Shown: one piece after another, positions 1 to 64,000 of the stretch
How positions within the stretch are numbered: the stretch's first letter is position 1
How the letters are laid out: the number at the start of each line of letters is the position of its first letter
NCBI GenBank assembly: GCA_022843745.1
Contig: JALHNB010000005.1
Location: 111,392-175,391, forward strand
DNA length: 64,000 nt
Origin: Anaerolineae bacterium
GTDB lineage: Bacteria > Chloroflexota > Anaerolineae > Aggregatilineales > Phototrophicaceae
Reading direction: 5' to 3'
Made by a program: the position numbers and the translations under genes
The notes under the pieces: generated by a model
Told to the model about the DNA's origin: nothing
The model's database searches: none
The model's input: the letters and a program-made list of their open reading frames with translations, nothing else

Positions 1-19
1 AAATTAAGGAAATTCGATT

Positions 20-904
20 TTGGAAATCAGCGAGAGCCTTCGTTTCGGCACCGTCGGATCACCACAAACTACCTCTACCAGTGGTACACCTGCCGCTATC
101 GAACACATTCGTCAGCTTGGTCTGGATCATCTGGAAATCGCCTGGGTACAAAGTGTGCGCGTCAGCGATGAAACCTGTGCGCTCATCAAAGCTGCATCCG
201 AAAAACACAAAGTCAGCCTGAGTATCCACGCGCCCTATTACATCAACCTCAACAGCCTGACATCGGAACTCATGGAAAAAAGTGATGAACGCCTGCTCAC
301 TGCCGCCCGCAAAGGCTATCTGGCTGGTGCATACGACATCGTTTTTCACCCCGGCAGCTACCATTCCCAACCCCCTGAACAAGTTTACGAGCGTGCGAAA
401 GAAAAGTTGCTCGAAATCACCGGAATCCTGCGCGAAGAAGGCGTTGCCGTTACACTCCGCCCGGAGACGATGGGCAAATCAGCCATGTTTGGCAACCTGG
501 ATGAGGTGGTGCAGTTGAGCAAGGAAGTGCCGGGAATTGCACCCTGCATTGATTGGGCGCATCTCCACGCGCGGACAGGTGACGGCACGTTCAACAGTTA
601 CGAAGAATTTGCGGATGCGCTGACCAGGGTGCGCAATGTCCTCGGCGAAGAAGGGCTGCATCGTCTGCATTTTCACATGAGTGGCATTGCTTATGGAACC
701 AAAGGCGAAAAAGAACATCTTCCTTTAAACGAAGCGGATATTCGCTACCGTGATCTGCTGCAAGCGTTCATTGATTTTGGCGTGGCTGGCACGTGCGCCA
801 TTGAAGCGCCAATGCCTTTCCACACCTCTGACGCGCTAACGATGCAGGCCACCTATCGCCGCCTGATGAATTTAAAACCATCGACGGATAATCCTGACGA
901 ATGA
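20..904 (+). CDS. Deoxyribonuclease IV-like TIM-barrel protein
   Basis: A 294-residue protein of the AP-endonuclease 2/xylose isomerase-like TIM-barrel superfamily. The closest style is endonuclease IV (Nfo), which cuts DNA at abasic sites with three metal ions. Candidate metal ligands occur in Nfo order: His70 in HAPYYINL, His110 in VFHPGSYH, Glu149 in RPETMGK, Asp178 and His181 in DWAHLHAR, His219 in HFHMSG and Glu262 in IEAPM. The start is TTG, chosen because AAGGA sits nine bases upstream and the protein then begins at the expected place. It stands alone, followed after 64 bases by the TIR gene. A sugar-phosphate isomerase of the same fold is the alternative, but the HAPYYIN and ETMGK signatures favour DNA repair. 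Confidence 0.82.
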   Translation: MEISESLRFGTVGSPQTTSTSGTPAAIEHIRQLGLDHLEIAWVQSVRVSDETCALIKAASEKHKVSLSIHAPYYINLNSLTSELMEKSDERLLTAARKGYLAGAYDIVFHPGSYHSQPPEQVYERAKEKLLEITGILREEGVAVTLRPETMGKSAMFGNLDEVVQLSKEVPGIAPCIDWAHLHARTGDGTFNSYEEFADALTRVRNVLGEEGLHRLHFHMSGIAYGTKGEKEHLPLNEADIRYRDLLQAFIDFGVAGTCAIEAPMPFHTSDALTMQATYRRLMNLKPSTDNPDE

Positions 905-968
905 TGCTACAATATGAAAATCATCACCTGTCCCATACTAAGGTGAAATAAAGCAACGTGGAGTCTCT

Positions 969-3932
969 ATGACGGATGTCTTTATCTCATATTCACGCAA
1001 AGATAACGATTTCGTACATCTTTTGCATCGAAAACTGGCTGACCAGGGTCGTGATATATGGGTCGATTGGGAAGATATTCCATCCAGCGCGGACTGGTGG
1101 AAAGAGGTTTGCACCGGGATTGAGGCAGCCGATACCTTCCTGTTTATTATCAGCCCTGACTCGGTACGGTCAAAAATTTGCTATGACGAGATCAAACATG
1201 CGGTAGCGAATAACAAACGTTTTCTCCCCATCCTCCATCGCGATCTGGTTGAGGAGAGCGATAAAGCGGCAATGCACGAAGCGATCAGCTCGCATAATTG
1301 GATTTTCTTTCGCGATTCGGATGGTTTTGACGGGGCCTTTGAAAAGCTGAGTAATGCGCTGGAAACCGATCTTTCGCATGTTCGGGAACATACGCGCTTG
1401 CTCGTGCGGGCAATTGAATGGGATCAACAAAGTCGCAACTCCAGTTTGCTCCTGAACGGCACAGAAATTCAGAAAGCTGAAACCTGGCTGACTGAAGGAA
1501 TTAGCAAAAAGCCGGAGCCGACTGACCTGCAAACACAGTTTATCCTCGCCAGCCGCACGGCGGAAACGCGGCGACAGCGCACACTTTTGATCGGCGTGAC
1601 CATTGCGCTTGTGGTTTCGCTGGTGCTGGCAGTCGCCTCATTATTTCTCTTTAGTTTGGCGGAAACACGGCGTACAGAAGCCGAAAATAATCGTGCGCTG
1701 GCTGTTACCGCGCAGGCCGTCGCGGAAATCCGGGGCGATCAGGCACGCAGTCTGGCTTTGGCCGCGAATGCGCGTAATCTTATTGGTGAAGATAATCCAA
1801 GTTTAGGGTTGGCGCTGGCGCTGGAAGCTTTTCAAGCCTACCAACCACCTTTAGCCGATATTCAGCAAACGCTGGCGCAGGCGATTTATGGTGAGGATGC
1901 GCGTTACCGCCTCCGAAATCAGAGCAAGTCTATTCTCGGCGTTGCCTTTAATCCCGATGGCAATACAGGTCTGTCTCTTTCTGCCGATTCCACTCTGGTC
2001 GAATGGGATTTACGAACGGGGCAAGCCATCAGCGGTTTTAATCTCAGAGGCGAATATGGTAATACGATTACCTACAGTCCGGATGGTCAATTTGTGTTGA
2101 TGGGCATGTTCGATGGAAGCCTGCGCCTCTGGGATTTGGAACTCGGCGAAGAAATCAAGCGGTTTGATGGACACACCTCGACGGTGATGGGTACAGTTTT
2201 CAGCCCGGATGGGCAGCAGATACTTTCCGGTGGCCTGGATTCGACCATTCGCCTATGGGATGTTGCCAGCGGTGAGCAGATTAAGCTTATCGAAAGCCCC
2301 AGCGTCATTCTGGATATTGATTTCAGCCCCGATGCAAGACGGGCTGTCACGGGTTCGGGCGATAAGACGATGAGTGGTAAAGATGTTGTTGAAGACCAGG
2401 ATCGCAGCGTAAGCGTCTGGGATTTGGAAACAGGCGAACGCCTTTATCGTTTTACGCCCAATTCAGGATTTGTACGGGCGGTGGCCTTCAGCCCGGATGG
2501 CAGCAGCGTTGCTTCGGGAACGTGGAACTCCTCAGAAGGTGGCAAGATTCAATTATGGAATCTGAAAACGCAAACGGTTGAGAACACATTTTACGGCCAC
2601 ACCGACATTATCTCTGACCTGACCTACAGCCCGGATTCCAGTACGATTTTCTCGGTTTCATGGGATAGCAGCCTGCGTGTCTGGGATATTGGCACGGGCA
2701 TTGAAAAGCAGCGGTTCCAAGGCATCAATGACCGTGTGTTAAATGTGGCGGTAAGTCCAAATGGCGAATATGTACTGACAGGGACAGGCAACGTCGGCAA
2801 CAGTGCGCCCGACCCCACCGCCGATAACAGCCGTGAGCCGAGCGTCTGGCTGTGGGATTTGGAAAATCGGGCGACAGAACGTGTATTAACTGGGCATCAG
2901 GATTGGGTCTGGACAGGCGCGATCAGCCCGGATGGGCGCTATGCTGCTTCTGGCTCTGGAACGCTCAATCCGCCGTCGCTGGATACCAGCGTCCGCCTCT
3001 GGGATTTGGAAACCGGGGAAGAAATCTGGTCAGGCAGCACCGAACATACACAAACCATCAATAGTGTCGCCTTCAGCCCCGATGGTCAAACCATTGCTTC
3101 GGGTAGCTGGGATATGAGCGTGCGTCTATGGGATGTTGAAACGGGCGAAAGCCGCGTCGGCTATAGTGGTCATACGGATCGCGTCCTGAGCGTGATCTTT
3201 AGCCCGGATGGTCAAACCGTTCTTTCGGCATCACGTGATAAAACCATTCAAAAGTGGAGTGTCGAAACTGGCACGGAGATTTGCCGCTTTGTCGGTCATG
3301 GATCTGCTGTCAACAGCGTGACCATCAGCCCGGATGGTAAATATGTGCTGTCAGGCTCGGATGACCGGACGATTCGCCTGTGGGACGCGGAAACCTGCCA
3401 GGAAATTCCGCGCTTCAATCCGAACCAGGGTCACAGTGACCGCGTGAACACGGTTGCGTTTAGCCCGGATGGCAAAATGGCGATCTCGACTTCATGGGAC
3501 ACCAGTGCGCGTCTGTGGGATGTTGAAACGGGCGAGTTAATTACCCAATTTGTTGGTCACAGCCGTGCAGTATTTGGCGCAGCTTTTAGCCCCGACGGCA
3601 AAACAGCGCTGACAACTTCGGCAGATTTGACGCTGCGGTTGTGGGAGGTGGCAACAGGTCAGGAAATACGCCGCCTCACAGGGCATACCAACTGGATATT
3701 GAGTGTCGCCTTCAGCCAGGATGGGCGGTTCGCACTATCCGCTGCCGAGGATGATACGCTGCGACTGTGGCGGCTGGAAACATCGCTGCAAGGTCTGATC
3801 GACTGGGCGAAAACGGTTCGCTATGTCCCTACTTTGACGTGCGCCGAACGCGAAGCCTATAATATTGAGCCATTCTGTACGCCTGATGGCATCCTCCCAA
3901 CAGTAACGCCTGCGCCCACGCCAGTGCCGTAA
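969..3932 (+). CDS. TIR domain-transmembrane-WD40 receptor-like protein
   Basis: A 987-residue protein. Residues 1-130 form a TIR domain (VFISYSRKD, then SxxCxxE); Glu74 in CYDEI sits where TIR NADases have their catalytic glutamate. Residues 205-230 are one strongly hydrophobic membrane segment, followed by an alanine-rich helical linker. From about residue 315 to 950 there are fourteen SPDG-type WD40 units, enough for two seven-bladed propellers. The C-terminus is a short Pro/Thr tail. The architecture suggests an inner-membrane sensor in which the propellers recognise a ligand and the TIR part consumes NAD or signals; this is inference from the family, known in Chloroflexota and cyanobacteria as putative conflict proteins. 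A GGAG ribosome site precedes the ATG. No partner gene lies beside it. Confidence 0.9.
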   Translation: MTDVFISYSRKDNDFVHLLHRKLADQGRDIWVDWEDIPSSADWWKEVCTGIEAADTFLFIISPDSVRSKICYDEIKHAVANNKRFLPILHRDLVEESDKAAMHEAISSHNWIFFRDSDGFDGAFEKLSNALETDLSHVREHTRLLVRAIEWDQQSRNSSLLLNGTEIQKAETWLTEGISKKPEPTDLQTQFILASRTAETRRQRTLLIGVTIALVVSLVLAVASLFLFSLAETRRTEAENNRALAVTAQAVAEIRGDQARSLALAANARNLIGEDNPSLGLALALEAFQAYQPPLADIQQTLAQAIYGEDARYRLRNQSKSILGVAFNPDGNTGLSLSADSTLVEWDLRTGQAISGFNLRGEYGNTITYSPDGQFVLMGMFDGSLRLWDLELGEEIKRFDGHTSTVMGTVFSPDGQQILSGGLDSTIRLWDVASGEQIKLIESPSVILDIDFSPDARRAVTGSGDKTMSGKDVVEDQDRSVSVWDLETGERLYRFTPNSGFVRAVAFSPDGSSVASGTWNSSEGGKIQLWNLKTQTVENTFYGHTDIISDLTYSPDSSTIFSVSWDSSLRVWDIGTGIEKQRFQGINDRVLNVAVSPNGEYVLTGTGNVGNSAPDPTADNSREPSVWLWDLENRATERVLTGHQDWVWTGAISPDGRYAASGSGTLNPPSLDTSVRLWDLETGEEIWSGSTEHTQTINSVAFSPDGQTIASGSWDMSVRLWDVETGESRVGYSGHTDRVLSVIFSPDGQTVLSASRDKTIQKWSVETGTEICRFVGHGSAVNSVTISPDGKYVLSGSDDRTIRLWDAETCQEIPRFNPNQGHSDRVNTVAFSPDGKMAISTSWDTSARLWDVETGELITQFVGHSRAVFGAAFSPDGKTALTTSADLTLRLWEVATGQEIRRLTGHTNWILSVAFSQDGRFALSAAEDDTLRLWRLETSLQGLIDWAKTVRYVPTLTCAEREAYNIEPFCTPDGILPTVTPAPTPVP

Positions 3933-3940
3933 TATATCGC

Positions 3941-3968
3941 GTAGGGGCGACGCATGCGTCGTCCCTAC
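3941..3968. repeat. GTAGGGGC palindromic repeat, copy 1
   Basis: A 28-bp palindrome with arms GTAGGGGCGACGCA/TGCGTCGTCCCTAC, one mismatch pair. It starts nine bases after the TIR-WD40 stop codon and would form a strong RNA hairpin there. It belongs to a family with eight members in this window. Confidence 0.9.
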
Positions 3969-4079
3969 AAATCCACATAACGCCAAAAATCCACCTCGTT
4001 TTATATCCACCTCATTTGCGACAAAGCGAGCAGGCGCGTTATCCTGAGTGTTTCTTATCAAAGATGAAAAGGGTTTTTC

Positions 4080-4838
4080 ATGACCACTCCTTTCGATTTA
4101 ACAGGTAAAGTAGTTCTTATTACCGGCGGCGCACAGGGTATCGGCGAGGCGACGGCGCGTTTATGCGTGGAGCGCGGTGCGGCGGTTATCATCGTCGATT
4201 ACAATCGCGAAAATGGCGAAAAAGTAGCCGAATCAATTCGTGCGCAAGGCGGCAAAGCTGATTTTGTGGCGACAGATGTGCGCGAACCGGAACAGGTAAA
4301 AGCGGCGGTTGATTTTACCGAACAAAAATATGGTCGGCTCGACAAGATGGTCTGTGCGGCGGGTGTACTGCTCGGACCCTGGCTTCAACCGGAAGAGTTT
4401 CCGATTGATGATTTTGAAAAAGTGTTGGATATTAACATCAAAGGCGCGTTCCTCTGCTCGAAATACGCGACCCCGCTGCTCGAAGTCAGCGGCGATGGTG
4501 TGGTTATTATCGTGGCTTCCGGCGCGGGCGTTAAAGGCGGCAGTTCATCGCTGGCCTATGGTGCAAGCAAGGGCGGCGCGAATGGCTTCGGTATGACGCT
4601 CGAAGGCCATCTCTCCAAGCGCGGCATTCGCGTGAATGTCATTTGCCCCGGCAATATCATCACCAACATGAAAATGAGCGTGGATGTGGCGGCGGCAGAA
4701 CGCGAAGGTCGCCCCGTAGCAGAAGCCTATGCGAAGGCCGAGCGCGAATATGGCCTGCCCCCCGGAATCGCCAAAATTATCGCGTTCATGATTTCTGACG
4801 AAGCCGATTATCTGCGCGGGACACTGTTTACCCGTTAG
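4080..4838 (+). CDS. Short-chain dehydrogenase/reductase
   Basis: A 252-residue classical SDR. The Rossmann glycine motif TGGAQGIG is at residues 15-22. Asp40 at the end of the second strand suggests NAD(H) rather than NADP(H). Asn119 in DINIKG, Ser147 and YGASK (Tyr160, Lys164) form the catalytic set. The substrate cannot be told. The C-terminus ends at RGTLFTR, slightly before the VDGG ending of most relatives; length is still within the family range. Its stop codon overlaps that of the convergent proline dehydrogenase gene by four bases, so there is no room for a terminator between them. Confidence 0.88.
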   Translation: MTTPFDLTGKVVLITGGAQGIGEATARLCVERGAAVIIVDYNRENGEKVAESIRAQGGKADFVATDVREPEQVKAAVDFTEQKYGRLDKMVCAAGVLLGPWLQPEEFPIDDFEKVLDINIKGAFLCSKYATPLLEVSGDGVVIIVASGAGVKGGSSSLAYGASKGGANGFGMTLEGHLSKRGIRVNVICPGNIITNMKMSVDVAAAEREGRPVAEAYAKAEREYGLPPGIAKIIAFMISDEADYLRGTLFTR

Positions 4839-5752
4839 TTTCGAAAAAGCGCCCGCGTGAAGAACCATAAATTCGCCGGACGCTCGGCCAGACGGCGCAT
4901 GAAATAGGGATACCACGCCGAGCCGAACGGCACATAGGCACGCATTTTGTAGCCTGCCGCTACCAATTCTTCCTGACGAGCGCTGCGGATTCCATAAAGC
5001 ATGTGAAATTCGTAGCGCTCCTGGGAAATATTCTGCGCTTTAATGAACGACTCAACCGCCTGAATCATGTTCTCGTCGTGCGTCGCGATGCATAGATATG
5101 ACGCGGATTGCAGATAATTCTGCGCCAATTCAACATAATTTTTATCAACATCGGATTTTTCGGGGAACGCGACTTCCGGCGGTTCGAGATACGCGCCCTT
5201 GCACAGCCGGATATGTGAGCCTTCCGCCGCAAGCTGCTGCATATCACCCTTGCTGCGATAGAGATAAGCCTGGATGACCGTTCCCACATTCTCGAAGTTG
5301 TGTTCGTCGCGCATCGTGCGATAAATACGCAGCGTCGTACCGGTATAGGCACTGCTTTCCATGTCGATTGTGACGGGAATCTGATGCGTTTTAGCGGCGC
5401 TCAGGATGTGGCGCAGATTGGTCTGACACAAATCCTCGCTGATGTCTAAGCCGAGATGTGTCAATTTGAGCGAGACACTGGCTTTTAGGTTATTCGTGTG
5501 AATTTGCTCGATCATCGCGCGGTAAGTCTCGACGACTTCCTGTGTATCCTCGGCACGGGTGACGCTTTCGCCCAGATAATCCAGCGAAACCAGCAGCCCT
5601 TTGGCGTTTAAGTCGCGCGTGACGTTGATCGCTTCTTGGAGTGTTTCCCCGGCGACGAATCGCAGTGCTACCCGACGCGCCAGCCCCCACTGAGTCATCA
5701 TGGATCGCGCCCAACCCGCTATGGATAGATAAAGCAGCAGTCTTCGCAGCAT
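4835..5752 (-). CDS. Proline dehydrogenase
   Basis: A 305-residue monofunctional proline dehydrogenase of the PutA-domain TIM-barrel family. It oxidises proline to pyrroline-5-carboxylate with FAD and passes electrons to quinone. Typical family segments are LVSLDYLGES near the N-terminus, VTIDMESSAYT, GTVIQAYLYRS and RLCKGAY in the barrel, and the C-terminal PFG..WYPYFMRRL. I chose the ATG at 5752 with AAAGGC upstream rather than the longer TTG start at 5791, because the latter lies inside a predicted terminator hairpin. No pyrroline-5-carboxylate dehydrogenase is in the window, so the second catabolic step must be encoded elsewhere. Confidence 0.9.
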   Translation of the reverse strand: MLRRLLLYLSIAGWARSMMTQWGLARRVALRFVAGETLQEAINVTRDLNAKGLLVSLDYLGESVTRAEDTQEVVETYRAMIEQIHTNNLKASVSLKLTHLGLDISEDLCQTNLRHILSAAKTHQIPVTIDMESSAYTGTTLRIYRTMRDEHNFENVGTVIQAYLYRSKGDMQQLAAEGSHIRLCKGAYLEPPEVAFPEKSDVDKNYVELAQNYLQSASYLCIATHDENMIQAVESFIKAQNISQERYEFHMLYGIRSARQEELVAAGYKMRAYVPFGSAWYPYFMRRLAERPANLWFFTRALFRN

Positions 5753-5770
5753 TGTTTCTGCCTTTTGTCC

Positions 5771-5803
5771 AAAAAATAAGGACGTACTCAATGAGTCGTC
5801 CTT
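5771..5803 (-). terminator. Rho-independent terminator of the zinc-ribbon gene
   Basis: Read on the minus strand, AAGGACG...CGTCCTT with a nearly perfect inner stem (5778-5803) is followed by ATTTTTT. It lies just downstream of the 74-residue zinc-ribbon gene and upstream of proline dehydrogenase, so it separates the two transcription units. Confidence 0.75.
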
Positions 5804-5835
5804 AGGATTTTAACGAATTTGAAGCTGAACAGCGA

Positions 5836-6060
5836 TTATTGCAGCGTGTGTTCGCAGACGGTGCTGTTGCAGGCGTGGCAATTCCACAGGCGGATCACCG
5901 AGCTTTCGAGTCCGGCGGCCTCGGCCACACGTTCCGGCCAGCGCTGCTCGCCCAGGAAGCTGAACGACGTGCGCCGTCCGCAGGTGGGGCATCCAGCCAC
6001 GCGGTCTGCGGGTTGTTTATTTTTTGAGGATCGAATTTCGCTCATGACGTTTGTCAGCAT
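5836..6060 (-). CDS. Small zinc-ribbon protein
   Basis: A 74-residue protein with two CxxC knuckles, CPTCG at residues 24-28 and CHAC at 61-64, separated by a basic/aromatic stretch: a single zinc ribbon. The family is not recognised. Small ribbons of this kind bind nucleic acid or act as adaptor subunits. It is followed by a good terminator. The start could also be the in-frame ATG at 6045; neither has a strong ribosome site. The overlapping plus-strand frames have no such motif pattern and are probably spurious. Confidence 0.6.
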   Translation of the reverse strand: MLTNVMSEIRSSKNKQPADRVAGCPTCGRRTSFSFLGEQRWPERVAEAAGLESSVIRLWNCHACNSTVCEHTLQ

Positions 6061-6093
6061 TAGAACTGCTTCGACTTTCTCTGAACCTGCACT

Positions 6094-6199
6094 CTGTAAT
6101 TAAGACGAGAACCATTGCTTTCTGTCATTAAGACGTGGAAACCATTGCCTTTGTTCCCGCCTGTCATTAAGACATGGAAATCATTGCTTTGTTCTCAGA
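6094..6199. repeat. Three degenerate tandem copies, upstream of zinc-ribbon gene
   Basis: Units beginning CTGTaATTAAGAC or CTGTCATTAAGAC start at 6094, 6122 and 6161 and each continue to CCATTGC or TCATTGC. Spacings are 28 and 39 bp, averaging 33.5. They lie 5' of the zinc-ribbon gene and do not resemble repeats at other loci. Confidence 0.75.
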
Positions 6200-6278
6200 T
6201 TACAATTTCCATTATACGGAAATTCGTGAGAAAAATTGTTCTGGCGTTGTTCGGATGCTGTTAGAAATGAATGACGAA

Positions 6279-7070
6279 CTACGCGCCGAAAATAAAGCGC
6301 AGTCCCATAATGAGCAAGAAAATGCCGTACAGCCGCTTGACCGTCGCTGGAGTCAGACCCAACGCGATTTTTGCCCCGGCGAATGCGCCCACGAGCAGAC
6401 CCAGCGCGACGAGTACGGCGATGCCGATGTCAAGCTGACCCGCCCTATAATAGATATAAACGCTCGGAAAGGCGACAGGCAGCAGTAGCGCGGCTAATGA
6501 TGTGCCGACTGCGCGATGCTGATCGAAGCGCAAAAAAGTCATGAGCGCCGGGCCAATAACCAGACCCCCGCCGATGCCGAACAAGCCAGATGCGACACCC
6601 GCGATGATGCCGATGAGGATCAGGTAATACCATGCCAGCGTTGGCGTAGTCTGATCCTGAACAGGTTTGGCTGCCGGAACACCACGATAGGTTGCCCACA
6701 ATTTGACAGGTTCAACCATTCGCCAACTGGCGTACAGTAGAAAAAAACCATAGGCTTGCTTCAGAGTCTCGGCGGGCAGGCTAATAGCAAGCTGCGCCCC
6801 GGCAAAACTGCCAAAAAGCAGACCTAATGCAATCCAGGCCGCGACAGGAATCTGCAACTTCCCCGCGCGGTAATATTGCAACACAGCGAAGATGCTCACA
6901 GGCATGAGCAGCGCCGCCAGGGAGGTTCCATTAGCCTCTAATTGGGTAAACCCAAAAAGGAGGATCAGCGCAGGTACGATGATAACGCCACCGCCGATGC
7001 CAAACATGCCAGAAAGCACACCTGCCGCAACACCGAGGATGAGCAACGTAATAACTTGTCCGGGTAACAT
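6279..7070 (-). CDS. TauE/SafE (TSUP) family membrane exporter
   Basis: A 263-residue polytopic protein of the TSUP family, with about eight membrane segments. It shows the family's internal duplication: two half-repeats each starting with a GxFGIGGG motif (GMFGIGGGVIIVPAL near residue 21 and GLFGIGGGLVIGPAL near 162), each followed by an NGTSLAALL- or GTSLAALL-type helix. Relatives export sulfite, sulfonates or other sulfur-containing anions; the substrate cannot be read from sequence. It is transcribed away from the next gene, and no sulfur-metabolism gene is nearby to suggest a pathway. Confidence 0.9.
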   Translation of the reverse strand: MLPGQVITLLILGVAAGVLSGMFGIGGGVIIVPALILLFGFTQLEANGTSLAALLMPVSIFAVLQYYRAGKLQIPVAAWIALGLLFGSFAGAQLAISLPAETLKQAYGFFLLYASWRMVEPVKLWATYRGVPAAKPVQDQTTPTLAWYYLILIGIIAGVASGLFGIGGGLVIGPALMTFLRFDQHRAVGTSLAALLLPVAFPSVYIYYRAGQLDIGIAVLVALGLLVGAFAGAKIALGLTPATVKRLYGIFLLIMGLRFIFGA

Positions 7071-7090
7071 GAAAATTCCTGTCTTTTAGC

Positions 7091-7190
7091 GAGGACGTGG
7101 TTCAGAGATTGTTATTGTGACCTATTTAGACGTGGTTTTCAATTTATGACTAGACCAGTTAGACAGGGTTTTCAATTCGCGTTCAGACCA
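7091..7190. repeat. Tandem ~34-bp repeat between divergent genes
   Basis: Three degenerate copies containing GACGTGGTT or GACAGGGTT start at about 7094, 7129 and 7162 (spacing 35 and 33). The last two share TTAGAC...GGTTTTCAATT. The array ends at the TATAAT box of the next plus-strand gene. Confidence 0.7.
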
Positions 7191-7192
7191 AC

Positions 7193-7198
7193 TATAAT
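7193..7198 (+). promoter_or_regulatory. -10 box TATAAT, possibly leaderless
   Basis: A perfect TATAAT whose end is only seven bases before the ATG at 7206. If used, transcription would start at or next to the start codon, giving a leaderless mRNA. No convincing -35 was seen. Confidence 0.5.
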
Positions 7199-7205
7199 GG
7201 GCAGT

Positions 7206-7760
7206 ATGTCACAGAATACACTGCCGGATTATCATTTTCTGTTTATTGCGCGTGAGTTGGGGCCAGAGTGGTTGTTCGACGCTGCCCGGCAATATTGGGC
7301 GCGATTTCGCCCGACGATCATCAGCGATTTCGAACTCATCAAGCTGATCCCCGAAGATTACAGCGTCAGCGTGACGATGATTGCGCGGCGGGATCGGGCA
7401 GCGCAGTTAGGTGTCGAATTGGCACAAGTCTCAGCCCGTGCCTTTTTCGACCCCGTTGTCTATGATGAATTATTCGAGGCAAAAGCCGAACTCAACCGCC
7501 GCGCGCAATCCAACCAGCCTTTTGGCGTTCCGCTGATCCCAACAGAAGCGCCAACGCCGGGGCCAACCTCGCTGCCGATTAAGCCGACCATTGGCCCGGT
7601 ATTAGGGCCTGGGTTCATCACGCAGACGCCAACGCCCGTACTTCTTGAGCAATCGCCAACACCAGAATCGCCAACTGTATCGCCTACCGCTATTCCTGTA
7701 GACCCAAATGCTACCCCCCAACAGCCACTTTCACCGACACCGGGGCCGGTCACAGGATAA
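7206..7760 (+). CDS. Uncharacterised domain with Pro/Thr-rich tail
   Basis: 184 residues. Residues 6-107 (DYHFLFIARELGPEWLF ... NRRAQSNQPFG) form a compact domain that clearly matches the C-terminal domain of the next gene, sharing [DF]H.. at the start, a W[LF]F..A..YW..FRP core and R.AQ[ST]NQ.FG at the end. The rest is a repetitive Pro/Thr/Ser linker (PTPGPTS, PTPVLLEQSPTPESPT), typical of an extended extracellular or wall-spanning tail, but no signal peptide is visible. Family not recognised. I prefer ATG 7206 over the 7146 start because a TATAAT box lies between them. It is followed after 19 bases by its paralogue-containing neighbour, so the two are probably co-transcribed. Confidence 0.7.
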   Translation: MSQNTLPDYHFLFIARELGPEWLFDAARQYWARFRPTIISDFELIKLIPEDYSVSVTMIARRDRAAQLGVELAQVSARAFFDPVVYDELFEAKAELNRRAQSNQPFGVPLIPTEAPTPGPTSLPIKPTIGPVLGPGFITQTPTPVLLEQSPTPESPTVSPTAIPVDPNATPQQPLSPTPGPVTG

Positions 7761-7779
7761 GGTTTCGAAAGGAGTTCAT

Positions 7780-9246
7780 TTGCGCCTCGATCAATATGAA
7801 TGGTCACGCAATCCACGCGGAATGCACGTCAAAAGTGTGCTGATTACGCCGCTGGATATTTCCCGCTGGACGAGCGCCCGCATCGGTTGGGTCAAGCTGG
7901 TGGCGGCGGATTTTGAATATGTGGATGACTCAATGAGTTTTCTGGCGGAGGGTATCACACCTGTTTTGCGCCTGTACCGACCACGCTGGGGAGCTGCACC
8001 GTTCGACCACAAAATGCGGGATGAAACCCTGCTGTATATGTCGGCGGGAGTCAAGTGGTACGAATTTTATAACGAGCCAAATTTGCCGATTGAATGGCAG
8101 CCCGGTGTCAATATTGATTGGCGCAACATGGAAATTATGGCACCGCTGATGGATAACTGGCTGGTGTGGGCAGAATTTATCGTCAGTCATGGCTGTTACC
8201 CCGGTTTTATCTCACTTGCTGAAACTGATGCGCCAAATGCTGCTGCGGTGCGCTGGATGGATACCTGGCTGAATTATATGGCGGAAAGGCATTATGATCG
8301 CTTCCGTTATGTATTGGCGAACGGCGCTTATTGCGCGACACATCCCTACATTTTGAATCATTATTATCAGGAGATTCCCGGCAGAGGCCCTGCCAGCGCT
8401 CGTGAACCCGCTGACCAGAATGCTGCCGAACCTGGCTGGCATTTTGAATACCCCTACGACCCGATCTGTCAGCGCACCGACCCAGGACGTACCGTTTACG
8501 GTGGCACGGCGCTTACACCCAATGGCGACCCGGTAGGTTTAACAGCGATGGGGCGTATGTTTAACGAACGCTGTGCAGCCCTATTTGGTACTCAGGCTGT
8601 CCCTGTGCTGGGAACTGAGGGCGGAATCTATCCATTTCCGCGTGATGCCTCGATCACATCCTACCAGCAGGATAACCGCTACCCGCTTTATACCCACGAA
8701 AGCCAGGCAGAAGGTACGCTGGCGATGTTTGAGTGGATTACCAATTCTGCTCCATCGTGGCTTTTTGGCGTATGCCTGTGGAAAGAGGACGATTATTTTG
8801 AACCCGGCCCCGCTCACGCTATCACCCGAATGCGGGAAGTCGCGCCCCTCCTCCGCACCGTTCCCCCGACTGAAGTGATGGGGGGGACTTATGAGCCAGA
8901 GCCACTTGTTATTCCGGGGCCAGGGCCAATTCATGGACAAGCAGATTTTCATATTGTCATTCTCGCGCCGGGGCTGAATACTGATTGGTTTTTTGAGACG
9001 GCGACGGCCTATTGGGGGCAGTTTCGTCCGATTGTCACCGTAGATATCGGCTTAATCGACCATATCACAGCGGATCACAGCCTCGCGGTGACAGTTATTG
9101 CGCCGCCGGATGCCCAGATCGCGATGACGCAGCGTATTCAGCAGCAATATCCCAACGTGTGGTTTGACCTAGTTCTCGCTGAAAGTACGCAAAGTCTGAC
9201 CGACATTTTTACGCGCCGTGCTCAGACCAATCAACGATTCGGGTAA
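7780..9246 (+). CDS. Clan GH-A-like glycoside hydrolase fused to uncharacterised domain
   Basis: 488 residues from a TTG start with AAAGGAG six bases upstream. Residues 10-365 look like a TIM-barrel hydrolase: YEFYNEP (Glu99 as acid/base in the clan GH-A NEP motif) and VLGTEGG (Glu280 as nucleophile), with the spacing expected for strands 4 and 7. There is no signal peptide. Residues 387-488 repeat the domain of the preceding gene (DFHIVILAPGLNTDWFF ... RRAQTNQRFG). The GH family and substrate are not assigned. The fusion suggests that the shared domain binds the same target or surface as the hydrolase; that is inference. Confidence 0.7.
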   Translation: MRLDQYEWSRNPRGMHVKSVLITPLDISRWTSARIGWVKLVAADFEYVDDSMSFLAEGITPVLRLYRPRWGAAPFDHKMRDETLLYMSAGVKWYEFYNEPNLPIEWQPGVNIDWRNMEIMAPLMDNWLVWAEFIVSHGCYPGFISLAETDAPNAAAVRWMDTWLNYMAERHYDRFRYVLANGAYCATHPYILNHYYQEIPGRGPASAREPADQNAAEPGWHFEYPYDPICQRTDPGRTVYGGTALTPNGDPVGLTAMGRMFNERCAALFGTQAVPVLGTEGGIYPFPRDASITSYQQDNRYPLYTHESQAEGTLAMFEWITNSAPSWLFGVCLWKEDDYFEPGPAHAITRMREVAPLLRTVPPTEVMGGTYEPEPLVIPGPGPIHGQADFHIVILAPGLNTDWFFETATAYWGQFRPIVTVDIGLIDHITADHSLAVTVIAPPDAQIAMTQRIQQQYPNVWFDLVLAESTQSLTDIFTRRAQTNQRFG

Positions 9247-9252
9247 AAATTC

Positions 9253-10185
9253 ATGTCCGACATGACCCGTTTACGTCAGTTTGTCGATGACGGCGATTCG
9301 GAATCTGCCCGTGCGCTGGCGTTGGATTTGCTTCACAAAAGCCGTAAACGTGAGGTGATCGAGGCCGCTCTCCGTGTGCTTGAAACTGTGGAACTGGGTG
9401 ACAACGCCCGGCGTGTTTTGCGCGAAAAAATCACGTATTATATGGACGATCCCGGAAATGACAAAACGCTGTTTGTGCGCGAAAAAATCGCCCGTTTCCT
9501 GACGAATATCGGCAACCCCAATGACATCGACATCTATCGGCGCGGTGTCAACACCTATGAGATACAGCCGTTTCTCGGCGAAGTCGCACATAATTTTCGC
9601 GCGGTTTCGCTGGTTGGTCTGGGCATCGCGAACCAGGATGAAGGCAATCTTTACGCGACAAAATTGTTAAGCGAAATCGACAACACCTCGATCTATAACG
9701 GCGAACCTGCCATCACCGCGATCAATTTACTCTATCGCCAGAATAAAATTTTGCCGATTTATCAATATTTGCTGCTCGGCGGGCTGGACGCGCTCGAAGT
9801 CGGGCAAAACGAGGTCGTCGGCAAGGCGCTGGAATCGCTGGGCGAAAAATTCCCGGTTGAGTTATACCGACCTCTGACGGAACTCTTTTTGCCGCGAGAT
9901 CGGGCTGTCGTCAATATGGGCATCATCAGCCATGTTGTCGAGCATAAAGTCGAGCCACTCTATCCCGCAGTAGAGGAAATTATCAAACAGACCCGACATG
10001 ATGATCTCCACCATTATGCAGTGGTGATGCTGGCGGCCTCGCGCGACTCAGATTTGATCGCCCGCCTCTATGCGCTGGCAAAAATCAGCCCCAGACACCG
10101 TATCGAAAACTTTATCGAAGCCGTAGAATTGACTCCTGGGGAAGAAAAAGACGAGATTCTGGCGTTTCTGCGAAGCCGGGAATAA
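9253..10185 (+). CDS. Alpha-helical HEAT-like repeat protein
   Basis: A 310-residue soluble protein made almost wholly of predicted helix pairs, consistent with a HEAT/armadillo-like solenoid (for example VREKIARFLTNIGN, AITAINLLYRQNKILP, ALESLGEKFPVELYRPL). No catalytic motif, signal peptide or membrane segment is visible. It begins six bases after the GH-like gene and is probably the last member of that operon. Such scaffolds hold protein partners together; the partner is unknown. Confidence 0.6.
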   Translation: MSDMTRLRQFVDDGDSESARALALDLLHKSRKREVIEAALRVLETVELGDNARRVLREKITYYMDDPGNDKTLFVREKIARFLTNIGNPNDIDIYRRGVNTYEIQPFLGEVAHNFRAVSLVGLGIANQDEGNLYATKLLSEIDNTSIYNGEPAITAINLLYRQNKILPIYQYLLLGGLDALEVGQNEVVGKALESLGEKFPVELYRPLTELFLPRDRAVVNMGIISHVVEHKVEPLYPAVEEIIKQTRHDDLHHYAVVMLAASRDSDLIARLYALAKISPRHRIENFIEAVELTPGEEKDEILAFLRSRE

Positions 10186-10203
10186 GGTTGAGGGTCATGA
10201 CAA

Positions 10204-10302
10204 ATGGCTGACGAATATCATTTAGAAGTCGGGCATGGAACGTCTATCATCCTGAAAGCAGGATGCGCGACCACGTTAAAGAGTCAGCTAGGTAAATTTT
10301 AG
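10204..10302 (+). CDS. Possible 32-residue small protein
   Basis: A short frame, ATG to TAG, reading MADEYHLEVGHGTSIILKAG and ending LKSQLGKF, with GAGGG about ten bases upstream. The alternating beta-like pattern vaguely recalls the fibre repeats of VgrG/baseplate spike proteins, but no such gene is near. It may be a real small gene, a remnant, or chance. Confidence 0.25.
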   Translation: MADEYHLEVGHGTSIILKAGCATTLKSQLGKF

Positions 10303-10347
10303 TGCAGCGAGAATGGAATTTTCCTATACCAAAGAATGGGGTTGCTG

Positions 10348-11169
10348 ATGACTGATTTGAAAACCGGATTTGCTGAAATCAACGGGGCGCAGATTTATTA
10401 CGAAGTAGCTGGAACAGGCCATCCGCTGGTTTTCGTCCATGCCGGGATCGCCGATAGCCGGATGTGGGACAGCCAGTTTCAGGTTTTTACCGAGCGCTAT
10501 CAGGTCGTGCGTTTTGATATGCGCGGCTTTGGCAAAACCGCAATGGTCGCCGGAGACTTCTCGCGGGTTCAGGATTTGCACGGCTTGCTCCAATATCTGC
10601 AAATTGACCATGCTTATTTTGTCGGCTGTTCAATGGGCGGGCGGGTGATTACCGATCTGGCGCTTGAATACCCCAAAATGGTTGATGCGTTGGTGCTGGT
10701 GGGCGCGGCGATCAGCGGCTTTCAATATCAAGGTACACCTTTGCCCGAACTCGAACGCATCGGGCAGGAAATTGACGCGGCTGAAGAAGCAGGCGACCTC
10801 GCCCGCGTCAACGAACTCGAAATTCAGGTCTGGGTGGATGGTCTGGGAAAGCCGCCAACGCGCGTAAATCCCGCTGTTCGCGAATTGGTGCGCGATATGA
10901 ATTTAATTGCTCTGTCGTCGCCGCAGGATTTGGGAAATGAGCAAGAACCCTTAAACCCTGCTGTGAACCGCCTGGGAGAAATCCATGTTCCCACGCTTGT
11001 CATCATCGGTGATCTGGATATTCCGGCATCATTACAGCGCACCGAGATTCTGGCACGCGACATTGCCGGAGCGAAAAAGGTTGTCATGTCCAACACGGCG
11101 CACATTCCAAATATGGAACAACCCGACGAATTTAATCAGTTAGTCTCGGATTTTCTCGCGAAGTTGTAA
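10348..11169 (+). CDS. Alpha/beta hydrolase
   Basis: A 273-residue alpha/beta-hydrolase fold protein. The nucleophile elbow is GCSMGG with Ser95; the acid is in GDLDIPA near the C-terminus; the base His follows in NTAHIPNMEQP. An HAGIADSRMW segment near residue 31 supplies the oxyanion-hole region. The family includes esterases, lactonases and C-C hydrolases; the substrate is not identifiable. The start at 10348 is chosen over 10336 because MTDLKTGFAEI is the usual opening, but neither has a strong ribosome site. It is a single-gene unit. Confidence 0.85.
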   Translation: MTDLKTGFAEINGAQIYYEVAGTGHPLVFVHAGIADSRMWDSQFQVFTERYQVVRFDMRGFGKTAMVAGDFSRVQDLHGLLQYLQIDHAYFVGCSMGGRVITDLALEYPKMVDALVLVGAAISGFQYQGTPLPELERIGQEIDAAEEAGDLARVNELEIQVWVDGLGKPPTRVNPAVRELVRDMNLIALSSPQDLGNEQEPLNPAVNRLGEIHVPTLVIIGDLDIPASLQRTEILARDIAGAKKVVMSNTAHIPNMEQPDEFNQLVSDFLAKL

Positions 11170-11222
11170 CGCCAGAAAAGTGAAATATACAGCGTCGATA
11201 CCATAGATAGATAAATCAAGAT

Positions 11223-12029
11223 ATGAATCTCGCGATACTCAAAAATCATTTCGATAAGCTGGAAGACGTATTGCTGGCAAAATTGCAGCACGCTCAAACG
11301 CCAGAGCATCCCGTTGATGACGGCGCGGCACGAGAAATCTTCCTCAACGAGTTTTTGCGTGGACATCTGGGTGAAAATATTGGCATCGGCAGCGGTGAGA
11401 TCATTGATGCCGATGCCGGTACGAACGATACGAGATCGCAGCACGATTTCATTATTTATCGAAAAGATTACCCTAAACTGAGCCTGACTCCAGGTATCCA
11501 TACGTTTTTAGCCGAATCCGTCATCGCCACCATCGAAGTAAAAGCGACGCTGGATCAGAAGGGATTAGAGCAGGCGATTAAAACCGCTTACACTGCCAAA
11601 CAGTTAAAACGACAGTTTGCAGTTGGTAATGTCAATAATGCTCCCCAATCAGCCATCCGCAATTATATTTTTGCCTTTAGCGACCCTCAGAGCATGATTA
11701 CCGTCAGCAAGTGGTTCACGCTCATTCATAAACAACTTGAAATGAATCTGCCGGATAGGGGATCAACGCTGGCTGAACGGGTCAATATTCCCAGTCCCAC
11801 GCTGGATGGGGTTGTCGTGCTGCGTAAAGGCATTTTGCACGTCGATAACATCCATTTATTGCCTGCGGAATATGACGATCAATATCGGGCTGCAAATCCT
11901 CAGTTTACACACTTTGTCAATAATTCCGAGTTTAATAATCTGCTGTATTTTTTCTTCTGGCTCACAGAAGCGATCAATCAAATGACGTTTTCGCAATGGG
12001 ATCACGCTTTATATCTCCCTAAAGAATGA
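11223..12029 (+). CDS. DUF6602-like protein, PD-(D/E)xK nuclease fold candidate
   Basis: 268 residues. The core GSGEIIDADAGTNDTR..HDFIIYRKD followed by ESVIATIEVKATLD resembles DUF6602 proteins: an Asp (HDF) and the IEVK motif are arranged as in the PD-(D/E)xK nuclease/restriction-enzyme fold. DUF6602 proteins often sit in defence islands or beside toxins, but none is adjacent here. Base composition is visibly more A+T-rich than the neighbours, which hints at horizontal acquisition. A decayed or regulatory nuclease is equally possible. Function is not assigned. Confidence 0.55.
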   Translation: MNLAILKNHFDKLEDVLLAKLQHAQTPEHPVDDGAAREIFLNEFLRGHLGENIGIGSGEIIDADAGTNDTRSQHDFIIYRKDYPKLSLTPGIHTFLAESVIATIEVKATLDQKGLEQAIKTAYTAKQLKRQFAVGNVNNAPQSAIRNYIFAFSDPQSMITVSKWFTLIHKQLEMNLPDRGSTLAERVNIPSPTLDGVVVLRKGILHVDNIHLLPAEYDDQYRAANPQFTHFVNNSEFNNLLYFFFWLTEAINQMTFSQWDHALYLPKE

Positions 12030-12055
12030 TGAGCTGGTTAGCTCAGGATTTTTAA

Positions 12056-12991
12056 ATGACGAACGCTGTCATCACGACGCACGGCCTGACCCGAAAATTT
12101 GGCGAGAAAATCGCAGTGGATGGTCTGACGCTGGAAGTCCAGGCCGGGGAAGTTTTTGGCTTCCTGGGACATAATGGCGCGGGCAAGACAACAACGGTGC
12201 GGCTTCTCAATGGCGTATTGGCAGCACAAAGTGGCACAGCCGAAGTTCTGGGTTTGTCACCAGCCAAAGATGGCCCGGCACTGCGCCGCCGCACGGGTGT
12301 CCTCACCGAAACCCCCTCCGTCGATGAACGCCTGACCGCGCGTGACAATCTGCGCATTTATGCCGATATTTACGGCGTTCCGCGCGAACAGATCCGGCAG
12401 CACGTAGATGATATTCTCGCGATGTTCGAATTGAGTGACCGCGCCAATGATAAAGTCGGCGGTTACAGCAAGGGTATGAAGCAGCGTTTGGCGCTAGCAA
12501 GGGCGTTGATTCATAAGCCGGATTTGCTGTTTCTGGATGAGCCAACTTCTGGACTCGACCCTGTGGCGGCTAAACAGGTGCGCGACCTGATCGGGCATCT
12601 CAGCCGCGACGAAGGCCACACCGTTTTTATCTGTACACATAATCTGACGGAAGCACAGCGCATTTGTGATCGCGTTGGCGTGATGGAACAGGGTAAGCTG
12701 CTGGCAATCGGCACACCCTCGGAACTCGCGCGGCAATTGGGAGGTCGCGCAGGCCTGGAGATCGAGATTGCGCCTGATCAGGTTGAGCAAGCGCGTGGAA
12801 TTTTGCATGGTCTGGCGCTCGACTCAACAGTTGAGCATGATTTGTTGAATATTCCCGGCGTTGATCGCGAATCAACACCAAAAGTTTTATCGACGCTGGC
12901 GACGGCTGGTATTTCAATTTATCGCGCTGCGCCTGCCGAACCCTCGCTGGAAGATATTTATTTTGCCATTCATAACCGAGGTTTGTCATGA
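12056..12991 (+). CDS. ABC transporter ATP-binding protein (ABC-2 type)
   Basis: A 311-residue ATPase with Walker A GHNGAGKTTT, signature YSKGMKQRLALARAL, Walker B LLFLDEPTSGLDP and the switch His in ICTHNLTEAQ. The C-terminal extension of about 90 residues is typical of NatA/CcmA-like exporters rather than importers. It overlaps the permease gene by four bases (ATGA), so the two are translationally coupled and form one exporter, possibly for ions, a drug or a lipid. Confidence 0.92.
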   Translation: MTNAVITTHGLTRKFGEKIAVDGLTLEVQAGEVFGFLGHNGAGKTTTVRLLNGVLAAQSGTAEVLGLSPAKDGPALRRRTGVLTETPSVDERLTARDNLRIYADIYGVPREQIRQHVDDILAMFELSDRANDKVGGYSKGMKQRLALARALIHKPDLLFLDEPTSGLDPVAAKQVRDLIGHLSRDEGHTVFICTHNLTEAQRICDRVGVMEQGKLLAIGTPSELARQLGGRAGLEIEIAPDQVEQARGILHGLALDSTVEHDLLNIPGVDRESTPKVLSTLATAGISIYRAAPAEPSLEDIYFAIHNRGLS

Positions 12992-13818
12992 ACTGGCGTG
13001 CGATTCGTGCAATTGTCTACAAGGATTTGTTAGTTGTTACCCGCAGTCGGAATACGATGCTGACCTTCATTCTCTTGCCTGTGATTTTCCTGGTCATTCT
13101 GCCGGGAGGCGTGGTGCTGCTGGCTTCGAATCCCGATGCTGTAAGTGAATTCACGACCCAATCCAGCGATATGGAGATGTTTTTCACTAATATGCCGGAC
13201 TCGATTAAGGGGGAGATTGAGGCCTATACGACGGATAATCAGCGGGCTATCGCAATTGTCGCACTTTATTTTTTCGCGCCGCTGTTTTTGATTTTGCCAC
13301 TGCTGCTCTCCAGCATGATCGCTGCCGACAGCCTCGCCGGGGAAAAAGACCGCAAAACGTTAGAAGCGCTGATCTATACCCCCACCACCGATGCCGAAAT
13401 TTATACCGCCAAGCTGCTGTCGGCCTGGATTCCCGCACTCGTGGTCACACTGGTCGGATTTGTCGTGTACGGAGTCGTGGTTAACGCAACAGCGTGGCCG
13501 GTAATGGGGCGCATCTTTTTCCCGAATCTTACCTGGATCGTGCTGGTTGTGTGGCTTGCGCCAGCGGCGGCGGGTCTGGGATTAAGCGCATCGGTGCTAG
13601 TATCCTCGCGCGTCAGCACAGCGCAGGAAGCCTATCAGATCGGTGGCCTGACGGTGCTGCCTGTCGTCATGCTGGTAATCGGTCAGCTTGCCGGGGTTGT
13701 TTATCTGAGCGTCGGTTTTATTTTGATCATTGGGCTGGTGATCTGGTTGGTTGATCTGGTGTTATTGTGGTTCGGCGCACGTATTTTTAGACGGGGCGAA
13801 CTGCTCGCGCGATTATAA
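12988..13818 (+). CDS. ABC-2 type transporter permease
   Basis: A 276-residue membrane protein with an N-terminal cytoplasmic helix (YKDLLVVTRSRNTML), a first membrane segment, a periplasmic/extracellular loop of about 80 residues and five more membrane segments. The cytoplasmic loop AGEKDRKTLEALIYTP is the NatB-like ABC-2 signature that contacts the ATPase. It forms a homodimeric or heterodimeric exporter with the preceding ATPase. The substrate is unknown. Confidence 0.9.
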   Translation: MNWRAIRAIVYKDLLVVTRSRNTMLTFILLPVIFLVILPGGVVLLASNPDAVSEFTTQSSDMEMFFTNMPDSIKGEIEAYTTDNQRAIAIVALYFFAPLFLILPLLLSSMIAADSLAGEKDRKTLEALIYTPTTDAEIYTAKLLSAWIPALVVTLVGFVVYGVVVNATAWPVMGRIFFPNLTWIVLVVWLAPAAAGLGLSASVLVSSRVSTAQEAYQIGGLTVLPVVMLVIGQLAGVVYLSVGFILIIGLVIWLVDLVLLWFGARIFRRGELLARL

Positions 13819-13861
13819 TTTATAATCAATTAAGTGTTTAATGAAGCTTGTATTAATTTGC

Positions 13862-13890
13862 TTGACAGGATGTTAGATGATCATTACAAT
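13862..13890 (+). promoter_or_regulatory. Sigma-70-type promoter of the sugar ABC operon
   Basis: TTGACA at 13862-13867 and TACAAT at 13885-13890 with a 17-bp spacer, 74 bases before the solute-binding protein gene. Its ribosome site AAGGAG is at 13947-13952. Confidence 0.8.
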
Positions 13891-13963
13891 CGGAGCGTCA
13901 GTGGAGCATGTCATAAGAGATTTCACTGGCTTTGCTCTCAAATAGTAAGGAGTTAAGAGAAAA

Positions 13964-15280
13964 ATGCGTAAGCGATTGTTTAGACCCTTGAGTTTACTAC
14001 TTGTCTTGATAGCGATTGTCATTGCAAGCAGCGCCTTTGTTCGTGCGCAAGATATGCCTACCCTGCGTGTATTCCTGGGCAGCGTGGGTGATCTTGATAC
14101 AGAGCAAGCTATTCTGGATCGTTGGGGCGCGGAAAATAACGTCACCGTCGAGATTGTGCGCGGACCACAGAGCGCCACCGATTATCTGGCGCAGCTTCAG
14201 CAGATTTTCGCGGCTCAATCAGCCGAAATCGACCTGATCCAATTTGACGTGATCTGGCCCGGCATCCTCGCGCCAAATATGTTTGATCTGGCACCAGCGC
14301 TGGAAGAATCAGGCCTGGCCGATCAGTTCTATCAGCGAATCCTCGCCAACAATACCGTCGATGGCAAAGTCGTCGGCCTGCCCTGGTTCACGGATGCGGG
14401 TATGCTCTATTACCGCACCGACCTGCTGGAAAAATATGGCTTTGAGGGTGCGCCCACAACCTGGGACGAACTCGAAAGCATGGCACAGACCATCCAGGAT
14501 GGCGAACGCGAAGCTGGTAATGCCGAATTTTATGGTTTCGTATTCCAGGGCAATGCCTATGAGGGCTTGACCTGCGATGCGCTGGAATGGCAGTTTGGTA
14601 ATGGTGGCGGCTCGATTGTTGAAGCCGACAAGACCATCAGCGTCAATAATCCCAACGCGATTGCGGCGTTTGAACGTGCGGCTGGTTGGGTTGGCACGAT
14701 TTCACCCGAAGGCGTGACGACTTACCAGGAAGAGGACGCTCGTCGTGTCTTCCAGGCTGGTAACGCCGCTTTCATGCGCAACTGGCCGTATGCTTATGTA
14801 CTCGGCAACGGTGGCGCGGATGGTACGCAGGAAACCGCGATTAAGGATCTGTTCAGCGTGGCAGCACTCCCCGGTGGCGGCGCAGCTTTGGGTGGATGGC
14901 AGTTGGGTGTGAGCGCCTATAGTGCCAATGCAGACCTGGCAAGCCAACTGGCGATCTGGCTGGTACAGCCGGAACAGCAGAAAGAGCGCTGGCTGAAATT
15001 GACGAACCTGCCGACGATGCCCGAAGTCTACCAGGACGCAGAAGTTCTGGAAGCGACCCCCTGGATTGAAGCCTTGATCCCGGTGTTCGAGAACGCATCG
15101 CCGCGCCCGTCAACCGTCACTGCTGAAAAATATAATGACGTTTCGACAGCATACTTCACCGCTGTCCACAGCATCATGACCGGAGAATCCGACGCGCAGA
15201 CCGCCGTCGAAGATCTGGAACTGGCGTTGCAGGACATCCTCGGTGATGAATTCCAGGTCGGCCCGCCGCCTGAGATGTAA
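13964..15280 (+). CDS. Sugar ABC transporter solute-binding protein
   Basis: A 438-residue family-1 extracellular solute-binding protein. An N-terminal Arg/Lys-rich region, a hydrophobic core and the VRAQ cleavage region make a signal peptide of about 28 residues, without a lipobox cysteine. The mature part has the two-lobe pattern of maltose/trehalose binding proteins (DLIQFDVIWPGILAPN, GLPWFTDAGMLYYRTD, EGLTCDALEW). It should capture an oligosaccharide and deliver it to the two downstream permeases. It has its own strong promoter; an ATPase gene is missing from the operon, so a shared MsiK/UgpC-like ATPase from elsewhere is likely. Confidence 0.9.
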   Translation: MRKRLFRPLSLLLVLIAIVIASSAFVRAQDMPTLRVFLGSVGDLDTEQAILDRWGAENNVTVEIVRGPQSATDYLAQLQQIFAAQSAEIDLIQFDVIWPGILAPNMFDLAPALEESGLADQFYQRILANNTVDGKVVGLPWFTDAGMLYYRTDLLEKYGFEGAPTTWDELESMAQTIQDGEREAGNAEFYGFVFQGNAYEGLTCDALEWQFGNGGGSIVEADKTISVNNPNAIAAFERAAGWVGTISPEGVTTYQEEDARRVFQAGNAAFMRNWPYAYVLGNGGADGTQETAIKDLFSVAALPGGGAALGGWQLGVSAYSANADLASQLAIWLVQPEQQKERWLKLTNLPTMPEVYQDAEVLEATPWIEALIPVFENASPRPSTVTAEKYNDVSTAYFTAVHSIMTGESDAQTAVEDLELALQDILGDEFQVGPPPEM

Positions 15281-15299
15281 TCACGGATTGAAAAGTCCT

Positions 15300-15358
15300 C
15301 TGCGCTGAAATAAGCGCAGCTCAGAAGTGGCAGGTGGGCGGTTGTCTGCCTGCCATTT
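15300..15358 (+). promoter_or_regulatory. Two intercistronic hairpins
   Basis: CTGCGCT/AGCGCAG around a six-base loop (15300-15319), then TGGCAGG/CCTGCCA further on. Hairpins here commonly stabilise or attenuate the mRNA so that the binding protein is made in excess over its permeases. Confidence 0.55.
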
Positions 15359-15421
15359 TGATTCATTTGATTTGTTCCTAAAATTCTGCTCGACACAATA
15401 TTTTTTTATGAGGCTTAAATT

Positions 15422-16468
15422 ATGGCTGTTGCAGCATCCACTCCAAAAGCAGCCCGTCCAGGTCGCGAACTCTCTCTTGAGGCGCGACAGGCGCGGCTGG
15501 CGCTCAAGCTTTTGTTACCGACGATTGCCGTTCTGGTGATCGTCGCTTTTTATCCCCTGGCACGTACTTTTACGTCCAGCTTCACCGATGAACCTTTCGC
15601 CCAGCCCGATACCCCTGTAAATCAGGTTGGGTTGGCAAATTATCAGCGTTTGCTCAGTTTTCAGTTGCTTTTATTTCCCGAAGAAATGTCTTTGCGCGAT
15701 GTACTGCCAGAGCCAGTGAACGGTTCACGTTATCAACGTGTACAGAATATTGATCTCTTTGGCACGCGCTATGTTCTGGTGGCGACAGACCCCGATTTTA
15801 TTACCTCAGTCTTTAACACTATTATTTTTACTTTTTTCTCGGTAACACTGGAACTCTCGCTGGGTTTGCTGGTCGCGATGGTGGTGAACGCCCGTTTTCG
15901 CGGACGCGGCCTGATGCGCGCGATCATGTTGATCCCCTGGGCGATCCCAACGGCGATTTCGACAGTGCTGTGGCGACATATGCTCGGCGATAACAGTTCG
16001 GGCGCGTTGAATGCTATTCTGCTGCAACTCGGCCTGATCCAGCAAAGTCAGGCGTGGCGTGCCAGTTATCCGCTGTTTTCGGTGGTGTTTGTCGATGTCT
16101 GGAAGACGATCCCGTTTATGTCTCTGCTGCTGCTGGCTGGCCTGCAAACCATCCCCGGCGATCTTTATGAAGCTGCGTCTGTGGATGGCGCAACGCCGAT
16201 CCAGCGCTTTTTCCGCATCACACTGCCACTGCTCATGCCGACGATTGTCATCGCGCTGATTTTCCGAACGCTGGATGCTTTGCGCGCATTCGATGTGTTC
16301 CAGGTACTTCTGGGACGCAGTACGCCGTCGATGGCGGTCTATAACTATGAAAAACTGGTCAGCAGCTTCCAGTTTGGTTATGCCTCGGCTGTTGGGGTGA
16401 TTATTTTCATCCTCATTTTTGCCTTTACTGTCCTGTATATGAGCGCATTCGGCGTTGAGGAAGATTAA
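15422..16468 (+). CDS. Sugar ABC transporter permease (MalF type)
   Basis: A 348-residue permease with six membrane segments. The EAA loop that docks to the ATPase reads YEAASVDGATPIQRFFRITL near residue 252. Between the first and second membrane segments there is an extended loop of about 100 residues, as in MalF-like partners. It is the first of two permeases completing the importer begun by the upstream binding protein. Confidence 0.9.
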   Translation: MAVAASTPKAARPGRELSLEARQARLALKLLLPTIAVLVIVAFYPLARTFTSSFTDEPFAQPDTPVNQVGLANYQRLLSFQLLLFPEEMSLRDVLPEPVNGSRYQRVQNIDLFGTRYVLVATDPDFITSVFNTIIFTFFSVTLELSLGLLVAMVVNARFRGRGLMRAIMLIPWAIPTAISTVLWRHMLGDNSSGALNAILLQLGLIQQSQAWRASYPLFSVVFVDVWKTIPFMSLLLLAGLQTIPGDLYEAASVDGATPIQRFFRITLPLLMPTIVIALIFRTLDALRAFDVFQVLLGRSTPSMAVYNYEKLVSSFQFGYASAVGVIIFILIFAFTVLYMSAFGVEED

Positions 16469-16472
16469 TATC

Positions 16473-17330
16473 ATGGCAAAACAACCTGTGAAATTGATAG
16501 ATCGACTGGGGCAAATCGGCTTTGGCGCGTTGGTGGTGCTCATTTTTCTTTATACGATTTTCCCGTTTTATTGGGCGTTGATTTCAGCGCTTAAACCGGA
16601 AGCCGAACTCATCCGCACACCTGCTACATTTTTTCCAGAAACGATTTCTTTCGCGAATTTCGAAGCCGTTTTTCGGAATGACAAATTTCTGCGTGGGTTG
16701 TTCAACAGCGCGATTGTCTCGATCAGTGTTGTGCTGCTGGCGCTGGTGATCGGCTCATTCGCGGCCTATTCACTCGGCAGGTTGAAATTTCGCGGCAAAC
16801 GCTGGATGCTCTATCTGATCCTGTCGATGACGCTGTTCCCGGCGATCTCGATTCTGCCCGGTTTGTTCACGGTGGTGAACGAATTAGGACTCTACGGCAA
16901 TATCACATCATTGATGCTCTCCTATCTGATATTTACCCTGCCGTTCACCATCTGGGTACTGACTTCGTTTTTCAAGGGGCTTCCGGGTGAATTGGAACAG
17001 GCGGCGTTGGTGGATGGCTGCACACCATTTCAGACTTTTTACATGATTTTGCTGCCGTTGGTTGCCCCGGCATTGGTGACAACCGGGCTGCTGGCGTTTA
17101 TCGGCGCGTGGAATGAGTATCTGTTCGCGCTCACGTTTACGCTCACACAGCCAGCCGCGCAGACCGTCACCGTTGCGATTACGAACTTTACAGGTGTGAT
17201 CGCCCGTAACGAGCCGTTTGGCGAAATTATGGCGGCATCCGTCATCGTCACTGTGCCGTTGATTATCCTGGTGCTGATTTTCCAGCGTCGCATCGTGCAA
17301 GGCCTGACGGCAGGTGCGGTCAAGGGTTAA
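16473..17330 (+). CDS. Sugar ABC transporter permease (MalG type)
   Basis: A 285-residue permease with six membrane segments and the EAA loop LEQAALVDGCTPFQTFYMIL. It pairs with the preceding MalF-type protein. I take ATG 16473 with GAGGAAG upstream; the longer TTG frame would place the start inside that ribosome site. Its gap to the upstream gene is four bases, so the permeases are coupled. A 33-bp tandem repeat array follows the stop codon. Confidence 0.9.
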   Translation: MAKQPVKLIDRLGQIGFGALVVLIFLYTIFPFYWALISALKPEAELIRTPATFFPETISFANFEAVFRNDKFLRGLFNSAIVSISVVLLALVIGSFAAYSLGRLKFRGKRWMLYLILSMTLFPAISILPGLFTVVNELGLYGNITSLMLSYLIFTLPFTIWVLTSFFKGLPGELEQAALVDGCTPFQTFYMILLPLVAPALVTTGLLAFIGAWNEYLFALTFTLTQPAAQTVTVAITNFTGVIARNEPFGEIMAASVIVTVPLIILVLIFQRRIVQGLTAGAVKG

Positions 17331-17353
17331 AATTTTGCATCGCCGACTTATGA

Positions 17354-17452
17354 AGGATAGGTCTATGATCTGCCCTTCATTTACGCAGGATTGCTTTATA
17401 ACTTACCCCTCACTTGCGCAGGATAGGTCTATGATCTATCCTGCTTTTATAG
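17354..17452. repeat. Three tandem 33-bp units after the permease gene
   Basis: Units start at 17354, 17387 and 17420, exactly 33 bp apart. Units 1 and 3 share AGGATAGGTCTATGATCT; unit 2 (AGGATTGCTTTATAACTT) is diverged but in phase. The array begins 23 bases past the permease stop. Confidence 0.9.
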
Positions 17453-17563
17453 TCTCTTATTTTTCTTTAATGATTAAACCATCCAAAGAGGGACTATAGT
17501 CCGTTACATTAATTGAGTCTTGTGACTCTGCGCATCGTAAATACGCAAAAAGGGAGACTTCCG

Positions 17564-18637
17564 ATGATAGTAGGCCGCAAACGTTTATTGATTCTGGTGA
17601 TCGCACTCATGGCACTGGCTATGGGGATTGCTCCGGCTTTCGCCCAGGACGACACGGCGGTAATTGCCGAAAATCTGAACGAGCCGCGACAACTTTTCTA
17701 TGATTCTGATGGCACGCTCTATATCACAGAAGCCGGCAATGCGGGGGATGTGGACGCGACAGGTGTGTTTGGCAACCCGCTTAAAATTGGCCTTAGTGCC
17801 AGTTTATCGGTTGTTTCACCAGAGGGTGAGCAGTCTGTTTTAATTGATGGATTGCCCAGCATTGAAGCGGGCGGCCCCTATTATGGCGCTCATGGCATCT
17901 ATGTGGGCGACACGACGATCTGGGTCATTACTGGTGAAGCACCTCAAGAAGGCAGTTATGATCCTGAAGAGTACCCTTTCAATATGCTGATTGGCTTTGA
18001 TAAAGAAACGCTGGAGATAACCCAGAAGATTGATTTATTTGCCGCTGCTTCACCTTTGAATCCGAGTGTGCCAAATCGGGGTAATCCGGTTGATATTGCT
18101 GTCGCCGAAGACGGCACCGTATATATCCCAATGGCGGGCTGCAATTGTGTCGAAAGCTGGACAGAAGCCGACGGCGTGCAGATTGCCGCTTCCTGGATGG
18201 ATCCTGACGATAATCCTGTGCCAACAACCGTTGATATTGGGCCGGATGGCGATCTGTATGTGGGCTTTCTGATGGGCTTTCCCTGGCCTGCTGGCGGTGC
18301 ACGTATTGAGCGCTGGTCGGATGGCGAACTGGTGGAGACCTATGGCGGGTTGAATACTGTGACCGATGTATTGGTCGCTGATGACGGTACGATCTATGCT
18401 GTAGAGCATGGTCTGACGGGTGAAGGTTATGTTGCCGGACGTGTCGTGATCGTATCATCGGATGGGATTACGCCCGTCATGGGAGGCCTGACTGAACCCT
18501 ATGGTCTGGCGATGGATGCTGAAGGTAATTTAGTTGTCAGCGTTGGTAGTGCAAGTGGAGCTGGGGCAGGTCAGGTGATCGCTGTCACAGCAGGCGCGAT
18601 GGCTGAACCTGAAGCGACACCCGAAGCCGAGGGATAA
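17564..18637 (+). CDS. Secreted ScyD/ScyE-like beta-propeller protein
   Basis: 357 residues with a clear signal peptide (RKRLLILVIALMALAMGIAP, cleavage after AFA). The mature part is built of NHL/SMP-30-like blades, each with a [FY].DSDG.[LI]Y[IV].E-type strand (LFYDSDGTLYITEAG, IAVEDGTVYIPM-like, VLVADDGTIYAVEHG, MDAEGNLVVSVG). This resembles the ScyD/ScyE family. Four cysteine-containing segments may form disulfides outside the cell. I use ATG 17564 with AAGGGAG upstream instead of the TTG at 17513. The C-terminus ends in an acidic Pro/Glu/Ala tail also seen in the next protein. Confidence 0.8.
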   Translation: MIVGRKRLLILVIALMALAMGIAPAFAQDDTAVIAENLNEPRQLFYDSDGTLYITEAGNAGDVDATGVFGNPLKIGLSASLSVVSPEGEQSVLIDGLPSIEAGGPYYGAHGIYVGDTTIWVITGEAPQEGSYDPEEYPFNMLIGFDKETLEITQKIDLFAAASPLNPSVPNRGNPVDIAVAEDGTVYIPMAGCNCVESWTEADGVQIAASWMDPDDNPVPTTVDIGPDGDLYVGFLMGFPWPAGGARIERWSDGELVETYGGLNTVTDVLVADDGTIYAVEHGLTGEGYVAGRVVIVSSDGITPVMGGLTEPYGLAMDAEGNLVVSVGSASGAGAGQVIAVTAGAMAEPEATPEAEG

Positions 18638-18657
18638 ATACGACCCGGAATTTATGC

Positions 18658-18685
18658 GTAGGGGCATGGCGCGCCATGCCCCTAC
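18658..18685. repeat. GTAGGGGC palindromic repeat, copy 2
   Basis: A perfect 28-bp palindrome with arms GTAGGGGCATGGCG/CGCCATGCCCCTAC, located 20 bases after the ScyD-like stop and 37 bases before the YceI start. It gives a false N-terminal extension to the YceI frame. Confidence 0.95.
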
Positions 18686-18722
18686 AGGGAAAGATAGAAG
18701 TTACTTAACTTGGGGAGATAGT

Positions 18723-19439
18723 ATGCAGACGAGACGGATTATTGTGATCGGCATTATCGTGGTTGGGCTTCTGGGTGCAGCCGCAGCCGCTTACGTCTGG
18801 TTTTCGGGCGGTTCTGGTGAGGCCAGCCAGCAGATTTCATCGAATGAACTTACCGCGTCCGGCACTGAGCAGGTCATTTTCCGTATCGTCCCTGAAGAAT
18901 CTCAAGTCCGGTTTATCCTCAGCGAACTCTTGCAGGGTCAACCTACAACGGTTATCGGACGCACAAATCAGGTAGCCGCCGACATCGCCGTCGATTTCGC
19001 AAACCCCGCTGCATCCGAGGTTGGGACTGTTCGCGTCAATGCGCGTACACTGTTGACCGATAATGAATTCCGCAACCGTACCATTCGCGGTCAGATTCTT
19101 CAATCTTCGCAGGATGAATTCGAATTTTCAGAGTTCACCCCGACATCGGTAGAAGGTATGCCGGAAACCGTGACCATCGGTGAAGCTTTTACGTTCAAGT
19201 TAGTGGGCGATTTGCGGGTACGTGACATCGTGAAACCTGCGACATTTGACGTAACGGTTACGCCAGTTTCAGAGACACGTCTGGAAGGGATAGCCGTCTC
19301 GACGGTACAACGCACCGATTTTAATCTGATTATTCCCAGTGTTCCTGGGGTTGCGGATGTTTCTGAAGAGGTGCGGCTGGAAATTGATTTTGTGGCGCAG
19401 GCTGTGGGAGACGAAGCGACTCCAGAGGCATCCAGTTAG
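18723..19439 (+). CDS. Membrane-anchored YceI family protein
   Basis: 238 residues: an N-terminal signal anchor (TRRIIVIGIIVVGLLGAAAA), a short linker and a YceI beta-barrel domain (FRIVPEESQVRF, ADIAVDF, NEFRNRTIRGQIL, FKLVGDLRVRDIVKPATFDV, QRTDFNLIIPS). YceI proteins bind isoprenoid quinones or other polyprenyl lipids outside the cytoplasm. The ATG at 18723 has GGGGAGA upstream. It is probably co-transcribed with the ScyD-like gene, separated by a palindromic repeat. It is followed by a good terminator. Confidence 0.88.
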   Translation: MQTRRIIVIGIIVVGLLGAAAAAYVWFSGGSGEASQQISSNELTASGTEQVIFRIVPEESQVRFILSELLQGQPTTVIGRTNQVAADIAVDFANPAASEVGTVRVNARTLLTDNEFRNRTIRGQILQSSQDEFEFSEFTPTSVEGMPETVTIGEAFTFKLVGDLRVRDIVKPATFDVTVTPVSETRLEGIAVSTVQRTDFNLIIPSVPGVADVSEEVRLEIDFVAQAVGDEATPEASS

Positions 19440-19495
19440 GAGCACTTTAAACTTACGAGTTCTGCAAGCTGTGTTTCTACTTCAAGCGCTGCTAC

Positions 19496-19524
19496 AAGGG
19501 TGATTGAGTCACCCTTTTTATTTT
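19496..19524 (+). terminator. Rho-independent terminator after YceI gene
   Basis: AAGGGTGA/TCACCCTT with a five-base loop (19496-19516), followed by TTTATTTT. Confidence 0.85.
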
Positions 19525-19556
19525 CCAGATGGCTAAACTACCAGATTACCGGGCTG

Positions 19557-21662
19557 CTAGACTACCGGGATCATAAACAGAAAATGTCCGCCCCGGTTTT
19601 CTTTTGTGCTGGCATCTGCCCAGATTTTACCACGATGAAGTTCAATAATACCGCGCGAAACGGCAAGACCAAGCCCTGTGCCATCAATTTTATTCGCTTT
19701 TGCCCATTCCGTCCTGAAAAATGGCATGAAAACCTGCTCAATATCTTCTTTCGACAGCCCTTCACCTTCATCCGATACTGTGACCAATATGCCCGGTACA
19801 GGCACATCAATCAGGTTTTTTGATGACAGCTCATACGGCGATTTAATAAGCTGTGTACTGACTCGAATGGTGCCACCTTCAGGTGAATATTTGATGGAGT
19901 TGTTAATCAGGTTCGAAAGCACCTGCACGATTCGGTCTGAATCAATGTAAACAGGCGGGAGGTCATCATCCAACTCCATGATAACGGTTTGCTGACGGGC
20001 TTTATATTGTAATTCCAGCCGTGCGACAGCATCAATCACCACATCCGGCAAATGGGCTTCGCGCATATTGAGTTTTAATTCACCGGCTTCTGCCCGCGAC
20101 ATTTCAATCATGTCTGCAAAGACTAGCCGCAGATGTTTGGCGCTGCTGAGGATGATCTCAGTGTATTCACGTGCCAAAGGCGGTAGTTGATTGCCGGTGG
20201 CTTCAAGTATGAATTCAGCAAAGCCATGAATAGAAGTCAGCGGTGTCCGCAGTTCGTGGGATACGCGCGAAAGAAATGCCGAGCGCACCCGTACCGCTGT
20301 TCGTTCGGCACTCACGTCGTGGAAGGTATAGATTCGCCCCAAAACCTGATTATCCTGATAGACTGGCCCGGTATACCACTCAATATCCATCGGGATGCCC
20401 TCGTTGTGAATCATGTGAAACTCACCGCGCTGCGTGAGTAAGTCGCGAACCGGGACAGTTAACCAACGGTTGCTGAGTTCGCGCCGTACCGCTTCGGGGA
20501 TTTGCATCTGATGAAGCAGTTGCTGCAAAGATAAACCCTGGGCTTTGGCTTCTGGAACGCCAAATATTTTGGTGAAGCGCTGATTCAAAGTCAGGACACG
20601 CCCCCCTTCTATGTCTGGCAGCACCATGACCACGCCATCGGTGACGGCATCGAGCAAGGCCGCTCGCCCCTGCTGTACACTCGCGTGCTGCTGCTGCAAA
20701 ATCTGGGACATGGCGCTAATCGCCAGAAATTCGCTCACGGCCTGGTAATTCTGCAATTCCTGATGTGAAAATTTGTGGGGTTTATTGGTTCCGACCAGAA
20801 TGACGCCCAATTTACGCTCGGCGGCGTGAAGCGGGAGGATTGTCAGCGATCGGATACGTTCTGCTCGCAGAATCGCCCGCGCAAAGGGATCCAGGCTTGC
20901 GGTAAAACGTCTCACATCGTTGATAACCAGTGGATTACGCTCATCAAGCTCACGCAGGAGGTCGGGATAAAATTTGAGATATATTTTCGTTCCCAGCGCG
21001 ATGCCGCTGCCACGCAGTTTTGACCACGAGCCTTTCATTTCCAGATAATCGTATGGCCCATCGGGACGGTCTTCGCGGACAGGGCCGTAGAGCATAATCG
21101 CACAGCTTGTCACATGCGCATCGAACAGGTAGTCGCACAAGACATTGATGATGTGCTGTGGAGATGGATTTTCGGCAATGGTTTGCGCGGTCAGCAAAAT
21201 GGATTGCGAGATCACCATGTTTTGCGCCAACGCTTCATAGAGGTGAAGATTCTCGATTGCCATCCTCACGGTAATGACGGGGATCATAAGCGATTCAATA
21301 TCGTCTGTTGTAAATGCGCCAGGCTGCTGTGAGAAAAGGGCTAATGCGCCAATCACCTGATCGTGCATCGATAAAACGAAAACCAGGGCAGACTGAAACG
21401 GGATTTTACTAAGCTCATCAGGCGTTAGTAAATGTGGATCAACAGTTGAGACCGAACGCTTCATGTAACGCCCCAATAGGCGGTACACTTTTTCAAGATT
21501 CTCAGATGTGCTGAGTTCATCAGGATGATGCACAATCGGTTCGACTCTGTTTAAGTCCTCGCGATACATGCAGGCACAAATTAAATCGGCGGATGTTGCG
21601 GCAGCGATGTTTTCAATCACGTTTTGGACGAGTTTAGTCGGACTGATTTGAGTGCCAAGCAT
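19557..21662 (-). CDS. GAF-GAF-PAS sensor histidine kinase
   Basis: 701 residues, soluble. GAF-like domains at about 5-145 and 150-325, a PAS domain at about 330-450, HisKA with the phosphorylated His469 in SRVSHELRTPLTS, and HATPase_c with N-box NLINNSIKYSPEGG, G1 VSDEGEGLS, F-box FMPFFRT and G2 GTGLGLAVS. All kinase motifs are intact. It lies 17 bases downstream of its OmpR-type regulator and is surely its partner. With no membrane segment, it senses a cytoplasmic signal or small molecule through the GAF domains. The divergent PBP gene shares the control region, so a cell-envelope signal is a reasonable guess. Confidence 0.93.
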   Translation of the reverse strand: MLGTQISPTKLVQNVIENIAAATSADLICACMYREDLNRVEPIVHHPDELSTSENLEKVYRLLGRYMKRSVSTVDPHLLTPDELSKIPFQSALVFVLSMHDQVIGALALFSQQPGAFTTDDIESLMIPVITVRMAIENLHLYEALAQNMVISQSILLTAQTIAENPSPQHIINVLCDYLFDAHVTSCAIMLYGPVREDRPDGPYDYLEMKGSWSKLRGSGIALGTKIYLKFYPDLLRELDERNPLVINDVRRFTASLDPFARAILRAERIRSLTILPLHAAERKLGVILVGTNKPHKFSHQELQNYQAVSEFLAISAMSQILQQQHASVQQGRAALLDAVTDGVVMVLPDIEGGRVLTLNQRFTKIFGVPEAKAQGLSLQQLLHQMQIPEAVRRELSNRWLTVPVRDLLTQRGEFHMIHNEGIPMDIEWYTGPVYQDNQVLGRIYTFHDVSAERTAVRVRSAFLSRVSHELRTPLTSIHGFAEFILEATGNQLPPLAREYTEIILSSAKHLRLVFADMIEMSRAEAGELKLNMREAHLPDVVIDAVARLELQYKARQQTVIMELDDDLPPVYIDSDRIVQVLSNLINNSIKYSPEGGTIRVSTQLIKSPYELSSKNLIDVPVPGILVTVSDEGEGLSKEDIEQVFMPFFRTEWAKANKIDGTGLGLAVSRGIIELHRGKIWADASTKENRGGHFLFMIPVV

Positions 21663-21679
21663 GAATAATCCTGGGTGAA

Positions 21680-22414
21680 CTAGCTCACGTCTTCTTCTAG
21701 GTTGGTGCCAGTCGTTTCGCTTGGGCGAATCGTAAAGACATAGCCGATACCGCGTTCGGTGCGGATGTAATGGGGATGATGCGAGTCGGATTCCAGTTTC
21801 CGGCGGAGACGGTGCATATGAACTCGCAGCGTGTCCTCATAAACATCTTCCGACGGCCATACCCGCGCGATCAGTAAACGATTTTCCACGACACGCCCCG
21901 CATTACGCAGCAGCACATGCAGCAGGATTGATTCAGTAGGAGTCAGGCTGAAGGGTTTCCCATTTACGGTGATCCGGTTATGCGCGAAATCAATGCTCAG
22001 GTTATCGTCAATGTGGGCGATAGGCTGGCTGGCATAATCCAGGCTGGGCATCCGCGATAACACCGTCTGGACACGGGCTTCGAGTTCGCGCAGGTCAAAA
22101 GGCTTGACGATAAAATCATCGGCATAACGTTTTAAACCCTGCACAATGGTATCGGTGTCACTATTGGCCGTAATGAAAATAATCGGTACATCGCCCATTG
22201 CCTTAAGCTTGCTGCTCAGTTCAAAACCGTGCATGGTGGGCAAGCCGAGGTCGATGAGCGCAATATGGGGAAGTCCGCTTTGTTTGATATACTTGATTGC
22301 GTCTGGGCCATCCGGGAAGGCTGTTACATCAAAACCATGTGCAGATAAATAATCGCTAATTAACTTGCTGATGTTAGTGTCATCTTCAACGACCATTACT
22401 TTTGTTTTATTCAT
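21680..22414 (-). CDS. OmpR/PhoB family response regulator
   Basis: 244 residues. Receiver domain 1-120 with acidic pair Asp11/Asp12, phospho-acceptor Asp55 in LIDLGLP and Lys104 in VKPFD; C-terminal winged helix with LTPTESILLHVLLRN and the recognition helix region RVHMHRLRRKL. It is the partner of the downstream kinase. ATG preceded by GGGGAGA. Its promoter overlaps three TAAC direct repeats spaced exactly 20 bp, a good candidate for its own binding site. Confidence 0.95.
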   Translation of the reverse strand: MNKTKVMVVEDDTNISKLISDYLSAHGFDVTAFPDGPDAIKYIKQSGLPHIALIDLGLPTMHGFELSSKLKAMGDVPIIFITANSDTDTIVQGLKRYADDFIVKPFDLRELEARVQTVLSRMPSLDYASQPIAHIDDNLSIDFAHNRITVNGKPFSLTPTESILLHVLLRNAGRVVENRLLIARVWPSEDVYEDTLRVHMHRLRRKLESDSHHPHYIRTERGIGYVFTIRPSETTGTNLEEDVS

Positions 22415-22434
22415 GGACTTAATCTCCCCAAATA

Positions 22435-22480
22435 TAACGAATTTTCATTAATCGTAACGAATATACACCAAATGTAACAT
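22435..22480. promoter_or_regulatory. Three TAAC direct repeats with 20-bp period (candidate operator)
   Basis: TAACGA at 22435, TAACGA at 22455 and TAACAT at 22475 start exactly 20 bp apart, so they lie on about the same helix face. They overlap and lie downstream of the regulator's promoter and lie directly upstream of the PBP promoter, fitting autoregulation by the OmpR-type protein. Confidence 0.55.
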
Positions 22481-22489
22481 TAACGTCAA
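22460..22489 (-). promoter_or_regulatory. Promoter of the regulator-kinase operon
   Basis: On the minus strand TTGACG (22489-22484) and TATATT (22465-22460) with an 18-bp spacer, 46 bases before the regulator ATG. Confidence 0.7.
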
Positions 22490-22495
22490 TATTGC

Positions 22496-22525
22496 TTGTA
22501 AAAAATTCATTTGAAAAGTTATAAT
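22496..22525 (+). promoter_or_regulatory. Promoter of the PBP gene
   Basis: TTGTAA at 22496-22501 and TATAAT at 22520-22525 with an 18-bp spacer, about 40 bases before the TTG start. Confidence 0.7.
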
Positions 22526-22565
22526 AAATTTAATCTGTTTATGACATGATGAGATTGAAACTTCG

Positions 22566-25529
22566 TTGGCGACAGTAACACAGATTATTCAACGGCGGCG
22601 GCGGCGGCAATCCCGTCGTCAAAAATTCGAAGCGCGGCGACAAATCGGATTATTGATCGGCCTGGTACTGTTTGCGGTGCTGGTCATTATCCCTGCGGGG
22701 GTTGCTGCCAGCGGCGCAGGTGTCATGTATTGGCGCTCCGCAAGCGACCTGCCACAGCCGCTCGATACCATCTATCTTGACCCAATTGTTGGCCCTACGC
22801 AATTTTATGATCGCAGCGGACAGGCGCTTTTGTTTTCAGTTCAGGATCCGCTGGGTGATGAACGCGCGTGGACATCACTCGATACGCTTCCCGCTTATGT
22901 TATGGAGGCGACATTATCGGCTGAAGACCCCTATTTCCTGACAACACCACGTCCCGGTTTTTTCGAGAGTCTGACTCGCTTATGGTATAACGCGATTTCT
23001 GGCCCGCTGCCAGCAGACCCCTCGCTGACAGGGCGGCTCGTGCGCAATGTGATTGCGCCGCCGGGTGAAGTCGTCAGCGTATGGGATCGTGAGCGAGAAA
23101 TTGCGCTCGTGGCTGAGATCAATCGCCGCTACTCGTCGCAGCAAATTCTCGAATGGCATCTCAATACCGATTATTATGGCAACGAAGCCTATGGAATTGA
23201 GGCCGCCGCGCAGGTTTATCTGGGCAAAAGTGCTGTCGATCTGACTCTTGATGAAGCTGCACTTCTGGCTGCTATCCCCCCCGCGCCTCAATATAATCCG
23301 ATTGATAATGAGATAGCCGCGCGTGGACGGCAGGACGATGTGCTGCGTGCGCTGCTTCAGGTGGCGGAAATAACCGCTCAGGATTACGACACGGCGGTGA
23401 CGACCTTAACGCCGATCAAAACAGGTTCAGGCCAGTCACCAGAAATCGCGCCGGATTTTTCGATCTATGCCCGCCAGCAAGCCAAAGAAATTCTCGACTC
23501 GTTGGGGTATGATGGCGCTCGGTTGGTCGCGCGTGGTGGGCTGAACATTATCACGACGCTTGATCTCGATCTGTATTATCAATCGGAATGTACGCTACGC
23601 ACCCAATTGGCACGCTTGCAGGGCGATACGAATACTCAGGCCGCGCTTAACGGCGAAACATGCCAGGGTGCGCTCTATTTGCCACCTCTCAGCCCTGTTA
23701 TTGCCGATTCCCTTCCCAATAACGGTGCGCTGGCGATTATTGATGTCAGCAGCGGCGAAATTAAAAGCATCGTCGGCTCCTCGGCAGCCATTACCTATCA
23801 GCCAGGGCCAACACTTCTGCCGTTTGTCTACTTTGAGGGCTTTATCAAAGGAGGGCGAAACGCGGCGGAGATGGTGTCGGATATTCCGATTTCGTTTCCT
23901 GGCGCAGCAGAGGGATTGATCTACACCCCGCAAAATAGCGACGGGCAATTCCGGGGGCCGTTGAATCTGCGTGACGCAATGGGTGCAGGGTTGCTGCCAC
24001 CCGCTGTCCAGGTCGCGAATCGTCTGCGAATCGACAACATTTTGCTGCGGGCGCATCAGCTCGGACTCACGAGCCTGGACATCAACAGCCGCTACGATTT
24101 GTCGCTGCTGGAACGTGGTGGCGAGGTTTCGGTTCTGGATATTGCCTATGCTTATTCGGTGCTGTCATCAATGGGCGAAATGCGCGGAATCTCAGTTGAA
24201 CCTATCGGGCGCAATTACCGCGTTCGCGATCCAGTGGCGGTTCTGCGGATTGAAGACCAGGATGGCAATCTGCTCTGGGAATATAAGGGCGATCAATTTG
24301 AGCCAGATTGCGCCGTCGCGGAAAATTGTACGTTGGTTTACCCGGAGCAAGTCGGCTACCTGATGAATGATATTTTGTCCGATGGCACAACGCGCGAACG
24401 TGTACTCGGTCAGAATGCAGCCAGTTTACTCAATCCATCGCGCCCGACGGCTGTCGTCAATGGCAAAACCAGCGATAACCGTGATGCCTGGACAGCGGGT
24501 TACACGCCGCAGATTATCACCGTCGTCCACTTTGGGCGAACGGACGATAGCGCGATGACGCTCGACGCACCGGATTTGCGAGGCACGGCACCTGTTTGGC
24601 GGGCATTGATGGACTATATCTCTACCCGTGATGCGCTGCCTGCTGCTGACTGGACACGCCCGGAAGGAATTATTGACGCAAGCGTTTGCGAACGTTCTGG
24701 AATGCTGCCAAACGGCGTTTGTCCGGTACGCAATGAGATTTTTATCGAAGGTTTCCAGCCGTCTCAAGCCGATACCTACTGGCAGTCCTTCGATATTAAC
24801 ACCCAAACTGGGCAGCTTGCGACGCTGAACACGCCTGCGGGTGTGCGCAGTCAGCGCGTCTATTTTGTGCCGCCGCCAGATGTGCTGGATTGGTGGCAGT
24901 CTAATAATCAGCCCATGCCGCCTGTCGATTATGATACGGTGAGCCGCCCGGAACTACTTGGGTCGGCAGCGATCCTCCAACCCGCGCCTTTCGCGTATGT
25001 GGGCGGTGAGGTCGATATTCGCGGGAGCATGGACACCAGCAACATGCAGTATTATCAACTGGCCTTTGGCAAAGGTCTGATTCCCGACCAATGGACTCAG
25101 ATCGGCCCGCAGCAAACCACGTTTGAGCGCGGCAGCAGCCTGGGAACGTGGAACACCGATGGGCTGGATGGCCTCTACAGCCTGCAATTAACCGTTGTAT
25201 TGGGCGATAACACGCGCGAATCCGACGTGCGTCAGGTGACAATTGATAACACCGCGCCTACGATTACCCTCAACGCGGGCGAACCCGGCAAAATTTATCG
25301 CTGGCCGGATGAGCAAAGTATTGAGCTGACCGCTGAAGTGCTAGATAACCTCGCTATCGATCACGTCGAGTTTTATCACAACGGGCAATTTATCGGCAGC
25401 GATGAGCAGTGGCCTTATGGCTTCTCGTGGGACATTACTGGCGCGGGAAACGAAATTTTTAGCGCGGTGGCTTTTGATGCAGTCGGCAACCAGGCCAACG
25501 CTGAGATGACCGTCGAAGTCGTGCGCTGA
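22566..25529 (+). CDS. Class A penicillin-binding-protein homologue with degenerate active sites
   Basis: 987 residues: a very basic cytoplasmic N-terminus, a membrane anchor (28-56), a GT51-like transglycosylase region (about 75-245), a transpeptidase-like region (about 295-700) and C-terminal Ig-like modules (880-987). GT51 Glu120 (SAEDPYF) and YGNEAYGIEAAAQVYLGK remain, but the QQ of the STxTQQ motif is replaced (SLTGRLVRN, from residue 153). In the transpeptidase the SxxK site, normally PGSTFKP, reads PGPTLLP (413-419), SxN is absent, and KTG is KTS (634-636), while the DAWTAGYTP frame is kept. It therefore cannot acylate in the normal way. The reading frame is intact, suggesting a structural or regulatory role in wall assembly. 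TTG start without an upstream in-frame ATG. Confidence 0.88.
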   Translation: MATVTQIIQRRRRRQSRRQKFEARRQIGLLIGLVLFAVLVIIPAGVAASGAGVMYWRSASDLPQPLDTIYLDPIVGPTQFYDRSGQALLFSVQDPLGDERAWTSLDTLPAYVMEATLSAEDPYFLTTPRPGFFESLTRLWYNAISGPLPADPSLTGRLVRNVIAPPGEVVSVWDREREIALVAEINRRYSSQQILEWHLNTDYYGNEAYGIEAAAQVYLGKSAVDLTLDEAALLAAIPPAPQYNPIDNEIAARGRQDDVLRALLQVAEITAQDYDTAVTTLTPIKTGSGQSPEIAPDFSIYARQQAKEILDSLGYDGARLVARGGLNIITTLDLDLYYQSECTLRTQLARLQGDTNTQAALNGETCQGALYLPPLSPVIADSLPNNGALAIIDVSSGEIKSIVGSSAAITYQPGPTLLPFVYFEGFIKGGRNAAEMVSDIPISFPGAAEGLIYTPQNSDGQFRGPLNLRDAMGAGLLPPAVQVANRLRIDNILLRAHQLGLTSLDINSRYDLSLLERGGEVSVLDIAYAYSVLSSMGEMRGISVEPIGRNYRVRDPVAVLRIEDQDGNLLWEYKGDQFEPDCAVAENCTLVYPEQVGYLMNDILSDGTTRERVLGQNAASLLNPSRPTAVVNGKTSDNRDAWTAGYTPQIITVVHFGRTDDSAMTLDAPDLRGTAPVWRALMDYISTRDALPAADWTRPEGIIDASVCERSGMLPNGVCPVRNEIFIEGFQPSQADTYWQSFDINTQTGQLATLNTPAGVRSQRVYFVPPPDVLDWWQSNNQPMPPVDYDTVSRPELLGSAAILQPAPFAYVGGEVDIRGSMDTSNMQYYQLAFGKGLIPDQWTQIGPQQTTFERGSSLGTWNTDGLDGLYSLQLTVVLGDNTRESDVRQVTIDNTAPTITLNAGEPGKIYRWPDEQSIELTAEVLDNLAIDHVEFYHNGQFIGSDEQWPYGFSWDITGAGNEIFSAVAFDAVGNQANAEMTVEVVR

Positions 25530-25551
25530 GATGTCTCAGAATGTGTAATTT

Positions 25552-25577
25552 GTGGGCGCATCGCGATGCGCCCCTAC
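25552..25577. repeat. GTAGGGGC palindromic repeat, copy 3 (supplies a stop codon)
   Basis: GCGCATCG/CGATGCGC core with an intact right end CCCCTAC and a shortened left end GTGG. It lies between convergent genes. The TAG in its right arm (minus strand GTAGGGG) is the stop codon of the methyltransferase gene. Confidence 0.85.
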
Positions 25578-26221
25578 GAGATACGGGCATAAACGATCAC
25601 CTGCCAGACGCCGCTGTTGCGGTGAAAATAGCGTTTTAAACCATTTGCGCTGATAACCGATTCAATCGCCACCGTCGGATGCACAAAAAAGCGAAATGGA
25701 TTGCGCTGTATCCAGAACAAGCCGTTCAAAACCGGACGTGCGAGTTTCATCCACCACACATCACGTGGGAAAACCACACCATAAAACTGGCGGGCGCGTG
25801 ACGATGACAGCCCGACCAGCGCTTCCATATCGGGATAACAGCAAATAACGCGATCCAGCGTGACAATATCGGCGGGTTCGATTTCTGGCGCGAGGGCGAC
25901 AAAATTGCCGTGATGATAGGTCACTCGATCAATTTGTCCCAGACGTTCTGCTTCTTTGCGGGCAGCGGTAATATAAGCGGTTGAAGCATCAACGTTCGTG
26001 GCGTTTTGTGCGCCTGCTTGTAGAAGTTCATGTTGAATCGCACCGACACCACCGCCAATGTCAATCAAGGACATATTCTGGATACCGTTGGCTTTCAGGG
26101 TGTCGATCAGAATGCGCGTTGTTTTAGACGGCCCTTTTTGACGATAATCTTCGAGTTCTTTGCGGGCGGTGCTTTCATTAAAAAGGCGTTCGATCCCATC
26201 ACATTGGCTGCAACATTTCAT
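25574..26221 (-). CDS. Class I SAM-dependent methyltransferase
   Basis: 215 residues. The SAM-binding motif I is LIDIGGGVGAIQHEL near residue 53, followed by an acidic residue at the end of strand 2 (NVDAS) and a motif-IV-like DIVTLDRVICC. The C-terminal half has a helical membrane-proximal look (FFVHPTVAIESVISANGLKR). The N-terminal MKCCSQCDGIERLFNE has three cysteines and recalls Mg-protoporphyrin O-methyltransferase-like proteins, but there is no pigment gene nearby, so the substrate is open. The stop codon falls inside a palindromic repeat, which may have replaced the original end of the gene. Confidence 0.82.
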   Translation of the reverse strand: MKCCSQCDGIERLFNESTARKELEDYRQKGPSKTTRILIDTLKANGIQNMSLIDIGGGVGAIQHELLQAGAQNATNVDASTAYITAARKEAERLGQIDRVTYHHGNFVALAPEIEPADIVTLDRVICCYPDMEALVGLSSSRARQFYGVVFPRDVWWMKLARPVLNGLFWIQRNPFRFFVHPTVAIESVISANGLKRYFHRNSGVWQVIVYARIS

Positions 26222-26255
26222 AGCGTAGACTCCTCAACTTCGATCATTATAGATT

Positions 26256-26372
26256 TTATCGATATCGTTCGCAAAGAACATTTGTAGATGTCAGCAATAT
26301 CGTTTGCAGAGAGCATTTAATGCTGTGGTTGTGACCAAAGAACATTTATCGATATAGTTAGTAAAGAACTGA
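26256..26372. repeat. Degenerate tandem repeat between divergent genes
   Basis: Copies sharing [GA]ATATCGTT.GCAAAGAACATTT start near 26261 and 26296 (35 bp apart); a partial copy with CAAAGAACATTTA is at 26336 and another with GATATAGTTAGTAAAGAAC at 26351. The copies are A+T-rich and occupy the shared promoter region. Confidence 0.7.
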
Positions 26373-26444
26373 AGACTCATTGCTATTTCCGCGCAGGTTC
26401 GTCATCGTTCAACGATTTGTTATGGATAGCAAAGGTGTTGTGGT

Positions 26445-27554
26445 ATGGTTCGTGCAAGCCCTGAAAGCTCAACGGAAGTTTTTGAAGAATTTGGACGCAC
26501 TTTATTTTTAAGTTTGTTTACGGTCATCTCGCGCGTTTATCTCACCTTTATGATTATTTATCTGCCGCTGCGGTGGGTGTTGAGGGATCGTTTCTGGTTA
26601 ATAGCTTTTATCAATAATTATGGTGCTTATCTTTTTCTGCCGCTGTTGATAATTTTGCCGATTGGTCTGGTGCTGCGACGGCGTTGGGTGGTGATTCTGA
26701 GTGCGATATTGGTGGTGATCGGCGTGATATGGGGCGTGCCCTATTTCGTGCCGAAACGTGTACTCGCCGCTACTGGCCCGACTCTGAGTGTTGTCTCCTT
26801 TGATGTCGGTTTGACGAATGCGGATTTGACTGGCGTAAAGGATTGGCTCTTAGAGACCGATGCCGATGTGATTCTGCTTCAAGGGGTCAACAAATTTCAG
26901 ATTCGCAAAGGGCAGCTTTCGGGCAGTTCCATCCGCTATCCCTTCCAGCAGGGTGTATTTTTTTCGAATGATGACATTCCCTGGGGTAATTTTATCCTCT
27001 CGCGCTATCCAATCAGCAAAATTGATAAGCTCGATATTAAGAATACGTCGGCGCTTGCGATGCACCAGCGCTACGAAATTGACGTGAATGGTCAGATTGT
27101 CGCCGTTTATAACGCGCGTTTTGACTACCCGCTGACACCGGGTGGCGTGCCGCGCATTGTTTTATTGATTAGCACTCCATTGGCTGAGGCTTTGGTGAGA
27201 TATGATCCGGCAGGCCGCGACAATCAAATCCGGGAATTTTTAAGTCAGGTCGAAAATGAAACACGGCCCTTTGTGGTGGCGGGTAGTTTTAATATGAGCG
27301 ACCAGACCGAAATCTACCGCGAGGTCGCTCGGCAAATGCGCGATTCGTTTCTTGAGGCAGGCTTTGGCCTCGGCGCAACCTGGGAGTTAGCGCCTGGAGA
27401 GGGTTTGATGTCACGTCTGACTTCACCTTTATTCCGTGTCGATTATATCTGGCATGGCGATGGCTTGCGGGCAGTCAATATGGGTCAGGGGCCACGCGGC
27501 CTGGGATCGGATCACCTGCCAGTCTATGCAACGCTCGAATTGACTGGAGACTAA
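26445..27554 (+). CDS. Membrane-anchored EEP-fold pseudoenzyme
   Basis: 369 residues: three hydrophobic segments (about 28-42, 52-78, 81-101), then an endonuclease/exonuclease/phosphatase domain (112-369). Most catalytic positions have changed compared with the family: Asn in the first strand is Asp120, the metal-ligand Glu of LQE is Gly147 (ILLQGVNK), the His of NTH is replaced (YNARF), and the Asp of GDFN is Ser281 (AGSFNMS). Asp333 (RVDYIW) and the C-terminal SDHLP are retained. It is probably catalytically dead or altered. The intact EEP paralogue starts 16 bases downstream in the same operon. Confidence 0.85.
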   Translation: MVRASPESSTEVFEEFGRTLFLSLFTVISRVYLTFMIIYLPLRWVLRDRFWLIAFINNYGAYLFLPLLIILPIGLVLRRRWVVILSAILVVIGVIWGVPYFVPKRVLAATGPTLSVVSFDVGLTNADLTGVKDWLLETDADVILLQGVNKFQIRKGQLSGSSIRYPFQQGVFFSNDDIPWGNFILSRYPISKIDKLDIKNTSALAMHQRYEIDVNGQIVAVYNARFDYPLTPGGVPRIVLLISTPLAEALVRYDPAGRDNQIREFLSQVENETRPFVVAGSFNMSDQTEIYREVARQMRDSFLEAGFGLGATWELAPGEGLMSRLTSPLFRVDYIWHGDGLRAVNMGQGPRGLGSDHLPVYATLELTGD

Positions 27555-27569
27555 TGGAAGGAGGCCATT

Positions 27570-28316
27570 TTGAAAATTCTGTCCCTCAATTTACGACATA
27601 ATCAGGATCGTTGGGAAGAACGTTTGCCACTGGTGGTCGATGCACTGCACAATGAAGAGGCGGACATCATTGGTTTTCAGGAAGTCTGGTTGGGTTTTCA
27701 ACAGGCTCATATGATCGCGGATCGCTTGAATCAACAGACACCAGACCGCCCTTATTCGGTTTTCGTTGAGCCTAAATGGGGCGAAAATCCAGTTGAAGGC
27801 ATTGGTATCCTTTCGCGCCTCCCGGTGATCGACCATCAACGTCTGGAACTGCCAGAGGGCGAACGCATTGCACAGTCGATTCGGGTTGAAATAGACGGTC
27901 AAACTGTCGATATTGCCAATACCCATCTCCATCATCGCCCAGAAAAAGACGAAGTTATCCGCCTCCCACAGATGGAAACGCTGCTCAGGTGGATGTTTGG
28001 GCAAGAGAATCGGCGCTGGATACTCACAGGGGATATGAACGCTGCACCAACCACAAGTACGATTCAGCTCACAAAAAAGCGGCTGGCTTCAACTTATGAG
28101 GTGGTGCATGGGCGCGAACCCATAACAACATTCCCCACGCCGCTGGTGACAGGTGGATATACTGGCTCGTCAATTGCGATTGATTATATTTTTTTCGACC
28201 CGTCATTTTTGCGCGTCAAGGCTGCTCAGGTGATCGCGAATAAGGCGCATCCAGATGATAACCAACTCTATCCTTCCGATCATTATGGCCTGATGGCGGA
28301 GATCGAAATCATTTAA
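27570..28316 (+). CDS. Endonuclease/exonuclease/phosphatase family protein
   Basis: A 248-residue soluble EEP-fold hydrolase with the full catalytic set: Asn7 (LSLNLRH), Glu38 (FQEVW), His119 (NTHLHH), Asp155/Asn157 (TGDMNAAP), Asp205 (IDYIFF) and Asp236/His238 (PSDHYG). Relatives cut DNA, phospholipid head groups or phosphodiesters; the exact substrate is not recognisable. TTG start with a strong AAGGAGG site. It follows the membrane-bound degenerate paralogue, which may anchor or regulate it. Its 3' end, including the stop codon, is repeated three more times downstream at a 33-bp period. Confidence 0.88.
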   Translation: MKILSLNLRHNQDRWEERLPLVVDALHNEEADIIGFQEVWLGFQQAHMIADRLNQQTPDRPYSVFVEPKWGENPVEGIGILSRLPVIDHQRLELPEGERIAQSIRVEIDGQTVDIANTHLHHRPEKDEVIRLPQMETLLRWMFGQENRRWILTGDMNAAPTTSTIQLTKKRLASTYEVVHGREPITTFPTPLVTGGYTGSSIAIDYIFFDPSFLRVKAAQVIANKAHPDDNQLYPSDHYGLMAEIEII

Positions 28317-28419
28317 CCAGGCGTTATAGCAGAGATCGCGATTATTGAAACAGACTTGATGGCGGAGATCGAAATTATTTAAATAGCCCTGCTGACCGAG
28401 ATTAAGATCGCTTAAATAG
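28288..28419. repeat. Four tandem 33-bp copies of the EEP gene tail
   Basis: Copy 0 (28288-28320) covers the last codons and stop of the EEP gene; copies follow at 28321, 28354 and 28387. All contain a GAGAT core and three carry TTTAA or CTTAA at the stop position. Read in the gene's frame after its stop they encode AEIAII..., MAEIEII-stop and TEIKIA-stop. Confidence 0.95.
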
Positions 28420-28494
28420 GCCAGTTGCCGCTGGTCACATAGTCAAACGGATTATACAATCGAAGAGTAAAGCGATTGTGTATTGGAGCAGTTC

Positions 28495-29043
28495 ATGAGT
28501 CGGGCAGGACGCAATTGGTTGATCTTACTTTTCATCATTGCAGCGGTGCTGATTGTCGATCAGGCCACGAAGCGTATTGTCATGGATTCGATGCTCGTTG
28601 GCGAATCGCGCCAGCCAATCCCCGCACTTGTGCCATACTTTCAGATCACACGCAGCGAAAATATGGGCGCGGCGTTTGGCTTTCTGCCACAAGGCGGTGA
28701 TGTCTTTTTGATTATCGCAGTCGTTGTCGTCAGCGCGATGATTTATTTCTACCCACGTATCCCCGTGACTGCGAAGCTGGCACAAGTTGCTATCGGGCTG
28801 ATTTGCGGCGGTGCGCTTGGTAACGCGCTGGATCGCCTGCAACATGGGTCGGTGGTGGATTTTATCCATTACCAAATTCCGGGTTTCCTCTCCAACGTAT
28901 CGAATCTCGCTGACCATGCAATTGTCTTAGGTGTGTTTTTGATTTTTATTGATAGCTGGCTGGCAGAACGTGCGAAAAAACGCGCGGATTCTTTGGCTTT
29001 GCACACCAGCGATGAAAGCGCGGATTCGCGTTTCTCCGATTGA
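28495..29043 (+). CDS. lspA: Lipoprotein signal peptidase
   Basis: A 182-residue LspA with four membrane segments. It cleaves the signal peptide of prolipoproteins after lipid transfer to the lipobox cysteine. The family motifs are present: DQATK near residue 22, ENMGAAFGF (55-63), GGALGNALDR with catalytic Asp113, VVDF (120-123) and NLADHAI with catalytic Asp140. I use the ATG at 28495, five bases after GGAG, not the TTG of the longer frame. The hydrophilic C-terminal tail of about 30 residues is longer than usual. A lipoprotein gene follows 12 bases later. Confidence 0.95.
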   Translation: MSRAGRNWLILLFIIAAVLIVDQATKRIVMDSMLVGESRQPIPALVPYFQITRSENMGAAFGFLPQGGDVFLIIAVVVVSAMIYFYPRIPVTAKLAQVAIGLICGGALGNALDRLQHGSVVDFIHYQIPGFLSNVSNLADHAIVLGVFLIFIDSWLAERAKKRADSLALHTSDESADSRFSD

Positions 29044-29055
29044 AAGGATGAATTG

Positions 29056-29619
29056 ATGATGAAAAAATTATTCTGGCTGACAGGTGTCGTATTATTGTTA
29101 GTAGCCGGATGTACATTAGGATCAACCGCGCCGACAGGAGATACCTCCAATGATCCCAGCGCGGCGCAGCAGCTTTTGCCCAATCTTGCCGGCTATAATC
29201 GTACTAATGCCGAGAGTTTGACCAGCGCGGTGAGCAGCATCAGCGGCGGCGCAGCACTGATTAGCGGGAATCCATTGTTGGCGGCTGTTATCGCCCGCAT
29301 CGATACGATGATGCAGTGCTACCAGAACGTGGGCGCGGTGGCGGCCTCGGTTTATACCCAGGTAGACCTCGGTCAGGTTCTGGCGGGACAGATGCCCAAA
29401 CTCGGCGCAGTGGCTGTGATTAATCAGGATCGCCTGAGCCGCAATTTCCTCAGTTGCATTGTTGGTGGCGCTGGCGCATCGGCGCAGGCCGTGTCCATTG
29501 AGCCGTGCCTCGGTTCTGGCGAGAAGGTGATTAACAACGAGACCATTACCTATATCTACGGCGGAACTGATCCGAGCTTCTGCGTCAGCGTTGACCAGCA
29601 TTTTAATGCGCTGCGATAG
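29056..29619 (+). CDS. Lipoprotein of unknown function
   Basis: 187 residues. The N-terminus MMKKLFWLTGVVLLLVAGC is a lipoprotein signal with lipobox LVAGC. The mature part is a mostly helical domain of about 160 residues with four cysteines (MQCYQNV, LSCIVG, EPCLGSG, SFCVSV), likely two disulfides. No known family is recognised. It follows lspA by 12 bases behind an AAAGGA site and is probably co-transcribed with it. A 13-bp tandem duplication spans its stop codon. Confidence 0.8.
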   Translation: MMKKLFWLTGVVLLLVAGCTLGSTAPTGDTSNDPSAAQQLLPNLAGYNRTNAESLTSAVSSISGGAALISGNPLLAAVIARIDTMMQCYQNVGAVAASVYTQVDLGQVLAGQMPKLGAVAVINQDRLSRNFLSCIVGGAGASAQAVSIEPCLGSGEKVINNETITYIYGGTDPSFCVSVDQHFNALR

Positions 29620-29635
29620 CAAGCTGCGGTAGCAA
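29610..29635. repeat. 13-bp tandem duplication across a stop codon
   Basis: GCTGCGATAGCAA (29610-29622) is followed directly by GCTGCGGTAGCAA (29623-29635), one mismatch; the first copy contains the lipoprotein's TAG stop. Confidence 0.85.
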
Positions 29636-29690
29636 ATTGGCGCATTTTTCATAATTTTGGGTTTTCGCAGCCACACAGCGAAACTGGGAA

Positions 29691-29699
29691 TGCTATAAT
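29691..29699 (+). promoter_or_regulatory. Extended -10 promoter of the cyclase operon
   Basis: TGCTATAAT, an extended -10 element, ends 33 bases before the first cyclase ATG; no clear -35 element, as expected for this type. Confidence 0.65.
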
Positions 29700-29732
29700 A
29701 GAAAATCTAGGCTTTGGTTTGGAGTTCCAGGT

Positions 29733-31490
29733 ATGTTAAATACGAACAACAGCCCGATTGACGCTATTCACGGCATCCGGGCGCTGGTGAAAGAAGTCGA
29801 TCTCGCACTGCGGAAGCAGCAGGAAATTTTACAATTGCGCGGCATGAGCCTGCCACCCGGTACGACTCGTTCGTTGAGCAGCATCATCGAAGACCTGAAT
29901 AAGATTGAATCGCGGCTGGCGGACGAGACGACGGAACTTAGCCAGCTTCGCGCATTGGCGGGAACATCTGATCAACTTGGTTCATCGCTTGATCTCGACA
30001 CGGTGCTGGCTGAGGCGATGGATAATGTTATCAATCTGACCGGGGCTGAACGTGGCTATATTGCTTTGACCAATCCTTTTTCAGATGAATTGGACTTTCG
30101 CGTTGCCCGCGACCCCGATCAGCAGGATAAACAGGGGCGCGTCACCTTCCAGGGCAGCCGCACGATCCTGGGCGAAGTGTTGGAAACTGGAAAAGCGCTG
30201 CTCACTGATAATGCTTACAATGACCCCCGTATGCAGGATAACGCCACCGTAGCACGTCTGGCACTGCGTTCTGTAGTCTGTGTGCCGCTCAAGCTTAAGG
30301 ATCGGGTGATTGGCGCTGTCTATGTTGATAATCGTCTGCGTGCCGGGATTTTTACACAGCGTGAAGCCAATCTTCTGGCGGCTTTTGGCAATCAGGCATC
30401 CATTGCCATCGAAAATGCGCGTCTTTATACGCGCGTCCAGACGAGCATTGCCGCGATCACCGAATTAAAAGAAATGATGGACAGCGTATTTGCTTCCATT
30501 GGCAGCGGCGTGATTACGACCAATGCGGAAGACCTCGTGACAACCTATAATCGTGCCGCCTCGCAAATTTTGTCATATGAAGCGGAACAGGCACTCGGTC
30601 AACGCCTGAAGGCCGTGATGCCCAAGATTAACATTGATGTCGAAACCCATCTGCACAGTGTCCGCCAGCAAAATCAGGCCAGCACTGTCGAAGCCGAACT
30701 GGATAACCCCGGTCATGAGCGCATCGCTTTAAGCATGAAACTCAGCCCTCTGAAGGATGCCGATCAAGGGACGCAGGGTGTCGCGATTGTGTTAGATGAC
30801 CTGACCGAACAGCGCAAGGATGAACGCACCCTGAATGTTATGACCACCTATCTGACACCCGAAATGGTCAAAAACATCCAGCAGATTTCAACGTTGGCGC
30901 TGGGTGGTGAACGGCGTGAGATAACGTGCATCTTCGTGGATGTCCGCCCCATTTCGACCTTCCCGCCCGGTCTCAATCCCAAGCAGCTTATGGAGATGCT
31001 CAATCTTTATCTCACTGTAGCCACCGAATGTATCCTGTCCTCCAACGGAATTATCGACAAATACATGGGGCATGAGGTGATGGGGTTGTTTAATTCGCAG
31101 TTAAACCCACAAAGCAGCCACGCCCAATTTGCCGTCGAATCTGCTTTAAATATGCGCGACTCGTTTCTCAAATTGTATGAACAATTGGGAATTAATCCTG
31201 ATCCGCATTATTATCGTGCAGGTATTCATACAGGTATTGCAACTCTGGGAAATGCTGGCAGCTTGAGCCGACGTGACTTCACCGCGATTGGGGATAGTGT
31301 TAATCTCTCCAAGCGCCTTGAAGAAAATGCGGTTGCCGGCCAGATCATCATCAGCGAAGATGTGGTTGAGCATATGCAGGCCAGCGTTGGTGATGAATTA
31401 TTTAAGAATATCCAGTTTCTGGAACGCGATGCCATTCAAGTCAAGGGACGCCAGCAGCGCACCCGTATTTACGAGGTCTTCCGACAGTAA
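29733..31490 (+). CDS. GAF-PAS-class III nucleotide cyclase homologue lacking one metal Asp
   Basis: 585 residues, soluble: N-terminal coiled coil (1-72), GAF (about 75-232), PAS-like (245-360), cyclase homology domain (about 385-585). The first metal Asp is present as Asp403 in IFVDVR, although the usual GFT after it is missing (PIST). The second metal Asp, in the normal DKYMGDAVM, is His447 (DKYMGHEVM). Asp521, Asn524 and Arg528 (IGDSVNLSKRLE) remain. A class III cyclase normally needs both Asp residues, so on its own this domain should be inactive or weak. It may pair with the downstream paralogue, whose ATG overlaps its TAA by one base. Confidence 0.9.
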   Translation: MLNTNNSPIDAIHGIRALVKEVDLALRKQQEILQLRGMSLPPGTTRSLSSIIEDLNKIESRLADETTELSQLRALAGTSDQLGSSLDLDTVLAEAMDNVINLTGAERGYIALTNPFSDELDFRVARDPDQQDKQGRVTFQGSRTILGEVLETGKALLTDNAYNDPRMQDNATVARLALRSVVCVPLKLKDRVIGAVYVDNRLRAGIFTQREANLLAAFGNQASIAIENARLYTRVQTSIAAITELKEMMDSVFASIGSGVITTNAEDLVTTYNRAASQILSYEAEQALGQRLKAVMPKINIDVETHLHSVRQQNQASTVEAELDNPGHERIALSMKLSPLKDADQGTQGVAIVLDDLTEQRKDERTLNVMTTYLTPEMVKNIQQISTLALGGERREITCIFVDVRPISTFPPGLNPKQLMEMLNLYLTVATECILSSNGIIDKYMGHEVMGLFNSQLNPQSSHAQFAVESALNMRDSFLKLYEQLGINPDPHYYRAGIHTGIATLGNAGSLSRRDFTAIGDSVNLSKRLEENAVAGQIIISEDVVEHMQASVGDELFKNIQFLERDAIQVKGRQQRTRIYEVFRQ

Positions 31491-33265
31491 TGTTTGACGA
31501 TACTTCAAAAATCAACACTGAAAGCTCGACGAATGAGTTGGTGCGGCAGTTGTCGCAGCGCGTCACGGAACTGATTCAGCTTTTGCGGGCGCAGCAAGAG
31601 GTTTTGCTACAGCGCGGTATGAGTTTGCCGCCTGTCGCCAATGAGCGCCTCAAAGAACTCAAGCAGCAGGTTGAAGGCTTTTCAACACTTATGCTTGACC
31701 AGCAGATGACCCTGCGCCATTTGCGGGCTGTGGCCGAGACAACCTCGATTGTCAATTCGTCGTTAGAGCCGGACGAAGTTTTGAAACAGGTTATGGACAC
31801 CGTGATCCGCCTCGCCGGGGCTGAACGCGGTTTCATCATGCTCAAGAATCGCACGACGGGTGAACTCGAATTTACCGTTGCGCGTGGCATTGACCAGGAA
31901 CAGCTTACGCGCGATTCGTTCACCATCAGCAGCACGATTGTCAACAAAGTCGCTGAGTCGGGTGAGCCGGAATTGACGAATAACGCCAGCGATGACCCCC
32001 GTTATAAAAGCAATCAAAGCGTCATCGGTTTTGCCCTGCGCAGCATTATCGCTGTGCCGTTGAAAGTGCGCGGCGATGTGATCGGCGTTGTATATTGCGA
32101 TAATCGCTTTCTGGCAGGAGTTTTTAAACAATCTGACCTGGAACTGCTGGCGGCTTTTGCGACCCAGGCGGGTGTTGCCATCGAAAACGCGCGTTTGTTC
32201 GAATCGGCGCGGGCGCGGCTGGCTGAGGTCAAAGAAACCAGCGATCTCATTTCCAATATTTTTGAATCCATTGCCAGCGGTATTATCACGACAGACCGTG
32301 ACAGTATCATCAACACCTGTAACGCCGCTGCGGGGACAATTATCGGTGCCTATGCCGATGAAGTGGTCGGTAAATCACTCTACGATGTTCTTCCATCCAG
32401 TCTCAACGGCGATTTTCAGGAACGGCTGGAAAAAGTACGCGAAACAGGTTCGCAGGAATTGATTAAAGCCGAGCCAGTGCTGGATAGCCTGGGGGCGCGG
32501 GTCTGGAATTTGATTATCAGCCCGCTGCGCGATTATAACGGCAATACGCAGGGTGTGGCGATTGTGCTGGATGACCTCACCGAGATCAAGCGGCGTGAAG
32601 CACAGTTAGCTGGCGTAAAACCCTATCTGCCCTCGGCGCTGGTCGATAATATCCTCAATATTGATGTTTCCGGCCAGGAACGTTTCATCAGCACCCTGTC
32701 TGCGGATGTGCGCGGCTTTACGTCATTCAGCGAACGTCTGGAACCGGAAGAGTTGATGGAGATCATCAATAAATATCTGAGCCTTTCCAGCGATGCGATC
32801 AATCTTTACGAGGGTGTGGTCGATAAATATATGGGCGATGCGGTGGTTGGGCTTTTCAACACCCAGTTAAACCCGCAGGAAGATCATGCGGTCCGCGCTG
32901 TCCGTGCCGCGATGAGTATGCGCTATGATCTGTTCGCGCTGCACGAAATTTTGCCGGAAGACCAGCGCTTATTTTATGGCATCGGTATCCATTCCGGTCC
33001 AGCGGTACTGGGGAATGTCGGCAGCAAACAGCGTCAGGAGTTCGCCGCAATTGGCGATGCGATGGATTTGAGCAAACTTTTGCAGGAAAATGCGAAAGGC
33101 GGCGAAATCATCATCAGCGAGGCCACCTACGAACTCGTGAGCAATCAGTTCGAATGTGAACCCTACACACCGACCAAACTCAAGGGTCGCACAGATTTGA
33201 CGTTGGCCTACAAGGTGCTGAAACGCAAAAAGCTTACCGGAGCGATTTCGCTGGATGATTTTTAG
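31490..33265 (+). CDS. GAF-PAS-class III adenylate/guanylate cyclase
   Basis: 591 residues with the same layout as the preceding paralogue: coiled coil (1-80), GAF (85-237), PAS (250-365), cyclase (about 395-591). Both metal Asp residues are present: Asp406 in SADVRGFTSF and Asp450 in DKYMGDAVV. Lys446 and the GDAMDLSK segment suggest ATP rather than GTP as substrate. The usual Asn of GDxVN is Asp here (GDAMDLSKLL) and the Arg of the RLE segment is absent, so transition-state residues may have to come from the partner. Translational coupling (TAATG) supports a heterodimer with the upstream protein. The stop codon is part of a repeated copy of the convergent gene's tail. Confidence 0.9.
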   Translation: MFDDTSKINTESSTNELVRQLSQRVTELIQLLRAQQEVLLQRGMSLPPVANERLKELKQQVEGFSTLMLDQQMTLRHLRAVAETTSIVNSSLEPDEVLKQVMDTVIRLAGAERGFIMLKNRTTGELEFTVARGIDQEQLTRDSFTISSTIVNKVAESGEPELTNNASDDPRYKSNQSVIGFALRSIIAVPLKVRGDVIGVVYCDNRFLAGVFKQSDLELLAAFATQAGVAIENARLFESARARLAEVKETSDLISNIFESIASGIITTDRDSIINTCNAAAGTIIGAYADEVVGKSLYDVLPSSLNGDFQERLEKVRETGSQELIKAEPVLDSLGARVWNLIISPLRDYNGNTQGVAIVLDDLTEIKRREAQLAGVKPYLPSALVDNILNIDVSGQERFISTLSADVRGFTSFSERLEPEELMEIINKYLSLSSDAINLYEGVVDKYMGDAVVGLFNTQLNPQEDHAVRAVRAAMSMRYDLFALHEILPEDQRLFYGIGIHSGPAVLGNVGSKQRQEFAAIGDAMDLSKLLQENAKGGEIIISEATYELVSNQFECEPYTPTKLKGRTDLTLAYKVLKRKKLTGAISLDDF

Positions 33266-33329
33266 AGCGTATTCAGGAGCGCGTTGCAATCTGCTTCTAG
33301 AGCGTATTCAGGAGCGCGTTGCAATCTGC
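33263..33329. repeat. Exact 32-bp direct repeat at the end of two convergent genes
   Basis: TAGAGCGTATTCAGGAGCGC and the next 12 bases occur at 33263-33294 and again, identically, at 33298-33329 (period 35). The second copy is the 3' end of the GntR gene; the first supplies the stop codon of the cyclase gene. Confidence 0.97.
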
Positions 33330-33947
33330 GGAGATGATATTGACCAGAATTTCTCGCGCCTGATTTTCGTCACGGGTCTCGATAGCATTTAACAGCGTCT
33401 CATAATCTGCCATCTGTGTACGCCGCTGCTGAAAAGTGCGTGGAGCGCGTACCTGTCGAACACTATTTTCTAATAAACGCACCTGATTCAAAACGCTGTT
33501 CAAAAGCGCGGCTGTTTGCGCCTTGCCTGCTATTCGCCCAATCGTTTCATGAAAAGTCAGTAAAGATTCAATCGCCCCCAGGGGATTTCGGGCTTCAGTC
33601 TGGCTGCGGGCTTCGTCGATCAGATCGCGCAGTTCGTCGAGATCATCATTGTTGATGACACCTATTGCCCAATTGAGCGCCAATTCTTCCAGCGTTGCCC
33701 ACAGCGTATAGAGTTCTGCGGCTTCATCGGCTGTATAAGTGCGCACATAAACGCCGCGCCGCGCCCATTTAACAACCAACCCCTCTTGCTCCAAAATGCG
33801 AAGCGCGTCACGAACGGTATTCTGGCTGACATTCATCTCGTGCGCCAATGTGAGTTCGATCAGCCGTTCGCCAATGATATGCCCCCCGTTAAAGATTGAT
33901 TCACGCAGGGCGGCGGCAACATTTTCGGCCAGGGTGCTGTGCGGCAT
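33297..33947 (-). CDS. GntR family transcriptional regulator, FCD type
   Basis: 216 residues. The N-terminal winged helix (LAENVAAALRESIFNG ... LAHEMNVSQNTVRDALRILE) has the typical GntR recognition helix VSQNTVRDAL. The C-terminal FCD all-helical ligand domain contains the metal/ligand residues in LWATLEELALNWAI, TFHETIGRIAG and RTQMADYETLLNAIE. FCD regulators control sugar-acid, amino-acid or short organic-acid use; the target is not evident since no catabolic operon is adjacent. Its 3' end is duplicated downstream. Confidence 0.92.
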   Translation of the reverse strand: MPHSTLAENVAAALRESIFNGGHIIGERLIELTLAHEMNVSQNTVRDALRILEQEGLVVKWARRGVYVRTYTADEAAELYTLWATLEELALNWAIGVINNDDLDELRDLIDEARSQTEARNPLGAIESLLTFHETIGRIAGKAQTAALLNSVLNQVRLLENSVRQVRAPRTFQQRRTQMADYETLLNAIETRDENQAREILVNIISADCNALLNTL

Positions 33948-34222
33948 AGAATCCTACGAAAAGTATTTTTAGATAATTTGATTATAGTTCGATCAGTTTT
34001 TTTGTGGAGATCAGCTATTGCTTCAAAAATTAGTGAAATTTTTATCGAACCACCAATGTATGGCAAATGAAAGGTGTTTTGGGTACATTTAAAGGCAGTG
34101 AAAGCAATCGAAATCTGAAGCATTAAGACGCAAGCAATTTTAAAAATTCGCCGCACTATAACGCTGATGACGATTTTAATAATTTAAACTTGATTTTGTA
34201 TGCAAAGGTTAAAAGAAATACT

Positions 34223-34414
34223 ATGAATGCGTATTGCAAACATTGCCGCTCCGAACATGCCGCCTGGTCCCGCTTGAATGATGGCTATATTTGCGGGTTG
34301 TGTGGCAAGCGAGATCGTGATATTCAGTTAAGACCCGTTGGCAGCGGCGAATCGGTTAGCCGTCCCCACGCTGTCGCGCACCCCGTTCGTCGGCAGCGCA
34401 CTGTACGAGCCTAA
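34223..34414 (+). CDS. Small zinc-ribbon protein
   Basis: 63 residues from ATG 34223, beginning MNAYCKHCRSEHAAW and with CGLCGKRD about 17 residues later: a C2-C2 zinc ribbon with a basic, disordered C-terminal tail (RPHAVAHPVRRQRT). No family is recognised; a nucleic-acid or protein-binding role is likely. It stands between an A+T-rich spacer of about 275 bases and a terminator belonging to the convergent gene. The ribosome site is weak. Confidence 0.55.
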   Translation: MNAYCKHCRSEHAAWSRLNDGYICGLCGKRDRDIQLRPVGSGESVSRPHAVAHPVRRQRTVRA

Positions 34415-34429
34415 ATCTTCACATTCTCT

Positions 34430-34464
34430 AAAACAAAACCGCGCAGGGTATCATTTGCGCGGTT
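34430..34464 (-). terminator. Rho-independent terminator of the small exporter gene
   Basis: Minus-strand hairpin AACCGCGCA/TGCGCGGTT (34464-34437) that overlaps the stop codon, followed by TTTTGTTTT. Confidence 0.8.
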
Positions 34465-34909
34465 ACTGTAGTGATTGTGCTCCCACTACGCCAAGTAATA
34501 CGGCAGTCGTGAGCAGCACACTCCAACCTAACGCGCCAAGCGCCATCCAGATAAAAAGACGGCGCGGCGCGGCATTGGACGATAAACCTAAAACTGCGCC
34601 AATTTGTGCACCAACGGTCATCGGTGCGAGCAAACCCAATCCGATAGTGCCATAGCGCGACCACACTCGCCGGATCAGTCCGGGCTTTTCTGTTTGGCTA
34701 CCCCAACGCCGTGTTACCCAGCCGCGCAGCCGTTCTCCTGGCATCAATACCAGAGCGACCCCGCAGATATAACTCAACGTTGTCGTGAAGATGACGACGA
34801 CTGGTGACAACCCCAGCGCTAACCCGGCTGGAATGGCAGGCCAGAAGGTGAAAAACGCTACCGCGAAGATGCTCAGGATTTTCGGCAGCGCGATAAAAAT
34901 CTCGTCCAT
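34463..34909 (-). CDS. Small multidrug export family membrane protein
   Basis: 148 residues with about four membrane segments, resembling the COG2426/Sm_multidrug_ex family. A GTIGLGLLAPMTVGAQIGAV stretch near residue 88 is the conserved glycine-rich helix. Actual drug export is not well established for the family; small-ion or envelope roles are possible. Single gene with its own terminator. Confidence 0.72.
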   Translation of the reverse strand: MDEIFIALPKILSIFAVAFFTFWPAIPAGLALGLSPVVVIFTTTLSYICGVALVLMPGERLRGWVTRRWGSQTEKPGLIRRVWSRYGTIGLGLLAPMTVGAQIGAVLGLSSNAAPRRLFIWMALGALGWSVLLTTAVLLGVVGAQSLQ

Positions 34910-35037
34910 AGTTGATCCTTATACACGGCGGGATTGAATAATCCTTCATGATACAAGAATCATGTTTCGAATTGAACCGGAAGTCACTACGGATCGGTAT
35001 TTACTGTAATGCGTACTGATCGCGAGAGTCAGCGCCT

Positions 35038-35271
35038 CTAAATATCCGATTCGCGGAGAATCGTCTGCGGACAGGGTTGATGTGCTGGTCGGGTGAACTG
35101 TTGACGCACCCGGTAGACGACACTGTTCAGCAGAGTTTTTATGATTGCGACTATTTTTATTTGCCGGTCTGCCATGACCTGGTTCGCGAGACGATCATTC
35201 GCCCGTTCACGTATTAAATCCTGATGACGCTGAAGATGATTCTGAAAATTCATCGGACTCATACCCATCAT
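35038..35271 (-). CDS. Hypothetical 77-residue basic protein
   Basis: A short, basic, probably helical protein (NFQNHLQRHQDLIRERANDR, then IVAIIKTLLNSVVYRVRQQF). No family recognised. Support comes from AAGGGA six bases before the ATG and from its coding-like composition; it lies alone in a gap between two genes. Confidence 0.5.
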   Translation of the reverse strand: MMGMSPMNFQNHLQRHQDLIRERANDRLANQVMADRQIKIVAIIKTLLNSVVYRVRQQFTRPAHQPCPQTILRESDI

Positions 35272-35416
35272 GTTCTGTCCCTTCGCTCTAGCTTACGGAT
35301 TTCAGTGTATGGTGGGTGGTTTCGAAAATGAACTGATTTAGTTTTTTCTAAAATGATCGCCTGAGAACCGATATTCGATATATGATAATCTCAGAAGAAG
35401 CGTAAGGACGTTTGCG

Positions 35417-36409
35417 ATGCCGATTATCCAATTCACCTCGCAAGATATGGCTGAAATCCGTTTTGCATACAGCCCTCAGATCGAAATTGTTAGCAGCTAT
35501 GTCGTCTATTCCAAATCCGTTGTGGATGGACGTTTTCGCTCCTGGATTGAGGAAACGCGCGAAGGACTCCAGAGTGTTGACCTGCCCTATATGCGCGATT
35601 TAATCCTGAATAGACCCTATATCCCAGATTTTTTAACGCCGACGCCAATGACGACGCGTGAACCAATCGAGGAATTGTTCCAAACCATGCTCGAAACACC
35701 GGAAGATATTGTTCGCAATAACATCCTGTCATCCATCGAATATTCTGGTGAATCAGAGATTCGTCAACAATTTTTGGCCTATCCACGCGAGTCCTTATTC
35801 TGCCTTGTCGAAGAACTTCGGTTGTACTGGCAGCGGGCGCTGGCACGGCATTGGTCGCGTATTAATGCCGTTTTAGAGGGCGACATTTTGTACCGGGCGC
35901 GGCGGTTAGCGCTGGAAGGTGTAAGCGGCTTGTTTGAGGATTTGAGTCCGGTCATCTCTTTGCAACCGGGACAGATTGTTATTTCCAAGCCTGCGGCTAC
36001 CAAAGTGTTATGTGCCCGCGATACCAGTCTGCATGGTGATGGCGTTCAACTTGTCCCTGTCGTATTTTCGAAGGCCTCGATCATGTGGCAGATTGATTCG
36101 GAATGGCGACCCATGTTGGTTTATAGTGCGCGGGGAGCAGGCCTTTGGTGGCAGCCCCAATTGCTCTATGAATCGAATCAGGCGCTCGAATTGACGCTCG
36201 GCACAGGCCGCGCCAGTGTTCTGCAAGCGCTCATTACGCCTCTCAGTACCGGGGAATTGGCGCACAAATTGCAGGTGTCGTCAGGCGCGATTTCGCAGCA
36301 TCTGGGGCGTTTAAACGAAGCAGGCCTGGTTGAGCCACACCGCAGCGGCAAACGTGTCTACTACCAGCTTACAGAACGCGGCGAAGGTCTGCTCGCGCTG
36401 TTCAATTGA
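35417..36409 (+). CDS. ArsR-like transcriptional regulator with long N-terminal domain
   Basis: 330 residues. The C-terminal 70 residues are an ArsR/SmtB winged helix: ALITPLSTGELAHKLQVSSG, then AISQHLGRLNEAGLVEPHR and the wing GKRVYYQLTERG. The first 250 residues resemble the DUF5937 sensor domain found before such helices (opening IQFTSQDMAEIRFAYSP). There are no clustered cysteines, so metal sensing is unlikely; a small-molecule ligand is more probable. TTTGCG separates AAGGACG from the ATG. No target operon is adjacent. Confidence 0.85.
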   Translation: MPIIQFTSQDMAEIRFAYSPQIEIVSSYVVYSKSVVDGRFRSWIEETREGLQSVDLPYMRDLILNRPYIPDFLTPTPMTTREPIEELFQTMLETPEDIVRNNILSSIEYSGESEIRQQFLAYPRESLFCLVEELRLYWQRALARHWSRINAVLEGDILYRARRLALEGVSGLFEDLSPVISLQPGQIVISKPAATKVLCARDTSLHGDGVQLVPVVFSKASIMWQIDSEWRPMLVYSARGAGLWWQPQLLYESNQALELTLGTGRASVLQALITPLSTGELAHKLQVSSGAISQHLGRLNEAGLVEPHRSGKRVYYQLTERGEGLLALFN

Positions 36410-36465
36410 GGCAAAATCTAAGCTTTTTGATTATAGACGGCGAGATCACGCCGGGATGCAACCAG

Positions 36466-36786
36466 TCACCAGGATTGCTCAAACCGATCACGAAAAGCGC
36501 TTGGGCTGATTTTCGCCAGCCTGACCAGCACATAGGCTGAACCGCGATAGTGATCGGTGATGTAATAGATTTCTGGTTCGGCCTCAATCAAAAATTCCTG
36601 CTCCAGTTCGCCGACTTTCAAAACAAGTGCTGTTCCGTCATCGTACATCCGCGCGAAAAATTTACTCCGCGCTCGAAAAGCTGGTGTGCCATAGGAGATG
36701 CCCTCTTTAACGCCTGGAAAACCTCGCGCAATTTCGCGAATCTCGTCTAAGGTAATGCCGTTTCCGTCGTTCTTGGAGCTGCTCAC
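36466..36786 (-). CDS. MmcQ/YjbR family protein
   Basis: 106 residues from a GTG start with CGAGGGA upstream. The MmcQ/YjbR fold is shown by ITLDEIREIARGFPGVKEG, YGTPAFRARSKFFARMY and TDHYRGSAYVLVRLAKIS. E. coli YjbR is called DNA-binding from its structure; the role is unproven. A second family member is at 42.6-42.9 kb. Longer in-frame starts exist but run through a palindromic repeat into the neighbouring gene, so I reject them. Confidence 0.8.
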   Translation of the reverse strand: MSSSKNDGNGITLDEIREIARGFPGVKEGISYGTPAFRARSKFFARMYDDGTALVLKVGELEQEFLIEAEPEIYYITDHYRGSAYVLVRLAKISPSAFRDRFEQSW

Positions 36787-36834
36787 GACCTGTTTCCCTC
36801 GATTTTTAACATACATTTGGTTGGGTAGTTTTCC

Positions 36835-36863
36835 GTAGGGGCGGATCTCAGAGCAGCCCCTAC
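36835..36863. repeat. GTAGGGGC palindromic repeat, copy 4
   Basis: 29 bp, ends GTAGGGGC and GCCCCTAC intact, with a mismatched centre. It sits between the acyl-CoA ligase stop and the YjbR gene start, both on the minus strand. Confidence 0.85.
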
Positions 36864-36920
36864 AATGTTGATGCCTCGTAATAAATTTTCTGTCTGGCGG
36901 AAAAGCTGATTGCTGACGAG

Positions 36921-38681
36921 CTACTTTCGAAACTGCGTATGCTCCCATTCCGCGAACAGGTCTTGCAGCCGCAAACGCTGATATTTTCCGGTGGTGGTGA
37001 CGGGAATATCCGTACCGAAAACAACAACTTTTGGTCGCTTCTCGAACGTCATCCGCGCCCGACAGTGGGCGATAATCGTCTCAGAGTCCAGTTGTGAGCC
37101 TTCCTGCGGGACGATATACGCGCCGACTTCCTCACCGTAATAATCATTTTTGAAGGCAATCGCCAAACCAACTTTGACACCAGGGATTTCCAGCAGCACT
37201 TCCTCAATATCAAACGGGCTGAATTTGACACCGCCCCGGTTAATCAACTCCTTGATGCGCCCGGTGATGAAAAAGAAGCGCCGCCCGCGTTCATCTTCCT
37301 CGTAAAAGCCCTCGTCGCCGCTGCGAAACCAGTTAAATTTAAACGTTTCCGTATTGGCATCGGGACGCTGATAATAGTATTTCATGATGTTGTGGCCGCG
37401 AATACAGATTTCGCCGCGTTCACCTGGGCCAAGCATCTGTCCGCTGCCGATGGATTCAAAGATTGCCATCTCGTTACATTCAATCGGGCAGCCGATGCTC
37501 GGATAACCGTAATCCAGCATCCAGTGGCGGTGTTCATCCCAGGTGAGATTGATCGGAAGGTGGCAGTTGTAACAGGTCGATTCGCTCAGGCCGTAACCAT
37601 GCAAAATGGGGAAGCCGAATAGTTCCTCGAAATTTTTGACCAATGTCATCGAGAGTGTGCCTGCGCCGCACATCAAATGGCGAAAATGAGTCAAATCTTG
37701 GCGCTTGATGCCCGCGCCGAAGATGGGATTGCCCTGCCTGATCTGCTCCTCGGCATACTCGACGCAGAATTGCAGCAACGTCGGCACGACGCTGACGATA
37801 TGAACGCGCTCGGCGGTGATGCGTCGCCAAAAATTGTTGACTGAGAATGAGCGATTCAAAACGGTTGATCCACCTACATAGAGAGGGGTCATAATCGTCG
37901 CGACAATCCCGTTGACATGATGAATCGGCAGCACACACATCAGGCGTTGATTGCCCGTGATCGCCTGCCAGTTTGCCATTCCATAGGCATCCACCAGCAA
38001 GTTATATTGGGTCAGCACGACCCCTTTTGGTGCGCCCGTCGTGCCGCTGGTATAGACCAGAAGCGCCTCGTCATCGAGCGCTGGCGTGAAATCGCCCAGA
38101 TAAGAGGTCGGCAAATTTTTCACGGCTTCATGAAACTGCATGTAATCGGGGCGTGGTGTGCCACCAACCTGCACGATTTGCCGGATATTGGGTGCGCCCA
38201 GGCCTTCTGCCCCTGAGCCATGAATAATTTTCTCGGCGCGTTCCAGATATTCCCCGCGTACAAAGCAGATCACTGCCTCGCTGTTACGCAAAATAAATGC
38301 GATTCGTTGGTCATCTTCTGAGACATTTTGCGGCGCGACGGTTGCGCCGATCAACCAGCAGGCGAAATAAATGATGGCCGTGTCGCTGTGGTTATAGGCA
38401 ATCGTCGCGACTCGATCTCCACGCTGGACACCCAGGTCTTCATGCAGCATATTCGCGACCTGATGCGCCCGTGCGTTGAATTCGGAGTAAGTCAACTCCT
38501 CATGGTTGCCGTCAGCGTCATAGTGAATCATGAAGGTTTTTTCAGGCGTGGTACGCGCGTGTTGGGAAAGCAACTGGCGGATATTGTCGTAGGGAACCTT
38601 GCGGTGCTGCTGTGGCACGCCGTTGAGGGTTTGCGCCGCGCTGATCTTTGCCAGAGTCGCCTCGTCTACGCTGTGAGACAT
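36921..38681 (-). CDS. Acyl-CoA synthetase / AMP-dependent ligase
   Basis: 586 residues of the ANL superfamily, which activates a carboxylic acid to an acyl-adenylate and then a CoA thioester. Motif A3 is YTSGTTGAPKGVV; A5 lies around YGLSESTCYN; the hinge/A8 region is WFRSGDEGFYEEDERGRRFF with FITGRIKELINRGG; the A10 lysine is in TTGKYQRLRLQ near the C-terminus. The acid cannot be named; length and ITGRIKELI are as in long- or medium-chain fatty acid ligases. Followed by the YjbR gene on the same strand after a palindromic repeat. Confidence 0.92.
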   Translation of the reverse strand: MSHSVDEATLAKISAAQTLNGVPQQHRKVPYDNIRQLLSQHARTTPEKTFMIHYDADGNHEELTYSEFNARAHQVANMLHEDLGVQRGDRVATIAYNHSDTAIIYFACWLIGATVAPQNVSEDDQRIAFILRNSEAVICFVRGEYLERAEKIIHGSGAEGLGAPNIRQIVQVGGTPRPDYMQFHEAVKNLPTSYLGDFTPALDDEALLVYTSGTTGAPKGVVLTQYNLLVDAYGMANWQAITGNQRLMCVLPIHHVNGIVATIMTPLYVGGSTVLNRSFSVNNFWRRITAERVHIVSVVPTLLQFCVEYAEEQIRQGNPIFGAGIKRQDLTHFRHLMCGAGTLSMTLVKNFEELFGFPILHGYGLSESTCYNCHLPINLTWDEHRHWMLDYGYPSIGCPIECNEMAIFESIGSGQMLGPGERGEICIRGHNIMKYYYQRPDANTETFKFNWFRSGDEGFYEEDERGRRFFFITGRIKELINRGGVKFSPFDIEEVLLEIPGVKVGLAIAFKNDYYGEEVGAYIVPQEGSQLDSETIIAHCRARMTFEKRPKVVVFGTDIPVTTTGKYQRLRLQDLFAEWEHTQFRK

Positions 38682-38871
38682 AAATCTACCTTTTAGAATT
38701 TACCTGTTTGTAGCGAATTAAAGTTATCCATTTGGGACGAATTATAGCTTGTAAAAAATCTGAACAAAACCTCAATGCACTGTAATAACGAGAGTAATTA
38801 TAATAAAGATGTGTTTGAAATATGAATTGAAATCATTTCTTTATTAATGATTTCGCAAGAAAGGAAACCTC

Positions 38872-39360
38872 TTGAACCGCAAAAAATTTCTGGTGATGGC
38901 CTTTGTTCTCGCGCTGACTTTACTAACCACCCAGGTAACATTCGCAAGTGGCTTTAGTTCCCAAACGAGCGTGCAGTATATCGACATTTCTGAGGTCACG
39001 AATGTCCCGTGCGCGGCAAATGGTGCAGGCGAATATGTCGCCTATGCAGGGACACTGCGTGTAACGATGCGGACGACTGTCCTGGGGCCGCTGACTCTAG
39101 TGCAGGAAGCCTATGATGTCATATCCATTACCGGTATCGGCATGACCACCGGGACACGTTATATCGGAAGTGGCACAACGCGCTCGGCTTACTGGACACG
39201 CACCGGCGGAAATTCAGTTTCTACCCTGTGGAATGTTTTTAACATGATTGGCGAAGGGCCAGCACCAGATTTGCGTGTGCGGGCGCTGCTCGTCACCCGG
39301 CTTAACGCGAACGGCGATGTGATCCATTACAAAGAGCGCGTTAGCGTCACCTGTCAGTAG
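38872..39360 (+). CDS. Secreted protein of unknown function
   Basis: 162 residues from a TTG start with AAAGGA seven bases upstream. Signal peptide: RKKFLVMAFVLALTLLTTQV with cleavage after TFA. The mature part is beta-rich, with two cysteines at its ends (VPCAANG and VTCQ at the C-terminus) that could close one disulfide-bridged domain. No family recognised. TATAAT at 38799-38804 may be its -10 box. Confidence 0.75.
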   Translation: MNRKKFLVMAFVLALTLLTTQVTFASGFSSQTSVQYIDISEVTNVPCAANGAGEYVAYAGTLRVTMRTTVLGPLTLVQEAYDVISITGIGMTTGTRYIGSGTTRSAYWTRTGGNSVSTLWNVFNMIGEGPAPDLRVRALLVTRLNANGDVIHYKERVSVTCQ

Positions 39361-39394
39361 AGCTAAGGAGCAGATAAGCATCATCTCTTAGCGC

Positions 39395-40174
39395 TTATGG
39401 TCGCCAGGACAGGTTGCTTTTGTGTATTCCATCGGCGGTAATTTGCTGGAAGTTACCGCCGTCAGCATCCATGACGTAAATCTCCGAATGGATGCTTTCC
39501 AGCGATATAAACGCGATCTGGCGATCATTGGCTGACCACTGTGGCAGTTCGCGAAAGAGGATGTTATTGCTGGTGAGTTGATGTCGCTGAGTCGGGCCAT
39601 TGATAACAATGCCCCAATGTCCATTTTTATAGGACATTATCATAAAATGGTTGGGATCAAACCGGGGTTCGAATAGCTGCTCAAACGCAAGCTGATCAAA
39701 GGGCTGCCTGTCGCTGCCATCGGTGCGAACGCGGAAAATCGGCGCATCAACGCCGGGATGAGCGCGATAATAGATGTAAGCGCTGTCGGCAGACCAGGTG
39801 GGGTTGTACTGGTCGATGGTCAGATCATTTGTCAGGGCGTGAATATTGCCGCCATTCGCATCCATCACATAGAGCCAGCGACCCCCATCTCGGCGGGATT
39901 GAAACACGATGTAGCGGCCATCCGGCGACCAAACCGCCTGGGTATCGAGCGAGTCATTGCGGGTCAGGTTGTGTCGGATTTTATGCCCAATATCGAGCAA
40001 AAAAATATCATAATTCTGATTGACCAGGGCATCATAAACAAGCTGACCGCTGTCCGGTAGAGCCTCGCTGAGAGCGATTGATGCGCTAACCAACCCAATG
40101 CTCAAACACGTTATCAGCGCAGCGACTCGGAAAACCCATTCTGACATCAATCGCCTCGACATATCGGACACCAA
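39395..40174 (-). CDS. TolB-like beta-propeller protein with membrane anchor
   Basis: 259 residues. A signal anchor (FRVAALITCLSIGLVSASIA) is followed by five or six PD40 blades of the TolB type: AVWSPDGRYIVFQSRRDGGR, YVMDANGGNIHALT, PTWSADSAYIYY, PQWSANDRQIAFIS, YVMDADGGNFQQIT. It lies seven bases downstream of the small TIR gene and is very probably co-transcribed, repeating as separate genes the TIR-plus-propeller combination that is fused at 1-4 kb. The TTG start at 40174 is used; ATG 40162 is possible. Confidence 0.85.
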   Translation of the reverse strand: MVSDMSRRLMSEWVFRVAALITCLSIGLVSASIALSEALPDSGQLVYDALVNQNYDIFLLDIGHKIRHNLTRNDSLDTQAVWSPDGRYIVFQSRRDGGRWLYVMDANGGNIHALTNDLTIDQYNPTWSADSAYIYYRAHPGVDAPIFRVRTDGSDRQPFDQLAFEQLFEPRFDPNHFMIMSYKNGHWGIVINGPTQRHQLTSNNILFRELPQWSANDRQIAFISLESIHSEIYVMDADGGNFQQITADGIHKSNLSWRP

Positions 40175-40180
40175 ATGCCC

Positions 40181-40600
40181 CTATAGATCGCGAGCAGTTC
40201 TGGCAAAATGATATCGCTGAATCTGGCTGACGAGTTCACGGATTTCTGAGGCGAAATTGCGACTCCAGCGCAGATCAAACCAGGGATCGCCCTGTAATTC
40301 AATCAGCAGTGGGTGCGCAGGTGTACCGTCCATAACGACTGGCAAAATGGGGATGTTCGAATCTATTGCGTGATTAACCGCCGCCGTAACCCAACTGGAT
40401 TGAGGCGTGTCTTTGGTGAGGATAACGACCACGCAAGAAGCCTGCACGATCTTATTTTCCAACTCGGCACGCCAGGTTGGGCTGCCAGGCGTGAGCAAGC
40501 CGTCCGGCCACACCCGCAAGCCATACAAGCGCAGCGCTTCGCGGAGGAGACGTGCGCGTTCAATATCTTTAAAGCTGTAACTGAGAAAGATGTGATCCAT
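40181..40600 (-). CDS. Stand-alone TIR protein lacking the catalytic Glu
   Basis: 139 residues, TIR domain only: box 1 HIFLSYSFKD, the central GLRVWPDG, and VVVILTKDTPQSSWV. In NADase TIR domains a Glu follows the S.W/C motif (SxWVxxE); here the segment is SSWVTAAVNHA, so Ala74 is at that position. The protein is therefore probably a binding or scaffold TIR, not an NADase. It is the first gene of a two-gene unit with the TolB-like propeller. Confidence 0.88.
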   Translation of the reverse strand: MDHIFLSYSFKDIERARLLREALRLYGLRVWPDGLLTPGSPTWRAELENKIVQASCVVVILTKDTPQSSWVTAAVNHAIDSNIPILPVVMDGTPAHPLLIELQGDPWFDLRWSRNFASEIRELVSQIQRYHFARTARDL

Positions 40601-40655
40601 CGTAAAAAAATATGCTATCTTTAGCCCAATTCAATTGTAACAGGAATCGCGTTTA

Positions 40656-41462
40656 ATGATCGAATTTTCGTGTCATACCTGGGCATTTAACGATCTCACA
40701 CTGCCAGAAGCGTTGGGGACGATTGCCCGAATGGGGTTTCGCTATGTCGATATTGGCAGCGGGCCGAACCTGAATGCCCCCCGCGCGGCATCTAATCCCC
40801 GCAAAGTCGCGGTAGAAATTGCCGATGACCTTGAAATTTTTAACCTCAAAATCAGCGATATTTATCTGATGCTGCCGCGTATTTCCGTCGCCGATGAGGA
40901 AGCGCGTCGCAAAGAAATAGACTTGTATAAGGCGCTCATTCCGTTTGTGAAAGCGCTGGATGCACCGGGGATTACGCTCTCACCGGGGTTAGCACAGCCA
41001 GCAGAAGACCTTGAAGCACATGACCGCGCTGTTGATGCGCTGCGCGAGATGGTTCGCGCTGGCAAAGAATCAGATTTGCGCGTCAGTATCGAGCCGCATC
41101 TTGATTCGCTGGTACATACGCCGGAACAAGCACTTAAAATGGTGAAAGATGTGCCGGGGCTGGAAATCACGCTCGATTGGGCGCACATGATCTGCCAAAA
41201 TATCCCGTCCGCCGAAATTCTGACCCTGCTCCCGCACACCCGCCATGTTCAGATACGGCAGGCGGCGAAAAAGCAGCTTCAGACGACATTTGAAAAAGGA
41301 CAAATTGACATCCGGCAGATCATGGACGCTTTGAAGAACGCCCATTATGATGGTGTTATCTGCATGGAATATATGAATATGACCGGCTGGCATGGGATGG
41401 CGGCTGTTGATGCTGTCCGGGAAAGCGCCAGAATGCGCGATGCGCTGCGCAACATTCGGTAG
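40656..41462 (+). CDS. Sugar phosphate isomerase/epimerase family TIM barrel
   Basis: 268 residues of the xylose isomerase-like/AP-endonuclease 2 TIM-barrel family. Probable metal and substrate residues are Glu in SIEPHLDS, Asp/His in LDWAHMI, the His of HVQIRQA and Glu in ICMEYMN near the C-terminus. Relatives interconvert keto-sugars or dehydrate inositol; the exact reaction is open. It is a single gene, divergent from the TIR gene across 55 bases, and followed by a short-repeat region. Confidence 0.8.
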   Translation: MIEFSCHTWAFNDLTLPEALGTIARMGFRYVDIGSGPNLNAPRAASNPRKVAVEIADDLEIFNLKISDIYLMLPRISVADEEARRKEIDLYKALIPFVKALDAPGITLSPGLAQPAEDLEAHDRAVDALREMVRAGKESDLRVSIEPHLDSLVHTPEQALKMVKDVPGLEITLDWAHMICQNIPSAEILTLLPHTRHVQIRQAAKKQLQTTFEKGQIDIRQIMDALKNAHYDGVICMEYMNMTGWHGMAAVDAVRESARMRDALRNIR

Positions 41463-41488
41463 TTGATTAGCGTCTCAGCCAGTCAGCT

Positions 41489-41575
41489 TTTTAGTGCTGA
41501 GTGAAAAGTGCTGAGTGCTGAGTTTAAGACTTTTAATTTACTCAACACTTGGTACTTATCTCACAATCCCGTGTT
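41489..41575. repeat. GTGCTGA short-sequence repeats
   Basis: AGTGCTGAGT units occur three times at 41493-41524, and a weaker inverted part (ACTCAACACTTGGTACTTA) follows at 41540-41558. This is like the heptamer STRR/REP-type repeats of cyanobacteria and Chloroflexota. It lies in the gap between two plus-strand genes. Confidence 0.65.
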
Positions 41576-41620
41576 TTCGCTGAAACGCTGAATGCTGATT
41601 GGCTTTTAAGGAGAAAATAA

Positions 41621-42565
41621 ATGTCCGATATTATCATCATCGGCGGCGGGCTGACCGGACTGTCGGCGGCGTTCGAACTCGAAAAAATGGGAATCGCCTA
41701 CACGTTGATCGAGGTAAAAGGGCGGCTTGGCAGCAATATCATCAGCGAGAAGCGCGATGGGTTTGTGCTGGATGGCGGCCCGTTTGTGCTGAATCGTTCG
41801 CGCGAATGGCCGCTTCTGGACGAATTAGGATTGGGTGATGCGCTGTATCAGGTTGCGCAACTGCCTAAAGGGAATGAGCTGGTCGCGTTTAAAGATGGCA
41901 CACAAACGCTGGTCGATACGCTGGTGAATCATCTGAAAAACGGACGCATCATCACGCGCATGTCGGTCAGCACACTCGGAAAAGTCGAAAATCGATTCGC
42001 CGTCTGCCTGGAAAATGGCATGGTCATGAACGCTGATGGCCTGATCGTCGCTGCGCCTGCCCGTTATGCCGAGCGCATGTTTTATACATTTCAGCCGGAG
42101 ATCAGCCAGAGATTGCTCAAGCATCACTACGACAGTATCACGCGCGTAACGCTCGGCTACCGTAAAGATCAAATCAGCGTACCGTTCAGAGCGCCGGAGG
42201 ATCCAAGCTGTGCTTTTGGAAGCTGGACGGATAGCGAGTATCGCGTGCCTCCCGGTCATATTCTGATACAGGTCGGCGTGCGTTTACCGCTGGAACGCAC
42301 CACGCCGGAAATCATCACGCGAGAATTGCAGCGAATTATGGACTGGCCGACTGACATAGTGGTGCAGCGCGTCGATTATTGGCCGGAATCGCATTCGCTA
42401 ATGCCGCATAATCCCAGCCATGACGCGGATATGGCGGCGATTGAAGCCTTGCTGCCGGAGGGTGTGGCATTGGTGGGCAGCGATTATCGCGCGGATCGCT
42501 TTGAAGATCGCATGGATCAAGGACGGGCCGCTGCACGTAAGATCGCGGAAGCGGTGAAAAAATAG
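41621..42565 (+). CDS. FAD-dependent oxidoreductase, protoporphyrinogen oxidase-like, short
   Basis: 314 residues. The N-terminal FAD motif IIIGGGLTGLSAAFELE is followed by IEVKGRLGSNI..KRDGFVLDGGP, the style of protoporphyrinogen oxidase/amine oxidase proteins. The C-terminal FAD loop is VALVGSDYRADRFEDRMDQG. It is roughly 130 residues shorter than HemY-type enzymes, with a shortened substrate/membrane-binding region, but the frame is intact. Heme, carotenoid or unknown substrates are all possible; no heme genes are adjacent. AAGGAG precedes the ATG. Confidence 0.8.
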   Translation: MSDIIIIGGGLTGLSAAFELEKMGIAYTLIEVKGRLGSNIISEKRDGFVLDGGPFVLNRSREWPLLDELGLGDALYQVAQLPKGNELVAFKDGTQTLVDTLVNHLKNGRIITRMSVSTLGKVENRFAVCLENGMVMNADGLIVAAPARYAERMFYTFQPEISQRLLKHHYDSITRVTLGYRKDQISVPFRAPEDPSCAFGSWTDSEYRVPPGHILIQVGVRLPLERTTPEIITRELQRIMDWPTDIVVQRVDYWPESHSLMPHNPSHDADMAAIEALLPEGVALVGSDYRADRFEDRMDQGRAAARKIAEAVKK

Positions 42566-42567
42566 AT

Positions 42568-42915
42568 TCACGAAAATGGAGTTGGGTACTGCGCCACCAG
42601 GCGTTTCGGCGCATAAGCCCGCCACGCATCCTCAAATAAATTGCGCAGTTCTTCGCGATCCGCTTTGGGCATCCGAATCAGAACGCACTCAAAGTTGGCG
42701 TAGTGGTCAGCCATGTAATAAATGTCCGGCTTGGTGGTAAGTAAATATTCGCGTTCCAATCGATCCGGTACTTTAATGCACAGCGTGTCGGGGTCGATTT
42801 TGGCGATACAGGCGAGGAAGCGTTTGCCAATCTTGAAAGTTGGCCCACCGAATACCAGATGCTCCTCCACGTTGGGAAATGACAGGGCAATTTGCCGTAT
42901 TTCATCAAACTCCAT
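42568..42915 (-). CDS. MmcQ/YjbR family protein
   Basis: 115 residues: MEFDEIRQIALSFPNVEEHL, FGGPTFKIGKRFLACIAKID and ADHYANFECVLIRMPKAD give the MmcQ/YjbR pattern, paralogous to the protein at 36.5 kb. Start ATG 42915 is chosen because TGAGG lies six bases upstream. The gene is convergent with the oxidoreductase gene, stop codons two bases apart. Function unknown. Confidence 0.82.
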   Translation of the reverse strand: MEFDEIRQIALSFPNVEEHLVFGGPTFKIGKRFLACIAKIDPDTLCIKVPDRLEREYLLTTKPDIYYMADHYANFECVLIRMPKADREELRNLFEDAWRAYAPKRLVAQYPTPFS

Positions 42916-43045
42916 TTGCATCCTCACTGAGAACATTTGTTTTATGCCAGAATATCATAAATGTTTTATGGCTGCAAACGATGTCTATCACTATAAATTG
43001 TGCGATACTCATACTAAACGGACAGGCATAAAAGGCATATTTAGG

Positions 43046-43943
<898 letters not shown>

Positions 43944-43989
43944 TACAGTTTATGTATTCGACAAGTTTTTTGAATTCACTGAAATGTTC

Positions 43990-43995
43990 TATAAT
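43990..43995 (+). promoter_or_regulatory. -10 box TATAAT
   Basis: TATAAT 45 bases before the orphan gene's ATG; TTGAAT upstream is only 14 bases away, so the -35 is uncertain. Confidence 0.45.
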
Positions 43996-44039
43996 TAAAA
44001 ATAGTTGTTTTTGCCACTTATATCCCTGTGGAGAATTCC

Positions 44040-45284
44040 ATGTCACCTCTTGAAGTTGTATTCGAAGTCCCGAAGCATATTCTAAGCGGCTTATTATCTG
44101 GGCAGCTAGAGCGAGTAGGTGGCGTTATTCGCAATAGTGCTACAAAGGAAGTTGTTGTCTGGCTACGTGATGCAAACGTTCTTGATAGTGTTGGAGGAAT
44201 TCTACCCACCCCACTTAACCTTATTCTCAATGCGGCTCGTGCTGCGCTTTCACTTTATGATGGACACCTAACACGCACCGCTATCGGTGAATTAAGTGAA
44301 CAAGTTGACCAACTCAGCCATCAGTTGAAGTGGGTTACAAGCATGAGTACATTTGTAGTAGGCGGACAAGTGTTGAATTTAGGGTTAACAGCAATTTCAC
44401 TTTACGCAACACTTCAAAAACTTAACCAACTTTCTGATGAAATCAGTCATTTGAGTGAGATGATCCGTGCTCAGTTTAATTGGGATCGCAATTTGCGCTT
44501 CAAGACTGCTTTACAGGCAGCCCGTGATGTATTTGAAACGGATGAGTCAAATTTTCGTAATAACGCGGTTCGCAGCGCAATTGATGGCCTCTATGAAGCG
44601 CGAGAAAATTTCCTAGATGATTATAATGAGACCATGAAACGCGGTGATCCAACGCTCGATAATTTGTTAATGGCAAAACATTATCTTATTCGCGCAATAT
44701 ATGCCGAGACCAGCCGTATTCGCTGTTACCTTGCTTCTGGTGAAATTGATATTGCGCGGCGTTACTTGAAGGAAGATCTGGTCATATTTAAGGAAGCCTC
44801 AACTCGTCTTGTCGATCAATTTATTGGCAAAAAACCAGCACTATATTTTTATAAGGACGTTGATGCCTCTGATTTAGATCGTTTTTTACAAATCCAGCGC
44901 TGGTTAAAATCCCCCGATGATGTTTCAGGGAAAGAGGCTCTCACATTATTTGATGTTATTAACCAACTACGTGGTGATTTCTGGAATCAAACTATTGTGC
45001 AAGAAGAATATGATAATCCTATCGGGCGTTTGATAAATCGACCCAGCAATACAGTCGCCACTCAAGTAAGCAAGATACCTCAACAGCTATCCAATGCCGA
45101 AATCATGATCGAAAACTATCAGCGCTTACTGGGTTTTGATCTTGAGCTGCGGTCTATACGTTTGTCACTTGATAACTTCACTTTCGATGAATGGAACAAA
45201 TACACATTAAAAGACGATCCTCAACAACATAGATTCGCAATGGTTATTGATCGCGATCAACTGGATCAGGTGCAAGCTAGTTAA
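44040..45284 (+). CDS. A+T-rich orphan with glycine-rich hydrophobic segment and coiled coil
   Basis: 414 residues from ATG 44040 with GTGGAG upstream. After an N-terminal amphipathic region, residues about 103-123 (MSTFVVGGQVLNLGLTAISL) form a hydrophobic, glycine-containing segment flanked on both sides by coiled-coil heptads (LSEQVDQLSHQLKWV; LQKLNQLSDEISHLSEMI). The remaining 260 residues are helical. Proteins with this GG.vLNLG hydrophobic-plus-coiled-coil layout occur in genomic islands of many bacteria, without known function. A+T content and codon use differ plainly from the neighbours, suggesting recent transfer. A membrane-perturbing toxin or defence effector is one idea, not shown. 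Confidence 0.7.
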   Translation: MSPLEVVFEVPKHILSGLLSGQLERVGGVIRNSATKEVVVWLRDANVLDSVGGILPTPLNLILNAARAALSLYDGHLTRTAIGELSEQVDQLSHQLKWVTSMSTFVVGGQVLNLGLTAISLYATLQKLNQLSDEISHLSEMIRAQFNWDRNLRFKTALQAARDVFETDESNFRNNAVRSAIDGLYEARENFLDDYNETMKRGDPTLDNLLMAKHYLIRAIYAETSRIRCYLASGEIDIARRYLKEDLVIFKEASTRLVDQFIGKKPALYFYKDVDASDLDRFLQIQRWLKSPDDVSGKEALTLFDVINQLRGDFWNQTIVQEEYDNPIGRLINRPSNTVATQVSKIPQQLSNAEIMIENYQRLLGFDLELRSIRLSLDNFTFDEWNKYTLKDDPQQHRFAMVIDRDQLDQVQAS

Positions 45285-45308
45285 GGCTAAAGCTCAAAGG
45301 GTGTATAT

Positions 45309-45764
45309 ATGTCCAAACTGCACTTTACCACAACTATCAATCGTCCGGTTGATGTGGTGTTTAGCCTGATTGCCGATTTGCCCAACTACAGTCAATGGCT
45401 GTCGCCCTCAAATCTGTTCGCCCAGACGATGCAGATTTCCGATAATCCCATCAAACTAGGATCAACCTATCTGGACAAAGGACAAGCCAGCACCATGCAG
45501 GGCAAAATCACCGAATTTCAGCCGCCGACTCGTCTCACGTTTTTTCAAACGACGCAGTTCAAAATTCTGATATTTCCGGCTGGGCTGGATATTCAAATTC
45601 AGTATGTGCTGGAAAGAATCGAAAATGGTACGCGCGTCAATCGAAACACGACAGTCGATGCCAAAGGGGTCGCCCGCCTCGCACAGCCCGTTCTCATCAA
45701 GTCGATTAAAGCGGAAAATGAGCGCATTCTGGCGACTATGAAAGCCTATCTTGAGACGCAATAA
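45309..45764 (+). CDS. SRPBCC family protein
   Basis: 151 residues with the START/polyketide-cyclase-like fold: opening FTTTINRPVDVVFSLIADLP, then YSQWLSPS and a long C-terminal helix (IKAENERILATMKAYL). Such proteins bind a hydrophobic ligand in a deep cavity, or act as cyclases/chaperones. It follows the orphan gene by 24 bases with AAAGGG upstream, but its base composition is like the host's. No specific role is evident. Confidence 0.85.
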   Translation: MSKLHFTTTINRPVDVVFSLIADLPNYSQWLSPSNLFAQTMQISDNPIKLGSTYLDKGQASTMQGKITEFQPPTRLTFFQTTQFKILIFPAGLDIQIQYVLERIENGTRVNRNTTVDAKGVARLAQPVLIKSIKAENERILATMKAYLETQ

Positions 45765-45781
45765 TCTAGGGCTTAGAGAAT

Positions 45782-47056
45782 TTATACGCTAATGTTGGAA
45801 GCCAACCGCGCGAGGTAAGTCTGGCCTTCGAAAATTTTGCGCGTTGCCTGTGCCTCGGCAAGTGCGGCTTCGCTCAACAGGCCGTAACGTTCGCGGGCAG
45901 CGGCAGCCATCCGCAGCGACCCTGCTACGACGATGAATTCCTCCGGCGCAGTGTAAGCCTGTTCCAGCGCATCCTCTAAATTCGGAATAATCTCGACCTT
46001 AGCATATTGAAATGAGGCCTGCTGGGGGAGCGTTTCCGGCTGGTTCGCCCGATGTCCTGGCGCGCGGGTGAGGACAATCTGAAATTGCGGCGAGTCGAAG
46101 GATGACAAATATTCGTGCGCCAATTTATCTTGTAGCATTCCGGCGATCATCCGCACGGGCTTCGATTCCCCGGCGAGTCGATCAATTTCATGACGCAAAT
46201 AACGCCCCGCCGCTGGCGTATGCCCGCCGTCGATCAAAATAGTGCGTGTGCCGATTGTGATCGGCTCGAGTCGCCCCGGCAGGCCATCGAGCGTGAATCC
46301 CACTTTGGAAACCCGATCAGGAATGACACCGCGCTCGTGTAAATTTTGCCACGCAGCCAGCGCTAAAGAATTTTCCTGATTTTGATCGTCGATCTGCTCA
46401 AGCCGCGCGTGTTTGATTTCAGCTTCATGGCGTAATACACTATGTACTTCTTCGACTTGTTGGACGGATAAAGCATAGCCTTTTGGCTGAATGATGCCAG
46501 CTTTGTGCCACGCGATAGACTCCAACGAGCCGCCAAGCATCGCCATGTGTTCAGTTTCGATGCGTGTAAAAACAGCCAAAGAATTTTGAACCACATTCAC
46601 CGCGTCAAATCGCCCACCCAGCCCGATTTCCAGCACCAGAATATCTGGCTTTTGCCGCGCGAACCACCAGAAGGCCAGTGCGGTTGCCTGTTCAAAAGTG
46701 CTGTAAAGATGGTTAAAATGACGAGCCGCTTTGCGCACTGCCTGCACACCCTCAACAAAATCTGTTTCGGAGATCATGCTGTCGTTAAAGACAAAGCGTT
46801 CGCGAAAACTGTGCAGGTGAGGGCTGGTGTAGAGGCCAACGTTTAAACCATTGGTGCGCAGCAGTTGGGCGATCTGATGACAGATTGTGCCTTTACCACT
46901 TGAACCCGCTACCACAACAGCCGGGATACCCTGATGAGGACTGCCGAGTGCTTCCAGTAAATCCGTCATTGAGCGCAGCGATTGGGGATAATCACCCGCG
47001 CGAATAGGCTGGCATAGGGTACTCAAAGCATCGAGATACAGGGTGGATAGGTTCAT
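45782..47056 (-). CDS. folC: Folylpolyglutamate synthase/dihydrofolate synthase
   Basis: 424 residues of the Mur-ligase-like FolC family, which adds glutamate to folates (and may make dihydrofolate). The ATP loop reads GSSGKGT (51-57), where most FolC have GTNGKGS. Other marks are TSPHLHSFRERF, LEIGLGGRFDAVNVV, TRIETEHMAMLGGSLESIAW with KAGII (the carbamylated Lys region), and a C-terminal domain starting at LPGRLEPI and containing LIDGGHTPAAG. Length is normal. Divergent from the CNNM/CorC gene. Confidence 0.9.
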   Translation of the reverse strand: MNLSTLYLDALSTLCQPIRAGDYPQSLRSMTDLLEALGSPHQGIPAVVVAGSSGKGTICHQIAQLLRTNGLNVGLYTSPHLHSFRERFVFNDSMISETDFVEGVQAVRKAARHFNHLYSTFEQATALAFWWFARQKPDILVLEIGLGGRFDAVNVVQNSLAVFTRIETEHMAMLGGSLESIAWHKAGIIQPKGYALSVQQVEEVHSVLRHEAEIKHARLEQIDDQNQENSLALAAWQNLHERGVIPDRVSKVGFTLDGLPGRLEPITIGTRTILIDGGHTPAAGRYLRHEIDRLAGESKPVRMIAGMLQDKLAHEYLSSFDSPQFQIVLTRAPGHRANQPETLPQQASFQYAKVEIIPNLEDALEQAYTAPEEFIVVAGSLRMAAAARERYGLLSEAALAEAQATRKIFEGQTYLARLASNISV

Positions 47057-47146
47057 CAGTGTATCAAGTCAATCTGTAAGATACTGGGAGAGTAGAATTT
47101 TCGCCCAACTTTAACTTAATCTTAACGCCTGAAAATCGCAATAACC

Positions 47147-47176
47147 TTGCATACCATCCTCTAACTATAGTATACT
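47147..47176 (+). promoter_or_regulatory. Promoter of the CNNM-cdd-recO operon
   Basis: TTGCAT (47147-47152) and TATACT (47171-47176) with an 18-bp spacer, about 170 bases before the CNNM start, implying a long leader. TTAAC-type direct repeats (47111 and 47122, 11 bp apart) lie upstream and could bind an OmpR/PhoB-type regulator. Confidence 0.55.
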
Positions 47177-47349
47177 GTTTATCATCAGTATCTTAATGCT
47201 GCAAGATTGTGTCCGAAGACCCAGACCACCCTCCTTCTTATAGACAGATATATACAAACTGTCAAACGATCCGGCTTCGAGAAATTAAACGAAGTGACGG
47301 CGTTTTGTGCTTCCTGGTGGCTGGACTAAGAAAAGGATTGTAAACGAAA

Positions 47350-48699
47350 TTGGACGACGACGCTTTATCGAGCGTGCTGGTTCTGCTGTTACTCATTTTA
47401 CTCAAGGCGATCATTGTCCTGGCTTATACAGCCCTGACCAATATCCGCCAACCCATTTTTAAAGAACAGGCTGAAGCAGGCAACCCAAAGGCAAAGCGTG
47501 TTCTCAGCCTCAACGAGAACTTCACGCGGCTTACCATCACCTATCAGTTAAGCATGTTGTTGATTCACGTTGCCATCGCGGCGATTGTGACTCTGGATGT
47601 GTCTGAACCTTTTGTCATTGCGAATGCGGGAACAGCCCCTGCCTTAATATACGCAGCGGTGCTGGCTGTGACGATCATTGTCGTCCTGCTGCTGGGCGAT
47701 ATTTTGCCAGAGTCGCTGGGAAGTGCCTACGCCGACAGCCTCGCACCACTGGGGGCGTACCCTATCGCGCTGCTCATGCTGGTGTTGAAGCCGATAATTT
47801 CGGTTATGACCGCGCTTGGCAAGCTTTTCGCGCAGATGTTTGGCAGCAAGGACATGGCGGCGGCTGTGACCGAAGAAGAGATCATGACGCTGGTTGATGC
47901 CGGGCAAAAAGAAGGCACGATTGAGCATGAAGAAAAAGAGATGATTTTCTCCGTGCTGCAATTTGGCGAACTTCTTGCCTACGAAATCATGATCCCGCGC
48001 ATGGATGTGGTGGCGTTGGACATTGACACGCCGTTTGAAGAAGCGCTGGCAAAATTCATCGAAACCGGACACTCACGCATTCCGGTTTATCGCGACAATA
48101 TCGACAATATCGAAGGCTTGCTCTACGCCAAAGACCTTCTGACACTGTGGCACAACGGCACGCCAAAGCCAAAGTCGATCCGCGACCTGATGCGGAAAGC
48201 GCATTTCGTGCCGGAGAGCAAACGTGCCGATTTACTCCTACAGGATATGCAAGCCAGCAAAGTTCACATGGCGATTGTCGTGGATGAATATGGTGGGACG
48301 GCTGGCCTGCTGACGATTGAAGACCTGATCGAAGAAATCGTCGGCGATATCCAGGACGAATATGACCTGCACGAAGAAGCCGAATATTCGCAGCAAGGCC
48401 CTGGCGAATACATGATTGACGGCGGCATGAACCTGAGTGATGTCAATGAATTACTCGAAATCCAACTGCCTACCGAGGACAGCAGCACGCTTGGCGGTTA
48501 TATCTACAGTAAGCTGGGGCGGGTGCCGACGGTGGGCGAGGTGATTGATGATGACGAACACAACCTCATGATTCGTATCGAGTCTGTTGATGGGCGGCGT
48601 ATTCGCAAAGTTCACGTTATGATTAAGCCCGAACTGGAAGAAAAATCGCCGGAAGAAGATCGCGCTACTCAACCAGAAGAGGTCAGCGACAAAGTGTGA
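47350..48699 (+). CDS. CNNM/CorC (hemolysin-like) transporter-associated protein
   Basis: 449 residues: DUF21/CNNM membrane domain with four hydrophobic segments (about 8-30, 60-80, 95-117, 128-160), a CBS pair (from YEIMIPRMDVVALDIDT to VVDEYGGTAGLLTIEDL) and a C-terminal CorC_HlyC domain (MIDGGMNLSDVNELL). The acidic helix and IMIPRMD linker are the family's hallmark. Relatives take part in Mg2+/Co2+ efflux. TTG start; AAAGGA is about 12 bases upstream. It overlaps cdd by four bases (GTGA). Confidence 0.9.
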   Translation: MDDDALSSVLVLLLLILLKAIIVLAYTALTNIRQPIFKEQAEAGNPKAKRVLSLNENFTRLTITYQLSMLLIHVAIAAIVTLDVSEPFVIANAGTAPALIYAAVLAVTIIVVLLLGDILPESLGSAYADSLAPLGAYPIALLMLVLKPIISVMTALGKLFAQMFGSKDMAAAVTEEEIMTLVDAGQKEGTIEHEEKEMIFSVLQFGELLAYEIMIPRMDVVALDIDTPFEEALAKFIETGHSRIPVYRDNIDNIEGLLYAKDLLTLWHNGTPKPKSIRDLMRKAHFVPESKRADLLLQDMQASKVHMAIVVDEYGGTAGLLTIEDLIEEIVGDIQDEYDLHEEAEYSQQGPGEYMIDGGMNLSDVNELLEIQLPTEDSSTLGGYIYSKLGRVPTVGEVIDDDEHNLMIRIESVDGRRIRKVHVMIKPELEEKSPEEDRATQPEEVSDKV

Positions 48700-49109
48700 C
48701 GACAACATTACCGATCACCGATGTGAAAACGCTCGTTGAGACAGCCATAAAAGCCGCGCACCATGCCTATGTCCCCTATTCGCATTATCGTGTGGGGGCG
48801 GCTTTGCGCACGGTTGATGGCACAATTTATGGTGGCTGTAACGTCGAAAATGCAGCCTATCCAGCGACTATTTGCGCCGAGCGTACCGCATTGGTGAAAG
48901 CCGTCAGCGAAGGACAGCGCCAATTTGAGGCGATAGTCGTCGTGACGCGCAACGGTGGTTTTCCTTGCGGAACCTGCCGCCAGATGCTCTACGAATTTTC
49001 CCCCCATCTGCGCGTTATCATCGCTGATCTGAGTGGTAAAATCCTTCATGATGAGCGCCTGTCCGATTTGCTGCCATATGGCTTTGGCCCATCTGAATTG
49101 AGCAAATAA
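48696..49109 (+). CDS. cdd: Cytidine deaminase
   Basis: A 137-residue tetrameric-type cytidine deaminase converting cytidine/deoxycytidine to uridine forms. Zinc ligands and proton shuttle are Cys60 and Glu62 in ICAERTA, and Cys91 and Cys94 in PCGTCRQ. The nucleoside-binding YVPYSHYRVGAAL and GCNVENAAYP motifs are intact. GTG start overlapping the previous stop (GTGA), so translation is coupled. The placement with recO is common in many bacteria. Confidence 0.95.
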   Translation: MTTTLPITDVKTLVETAIKAAHHAYVPYSHYRVGAALRTVDGTIYGGCNVENAAYPATICAERTALVKAVSEGQRQFEAIVVVTRNGGFPCGTCRQMLYEFSPHLRVIIADLSGKILHDERLSDLLPYGFGPSELSK

Positions 49110-49112
49110 GCC

Positions 49113-49880
49113 GTGCCGCGCCAGGAACATTCCTTCCGAACCGAAGCGATTATCGTGAAGCGTCGCGATTTTGGCGAAGCGGATCGCCTGTTGACGATTA
49201 TCACGCCGACACATGGCAAGCTGGATGTGATCGCCAAAGGTGCGCGTAAAGCGACCAGCACCAAAACCGGACATGTCGAATTATTCACCCGCGCCGACAT
49301 GCTGATTCATACCGGGCGGGATTTGGGTATCGCGGTACAGGCCGAAATGATCGCGCCCTATCTCGAACTGCGCGAAGATTTGCAGCGTGGCGCTTACGCC
49401 AGCTATGTCGCCGAACTGCTGGATCGCTTCACTGCCGAGGGTATGGACGACATGGCGAGTGTTTTCCAGCTTGTTGATGAGACTCTGAATCGTCTGTGTA
49501 CCGACGATGATCCCCGACTGGCTGTCCGCTATTATGAGATTCGCCTGCTCGATCTGGTAGGCTTCCGCCCCGAACTGAATGAGTGCGTCATCAGCCGCGA
49601 GAAAATTGAGCCAGAAGATCAATATTTTAGCTATGCGGGTGGCGGTGTTGTCCGGCCTTCGTATGCCGAGCAGACCATCGCCCTTGCCCCCATTTCGATG
49701 GTGACGCTCAAAGTGATGCGCCATATGCAGCGCAGTCCTTATAGCCACGTAAAAACGCTGGCAATTTCACCAAAACTGCACGATGATATTGAACGCATAT
49801 TGCTCGGATACATCACCTATGTCCTCGAACGCAAACTGCAAAGTGTAGACTTCATCCGCCGCATTCGCCGTCAATATTAG
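49113..49880 (+). CDS. recO: DNA repair protein RecO
   Basis: 255 residues. The N-terminal OB fold (TEAIIVKRRDFGEADRLLTI then ITPTHGKLDVIAKGARK) is followed by a helical domain. RecO loads RecA onto SSB-covered gaps with RecR. The four-cysteine zinc ribbon found in many RecO proteins is not complete: only the first Cys in LNECVISREK remains and GGGVVRPSYAEQ has none, so this RecO probably lacks zinc, as some others do. GTG start, four bases after cdd. Its 3' end is tandemly duplicated. Confidence 0.93.
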   Translation: MPRQEHSFRTEAIIVKRRDFGEADRLLTIITPTHGKLDVIAKGARKATSTKTGHVELFTRADMLIHTGRDLGIAVQAEMIAPYLELREDLQRGAYASYVAELLDRFTAEGMDDMASVFQLVDETLNRLCTDDDPRLAVRYYEIRLLDLVGFRPELNECVISREKIEPEDQYFSYAGGGVVRPSYAEQTIALAPISMVTLKVMRHMQRSPYSHVKTLAISPKLHDDIERILLGYITYVLERKLQSVDFIRRIRRQY

Positions 49881-49920
49881 CCTGCTTACGCCGCATTCGT
49901 CGCCAATATTAACCTGCTTA
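49857..49920. repeat. 32-bp tandem duplication of the recO tail
   Basis: CGCCGCATTCGCCGTCAATA plus 12 bases (49857-49888, including the recO TAG) is followed directly by a copy at 49889-49920 with three mismatches; the stop becomes TAA. Confidence 0.95.
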
Positions 49921-50022
49921 AACAAAACAATATCGTTATTGTACGTTGTGGATAATGCTTTTTATGAATCGCGTGATAGACTAATACACTTAAGAATATT
50001 GTTTCTTTTTTTGAGGTAGAGC

Positions 50023-52734
50023 GTGGCTGATACGCTTGATCGTGTCATCTTTGGCAAATCTGACCAACCCCTGGTGATGACCGATAATCTCACGGCGGAA
50101 GATTTGACGCTGTGGCGCAGCCTGGTCACGCTGGAGCCGATGAATCCACCACTGGAGTCCGAGGCCGTAGGGATATTCACTGGGCCGGGGCGCAATTTCA
50201 TCCTGGCACGGGCGCATAACCAGGACGATGCTCCCGATTCAGCCGTCTACGAATACATTCTGCTGCCGCGTAAACTCGCTCAATCGGCGGCAGGCAAGCT
50301 TGAACCCCTCCTGTCATTGGTCGCAGCACCCAACTCCCTTCAGGTCGAATCTGCGGATAGTTTTGTGGATATGCCTCCGCTTTTGCCGCTGTCGTTAGAG
50401 GAACGGATCGCGCGTTTTCAGGTGTTGTTGAGCGATTATGCCCAGGGTAAATTTTCTGTGGTATTGTCGCTGCTCGGCGCTGCCCTTGATGAACGGCGTT
50501 TACTGCTGCGGGCGTTTACGGGTGATTGGCGCTCCCGAGTCGCTTTGGTGCAGGGACTTATGGCTTTGTTGCCTGCTGCTGCCCGGCCTGAAATTACTTT
50601 CTCAACGCACACACTTGACCCGAATCCTGCCCACACGCGCGTGATTTTTTCCGACACTGATGGAGAAACGGTGCGCCATGTGGCGGATTGGTCAACAAAC
50701 TCGTTCCCTGAAAACCTGGAATTTCCTTATATGGCAATGCTGGCGAAGTTGTGGCGGGGGCGTGAGACAGATTTTATTCAAGCGCTGGCGGAAATCGAAC
50801 CGTTAGCGGATGCGCTGTTACCTGGCACAGATTTGAAAGAGGGCTTAAGCAAGGTGGCCGAGCAAGTCGAACTCAATAATCGCGTTCTGGCTGGGGAAGA
50901 AGTGCCATCTGCCACGCTCAAACAGGCGTTGACAAGTAATGCTCCAATTTCGCCGGATTTGCGCCGCCTCTACACCGAGCATTTGCTCCGACAAGCGCTC
51001 GACGCGCGTGATACCGAGGCCGCGCTCATCGTTTCACTGGAGATGGATGCAGACCCGGTACTCGACGAGAGTCTGAACCAGATATTGACCGAAGCGCTTG
51101 AAACGCAGCCCGATTCAGTCTACGTTTTTATCCGAACCCGGCTCAACGACGCGATGGAAACCGACCCCCGCTGGCTGGAACGCTTGAAATCGGCGGCGTT
51201 GCATTCACTCAGAGTGGCAATCAATGACGCGGATACCGAAACGATTGTCAATTGGCTCAAGTTGATTTCTCGCGAACCGGCAGCTTATCAACTCAGCGAA
51301 GTGCTGCACGAGGGTATTTTGTCATCACAGGCACGGGCGCATCAGGACAGCGAGCTGGCGCGTCAACTGCTTTTGTTATCCGTGAAGCGCGACCCAAACA
51401 CGCTGGATACCCTGCTCAATGACTCTGAGCTGTTGGCAGTCATGCCCGATAATATGGGGAAGGTGCTGCGCGATCATGCCGGACAGCCGCTACTCACGTT
51501 TCAGCAGCGTGGGCCGGAAATGTTTCTCGTCGCGATGGCACGGTCAGCACGCCTCGGTGTAGCGGCGCACTTTACGCCGGAAATCATCGAGCAAATCTGG
51601 AAATTGTACCTGGCGGGTCAGAATTTCAATCTGCCCGAACATTACCGCCCTGAAAGCATTATTCAGCAGTGGGCAAGCCGGGGCGCGGAATGGTTGGGAG
51701 TGGACGCGCTGGAGAATATTTTACGCCTGATGCTGGCGGATGGCCGCGACGAGTTGTTTTATCAGCTTGCCGATCATCTGGCAGAGCATGATATGCTGGT
51801 TTCGCTGCTGGCGACGGTTCTCCACAACAGCCAACGCGGTGTCAACGATTTGCTGCTGCTTGTCAGCCACATCACGTCGGCGGGTGAAATTACCCTGCAA
51901 CAAGCCGCCGATACCTATATCGAACTGCTCAATTTGCGTGAATGGCGACAGGCCGCGATGCCATTGACTGAGCAGCTTTCCCGCTTGATTCAGCAGCATC
52001 CTGATCTGGACATCGCACAGCCCACGGTTTGGAATTTGCTGGATGTGGCTGCGAAGTCGAAGTCTGAAATGGTCGCGCGAGTCGCAGCCAGGCAGTTGTT
52101 TAATGATATTGATCAGAATACGGATGATGAAGCCGAATTGATCGAACTGATGGCGCGGCTGTTCGATCAATTGCAATGGAGTGGCAGTGTGCGCCAGTAT
52201 GTCCTGAATTGGTGGCGCGATTATGTTCGTCGTCAACCGGTTCTCCGATTGGGACGCATCGACAAACCGCTCGAAGGCAAACGTGCGCTTGAAGAATTTC
52301 ACAATATTCTGGAAACGACTCTGGCTTTTCGCCGAATGCTGGGTAAGCGTTCGTTGCAGGACTTTGCAAAAGCACTGGATACGGCTTTTTCGGTATTGGA
52401 AGACCTCGCTGAGTCATTCGATCCTTCCCCCAAACGTGCGCTGAATTTTGATGAGGGGACAATCCGCGCGGAATTAAACGCCCGCACAACCGAGCTTTCC
52501 GACCAGGAGCGTCAAATCCTGGCGAAAAATTTTAAAGAACTGGCGCAGCTTATCGGGGATATGGGCGATCATCGTAGCAAAGCTAACCTGATGCGCCGGG
52601 GCGAAAATATTGATCGCCAACTGATGACAGGTGAGCAGGCGCCTGCCAGCGCTGTTGACGCGATGAAATGGATGTCCGGCTATCTCGATGGTGTGCAGGA
52701 CAAATCTGATGACGAAGACGACAAGAAAAATTGA
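50023..52734 (+). CDS. Large helical protein resembling GTPase-associated protein 1
   Basis: 903 residues, cytoplasmic. The first 260 residues recall the GAP1-N/GAP1-M modules of proteins linked to NTPase-based conflict systems: an opening of the form IFGKSDQ..LVMTDNLTAED, then ILARAHNQDD, YEYILLPRKL, and the middle-domain pattern GLMALLPAAARPEITFSTHT. The remaining 640 residues are a long alpha-solenoid with no catalytic motif. The C-terminus is strongly acidic/basic (DKSDDEDDKKN). No GTPase or EACC-type partner is adjacent. GTG start. The family assignment rests on my reading of the pattern only. Confidence 0.6.
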   Translation: MADTLDRVIFGKSDQPLVMTDNLTAEDLTLWRSLVTLEPMNPPLESEAVGIFTGPGRNFILARAHNQDDAPDSAVYEYILLPRKLAQSAAGKLEPLLSLVAAPNSLQVESADSFVDMPPLLPLSLEERIARFQVLLSDYAQGKFSVVLSLLGAALDERRLLLRAFTGDWRSRVALVQGLMALLPAAARPEITFSTHTLDPNPAHTRVIFSDTDGETVRHVADWSTNSFPENLEFPYMAMLAKLWRGRETDFIQALAEIEPLADALLPGTDLKEGLSKVAEQVELNNRVLAGEEVPSATLKQALTSNAPISPDLRRLYTEHLLRQALDARDTEAALIVSLEMDADPVLDESLNQILTEALETQPDSVYVFIRTRLNDAMETDPRWLERLKSAALHSLRVAINDADTETIVNWLKLISREPAAYQLSEVLHEGILSSQARAHQDSELARQLLLLSVKRDPNTLDTLLNDSELLAVMPDNMGKVLRDHAGQPLLTFQQRGPEMFLVAMARSARLGVAAHFTPEIIEQIWKLYLAGQNFNLPEHYRPESIIQQWASRGAEWLGVDALENILRLMLADGRDELFYQLADHLAEHDMLVSLLATVLHNSQRGVNDLLLLVSHITSAGEITLQQAADTYIELLNLREWRQAAMPLTEQLSRLIQQHPDLDIAQPTVWNLLDVAAKSKSEMVARVAARQLFNDIDQNTDDEAELIELMARLFDQLQWSGSVRQYVLNWWRDYVRRQPVLRLGRIDKPLEGKRALEEFHNILETTLAFRRMLGKRSLQDFAKALDTAFSVLEDLAESFDPSPKRALNFDEGTIRAELNARTTELSDQERQILAKNFKELAQLIGDMGDHRSKANLMRRGENIDRQLMTGEQAPASAVDAMKWMSGYLDGVQDKSDDEDDKKN

Positions 52735-52777
52735 GCCGTAATCTGAAACTCGAAGCCCCTACCGGTTAGCACCCTAT

Positions 52778-53578
52778 TCACTCGTTAATTTTCTCCGCCA
52801 AGTTCACCAGATGATCCTCTTCTTCGCGGATACCCTCGTTTAAACGTGCCGCCGCTTGCAATGGAATCCATGCCTGTACCTCATCACGCGCCAATGGCTG
52901 AATCTGGGCATATCTTCGGAGATAGGCCGTATAAAAAATTCGGCGAAAGATCGTGAAAATGGTGTGGTCAGCCGCGCTCAAATTGGAAGGCAGCGCGGAT
53001 TGGGTCAGCAGAAGGGTTGTTCGGGCAATATCGGCAGTTGGATTGCCCCGGTTAGAATCCGTCCAGTCAATCACCATCAAGCCATGTGGTGACATCAGGA
53101 CATTATCGGGGTGAAAATCGCCATGACAAATGCTGTTACCCTCCGGCAGTGTCTCCAGTCGCTTGCACAGCCGTTTTTTGACCGTATCGCTTAATCGCGG
53201 TGCTTGCAGGATTCGGCGCTCAATCCGTTCACGTTGAGAGGGCAATGCTGGTGCGCTGCGCTGGTGCATGGCGGCGTGAACTTCCGCGAACTGCCGCGCA
53301 AAATGGATGATTAACCAGGGCTGCTTTTGCATCTGCTTGAGCATCGACACGCCCTGGACATATTCGTAAAGGATACCGCGTCGCCCGTTCACTTCCACAA
53401 CGCCACCAAATGCAGGCGCGTTTATGTCCGCCTCCGTGACGATTTGTGCGATGCGGGCTTCATAATCGACATTTTCAGGCGGTATTTCGGCGCGAAACAG
53501 CTTAAGAACCTGATGATCGCCCCAGGTATAAATTTCGGCGGTTCGCCCTTCGCCGATTCGCGCACCAATCGAGGTCAT
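52778..53578 (-). CDS. Aminoglycoside phosphotransferase-like kinase
   Basis: 266 residues of the APH/choline kinase-like fold. Glycine loop IGEGRTAEIYTW with the ATP Lys in QVLKLF, catalytic loop ICHGDFHPDNVL (Asp as base), and metal loop MVIDWTDSNRGNP. All catalytic residues are present. The family phosphorylates antibiotics, sugars or small alcohols; resistance cannot be assumed from sequence. It is followed on the minus strand by no close partner and is convergent with the 903-residue gene. Confidence 0.9.
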   Translation of the reverse strand: MTSIGARIGEGRTAEIYTWGDHQVLKLFRAEIPPENVDYEARIAQIVTEADINAPAFGGVVEVNGRRGILYEYVQGVSMLKQMQKQPWLIIHFARQFAEVHAAMHQRSAPALPSQRERIERRILQAPRLSDTVKKRLCKRLETLPEGNSICHGDFHPDNVLMSPHGLMVIDWTDSNRGNPTADIARTTLLLTQSALPSNLSAADHTIFTIFRRIFYTAYLRRYAQIQPLARDEVQAWIPLQAAARLNEGIREEEDHLVNLAEKINE

Positions 53579-53611
53579 TACTAAACCTGAAAAGCCTATC
53601 CCAAACTCTGT

Positions 53612-54190
53612 TTACTTAGGTGGGAGTTCGTCCTGGGGAATATTTTTCAGAAGGCGATTTTCGACATCGCGTGGGGAGATTTGTGGCGACTCGATGCCCC
53701 AGGGAATGTTAATATCCGGGTCATTCCAGGCGACACCGCGCTCATCCTTGCCGCCATCATAGTAATTATTGACGAGGTAAGTCAGCGTCACATCGGTGAG
53801 TGCCAGAAAGCCGTGTGCCACACCAATTGGGATGAACACACCAACATTATTCGTATCGCCAATTTCCAGGGTTTCGACAGCGCGATAGGTGGGCGATGAC
53901 GGGCGCAGGTCAACCATGCCTACACGCACAACCCCGCGTGATACATACCAGTAGTCGATCTGGTGATGATGATAATGCAGGCCGCGCAGCACATCTTTTT
54001 TGCTGTCGGAACGGTTGCTCTGCATCCGATCCCAGTTAATCCAGGGGAACCATTCGCGTCGGAAGGTTTCCATAAATTGGCCGCGTTCATCGGCGTAGGC
54101 TTTAATCGGTACGGTGTAAACGCCGTTAATGTGGCGTGAAGGGCGGGTCGGTGAAACGAGTTTGAGTGTTGGCTGGTCGGTTAAAGACAC
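53612..54190 (-). CDS. dTDP-4-dehydrorhamnose 3,5-epimerase family protein
   Basis: 192 residues with the RmlC cupin: GQFMETFRREWFP, SDSKKDVLRGLHYHHHQIDY (catalytic His in RGLHY), FIPIGVAHGFLAL and LTYLVNNYYD (tyrosine of the active site), closing with NDPDINIPW. It epimerises C3 and C5 of dTDP-4-keto-6-deoxyglucose in rhamnose synthesis, or acts on a related nucleotide sugar. No RmlA, B or D is in the window, so the pathway is spread elsewhere or the substrate differs. Confidence 0.87.
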   Translation of the reverse strand: MSLTDQPTLKLVSPTRPSRHINGVYTVPIKAYADERGQFMETFRREWFPWINWDRMQSNRSDSKKDVLRGLHYHHHQIDYWYVSRGVVRVGMVDLRPSSPTYRAVETLEIGDTNNVGVFIPIGVAHGFLALTDVTLTYLVNNYYDGGKDERGVAWNDPDINIPWGIESPQISPRDVENRLLKNIPQDELPPK

Positions 54191-54288
54191 GGGTTCTAAC
54201 TCCGTTGAACTGGATAACTAATTGAAATTATAACTCTAATCAATCACCTTAGCCTTGCCAGTACCTAACGATATTTTACAGATGCGTA

Positions 54289-54777
54289 TCAATATCGCAG
54301 CTTAATTCGCAAGTAGAGTACCGGCTCGGTGTCGCTGGTGATCGTCTGTGTGTGGCTATCCACAAATCCCAGGCGGCGATAAAGCGCGATTGCGCCTGTG
54401 TTGCTGGTAAACGCGCCGATTTCAATACATTCAGCATTCATCTCCTGGGCGGAGCGTGTCAGATATTGAATTATGGCTGTCCCGATGCCACGTCCCCGGT
54501 AATCAGGTGTGACGATCAGATCGCTGATTTCGCCACAGCGCGGCCACAGTGTAAATTGACCATAACCGTGTATCATGCCAGCATTGCCAACAGCGACGAT
54601 GCTCAAACCACGCCCTTGAGAGGCATTCTGGCGAGCGCGTGTGATAAAACGATAAACCGATTCGAATGTGCGTTCCGGCCAGCAGGTCGTGCGCAGGCTG
54701 CTGGCATCCGTCAAGCGTACCAGACGAAGGGGTATCTTCGGGTTTGGGGGGTGTAATGCAAGCGGAATTTCGACCAT
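54289..54777 (-). CDS. GNAT family N-acetyltransferase
   Basis: 162 residues. The acetyl-CoA pyrophosphate loop is DYRGRGIGTAIIQYL, preceded by the motif D strand GEISDLIVTP and followed by EMNAECIEIGAFTSNTGAIA and LYRRLGFVDS. The acceptor is unknown. The region just upstream holds TATACT/TACTAT close to the ATG, so the transcript may have a very short leader. Single gene. Confidence 0.9.
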   Translation of the reverse strand: MVEIPLALHPPNPKIPLRLVRLTDASSLRTTCWPERTFESVYRFITRARQNASQGRGLSIVAVGNAGMIHGYGQFTLWPRCGEISDLIVTPDYRGRGIGTAIIQYLTRSAQEMNAECIEIGAFTSNTGAIALYRRLGFVDSHTQTITSDTEPVLYLRIKLRY

Positions 54778-54928
54778 GACTATAGTATATAAGAAGTATG
54801 CTTTGCAAGTGTAGAGTCATTTAGTAGATGCGCTGTCTCTGGAAGCAAAGTTGAAATATCATGGTGTTAGAGCAAAAATTTGATCCTATTTGTGGTATTT
54901 AGCGTGAGTTGTTGGGAGAATAAAACTG

Positions 54929-56032
54929 ATGGGCATTTCAAGATTACGGGTTTTCATCGTCGCAGTCGCGGCTTTAGCCTTTGGTATCGGCAACGTTTAT
55001 GCGCAGGATGTGCCGTCTTTTTGCGGTACACTTTCGGAAGCGGATTGCACCATACTGGTCGAATCCCAGGAAGCCATGAGTACGCTTGAATCCGCCGCCA
55101 TAAAATTGAACCTCGATATGACGTTCAACGGCATCCCCGATATGCCTGCCTCGGCCACGATTAATCTGTCGGGTGATGGGCGTTATGCGATCACCGATCC
55201 CGAAGCGCTGCAAAACATCACCGCCAATATGACCGATGATCTGGCAGGCGCGATGGAAGATTTATTTGAGGCGTTCGCACTGGATGGCACGTTTATTCTT
55301 CAACTCCCGGCTGAACTCATGGGCGAATCCAGCGCAAATCGAGGCGCATTTTCCGTGCGTATGGTCGATGGCTTTGCCTATATCAATGTCGATAAAATGA
55401 TGCGGTTAATGGGAGAATCGGGTAATGGAAGTGGCTGGATTGGCCTTGATCTGGCGGGATTTTATGGTCGCCTGTTTGAGCAAATGGGAGGCAGTTTGGG
55501 ATTGGATGCGTTTCAGAATCCATCTGCCAGTGCGGATATGATGTCCGAGTTTGTCACCATCGAGCGTATAGAAGATGTCGAAATTGATGGTCAAACGCTG
55601 GCCGCATTTCAATATACATTTGATTACAGCGAACTGGCCTCCAGCGAGACTTTTATGAGCCTCTTGCGCGATCAGCTCGAAGGCATGGGGATGATGAGCC
55701 AGATTGATATGGACGATCTGATGGATTTTTATGTCGAGGCGTTTGCAGGGCTGACGCTGGAAATGACTCAAACGGTTGGGCTGGACGACCATTTTATCCA
55801 CAATATGTCGTTGACAATGGACTGGACGCTGGATATGGAATCACTCAGTGAACTATTTGGCGGCATGACAGATGTGCCGCCAACCATCACGGTCAATTTG
55901 AGCGTGAATGCTGACCTGAGCCAGTTCAATGAAGCAGCGCCGATTGAAGCGCCCGAAAACACGCCGATTTTCCCGATTGATTCGCTGCTTCCGGCTATGC
56001 CGCAGACCTTTGAATTTGAAGCCGCTGCGTGA
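54929..56032 (+). CDS. Secreted LppX/LolA-like candidate protein
   Basis: 367 residues. Signal peptide RVFIVAVAALAFGIGNVYA with cleavage before QDVP. Two cysteines follow early (PSFCGTLSEADCTI). The mature part alternates long amphipathic beta strands with helices (IKLNLDMTFNGIP, AFSVRMVDGFAYINVDKMMR, VEIDGQTLAAFQYTFDY, MTVNLSVNADLS-like end), the pattern of half-barrel lipid-binding proteins such as LppX/LprG or LolA. This is a fold guess; the protein has unusually many methionines (LEGMGMMSQIDMDDLMDF). It precedes the PPC lipoprotein gene by ten bases. Confidence 0.65.
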   Translation: MGISRLRVFIVAVAALAFGIGNVYAQDVPSFCGTLSEADCTILVESQEAMSTLESAAIKLNLDMTFNGIPDMPASATINLSGDGRYAITDPEALQNITANMTDDLAGAMEDLFEAFALDGTFILQLPAELMGESSANRGAFSVRMVDGFAYINVDKMMRLMGESGNGSGWIGLDLAGFYGRLFEQMGGSLGLDAFQNPSASADMMSEFVTIERIEDVEIDGQTLAAFQYTFDYSELASSETFMSLLRDQLEGMGMMSQIDMDDLMDFYVEAFAGLTLEMTQTVGLDDHFIHNMSLTMDWTLDMESLSELFGGMTDVPPTITVNLSVNADLSQFNEAAPIEAPENTPIFPIDSLLPAMPQTFEFEAAA

Positions 56033-56042
56033 GCCTGAATTG

Positions 56043-57962
56043 ATGGATTCGATCATTTCTAAATGGGGCGCACCGCCATGCGCCCCTATATTAACCCGCC
56101 TCATTGTGTTGATCGTTCTGTTAAGCGCGTGCAGCCCTTCACAGGATATATCGCCGCTGCCGACCCTGGCCGTTTTGCCGACCCTGATGCCGGAACCACA
56201 GACCATTCAGTTCTGGGAGGCAGTCAGTGGGGCATTAACCTCGCCGGAACAAGTGGATCGCTGGCAGTTTTCCGGTCAGGCTGGGGATGCGATCCGTTTG
56301 CAGGTGCGGGGTGAAGCCAATCTTTCGCTGCAAACAAGCGACGCCAGCATCCTCGGCGTTGGCAGCGAATTGAACGTGACGCTGCCCTCCAACGGTGATT
56401 ATGTCGTGCTGGTGCAGTTAATTGAGCGAGAATCCGGCGTTTATGAACTGGGATTGAGCTATACCGACCAGGCTAATCCTGCTGAATACACTGCGACTCC
56501 GCCGCCCCAGGTTGTCGGCATACCAACCCCGACTCCGCCCTTTGCCAACCTCGGCACATTCCGATCTGTTCTTGAAAATGGCGCAAACGTCGGCGAAATT
56601 TTTGCTGCTGGCGCGGGCCGCAATCATGTATTTACGTTTGAAGGAAGCGCGGGAGAGTTCGTGACCCTTCAGATGGAGAGCGTGTCCGGGTCAATCGACC
56701 CGCTATTGACGCTTTACAGTCCGGCGGGCGCTGCCTTAGCAACCGACGATAACGGTGGTGGTGGAAGTACGGCGCTCCTGCGCAATATCCTTTTATTCGA
56801 GGATGGGCTTTACAGTGTGCAGGCTTCCGGCGGCGGTTTCCCCGGTGCTTACGAAATCTCGCTGGAAAGTGGCGATAGGCCGCAGCCGGTCACGCCGACC
56901 ATTATTCCCTATCTGACCGCAACGCCGCTGCCCGAAATTCTGACTCCAACTTTGGCGGCTGCCATTTCTGGTATTCGACTTGAAGCGCAAATTCCGGTGA
57001 TTGGCATCATTAACCGTCCTGGTGATCCGGGTCGTTATCCGCTGGAGGCCGTGCTAGGGGATGTGCTGACGATTGGTGTAAGCCCGTTGGAAGATAAGGC
57101 ATTGCGACCCCTGATCGAGGTTTACGGCCCATCCGGTGAATTGGTCGCTTCAGCGAATTCGCGCAATTCCGGCGCTGGTGGCGATGCGCTGATTCCCGCC
57201 TTCACGGTGCCGGAAACAGGCGCATATTCGGTGTTGGTCACGGCGGAAGGTAATGGCACGGGCAGCTACGTGGTTTCTTATGGCATAGGGAACTCGCGTG
57301 AAGATGTCTGGCGCGATCAAACGCTGGATAATTTGCCCTACGCGGGTGAAATCGAACGGCGTGGCTTGAGGGATGTCTGGAGTCTGGCGCTCAATCCGGG
57401 CGATCTCATCTCGGCTGTCGTTACGCCGCTGGATAATGTGCTTGACCCGGTTTTGGAATTTGTCGCGCCGGATGGCAGTGTGATCGCTACGGATGATAAT
57501 GGCGGTGGCTATCCGAGTCCCTTAATTGCCAGCGCCCGCGCGCCTGTAAGCGGTTTATATCGCCTGCGAGTGACGGGTGCGAATGCAGCCAGCAGCGGCA
57601 CATATCAACTGATCTGGCGCTATATTGACCTCGCGCCGACGGTTACACCTGAGCCACCGCGAATACTGCTCATGTCGATTAATGATGACATCGCAGAAAG
57701 CGAATATCGTTTTTATCCATTTCAGGCGCGGGCTGGTCAACATGTCCAGATTCGCGTGATCGGGGAGGCGGGCAGCGGACTCGACCCAGTGGCAGCTTTG
57801 CTGGGGCGCGACGGCAGCGTGATCGCCGAGGGCGACGATAACGGTGATGACCTCAACCCACGCTTCACCGCCCGGATTCCCGAAGATGGGACGTATTCCG
57901 TTCGCATCAATGGCTATCTGAGCAGCGGCGCGTTTGAGTTGATCGTGGAAGTGTTGTTCTAG
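56043..57962 (+). CDS. Lipoprotein with repeated PPC-type beta domains
   Basis: 639 residues. The signal sequence ends in LIVLIVLLSAC (lipobox LSAC), then a Pro/Thr linker and four to five PPC-like beta-sandwich modules, each carrying G.F..V...G.Y.[IV]..... with motifs such as LATDDNGGGGSTALLRN, VIATDDNGGGYPSPLI and VIAEGDDNGDDLNPRF. PPC domains often bind calcium or carbohydrate/protein surfaces outside cells. The N-region of the signal peptide (SKWGAPPCAPIL) is encoded by a copy of the dispersed palindromic repeat, so the native start may have been replaced. No strong ribosome site precedes ATG 56043; the start is tentative. Confidence 0.78.
   Translation: MDSIISKWGAPPCAPILTRLIVLIVLLSACSPSQDISPLPTLAVLPTLMPEPQTIQFWEAVSGALTSPEQVDRWQFSGQAGDAIRLQVRGEANLSLQTSDASILGVGSELNVTLPSNGDYVVLVQLIERESGVYELGLSYTDQANPAEYTATPPPQVVGIPTPTPPFANLGTFRSVLENGANVGEIFAAGAGRNHVFTFEGSAGEFVTLQMESVSGSIDPLLTLYSPAGAALATDDNGGGGSTALLRNILLFEDGLYSVQASGGGFPGAYEISLESGDRPQPVTPTIIPYLTATPLPEILTPTLAAAISGIRLEAQIPVIGIINRPGDPGRYPLEAVLGDVLTIGVSPLEDKALRPLIEVYGPSGELVASANSRNSGAGGDALIPAFTVPETGAYSVLVTAEGNGTGSYVVSYGIGNSREDVWRDQTLDNLPYAGEIERRGLRDVWSLALNPGDLISAVVTPLDNVLDPVLEFVAPDGSVIATDDNGGGYPSPLIASARAPVSGLYRLRVTGANAASSGTYQLIWRYIDLAPTVTPEPPRILLMSINDDIAESEYRFYPFQARAGQHVQIRVIGEAGSGLDPVAALLGRDGSVIAEGDDNGDDLNPRFTARIPEDGTYSVRINGYLSSGAFELIVEVLF
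56064..56089. repeat. GTAGGGGC palindromic repeat, copy 5 (inside a signal peptide)
   Basis: GGGGCGCA/TGCGCCCC arms with degenerate ends (TGGGG... and ...CCCCTAT). It encodes part of the N-terminus of the PPC lipoprotein. Confidence 0.8.
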
Positions 57963-57971
57963 AGGTGGATT

Positions 57972-58001
57972 GTAGGGGGCGCAGCACGCTGCGCCCCCTA
58001 C
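57972..58001. repeat. GTAGGGGC palindromic repeat, copy 6 (bidirectional hairpin)
   Basis: 30 bp, arms GTAGGGGGCGCAGC/GCTGCGCCCCCTAC. It fills the 52-base gap between the convergent PPC lipoprotein and Bcp stop codons and could act as a shared transcription/mRNA-stability hairpin. Confidence 0.92.
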
Positions 58002-58014
58002 AGCGATTTTGATT

Positions 58015-58476
58015 TTATCCGACGTTCAGCGCGGCAACTGCTTTCGCTACGCTGTCATTGGGGCTGATATCCAGCTTCTGATCGATGAGAACGCCATTTT
58101 CGTCGATGACCCAATGTGAACGGATCACGCCCACATAGGTTTTGCCATAATTCTTCTTCTCGCCCCATGCGCCCCAGGATTCCAGGACGGCGTGATCGGT
58201 ATCGCAAACCAGATCATAGGGCAGATTTTCCGCCTTTTTCCACTTGAGCTGGTCTTTCGGCTCATCCGGGCTGATCCCCAGGACGGCGGCATTTCCCGCG
58301 TCGATTTTGGGAAAATTATCCCGGAAGCCGCAAGCCTGTGTCGTGCAGCCCGGTGTCGAGGCTTTGGGGTACGCGAAAACGACCAGTTTTTTACCACGAT
58401 AATCGCTTAACCGAACGGTGTTGCCGTCCTGATTGAGCAGCGCGAAATCCGGGACTGGTTCGCCAATAGTGAGCAT
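58015..58476 (-). CDS. Bcp/PrxQ-type peroxiredoxin
   Basis: A 153-residue thioredoxin-fold peroxidase of the Bcp/PrxQ class. The peroxidatic Cys44 is in YPKASTPGCTTQAC, with a resolving-type Cys49 five residues later. SPDEPKDQLKWKKAENLPYDLVC is the usual stretch that follows. Reduces hydroperoxides at the expense of thioredoxin. AAGGAG before the ATG. The second bcp-like gene lies directly upstream in the same direction. Confidence 0.93.
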   Translation of the reverse strand: MLTIGEPVPDFALLNQDGNTVRLSDYRGKKLVVFAYPKASTPGCTTQACGFRDNFPKIDAGNAAVLGISPDEPKDQLKWKKAENLPYDLVCDTDHAVLESWGAWGEKKNYGKTYVGVIRSHWVIDENGVLIDQKLDISPNDSVAKAVAALNVG

Positions 58477-58492
58477 GTTTATGTCTCCTTGT

Positions 58493-58590
58493 TTAAGTAC
58501 ACGCAGTCTGGAAGCGTTTGAAGGTTTAGGTATGGGCGGCCTGAAACGTTTGGTGTTTTAGGTACGCACAGTCTGGAAGCGTTTCAGGGT
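58493..58590. repeat. Three tandem ~33-bp copies of the second peroxiredoxin gene's tail
   Basis: Units begin TTAAGTAC, TTAGGTAT and TTAGGTAC at 58493, 58526 and 58558 (33 and 32 bp). The last is the gene's own 3' end (TTA is its TAA stop on the minus strand). Copies 1 and 3 share CAGTCTGGAAGCGTTT. The array lies in the gap before the next bcp gene. Confidence 0.92.
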
Positions 58591-59034
58591 TGCCAGCGCT
58601 TTCTCGGCACTTTCTTTCGGCCCAACGCCTACCTGCCCGTCAATGATAACGCCCTTTTCATCAATCACCCAATAGGAACGGGTCGCACGTGGAATGTTAA
58701 TCAAGCCGAATAGTGATATGCCAAAGGCATTCAATTGGTCGAGAACGACGTGATCCGGGTCTGAGAGCAGGTCGTAGGGGAGTTTTCGTTTTTCATGCCA
58801 GCTTTTTAAGGCTTTCTCGCGGTCTGTACTCAGGCCGAGTACCACTGCGTTTTCCGTTTCAATTTTCGGAAATTCATCACGGAAGGCACAAGCCTGCATC
58901 GTGCAGCCAGCCGTATTAGCCTGGGGAAAGGCGAAGATCACTACTTTTTTGCCACGAAAATCACTGAGGCGAACGATTTTGCCGTCCTGGTTGGGCAATG
59001 CAAAATCAGGCGCCATGTCACCGATGGTAGCCAT
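58558..59034 (-). CDS. Bcp/PrxQ-type peroxiredoxin, second copy
   Basis: 158 residues from ATG 59034, seven bases after AAAGGA. Paralogue of the downstream protein: opening [20 protein letters not shown] and peroxidatic Cys44 in [14 protein letters not shown], where the usual TPGC is TAGC; Cys49 is kept. [20 protein letters not shown] follows. The pair probably arose by duplication and forms one minus-strand operon. The longer frame to 59076 lacks a ribosome site and is rejected. Confidence 0.92.
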
Positions 59035-59110
59035 GTTTATTCCTTTGTCAGTCATCCAATATCCATCTAGCCACAATCTTAACCTTTCGAGGTTAAATTT
59101 GCATGAGATT

Positions 59111-59206
59111 TATCCGCCGATAGCGTAAATTCCTGACTGTCTGGTATGCCCCCGAATTTCTACTGCTGCTTGGCTGGCACACCCCCGAAATTCTGCTACA
59201 ATCGCG
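59111..59206. repeat. Tandem 33-bp repeat upstream of the large membrane protein
   Basis: CTGGTATGCCCCCGAATTTC at 59141 and CTGGCACACCCCCGAAATTC at 59174 start exactly 33 bp apart; a weaker copy (TATCCGCCGA) precedes near 59111. They fill the region between divergent start codons, ending near a TACAAT at 59197-59202. Confidence 0.85.
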
Positions 59207-59228
59207 CCCTGCAACTTTAAGGGACATT

Positions 59229-61595
59229 ATGCGATTTTCTTCTTTCGTCAGGCGGTTGGATTTTGGGCTTATAGCAGCACTCGCCCTGTGTTTATTCACG
59301 CTCTGGCCTCTGCTGTATCGCCCTGGCCTGCCGAACGGCACGGACACGCTCTATCACCTTTATCGTGTCGCCGAGATGGATCGAAGCTGGTCACACGGCG
59401 TTCTCATGCCGCGCTGGGCAGAAGCCTTTTATTTTGGCTACGGTTCGCCGCTGTTCCAGTATTACGCCAGCCTGACCTACTACTTCACCAGTTTTTTGAT
59501 GCGCATCACGGCTTTCGACCCAGTGAATGTTTTGCGCTTACTCACAGCGTTTTCGATGCTCAGTGCGGGCGCGGGGATGTATCTATTTGTGCGCGACGAG
59601 GCGAGCAAGTTAGCGGGTATCCTCGCGGCTGTCGTCTATGTTTACAGCCCCTATATCTTCTACACCGAGCCTTACGCGCGTGGCGTTTACCCGGAACTTT
59701 TGAGTTTCGCGCTGTTTCCGTTCGTCATGTGGTTTTACGGACGATTGATGCGTACAGGTCGTGCGTGGACGTTGATTCTGGCGGCTCTCGGCAGCGTAGC
59801 GTTGATTCTCACGCATAATTTGATGGGACTCGTGCTGACCGGGTTGCTGATGGCGTGGCTCGGCTGGAATTTTCTCGCGAATATTTTGGCGAAAAAGACG
59901 ATGGGGGGAAATATTCTGGCGCTGGTCACAGCGATTCTTGGCGTTGGGCTAGCGGCGTTTTTCTGGATTCCGGTGATTCTTGAGCAGGATGCCGTGCCGC
60001 TGAGTAATCTGACCGGCGTCGCGCTGCTGGACTATCGCAATTTTTTCGTGCCGCTGGATAAGCTGCTAGCGGTTACGCCGCGTTCTGATGCTGGCTCGAT
60101 CAACGGCCTCCTGCATCAACTCAATCTGGGTGTCGCACAGTGGGTTTTGGCATTAATTGGGATTGTTGGCACGTTGGCTGTCTATATCAGGATGCGCAAT
60201 GTAGGGGCGCACGGCGGTGCGCCCTCTGCATATGTGCAAATCGCGATATTTTTCACCATCATGTCCACCGTGCTGATATTTCTGATGCTCCCGTCCGCTG
60301 CATTCGTGTGGGAGGCCATACGGCAGCTCTCAACTTTGCAATTTCCCTGGCGATTTTTAGGGCCAGCGGCATTTTGTCTGGCGGTATTGGCGGGGATGAA
60401 TGCGCTGTGGATTGAACGTTTGCCTGCGCGAATCGGTGGCGTTCTGAGTGCCGCTTTTATGATTGCGCCGATTTTGCTGGCGATGCCGACATTTTATGTG
60501 CCGGAATGGGTCAACACGTCGGTTGATACGTCGGTTGCGGCCTACCATCAGGCGGAAATGAGTGGGTTGCAGATGGCGACCACCTATTCCAACGAATATC
60601 TGCCGATCAACACCCATGTCATGCCTGACCCTACTGCCCGCCTGATCGCCGATTACGCCGACGGCTACCCAGTGAATAAGGCGAACTTTGAAATCCTGCC
60701 GCCGGGTGTCGAAATTGAGCCGCTTGAACACGGCCCGCAGCACGATATTTGGCGGGCACAGTCTGACCAGCCGTTTACGCTGGAAATCCTGACTTTCTAT
60801 TTTCCCGGCTGGCAGGCGGAAATCGACGGTACACCTATTGCAGTGCGACCATCCGATCCACACGGCCTTATCACGCTCGATGTCCCGGCGGGCGAACACA
60901 CGATTCGCGTGTTTTTGGGCGCGACTCCGGCGGTAAATTTGGGGCTTAGCGTGACGGTTGGCGCGGTTGTTGTGTTGGCGGGTGTGGTGATTTTCGTGAC
61001 GCGCGTGGGCATGGCACGCCATGCCCCTACAACGTCACCCTTGCAGCCTGACCATCGAATTGGGATCGTCGCGGGCGGCATCGTCCAATTGGTGCTGGTG
61101 CTGGTTTTGATGCGTGAAGACGTGATGTGGGTCGATTCGACGCCGGGGAAGGCGCTGCTGGCTCAAAATCAGATCACCTATAATTTGGGCGATCAAATTC
61201 AATTGCTCGGCTATGACCTGAACAGCCAAACATTTAGCCCAGGGGATCGCGTTGATTTGACGCTCTACTGGTATGCCCGTGCGCCCATTCCATACGGCTA
61301 TGCCAGCTTTGTGCATATCTCCAGCGATGGGCCACCGCTGGCGCAGCAAGATAAATTTAACCCGGCTGGTCGCCCGACTCTGGCCTGGTCAACCGACGGC
61401 AATTACAACGACCCCTACGTGATTATGCTGCCAGCCGACATGCCGACAGGGGACTATCAGATTCGGGTAGGGCTATACACATGCGATACCCTGCCGGAGG
61501 GGGAATGCGGCAATGGTGATCGACCAGTCGTGACCAACGGAAATGGCGATTCGCTCGGCGACTTCGTGCCGCTGGCGACGATTACGGTGCGCTGA
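59229..61595 (+). CDS. PTPS-related large polytopic membrane protein
   Basis: 788 residues with about 11-13 membrane segments. The opening GLPNGTDTLYHLYRVAEMDR, then GVLMPRWAEAFYFGYGSPLF and FQYYASLTYYFTSF is typical of the 6-pyruvoyl-tetrahydropterin-synthase-related membrane family, whose first loop resembles polyprenyl-phosphate glycosyltransferases of the GT-C type. A C-terminal beta-rich domain (LTLYWYARAPIPYGYASFVH) occurs outside the membrane. It probably handles a lipid-linked sugar, but no activity is proven. Two copies of the dispersed palindrome are inserted in frame, after residue 324 (NVGAHGGAPSAY) and at 593 (VGMARHAPTTSP), both in loops. Confidence 0.82.
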   Translation: MRFSSFVRRLDFGLIAALALCLFTLWPLLYRPGLPNGTDTLYHLYRVAEMDRSWSHGVLMPRWAEAFYFGYGSPLFQYYASLTYYFTSFLMRITAFDPVNVLRLLTAFSMLSAGAGMYLFVRDEASKLAGILAAVVYVYSPYIFYTEPYARGVYPELLSFALFPFVMWFYGRLMRTGRAWTLILAALGSVALILTHNLMGLVLTGLLMAWLGWNFLANILAKKTMGGNILALVTAILGVGLAAFFWIPVILEQDAVPLSNLTGVALLDYRNFFVPLDKLLAVTPRSDAGSINGLLHQLNLGVAQWVLALIGIVGTLAVYIRMRNVGAHGGAPSAYVQIAIFFTIMSTVLIFLMLPSAAFVWEAIRQLSTLQFPWRFLGPAAFCLAVLAGMNALWIERLPARIGGVLSAAFMIAPILLAMPTFYVPEWVNTSVDTSVAAYHQAEMSGLQMATTYSNEYLPINTHVMPDPTARLIADYADGYPVNKANFEILPPGVEIEPLEHGPQHDIWRAQSDQPFTLEILTFYFPGWQAEIDGTPIAVRPSDPHGLITLDVPAGEHTIRVFLGATPAVNLGLSVTVGAVVVLAGVVIFVTRVGMARHAPTTSPLQPDHRIGIVAGGIVQLVLVLVLMREDVMWVDSTPGKALLAQNQITYNLGDQIQLLGYDLNSQTFSPGDRVDLTLYWYARAPIPYGYASFVHISSDGPPLAQQDKFNPAGRPTLAWSTDGNYNDPYVIMLPADMPTGDYQIRVGLYTCDTLPEGECGNGDRPVVTNGNGDSLGDFVPLATITVR
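60201..60229. repeat. GTAGGGGC palindromic repeat, copy 7 (inside a coding sequence)
   Basis: GTAGGGGCGCACGG/GGTGCGCCCTCTGC, 29 bp, left end perfect and right end altered. Lies in a loop of the PTPS-related protein without breaking the frame. Confidence 0.85.
61005..61030. repeat. GTAGGGGC palindromic repeat, copy 8 (inside a coding sequence)
   Basis: GTGGGCATGG...CCATGCCCCTAC, 26 bp, nearly the same inner sequence as copy 2. Right end intact, left end shortened. In frame in the same membrane protein, after a membrane segment. Confidence 0.88.
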
Positions 61596-61596
61596 C

Positions 61597-63465
61597 ATGA
61601 GCAAAACCCGTGTAATCGTTGGTTTTGTAGGTGCGATGGTATTTTTGCTGATATTTTATCTCGCCACGCTGCAAACCATCCCCAACGGCTCGGATCATTA
61701 TTACATGATTGACGTGGGCGAGACGCAGATCGTCCTCAACGTCTGGGGGACGCTGCACGCGACAGGCTACCCGCTGTACGTGATGACCGGAAACTTGCTG
61801 GTCGCGATTTTGAAATTTTTCGGCGCGAATCCGGCTGCTGCTCCCGCGATGGTGTCGCTAATCTGGGGGATCGCGGCGCTGGCGTTGATCTATGCGGTGG
61901 CAATTCACCTTACCGGGCGTGTGATTCTCTCTGCGATTGTGATGGTGCTGTTCGGTTTGACGCGCACCGTCTGGATTCACAGCGCGATTGCCGAAATTTA
62001 TTCATTCGGCCTGGTGATTCTGGCGCTACTCCTGTTTTTAGCGTTGTGGCGCGGCGATATTCACCATCGCATTTACTGGCTGGCCTTCATCGGCGGCATC
62101 GGTGTCGCGCATCACCGCGCGTTAATCATGGCTGCGCCCGCCCTGCTCTATGCGGTGTGGCCGGAATTGAGCGCGAATCGTAAAAATTTGCCGCGAATTT
62201 TAGCCATCAGCCTCTTTTTAGGGCTGCTCGGACTGCTTCAATATGCCTATCTGCCGCTGCGGGCGAACGCGGGTGCGGCCTGGGTTTACGGCGAGCCGGG
62301 GACGCTTTCGGGGTTGTGGGATCAATTTATCGGGAAAGAAGCTTCACGGTTTATCGGCCCACCGACTTCGCTGTTCGATAATTTCAATCTGGTCAACAAT
62401 GTGCTCATCACGGATCTGTCACTGCCGGGGCTGCTCATTGGCCTGATGGGTGTGGCGTTGGCGCTGCGCACATCCCGTTACCGCCGCGCACCGATGACAC
62501 TTGCGATCAGTGCTGTGGTGGCTTACATTTTTCATGTCGTTTTTTACAGTGATATTCTCTCGGCGCTGATTTTGCCGATCACGCTCAGTGTGGCTTTCGG
62601 CTGGCTGTTTTTGGGTGATTGGATAGTGGTGAGATCAATCAAACCTATCCTCACCACTATCCCCTCTCGCTCACGGCAAGGGCAACTTATATGGCGCTCA
62701 TATTTTTCAATGCTTTTCCTTCTCGCAATTATGGTTGTGTTGCTGGCGGGTGGGTTGATTGTCCGAAATTTACCGTTTATCCGCACCCTGACGCAAAACC
62801 AGACGGGTTTGGAGGCAATCCAGTTAGCGCGAAACGCTGCACCCGGCGATACGCTCATGATCTCCTGGGGGACGCGACATTTCGCAGTCGGTTTCGCACA
62901 CGATGTACTCGGCGAATTGCCGGGAATCACACTGGTCGATCACAAAGTCAATTTTGCCGCGATTCTGGCGCAGGGTAGGTTGCTGACACCGGACTTCACA
63001 TTTTATAGCCTGCCGACAAGCTGGTGGGAAGAAGATTTAGGTAAAAAAGTCTATTTGAGGGCTGCTGCGCCGCATCTGGTAGAGATCGACACGTTCCCGG
63101 AAATTACGCAGGGTTATCTACCCGACCCCGTTGTCGAGGAATCTGTGACCTGTATGCCGGATTCAATTGATCTCAATGTCACCTGGGGTGTACCGCAGAC
63201 ACCCACGCAGGATTTGAGCGTTTTCGTCCATTTGCTGGACAGCGGCGGAAATGTGATTGCACAGGGCGATCAATCCGCGCCTGTCTACGGCTTGCGCCCA
63301 CTGACGACCTGGCTGCCCTATGAGCTTGTGCGCGATGTTTACGCGCTGCCCCGGCTGCCCCAAGCGAAAAGTATTCGATACGGGCTGTATCGCCAGCTTG
63401 AAAATGGCGAGTTTCAGAATGATTATGAATTTGAGGTGGCGGTGGACTGCGTCCCTGAACCATAA
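61597..63465 (+). CDS. DUF2723 polytopic membrane protein (GT-C-like)
   Basis: 622 residues with about ten membrane segments, then a C-terminal soluble domain. The N-terminal half carries the DUF2723 pattern: SDHYYMIDVGETQIVLNVWG, LHATGYPLYVMTGNLL and RTVWIHSAIAEIYSFGLV, with the Asp/Glu-Thr-Gly-Tyr-Pro core. Relatives (TMEM260-like) are protein O-mannosyltransferases of the GT-C fold in animals; bacterial roles are unproven. The C-terminal module (QDLSVFVHLLDSGGNVIAQG) matches that of the upstream PTPS-related protein. The ATG is one base after the upstream stop, so the two are an operon. Its 3' end is tandemly duplicated. Confidence 0.87.
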   Translation: MSKTRVIVGFVGAMVFLLIFYLATLQTIPNGSDHYYMIDVGETQIVLNVWGTLHATGYPLYVMTGNLLVAILKFFGANPAAAPAMVSLIWGIAALALIYAVAIHLTGRVILSAIVMVLFGLTRTVWIHSAIAEIYSFGLVILALLLFLALWRGDIHHRIYWLAFIGGIGVAHHRALIMAAPALLYAVWPELSANRKNLPRILAISLFLGLLGLLQYAYLPLRANAGAAWVYGEPGTLSGLWDQFIGKEASRFIGPPTSLFDNFNLVNNVLITDLSLPGLLIGLMGVALALRTSRYRRAPMTLAISAVVAYIFHVVFYSDILSALILPITLSVAFGWLFLGDWIVVRSIKPILTTIPSRSRQGQLIWRSYFSMLFLLAIMVVLLAGGLIVRNLPFIRTLTQNQTGLEAIQLARNAAPGDTLMISWGTRHFAVGFAHDVLGELPGITLVDHKVNFAAILAQGRLLTPDFTFYSLPTSWWEEDLGKKVYLRAAAPHLVEIDTFPEITQGYLPDPVVEESVTCMPDSIDLNVTWGVPQTPTQDLSVFVHLLDSGGNVIAQGDQSAPVYGLRPLTTWLPYELVRDVYALPRLPQAKSIRYGLYRQLENGEFQNDYEFEVAVDCVPEP

Positions 63466-63500
63466 TGAAGTGGCGGTAGACTGCCTTCCTGAATCATAAT
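63433..63500. repeat. 34-bp tandem duplication of the DUF2723 gene tail
   Basis: GAGGTGGCGGTGGACTGCGT plus 14 bases (63433-63466, with the TAA stop) is followed by GAAGTGGCGGTAGACTGCCT plus 14 bases (63467-63500), five mismatches in 34. Confidence 0.95.
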
Positions 63501-63523
63501 ACAGGAAAGCGAAAGTTCGAAAA

Positions 63524-64000
63524 ATGGCCGAAAAAATTGGAACGCTGATTCTGGTTCGACATGGACAGTCGCAATGGAATCTCGAAAATCGCTTTACGGG
63601 CTGGGTTGATGTTCCTTTATCACCTGCCGGAGAAGCCGAAGCACACCGCGCGGGTAAACTGCTCAAGGATTACCATTTTGATCGCGGCTTTACATCGGTG
63701 CTGATTTGCGCCCAGGAAACGCTGCGGATTATCCTTGAGGAAACCGGGCAGACCGATTTGCCCGTCGAGCGTGATGCGGCGCTCAATGAACGGCATTATG
63801 GCGATCTTCAGGGTTTGAATAAAGCCGAGACAGCGGCGAAATTTGGCGACGAACAGGTGCATATCTGGCGGCGGAGTTTTGACGTGCGCCCGCCCAATGG
63901 TGAAAGCCTGAAGGATACTCGCGCCCGTGTGATTCCCTACTATGAAGCGCATATTAAACCGCTGGTGCTGGCAGGGGAAACGATTCTGGTCGTTGCGCAC
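63524..64000 (+). CDS. gpmA: 2,3-bisphosphoglycerate-dependent phosphoglycerate mutase (partial)
   Basis: The first 159 residues are present; the gene runs off the window. It interconverts 3- and 2-phosphoglycerate in glycolysis. The N-terminal [20 protein letters not shown] contains the phospho-acceptor His13 (RHG) and the FTGW segment that is typical of the dependent, not independent, type. [19 protein letters not shown] and [13 protein letters not shown] follow in the normal order, and the second catalytic His is in the last visible residues LVVAH. AGGAAAG lies upstream of the ATG. Confidence 0.93.

Follow-up and report, generated by a model that had tools for sequence, protein, structure and literature searches.

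Complementary catalytic residues in a tandem pair of GAF-PAS-cyclases from the bacterial order Aggregatilineales

Introduction

In the mammalian cyclases built from C1 and C2 domains, C1 supplies the metal-binding residues and C2 the base-recognition and transition-state residues (PMC4174876), and the enzyme has one active site and one pseudo-site (PMC4174876; PMC8815786). The soluble guanylate cyclase (sGC) divides these tasks between separate chains, as its alpha subunit carries the metal Asp and its beta subunit the catalytic Arg; homodimers of sGC are inactive, and its isolated catalytic domains also form inactive homodimers (PMC3591389). A further obligate heterodimer, composed of two separately encoded sensor-cyclases, is known from the NeoR/RGC rhodopsin cyclases of chytrid fungi (PMC8815786). 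A 2022 review described the bacterial class III adenylate cyclases as homodimerising monomers, with a fused dimer unknown in bacteria, and ascribed the asymmetry to duplication and fusion in early eukaryotes (PMC9552081).

Here, we analyze two adjacent cyclase genes, A and B, that lie within a 64,000-nucleotide stretch of contig JALHNB010000005.1 (referred to as the window) from an Anaerolineae bacterium whose genome is a 7.96 Mb draft of 117 contigs. In terms of the mammalian tmAC, B is C1-like and A is C2-like. However, the tmAC is a single fused membrane polypeptide with C1 first, whereas A and B are two soluble proteins encoded by adjacent genes, with the C2-like protein first, GAF-PAS sensors and an apparently independent duplication behind them. 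The pair resembles sGC alpha/beta in having two separate homologous subunits that each contain a sensor, a PAS domain, a coiled coil and a cyclase domain (PMC3591389), but sGC is eukaryotic, has an NO/haem sensor and uses GTP, while A and B are bacterial, have GAF sensors and contain a base-position Thr that suggests ATP. NeoR/RGC is a heterodimer of separately encoded sensor-cyclases, as is proposed here for A and B; it differs in that RGC1/2 keep all of the catalytic residues and that regions other than the cyclase domain are believed to determine heterodimerisation. The closest solved folds and sequences are those of the homodimeric class IIIb enzymes CyaC, CyaB and Cya2 and of the single-copy GAF-PAS-cyclases of Anaerolineae. 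The latter are the direct outgroup of A and B and, unlike them, carry the full residue set in one chain, which gives two equal sites.

Results

Organization of the gene pair

A and B are neighbouring paralogues, and in both proteins the Pfam GAF, PAS and Guanylate_cyc models match above their cut-offs. The features of the locus are as follows.

29691..29699 (+), extended -10-like element TGCTATAAT, read from the sequence, 33 nt upstream of the gene A start
29733..31490 (+), gene A, GAF-PAS-class III cyclase, 585 aa
29988..30413 (+), gene A GAF domain, aa 86-227 (Pfam GAF_2, E 2.3e-17)
30492..30815 (+), gene A PAS domain, aa 254-361 (Pfam PAS_4, E 1.1e-9)
30915..31460 (+), gene A cyclase domain, aa 395-576 (Pfam Guanylate_cyc, E 1.3e-12)
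31488..31492 (+), TAATG stop/start overlap, in which the gene A stop TAA (31488-31490) and the gene B ATG (31490-31492) share one base
31490..33265 (+), gene B, GAF-PAS-class III cyclase, 591 aa
31769..32182 (+), gene B GAF domain, aa 94-231 (Pfam GAF, E 1.3e-19)
32261..32587 (+), gene B PAS domain, aa 258-366 (Pfam PAS_4, E 3.6e-15)
32687..33199 (+), gene B cyclase domain, aa 400-570 (Pfam Guanylate_cyc, E 1.6e-15)

An earlier note on this DNA had placed two genes here with a one-base overlap of stop and start, and both the positions and the overlap held. Judged from sequence alone, the TAATG motif likely couples translation of A and B, and an overlap of 4 nt or 1 nt is possible in 47 of 87 pairs; the note's further suggestion that the overlap serves stoichiometric synthesis is plausible, but remains an inference. 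The TGCTATAAT element may be a promoter element of gene A, a tentative reading of the sequence, since it has no matching -35 and is absent from the output of a consensus promoter scan. The neighbours of the pair in the window are lspA, a lipoprotein-like ORF and a GntR gene. In relatives these genes do not accompany the pair, apart from the GntR gene at 5 loci, so no pathway can be read from gene context. A 35-nt tandem duplication (97%, window 33260-33329) spans the gene B stop and enters the 3' end of the GntR gene, which is convergent.

AF2 models of the single chains have the expected folds, with mean pLDDT values of 80.5 (A) and 82.4 (B) and a pLDDT of about 90 over most of the A cyclase domain. 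The arrangement of domains in these models is unsure because the pTM is low. The nearest solved folds found by Foldseek are CyaC, Cya2 and CyaB for the A cyclase domain and CyaB, Cya2 and CyaC for that of B. By Pfam, AF2 and Foldseek, both proteins thus have the Guanylate_cyc domain and the fold that define the class III cyclase superfamily.

Catalytic residues are divided between A and B

Alignment placed the six class III catalytic positions at Asp403, Lys443, His447, Thr517, Asn524 and Arg528 in A, and at Asp406, Lys446, Asp450, Ala519, Asp526 and Leu530 in B. Their coordinates and their states in orthologues are listed here.

30939..30941 (+), A Asp403 at the first metal position; orthologues have D or E, more rarely N/S/T/Y/F
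31059..31061 (+), A Lys443, substrate Lys; kept in 86/86
31071..31073 (+), A His447, loss of the second metal Asp; orthologues have N/T/S/H/G/Q/E here and none has D
31281..31283 (+), A Thr517, base-specifying position; T in 81 orthologues, S in 6
31302..31304 (+), A Asn524, transition-state Asn; kept in 87/87
31314..31316 (+), A Arg528, transition-state Arg; kept in 87/87
32705..32707 (+), B Asp406, first metal Asp; kept in 87/87
32837..32839 (+), B Asp450, second metal Asp; kept in 86/86
33044..33046 (+), B Ala519, base-specifying position; T in only 45/85 orthologues
33065..33067 (+), B Asp526, transition-state Asn position; N in only 14/85 orthologues
33077..33079 (+), B Leu530, transition-state Arg position; never R in 85 orthologues, which have L/Y/K/F/I/Q/S/W

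The earlier note had claimed that A replaces its second metal Asp with His447 while keeping the Asn/Arg pair, and that B keeps Asp406 and Asp450 but has lost both Asn and Arg; these residue assignments and their numbering were correct. It did not mention that the base-pocket Thr of B is also lost, that the substrate Lys is present in both proteins, or that A has lost the Gly-Phe of its metal loop, which reads VDVRPIS in A as compared to ADVRGFT in B. Beyond the six residues, the division extends to the metal loop, whose G-F and E are kept in B only, and to Gly572 (VKG), which is found in A only. B alone therefore keeps both metal aspartates and their loop, and A alone has Thr/Ser, Asn and Arg alongside its Lys. 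The full class III set (two Asp, Lys, the base residue, Asn and Arg) is present in A and B jointly and in neither chain by itself.

The split site is conserved across pairs

To compare loci, 87 adjacent A/B pairs were read, 83 of which had all twelve catalytic residues readable and are referred to as complete pairs. A precedes B on one strand in all 87. The composite site, formed by the metal aspartates of B and the Lys, Thr/Ser, Asn and Arg of A, is intact in 83/83 complete pairs, whereas the reciprocal site, formed by the metal positions of A and the base and transition-state positions of B, is intact in 0/83. A homodimeric enzyme would need the full set in one chain; in all of the orthologues read this is ruled out by the missing second metal Asp of A and the missing Arg of B. 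The residue pattern expected of a heterodimer, with metal ligands on one subunit and Asn/Arg on the other, is what the A and B sequences show. No pair among the 87 has a reversed or mixed residue pattern, and the possibility that the split in the window is a chance pattern failed, as the positions divide alike across these pairs.

Substitutions were counted separately for A and B, each on a tree of 80 proteins built with quick methods. In A, no changes were inferred at Lys, Asn and Arg and 3 at Thr (T/S), as compared to 14 and 18 at the two metal positions and a column median of 16. In B, the metal aspartates changed 0 times and Lys once, as compared to 19, 32 and 15 changes at the Thr, Asn and Arg positions and a column median of 13. 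Retained residues thus underwent 0-3 changes, whereas lost residues underwent 14-32, drifting like ordinary columns. Shared ancestry means that the 83 pairs cannot be counted as 83 independent events, although the recurrent changes at lost positions can. Constraint in each protein is therefore confined to the half of the composite site that it retains, and the other half is free to vary, as a one-site heterodimer predicts. GAF and PAS are separated by 59 aa in every protein compared (33 A and 33 B), and the PAS-to-metal spacing is 48 aa in most of them and near-identical between A and B.

Distribution and origin of the pair

Six families of the order (f1, f3, f4, f6, f7 and f8), the organism's own and five others, have the tandem pair, and both genes are present in nearly every genome of these families; both are missing in five f1 genomes (genera g2, g12 and g20). 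The single genome of family f5 has A and a partial B on separate contigs. A single gene is found in 9/9 genomes of family f2 and likewise at the 35 loci that were read elsewhere in the class. These family counts are based on draft genomes. The pair is also carried by a relative, G027, whose sequence is a single contig of 5,631,885 bp (locus L078). Named search matches are Anaerolineae or Aggregatilineales MAGs. The Chloroflexota pair is also present (L201) in a database entry named 'Pleurocapsa minor GSE-CHR-MK-17-07R', after a cyanobacterium; this entry looks like a mislabelled MAG.

The single-copy homologues from f2 and elsewhere in the class have the residues D-K-D-T/S-N-R in 39/40 cases, the one exception having Ser for Asn. 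A 133-protein tree, likewise built with quick methods, recovers A (99), B (98) and A plus B (100) each as one group, with the f2 and other class single-copy proteins outside; when only the cyclase domains are used, A (100) and B (94) are again recovered. The two clades are sisters, and the two genes very likely descend from one tandem duplication followed by reciprocal loss; f2 branches off before the duplication if the root lies among the class singles. A/B sit beside Anaerolineae single-copy GAF-PAS-cyclases of the same architecture, which favors a duplication independent of those that gave C1/C2 or alpha/beta. The tree did not include eukaryotic sequences, and with that caveat descent from those systems is unlikely.

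A and B are not cleanly separated in a tree of the sensors only. This mixing was considered as evidence against one duplication and rejected in view of the cyclase-domain tree and of the GAF identity within f4 and f6 pairs, where the GAF halves of A and B in one genome are on average 72-80% identical (L049 in f6; L038, L048 and L051 in f4) while the cyclase halves of the same pairs are about 39% identical. This likeness may reflect local gene conversion confined to the sensors. From these identities, the catalytic asymmetry persists despite sensor homogenisation.

Other cyclases and candidate effectors

In 16 genomes, 14 from genus g18 and two from g14, no Guanylate_cyc domain was found besides those of A and B; an additional g18 genome has a third match, which falls below threshold. 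Each of the 16 contains one to four cyclic-nucleotide-binding domains. Each of the 14 g18 genomes among them has one such domain in a frame of about 756-792 aa, and the g18 frame that was examined encodes a sulfate-permease-like SulP-STAS-cNMP-binding transporter. This fusion (L249:1434-3686 (-)) is the sole cNMP-binding match in genome G017, where A and B are the only class III cyclases, and a similar one is present in the window's own genome (L254:1555-3759 (-)). The SulP-STAS-cNMP protein is at most a possible candidate for the effector of the A/B product. The window's own genome has 16 cyclic-nucleotide-binding domains and five further Guanylate_cyc matches, four of which had their sites read and proved to be complete sets.

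Relatives of this genome also encode single polypeptides with two cyclase domains (L256:949-2577 (+), L257:333-3554 (-) and L258:1030-4188 (+)), in which the first domain has the metal aspartates without Asn/Arg and the second has Asn/Arg without the metal aspartates. L257 and L258 carry AAA_16 as well, and a frame of 1135 aa at L259 (-) resembles the three less clearly. On sequence alone, L256-L258 would be sAC-like fused C1-C2 cyclases in Chloroflexota, which stands against the 2022 review's statement that fused bacterial dimers are unknown (PMC9552081). Asymmetric class III cyclases in this group are therefore not confined to the split pair.

Discussion

We propose that A and B very likely act together as a class III nucleotide cyclase, an obligate heterodimer whose activity would most likely be that of an adenylate cyclase; its assembly, catalysis and product are inferred. 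The complementarity of the two proteins, their co-conservation, their adjacency and a tree fitting one duplication are shown. In the proposed mechanism, a homodimeric GAF-PAS-cyclase would have undergone tandem duplication, after which the copies lost opposite halves of the site. The subunits made from the overlapping genes would pair in parallel via matched GAF-PAS-coiled-coil stalks, with A as the putative C2-like (sGC-beta-like) subunit that supplies base and transition-state residues and B as the putative C1-like (sGC-alpha-like) metal subunit. The dimer would have one working site and one dead pseudo-site, and two different sensor stacks would feed signals to the single site. The product would probably be cAMP, acting on cyclic-nucleotide-binding proteins; cAMP is favored because the Lys/Thr residues are class IIIb-like, a prediction that rests on a single Thr/Ser position.

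The idea that a heterodimer forms one complete site had been put forward in the earlier note from a single genome, and the comparative data support it, with dimerisation and activity still inferred. The support comes from the composite and reciprocal site counts, from one duplication with reciprocal loss, and from the constraint on the retained halves, as well as from the adjacency of A and B, their usually overlapping stop and start, and the 16 genomes in which no other class III cyclase was found. Heterodimerisation itself is inferred from the identical GAF-PAS spacing in 66 proteins, the near-identical PAS-to-metal spacing and gene adjacency. Against a full split, the decay of B is partial, as its Lys is kept and its Thr often so, and by analogy to sGC (PMC3591389) homodimers of A or B may coexist with the heterodimer.

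A heterodimer could also form without catalysis and act as a nucleotide-binding sensor or scaffold. Each chain alone is degenerate, the activity of the pair is only inferred, and the window's own genome has other complete cyclases, all of which would suit such a pseudo-cyclase. It is nonetheless unlikely, as the retained composite positions are near-invariant, including the Asn and Arg that serve turnover rather than binding, and the 16 genomes in which no other class III domain was found nevertheless have cNMP-binding proteins. Even less likely is a model in which A and B each pair with, and regulate, another, complete class III cyclase. The further Guanylate_cyc matches in the own genome, complete where read, would offer such partners, but no third class III domain was found in the 16 genomes, the two genes lie side by side on the same strand in all 87 pairs, and the stalks of A and B match in length.

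Two other explanations can be all but excluded. Were A and B decaying duplicates whose neutral losses are complementary by accident, the lost positions would drift at about the average-column rate, as they do; yet the retained positions are almost unchanged in 80 pairs, reading frames and adjacency are kept across families, and reversed or mixed pairs are absent from the set. A Pycsar-type anti-phage cyclase is suggested by PADLOC PycC models that match both cyclase domains (E about 2e-19). However, these matches span only the generic class III domain, no PycTM or PycTIR effector is adjacent (the neighbours being those listed above), and the pair, far from occurring sporadically, is present in nearly every genome of six families.

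Returning to the one-site heterodimer, no report of a split-site bacterial cyclase pair was found in the open-licence literature searched; subscription journals were mostly uncovered, and priority is unproven. A bolder reading, towards which we lean only slightly, is that A/B is the first recognised naturally split, obligate heterodimeric bacterial class III cyclase, an independent, order-wide and unfused counterpart of C1/C2 and sGC alpha/beta. It would place two different sensor stacks on one site, have a vacant pseudo-site free for a regulator and, in most genomes of one genus, be the sole class III cyclase found. A and B would show the same division of labour reached in bacteria by duplicating a gene in tandem and leaving the copies unfused, and a neighbouring family offers single-copy relatives for comparison. 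The pair would thus allow a test of what an enzyme gains by exchanging two sites in a homodimer for one in a heterodimer, be it two separate inputs or an allosteric pseudo-site.
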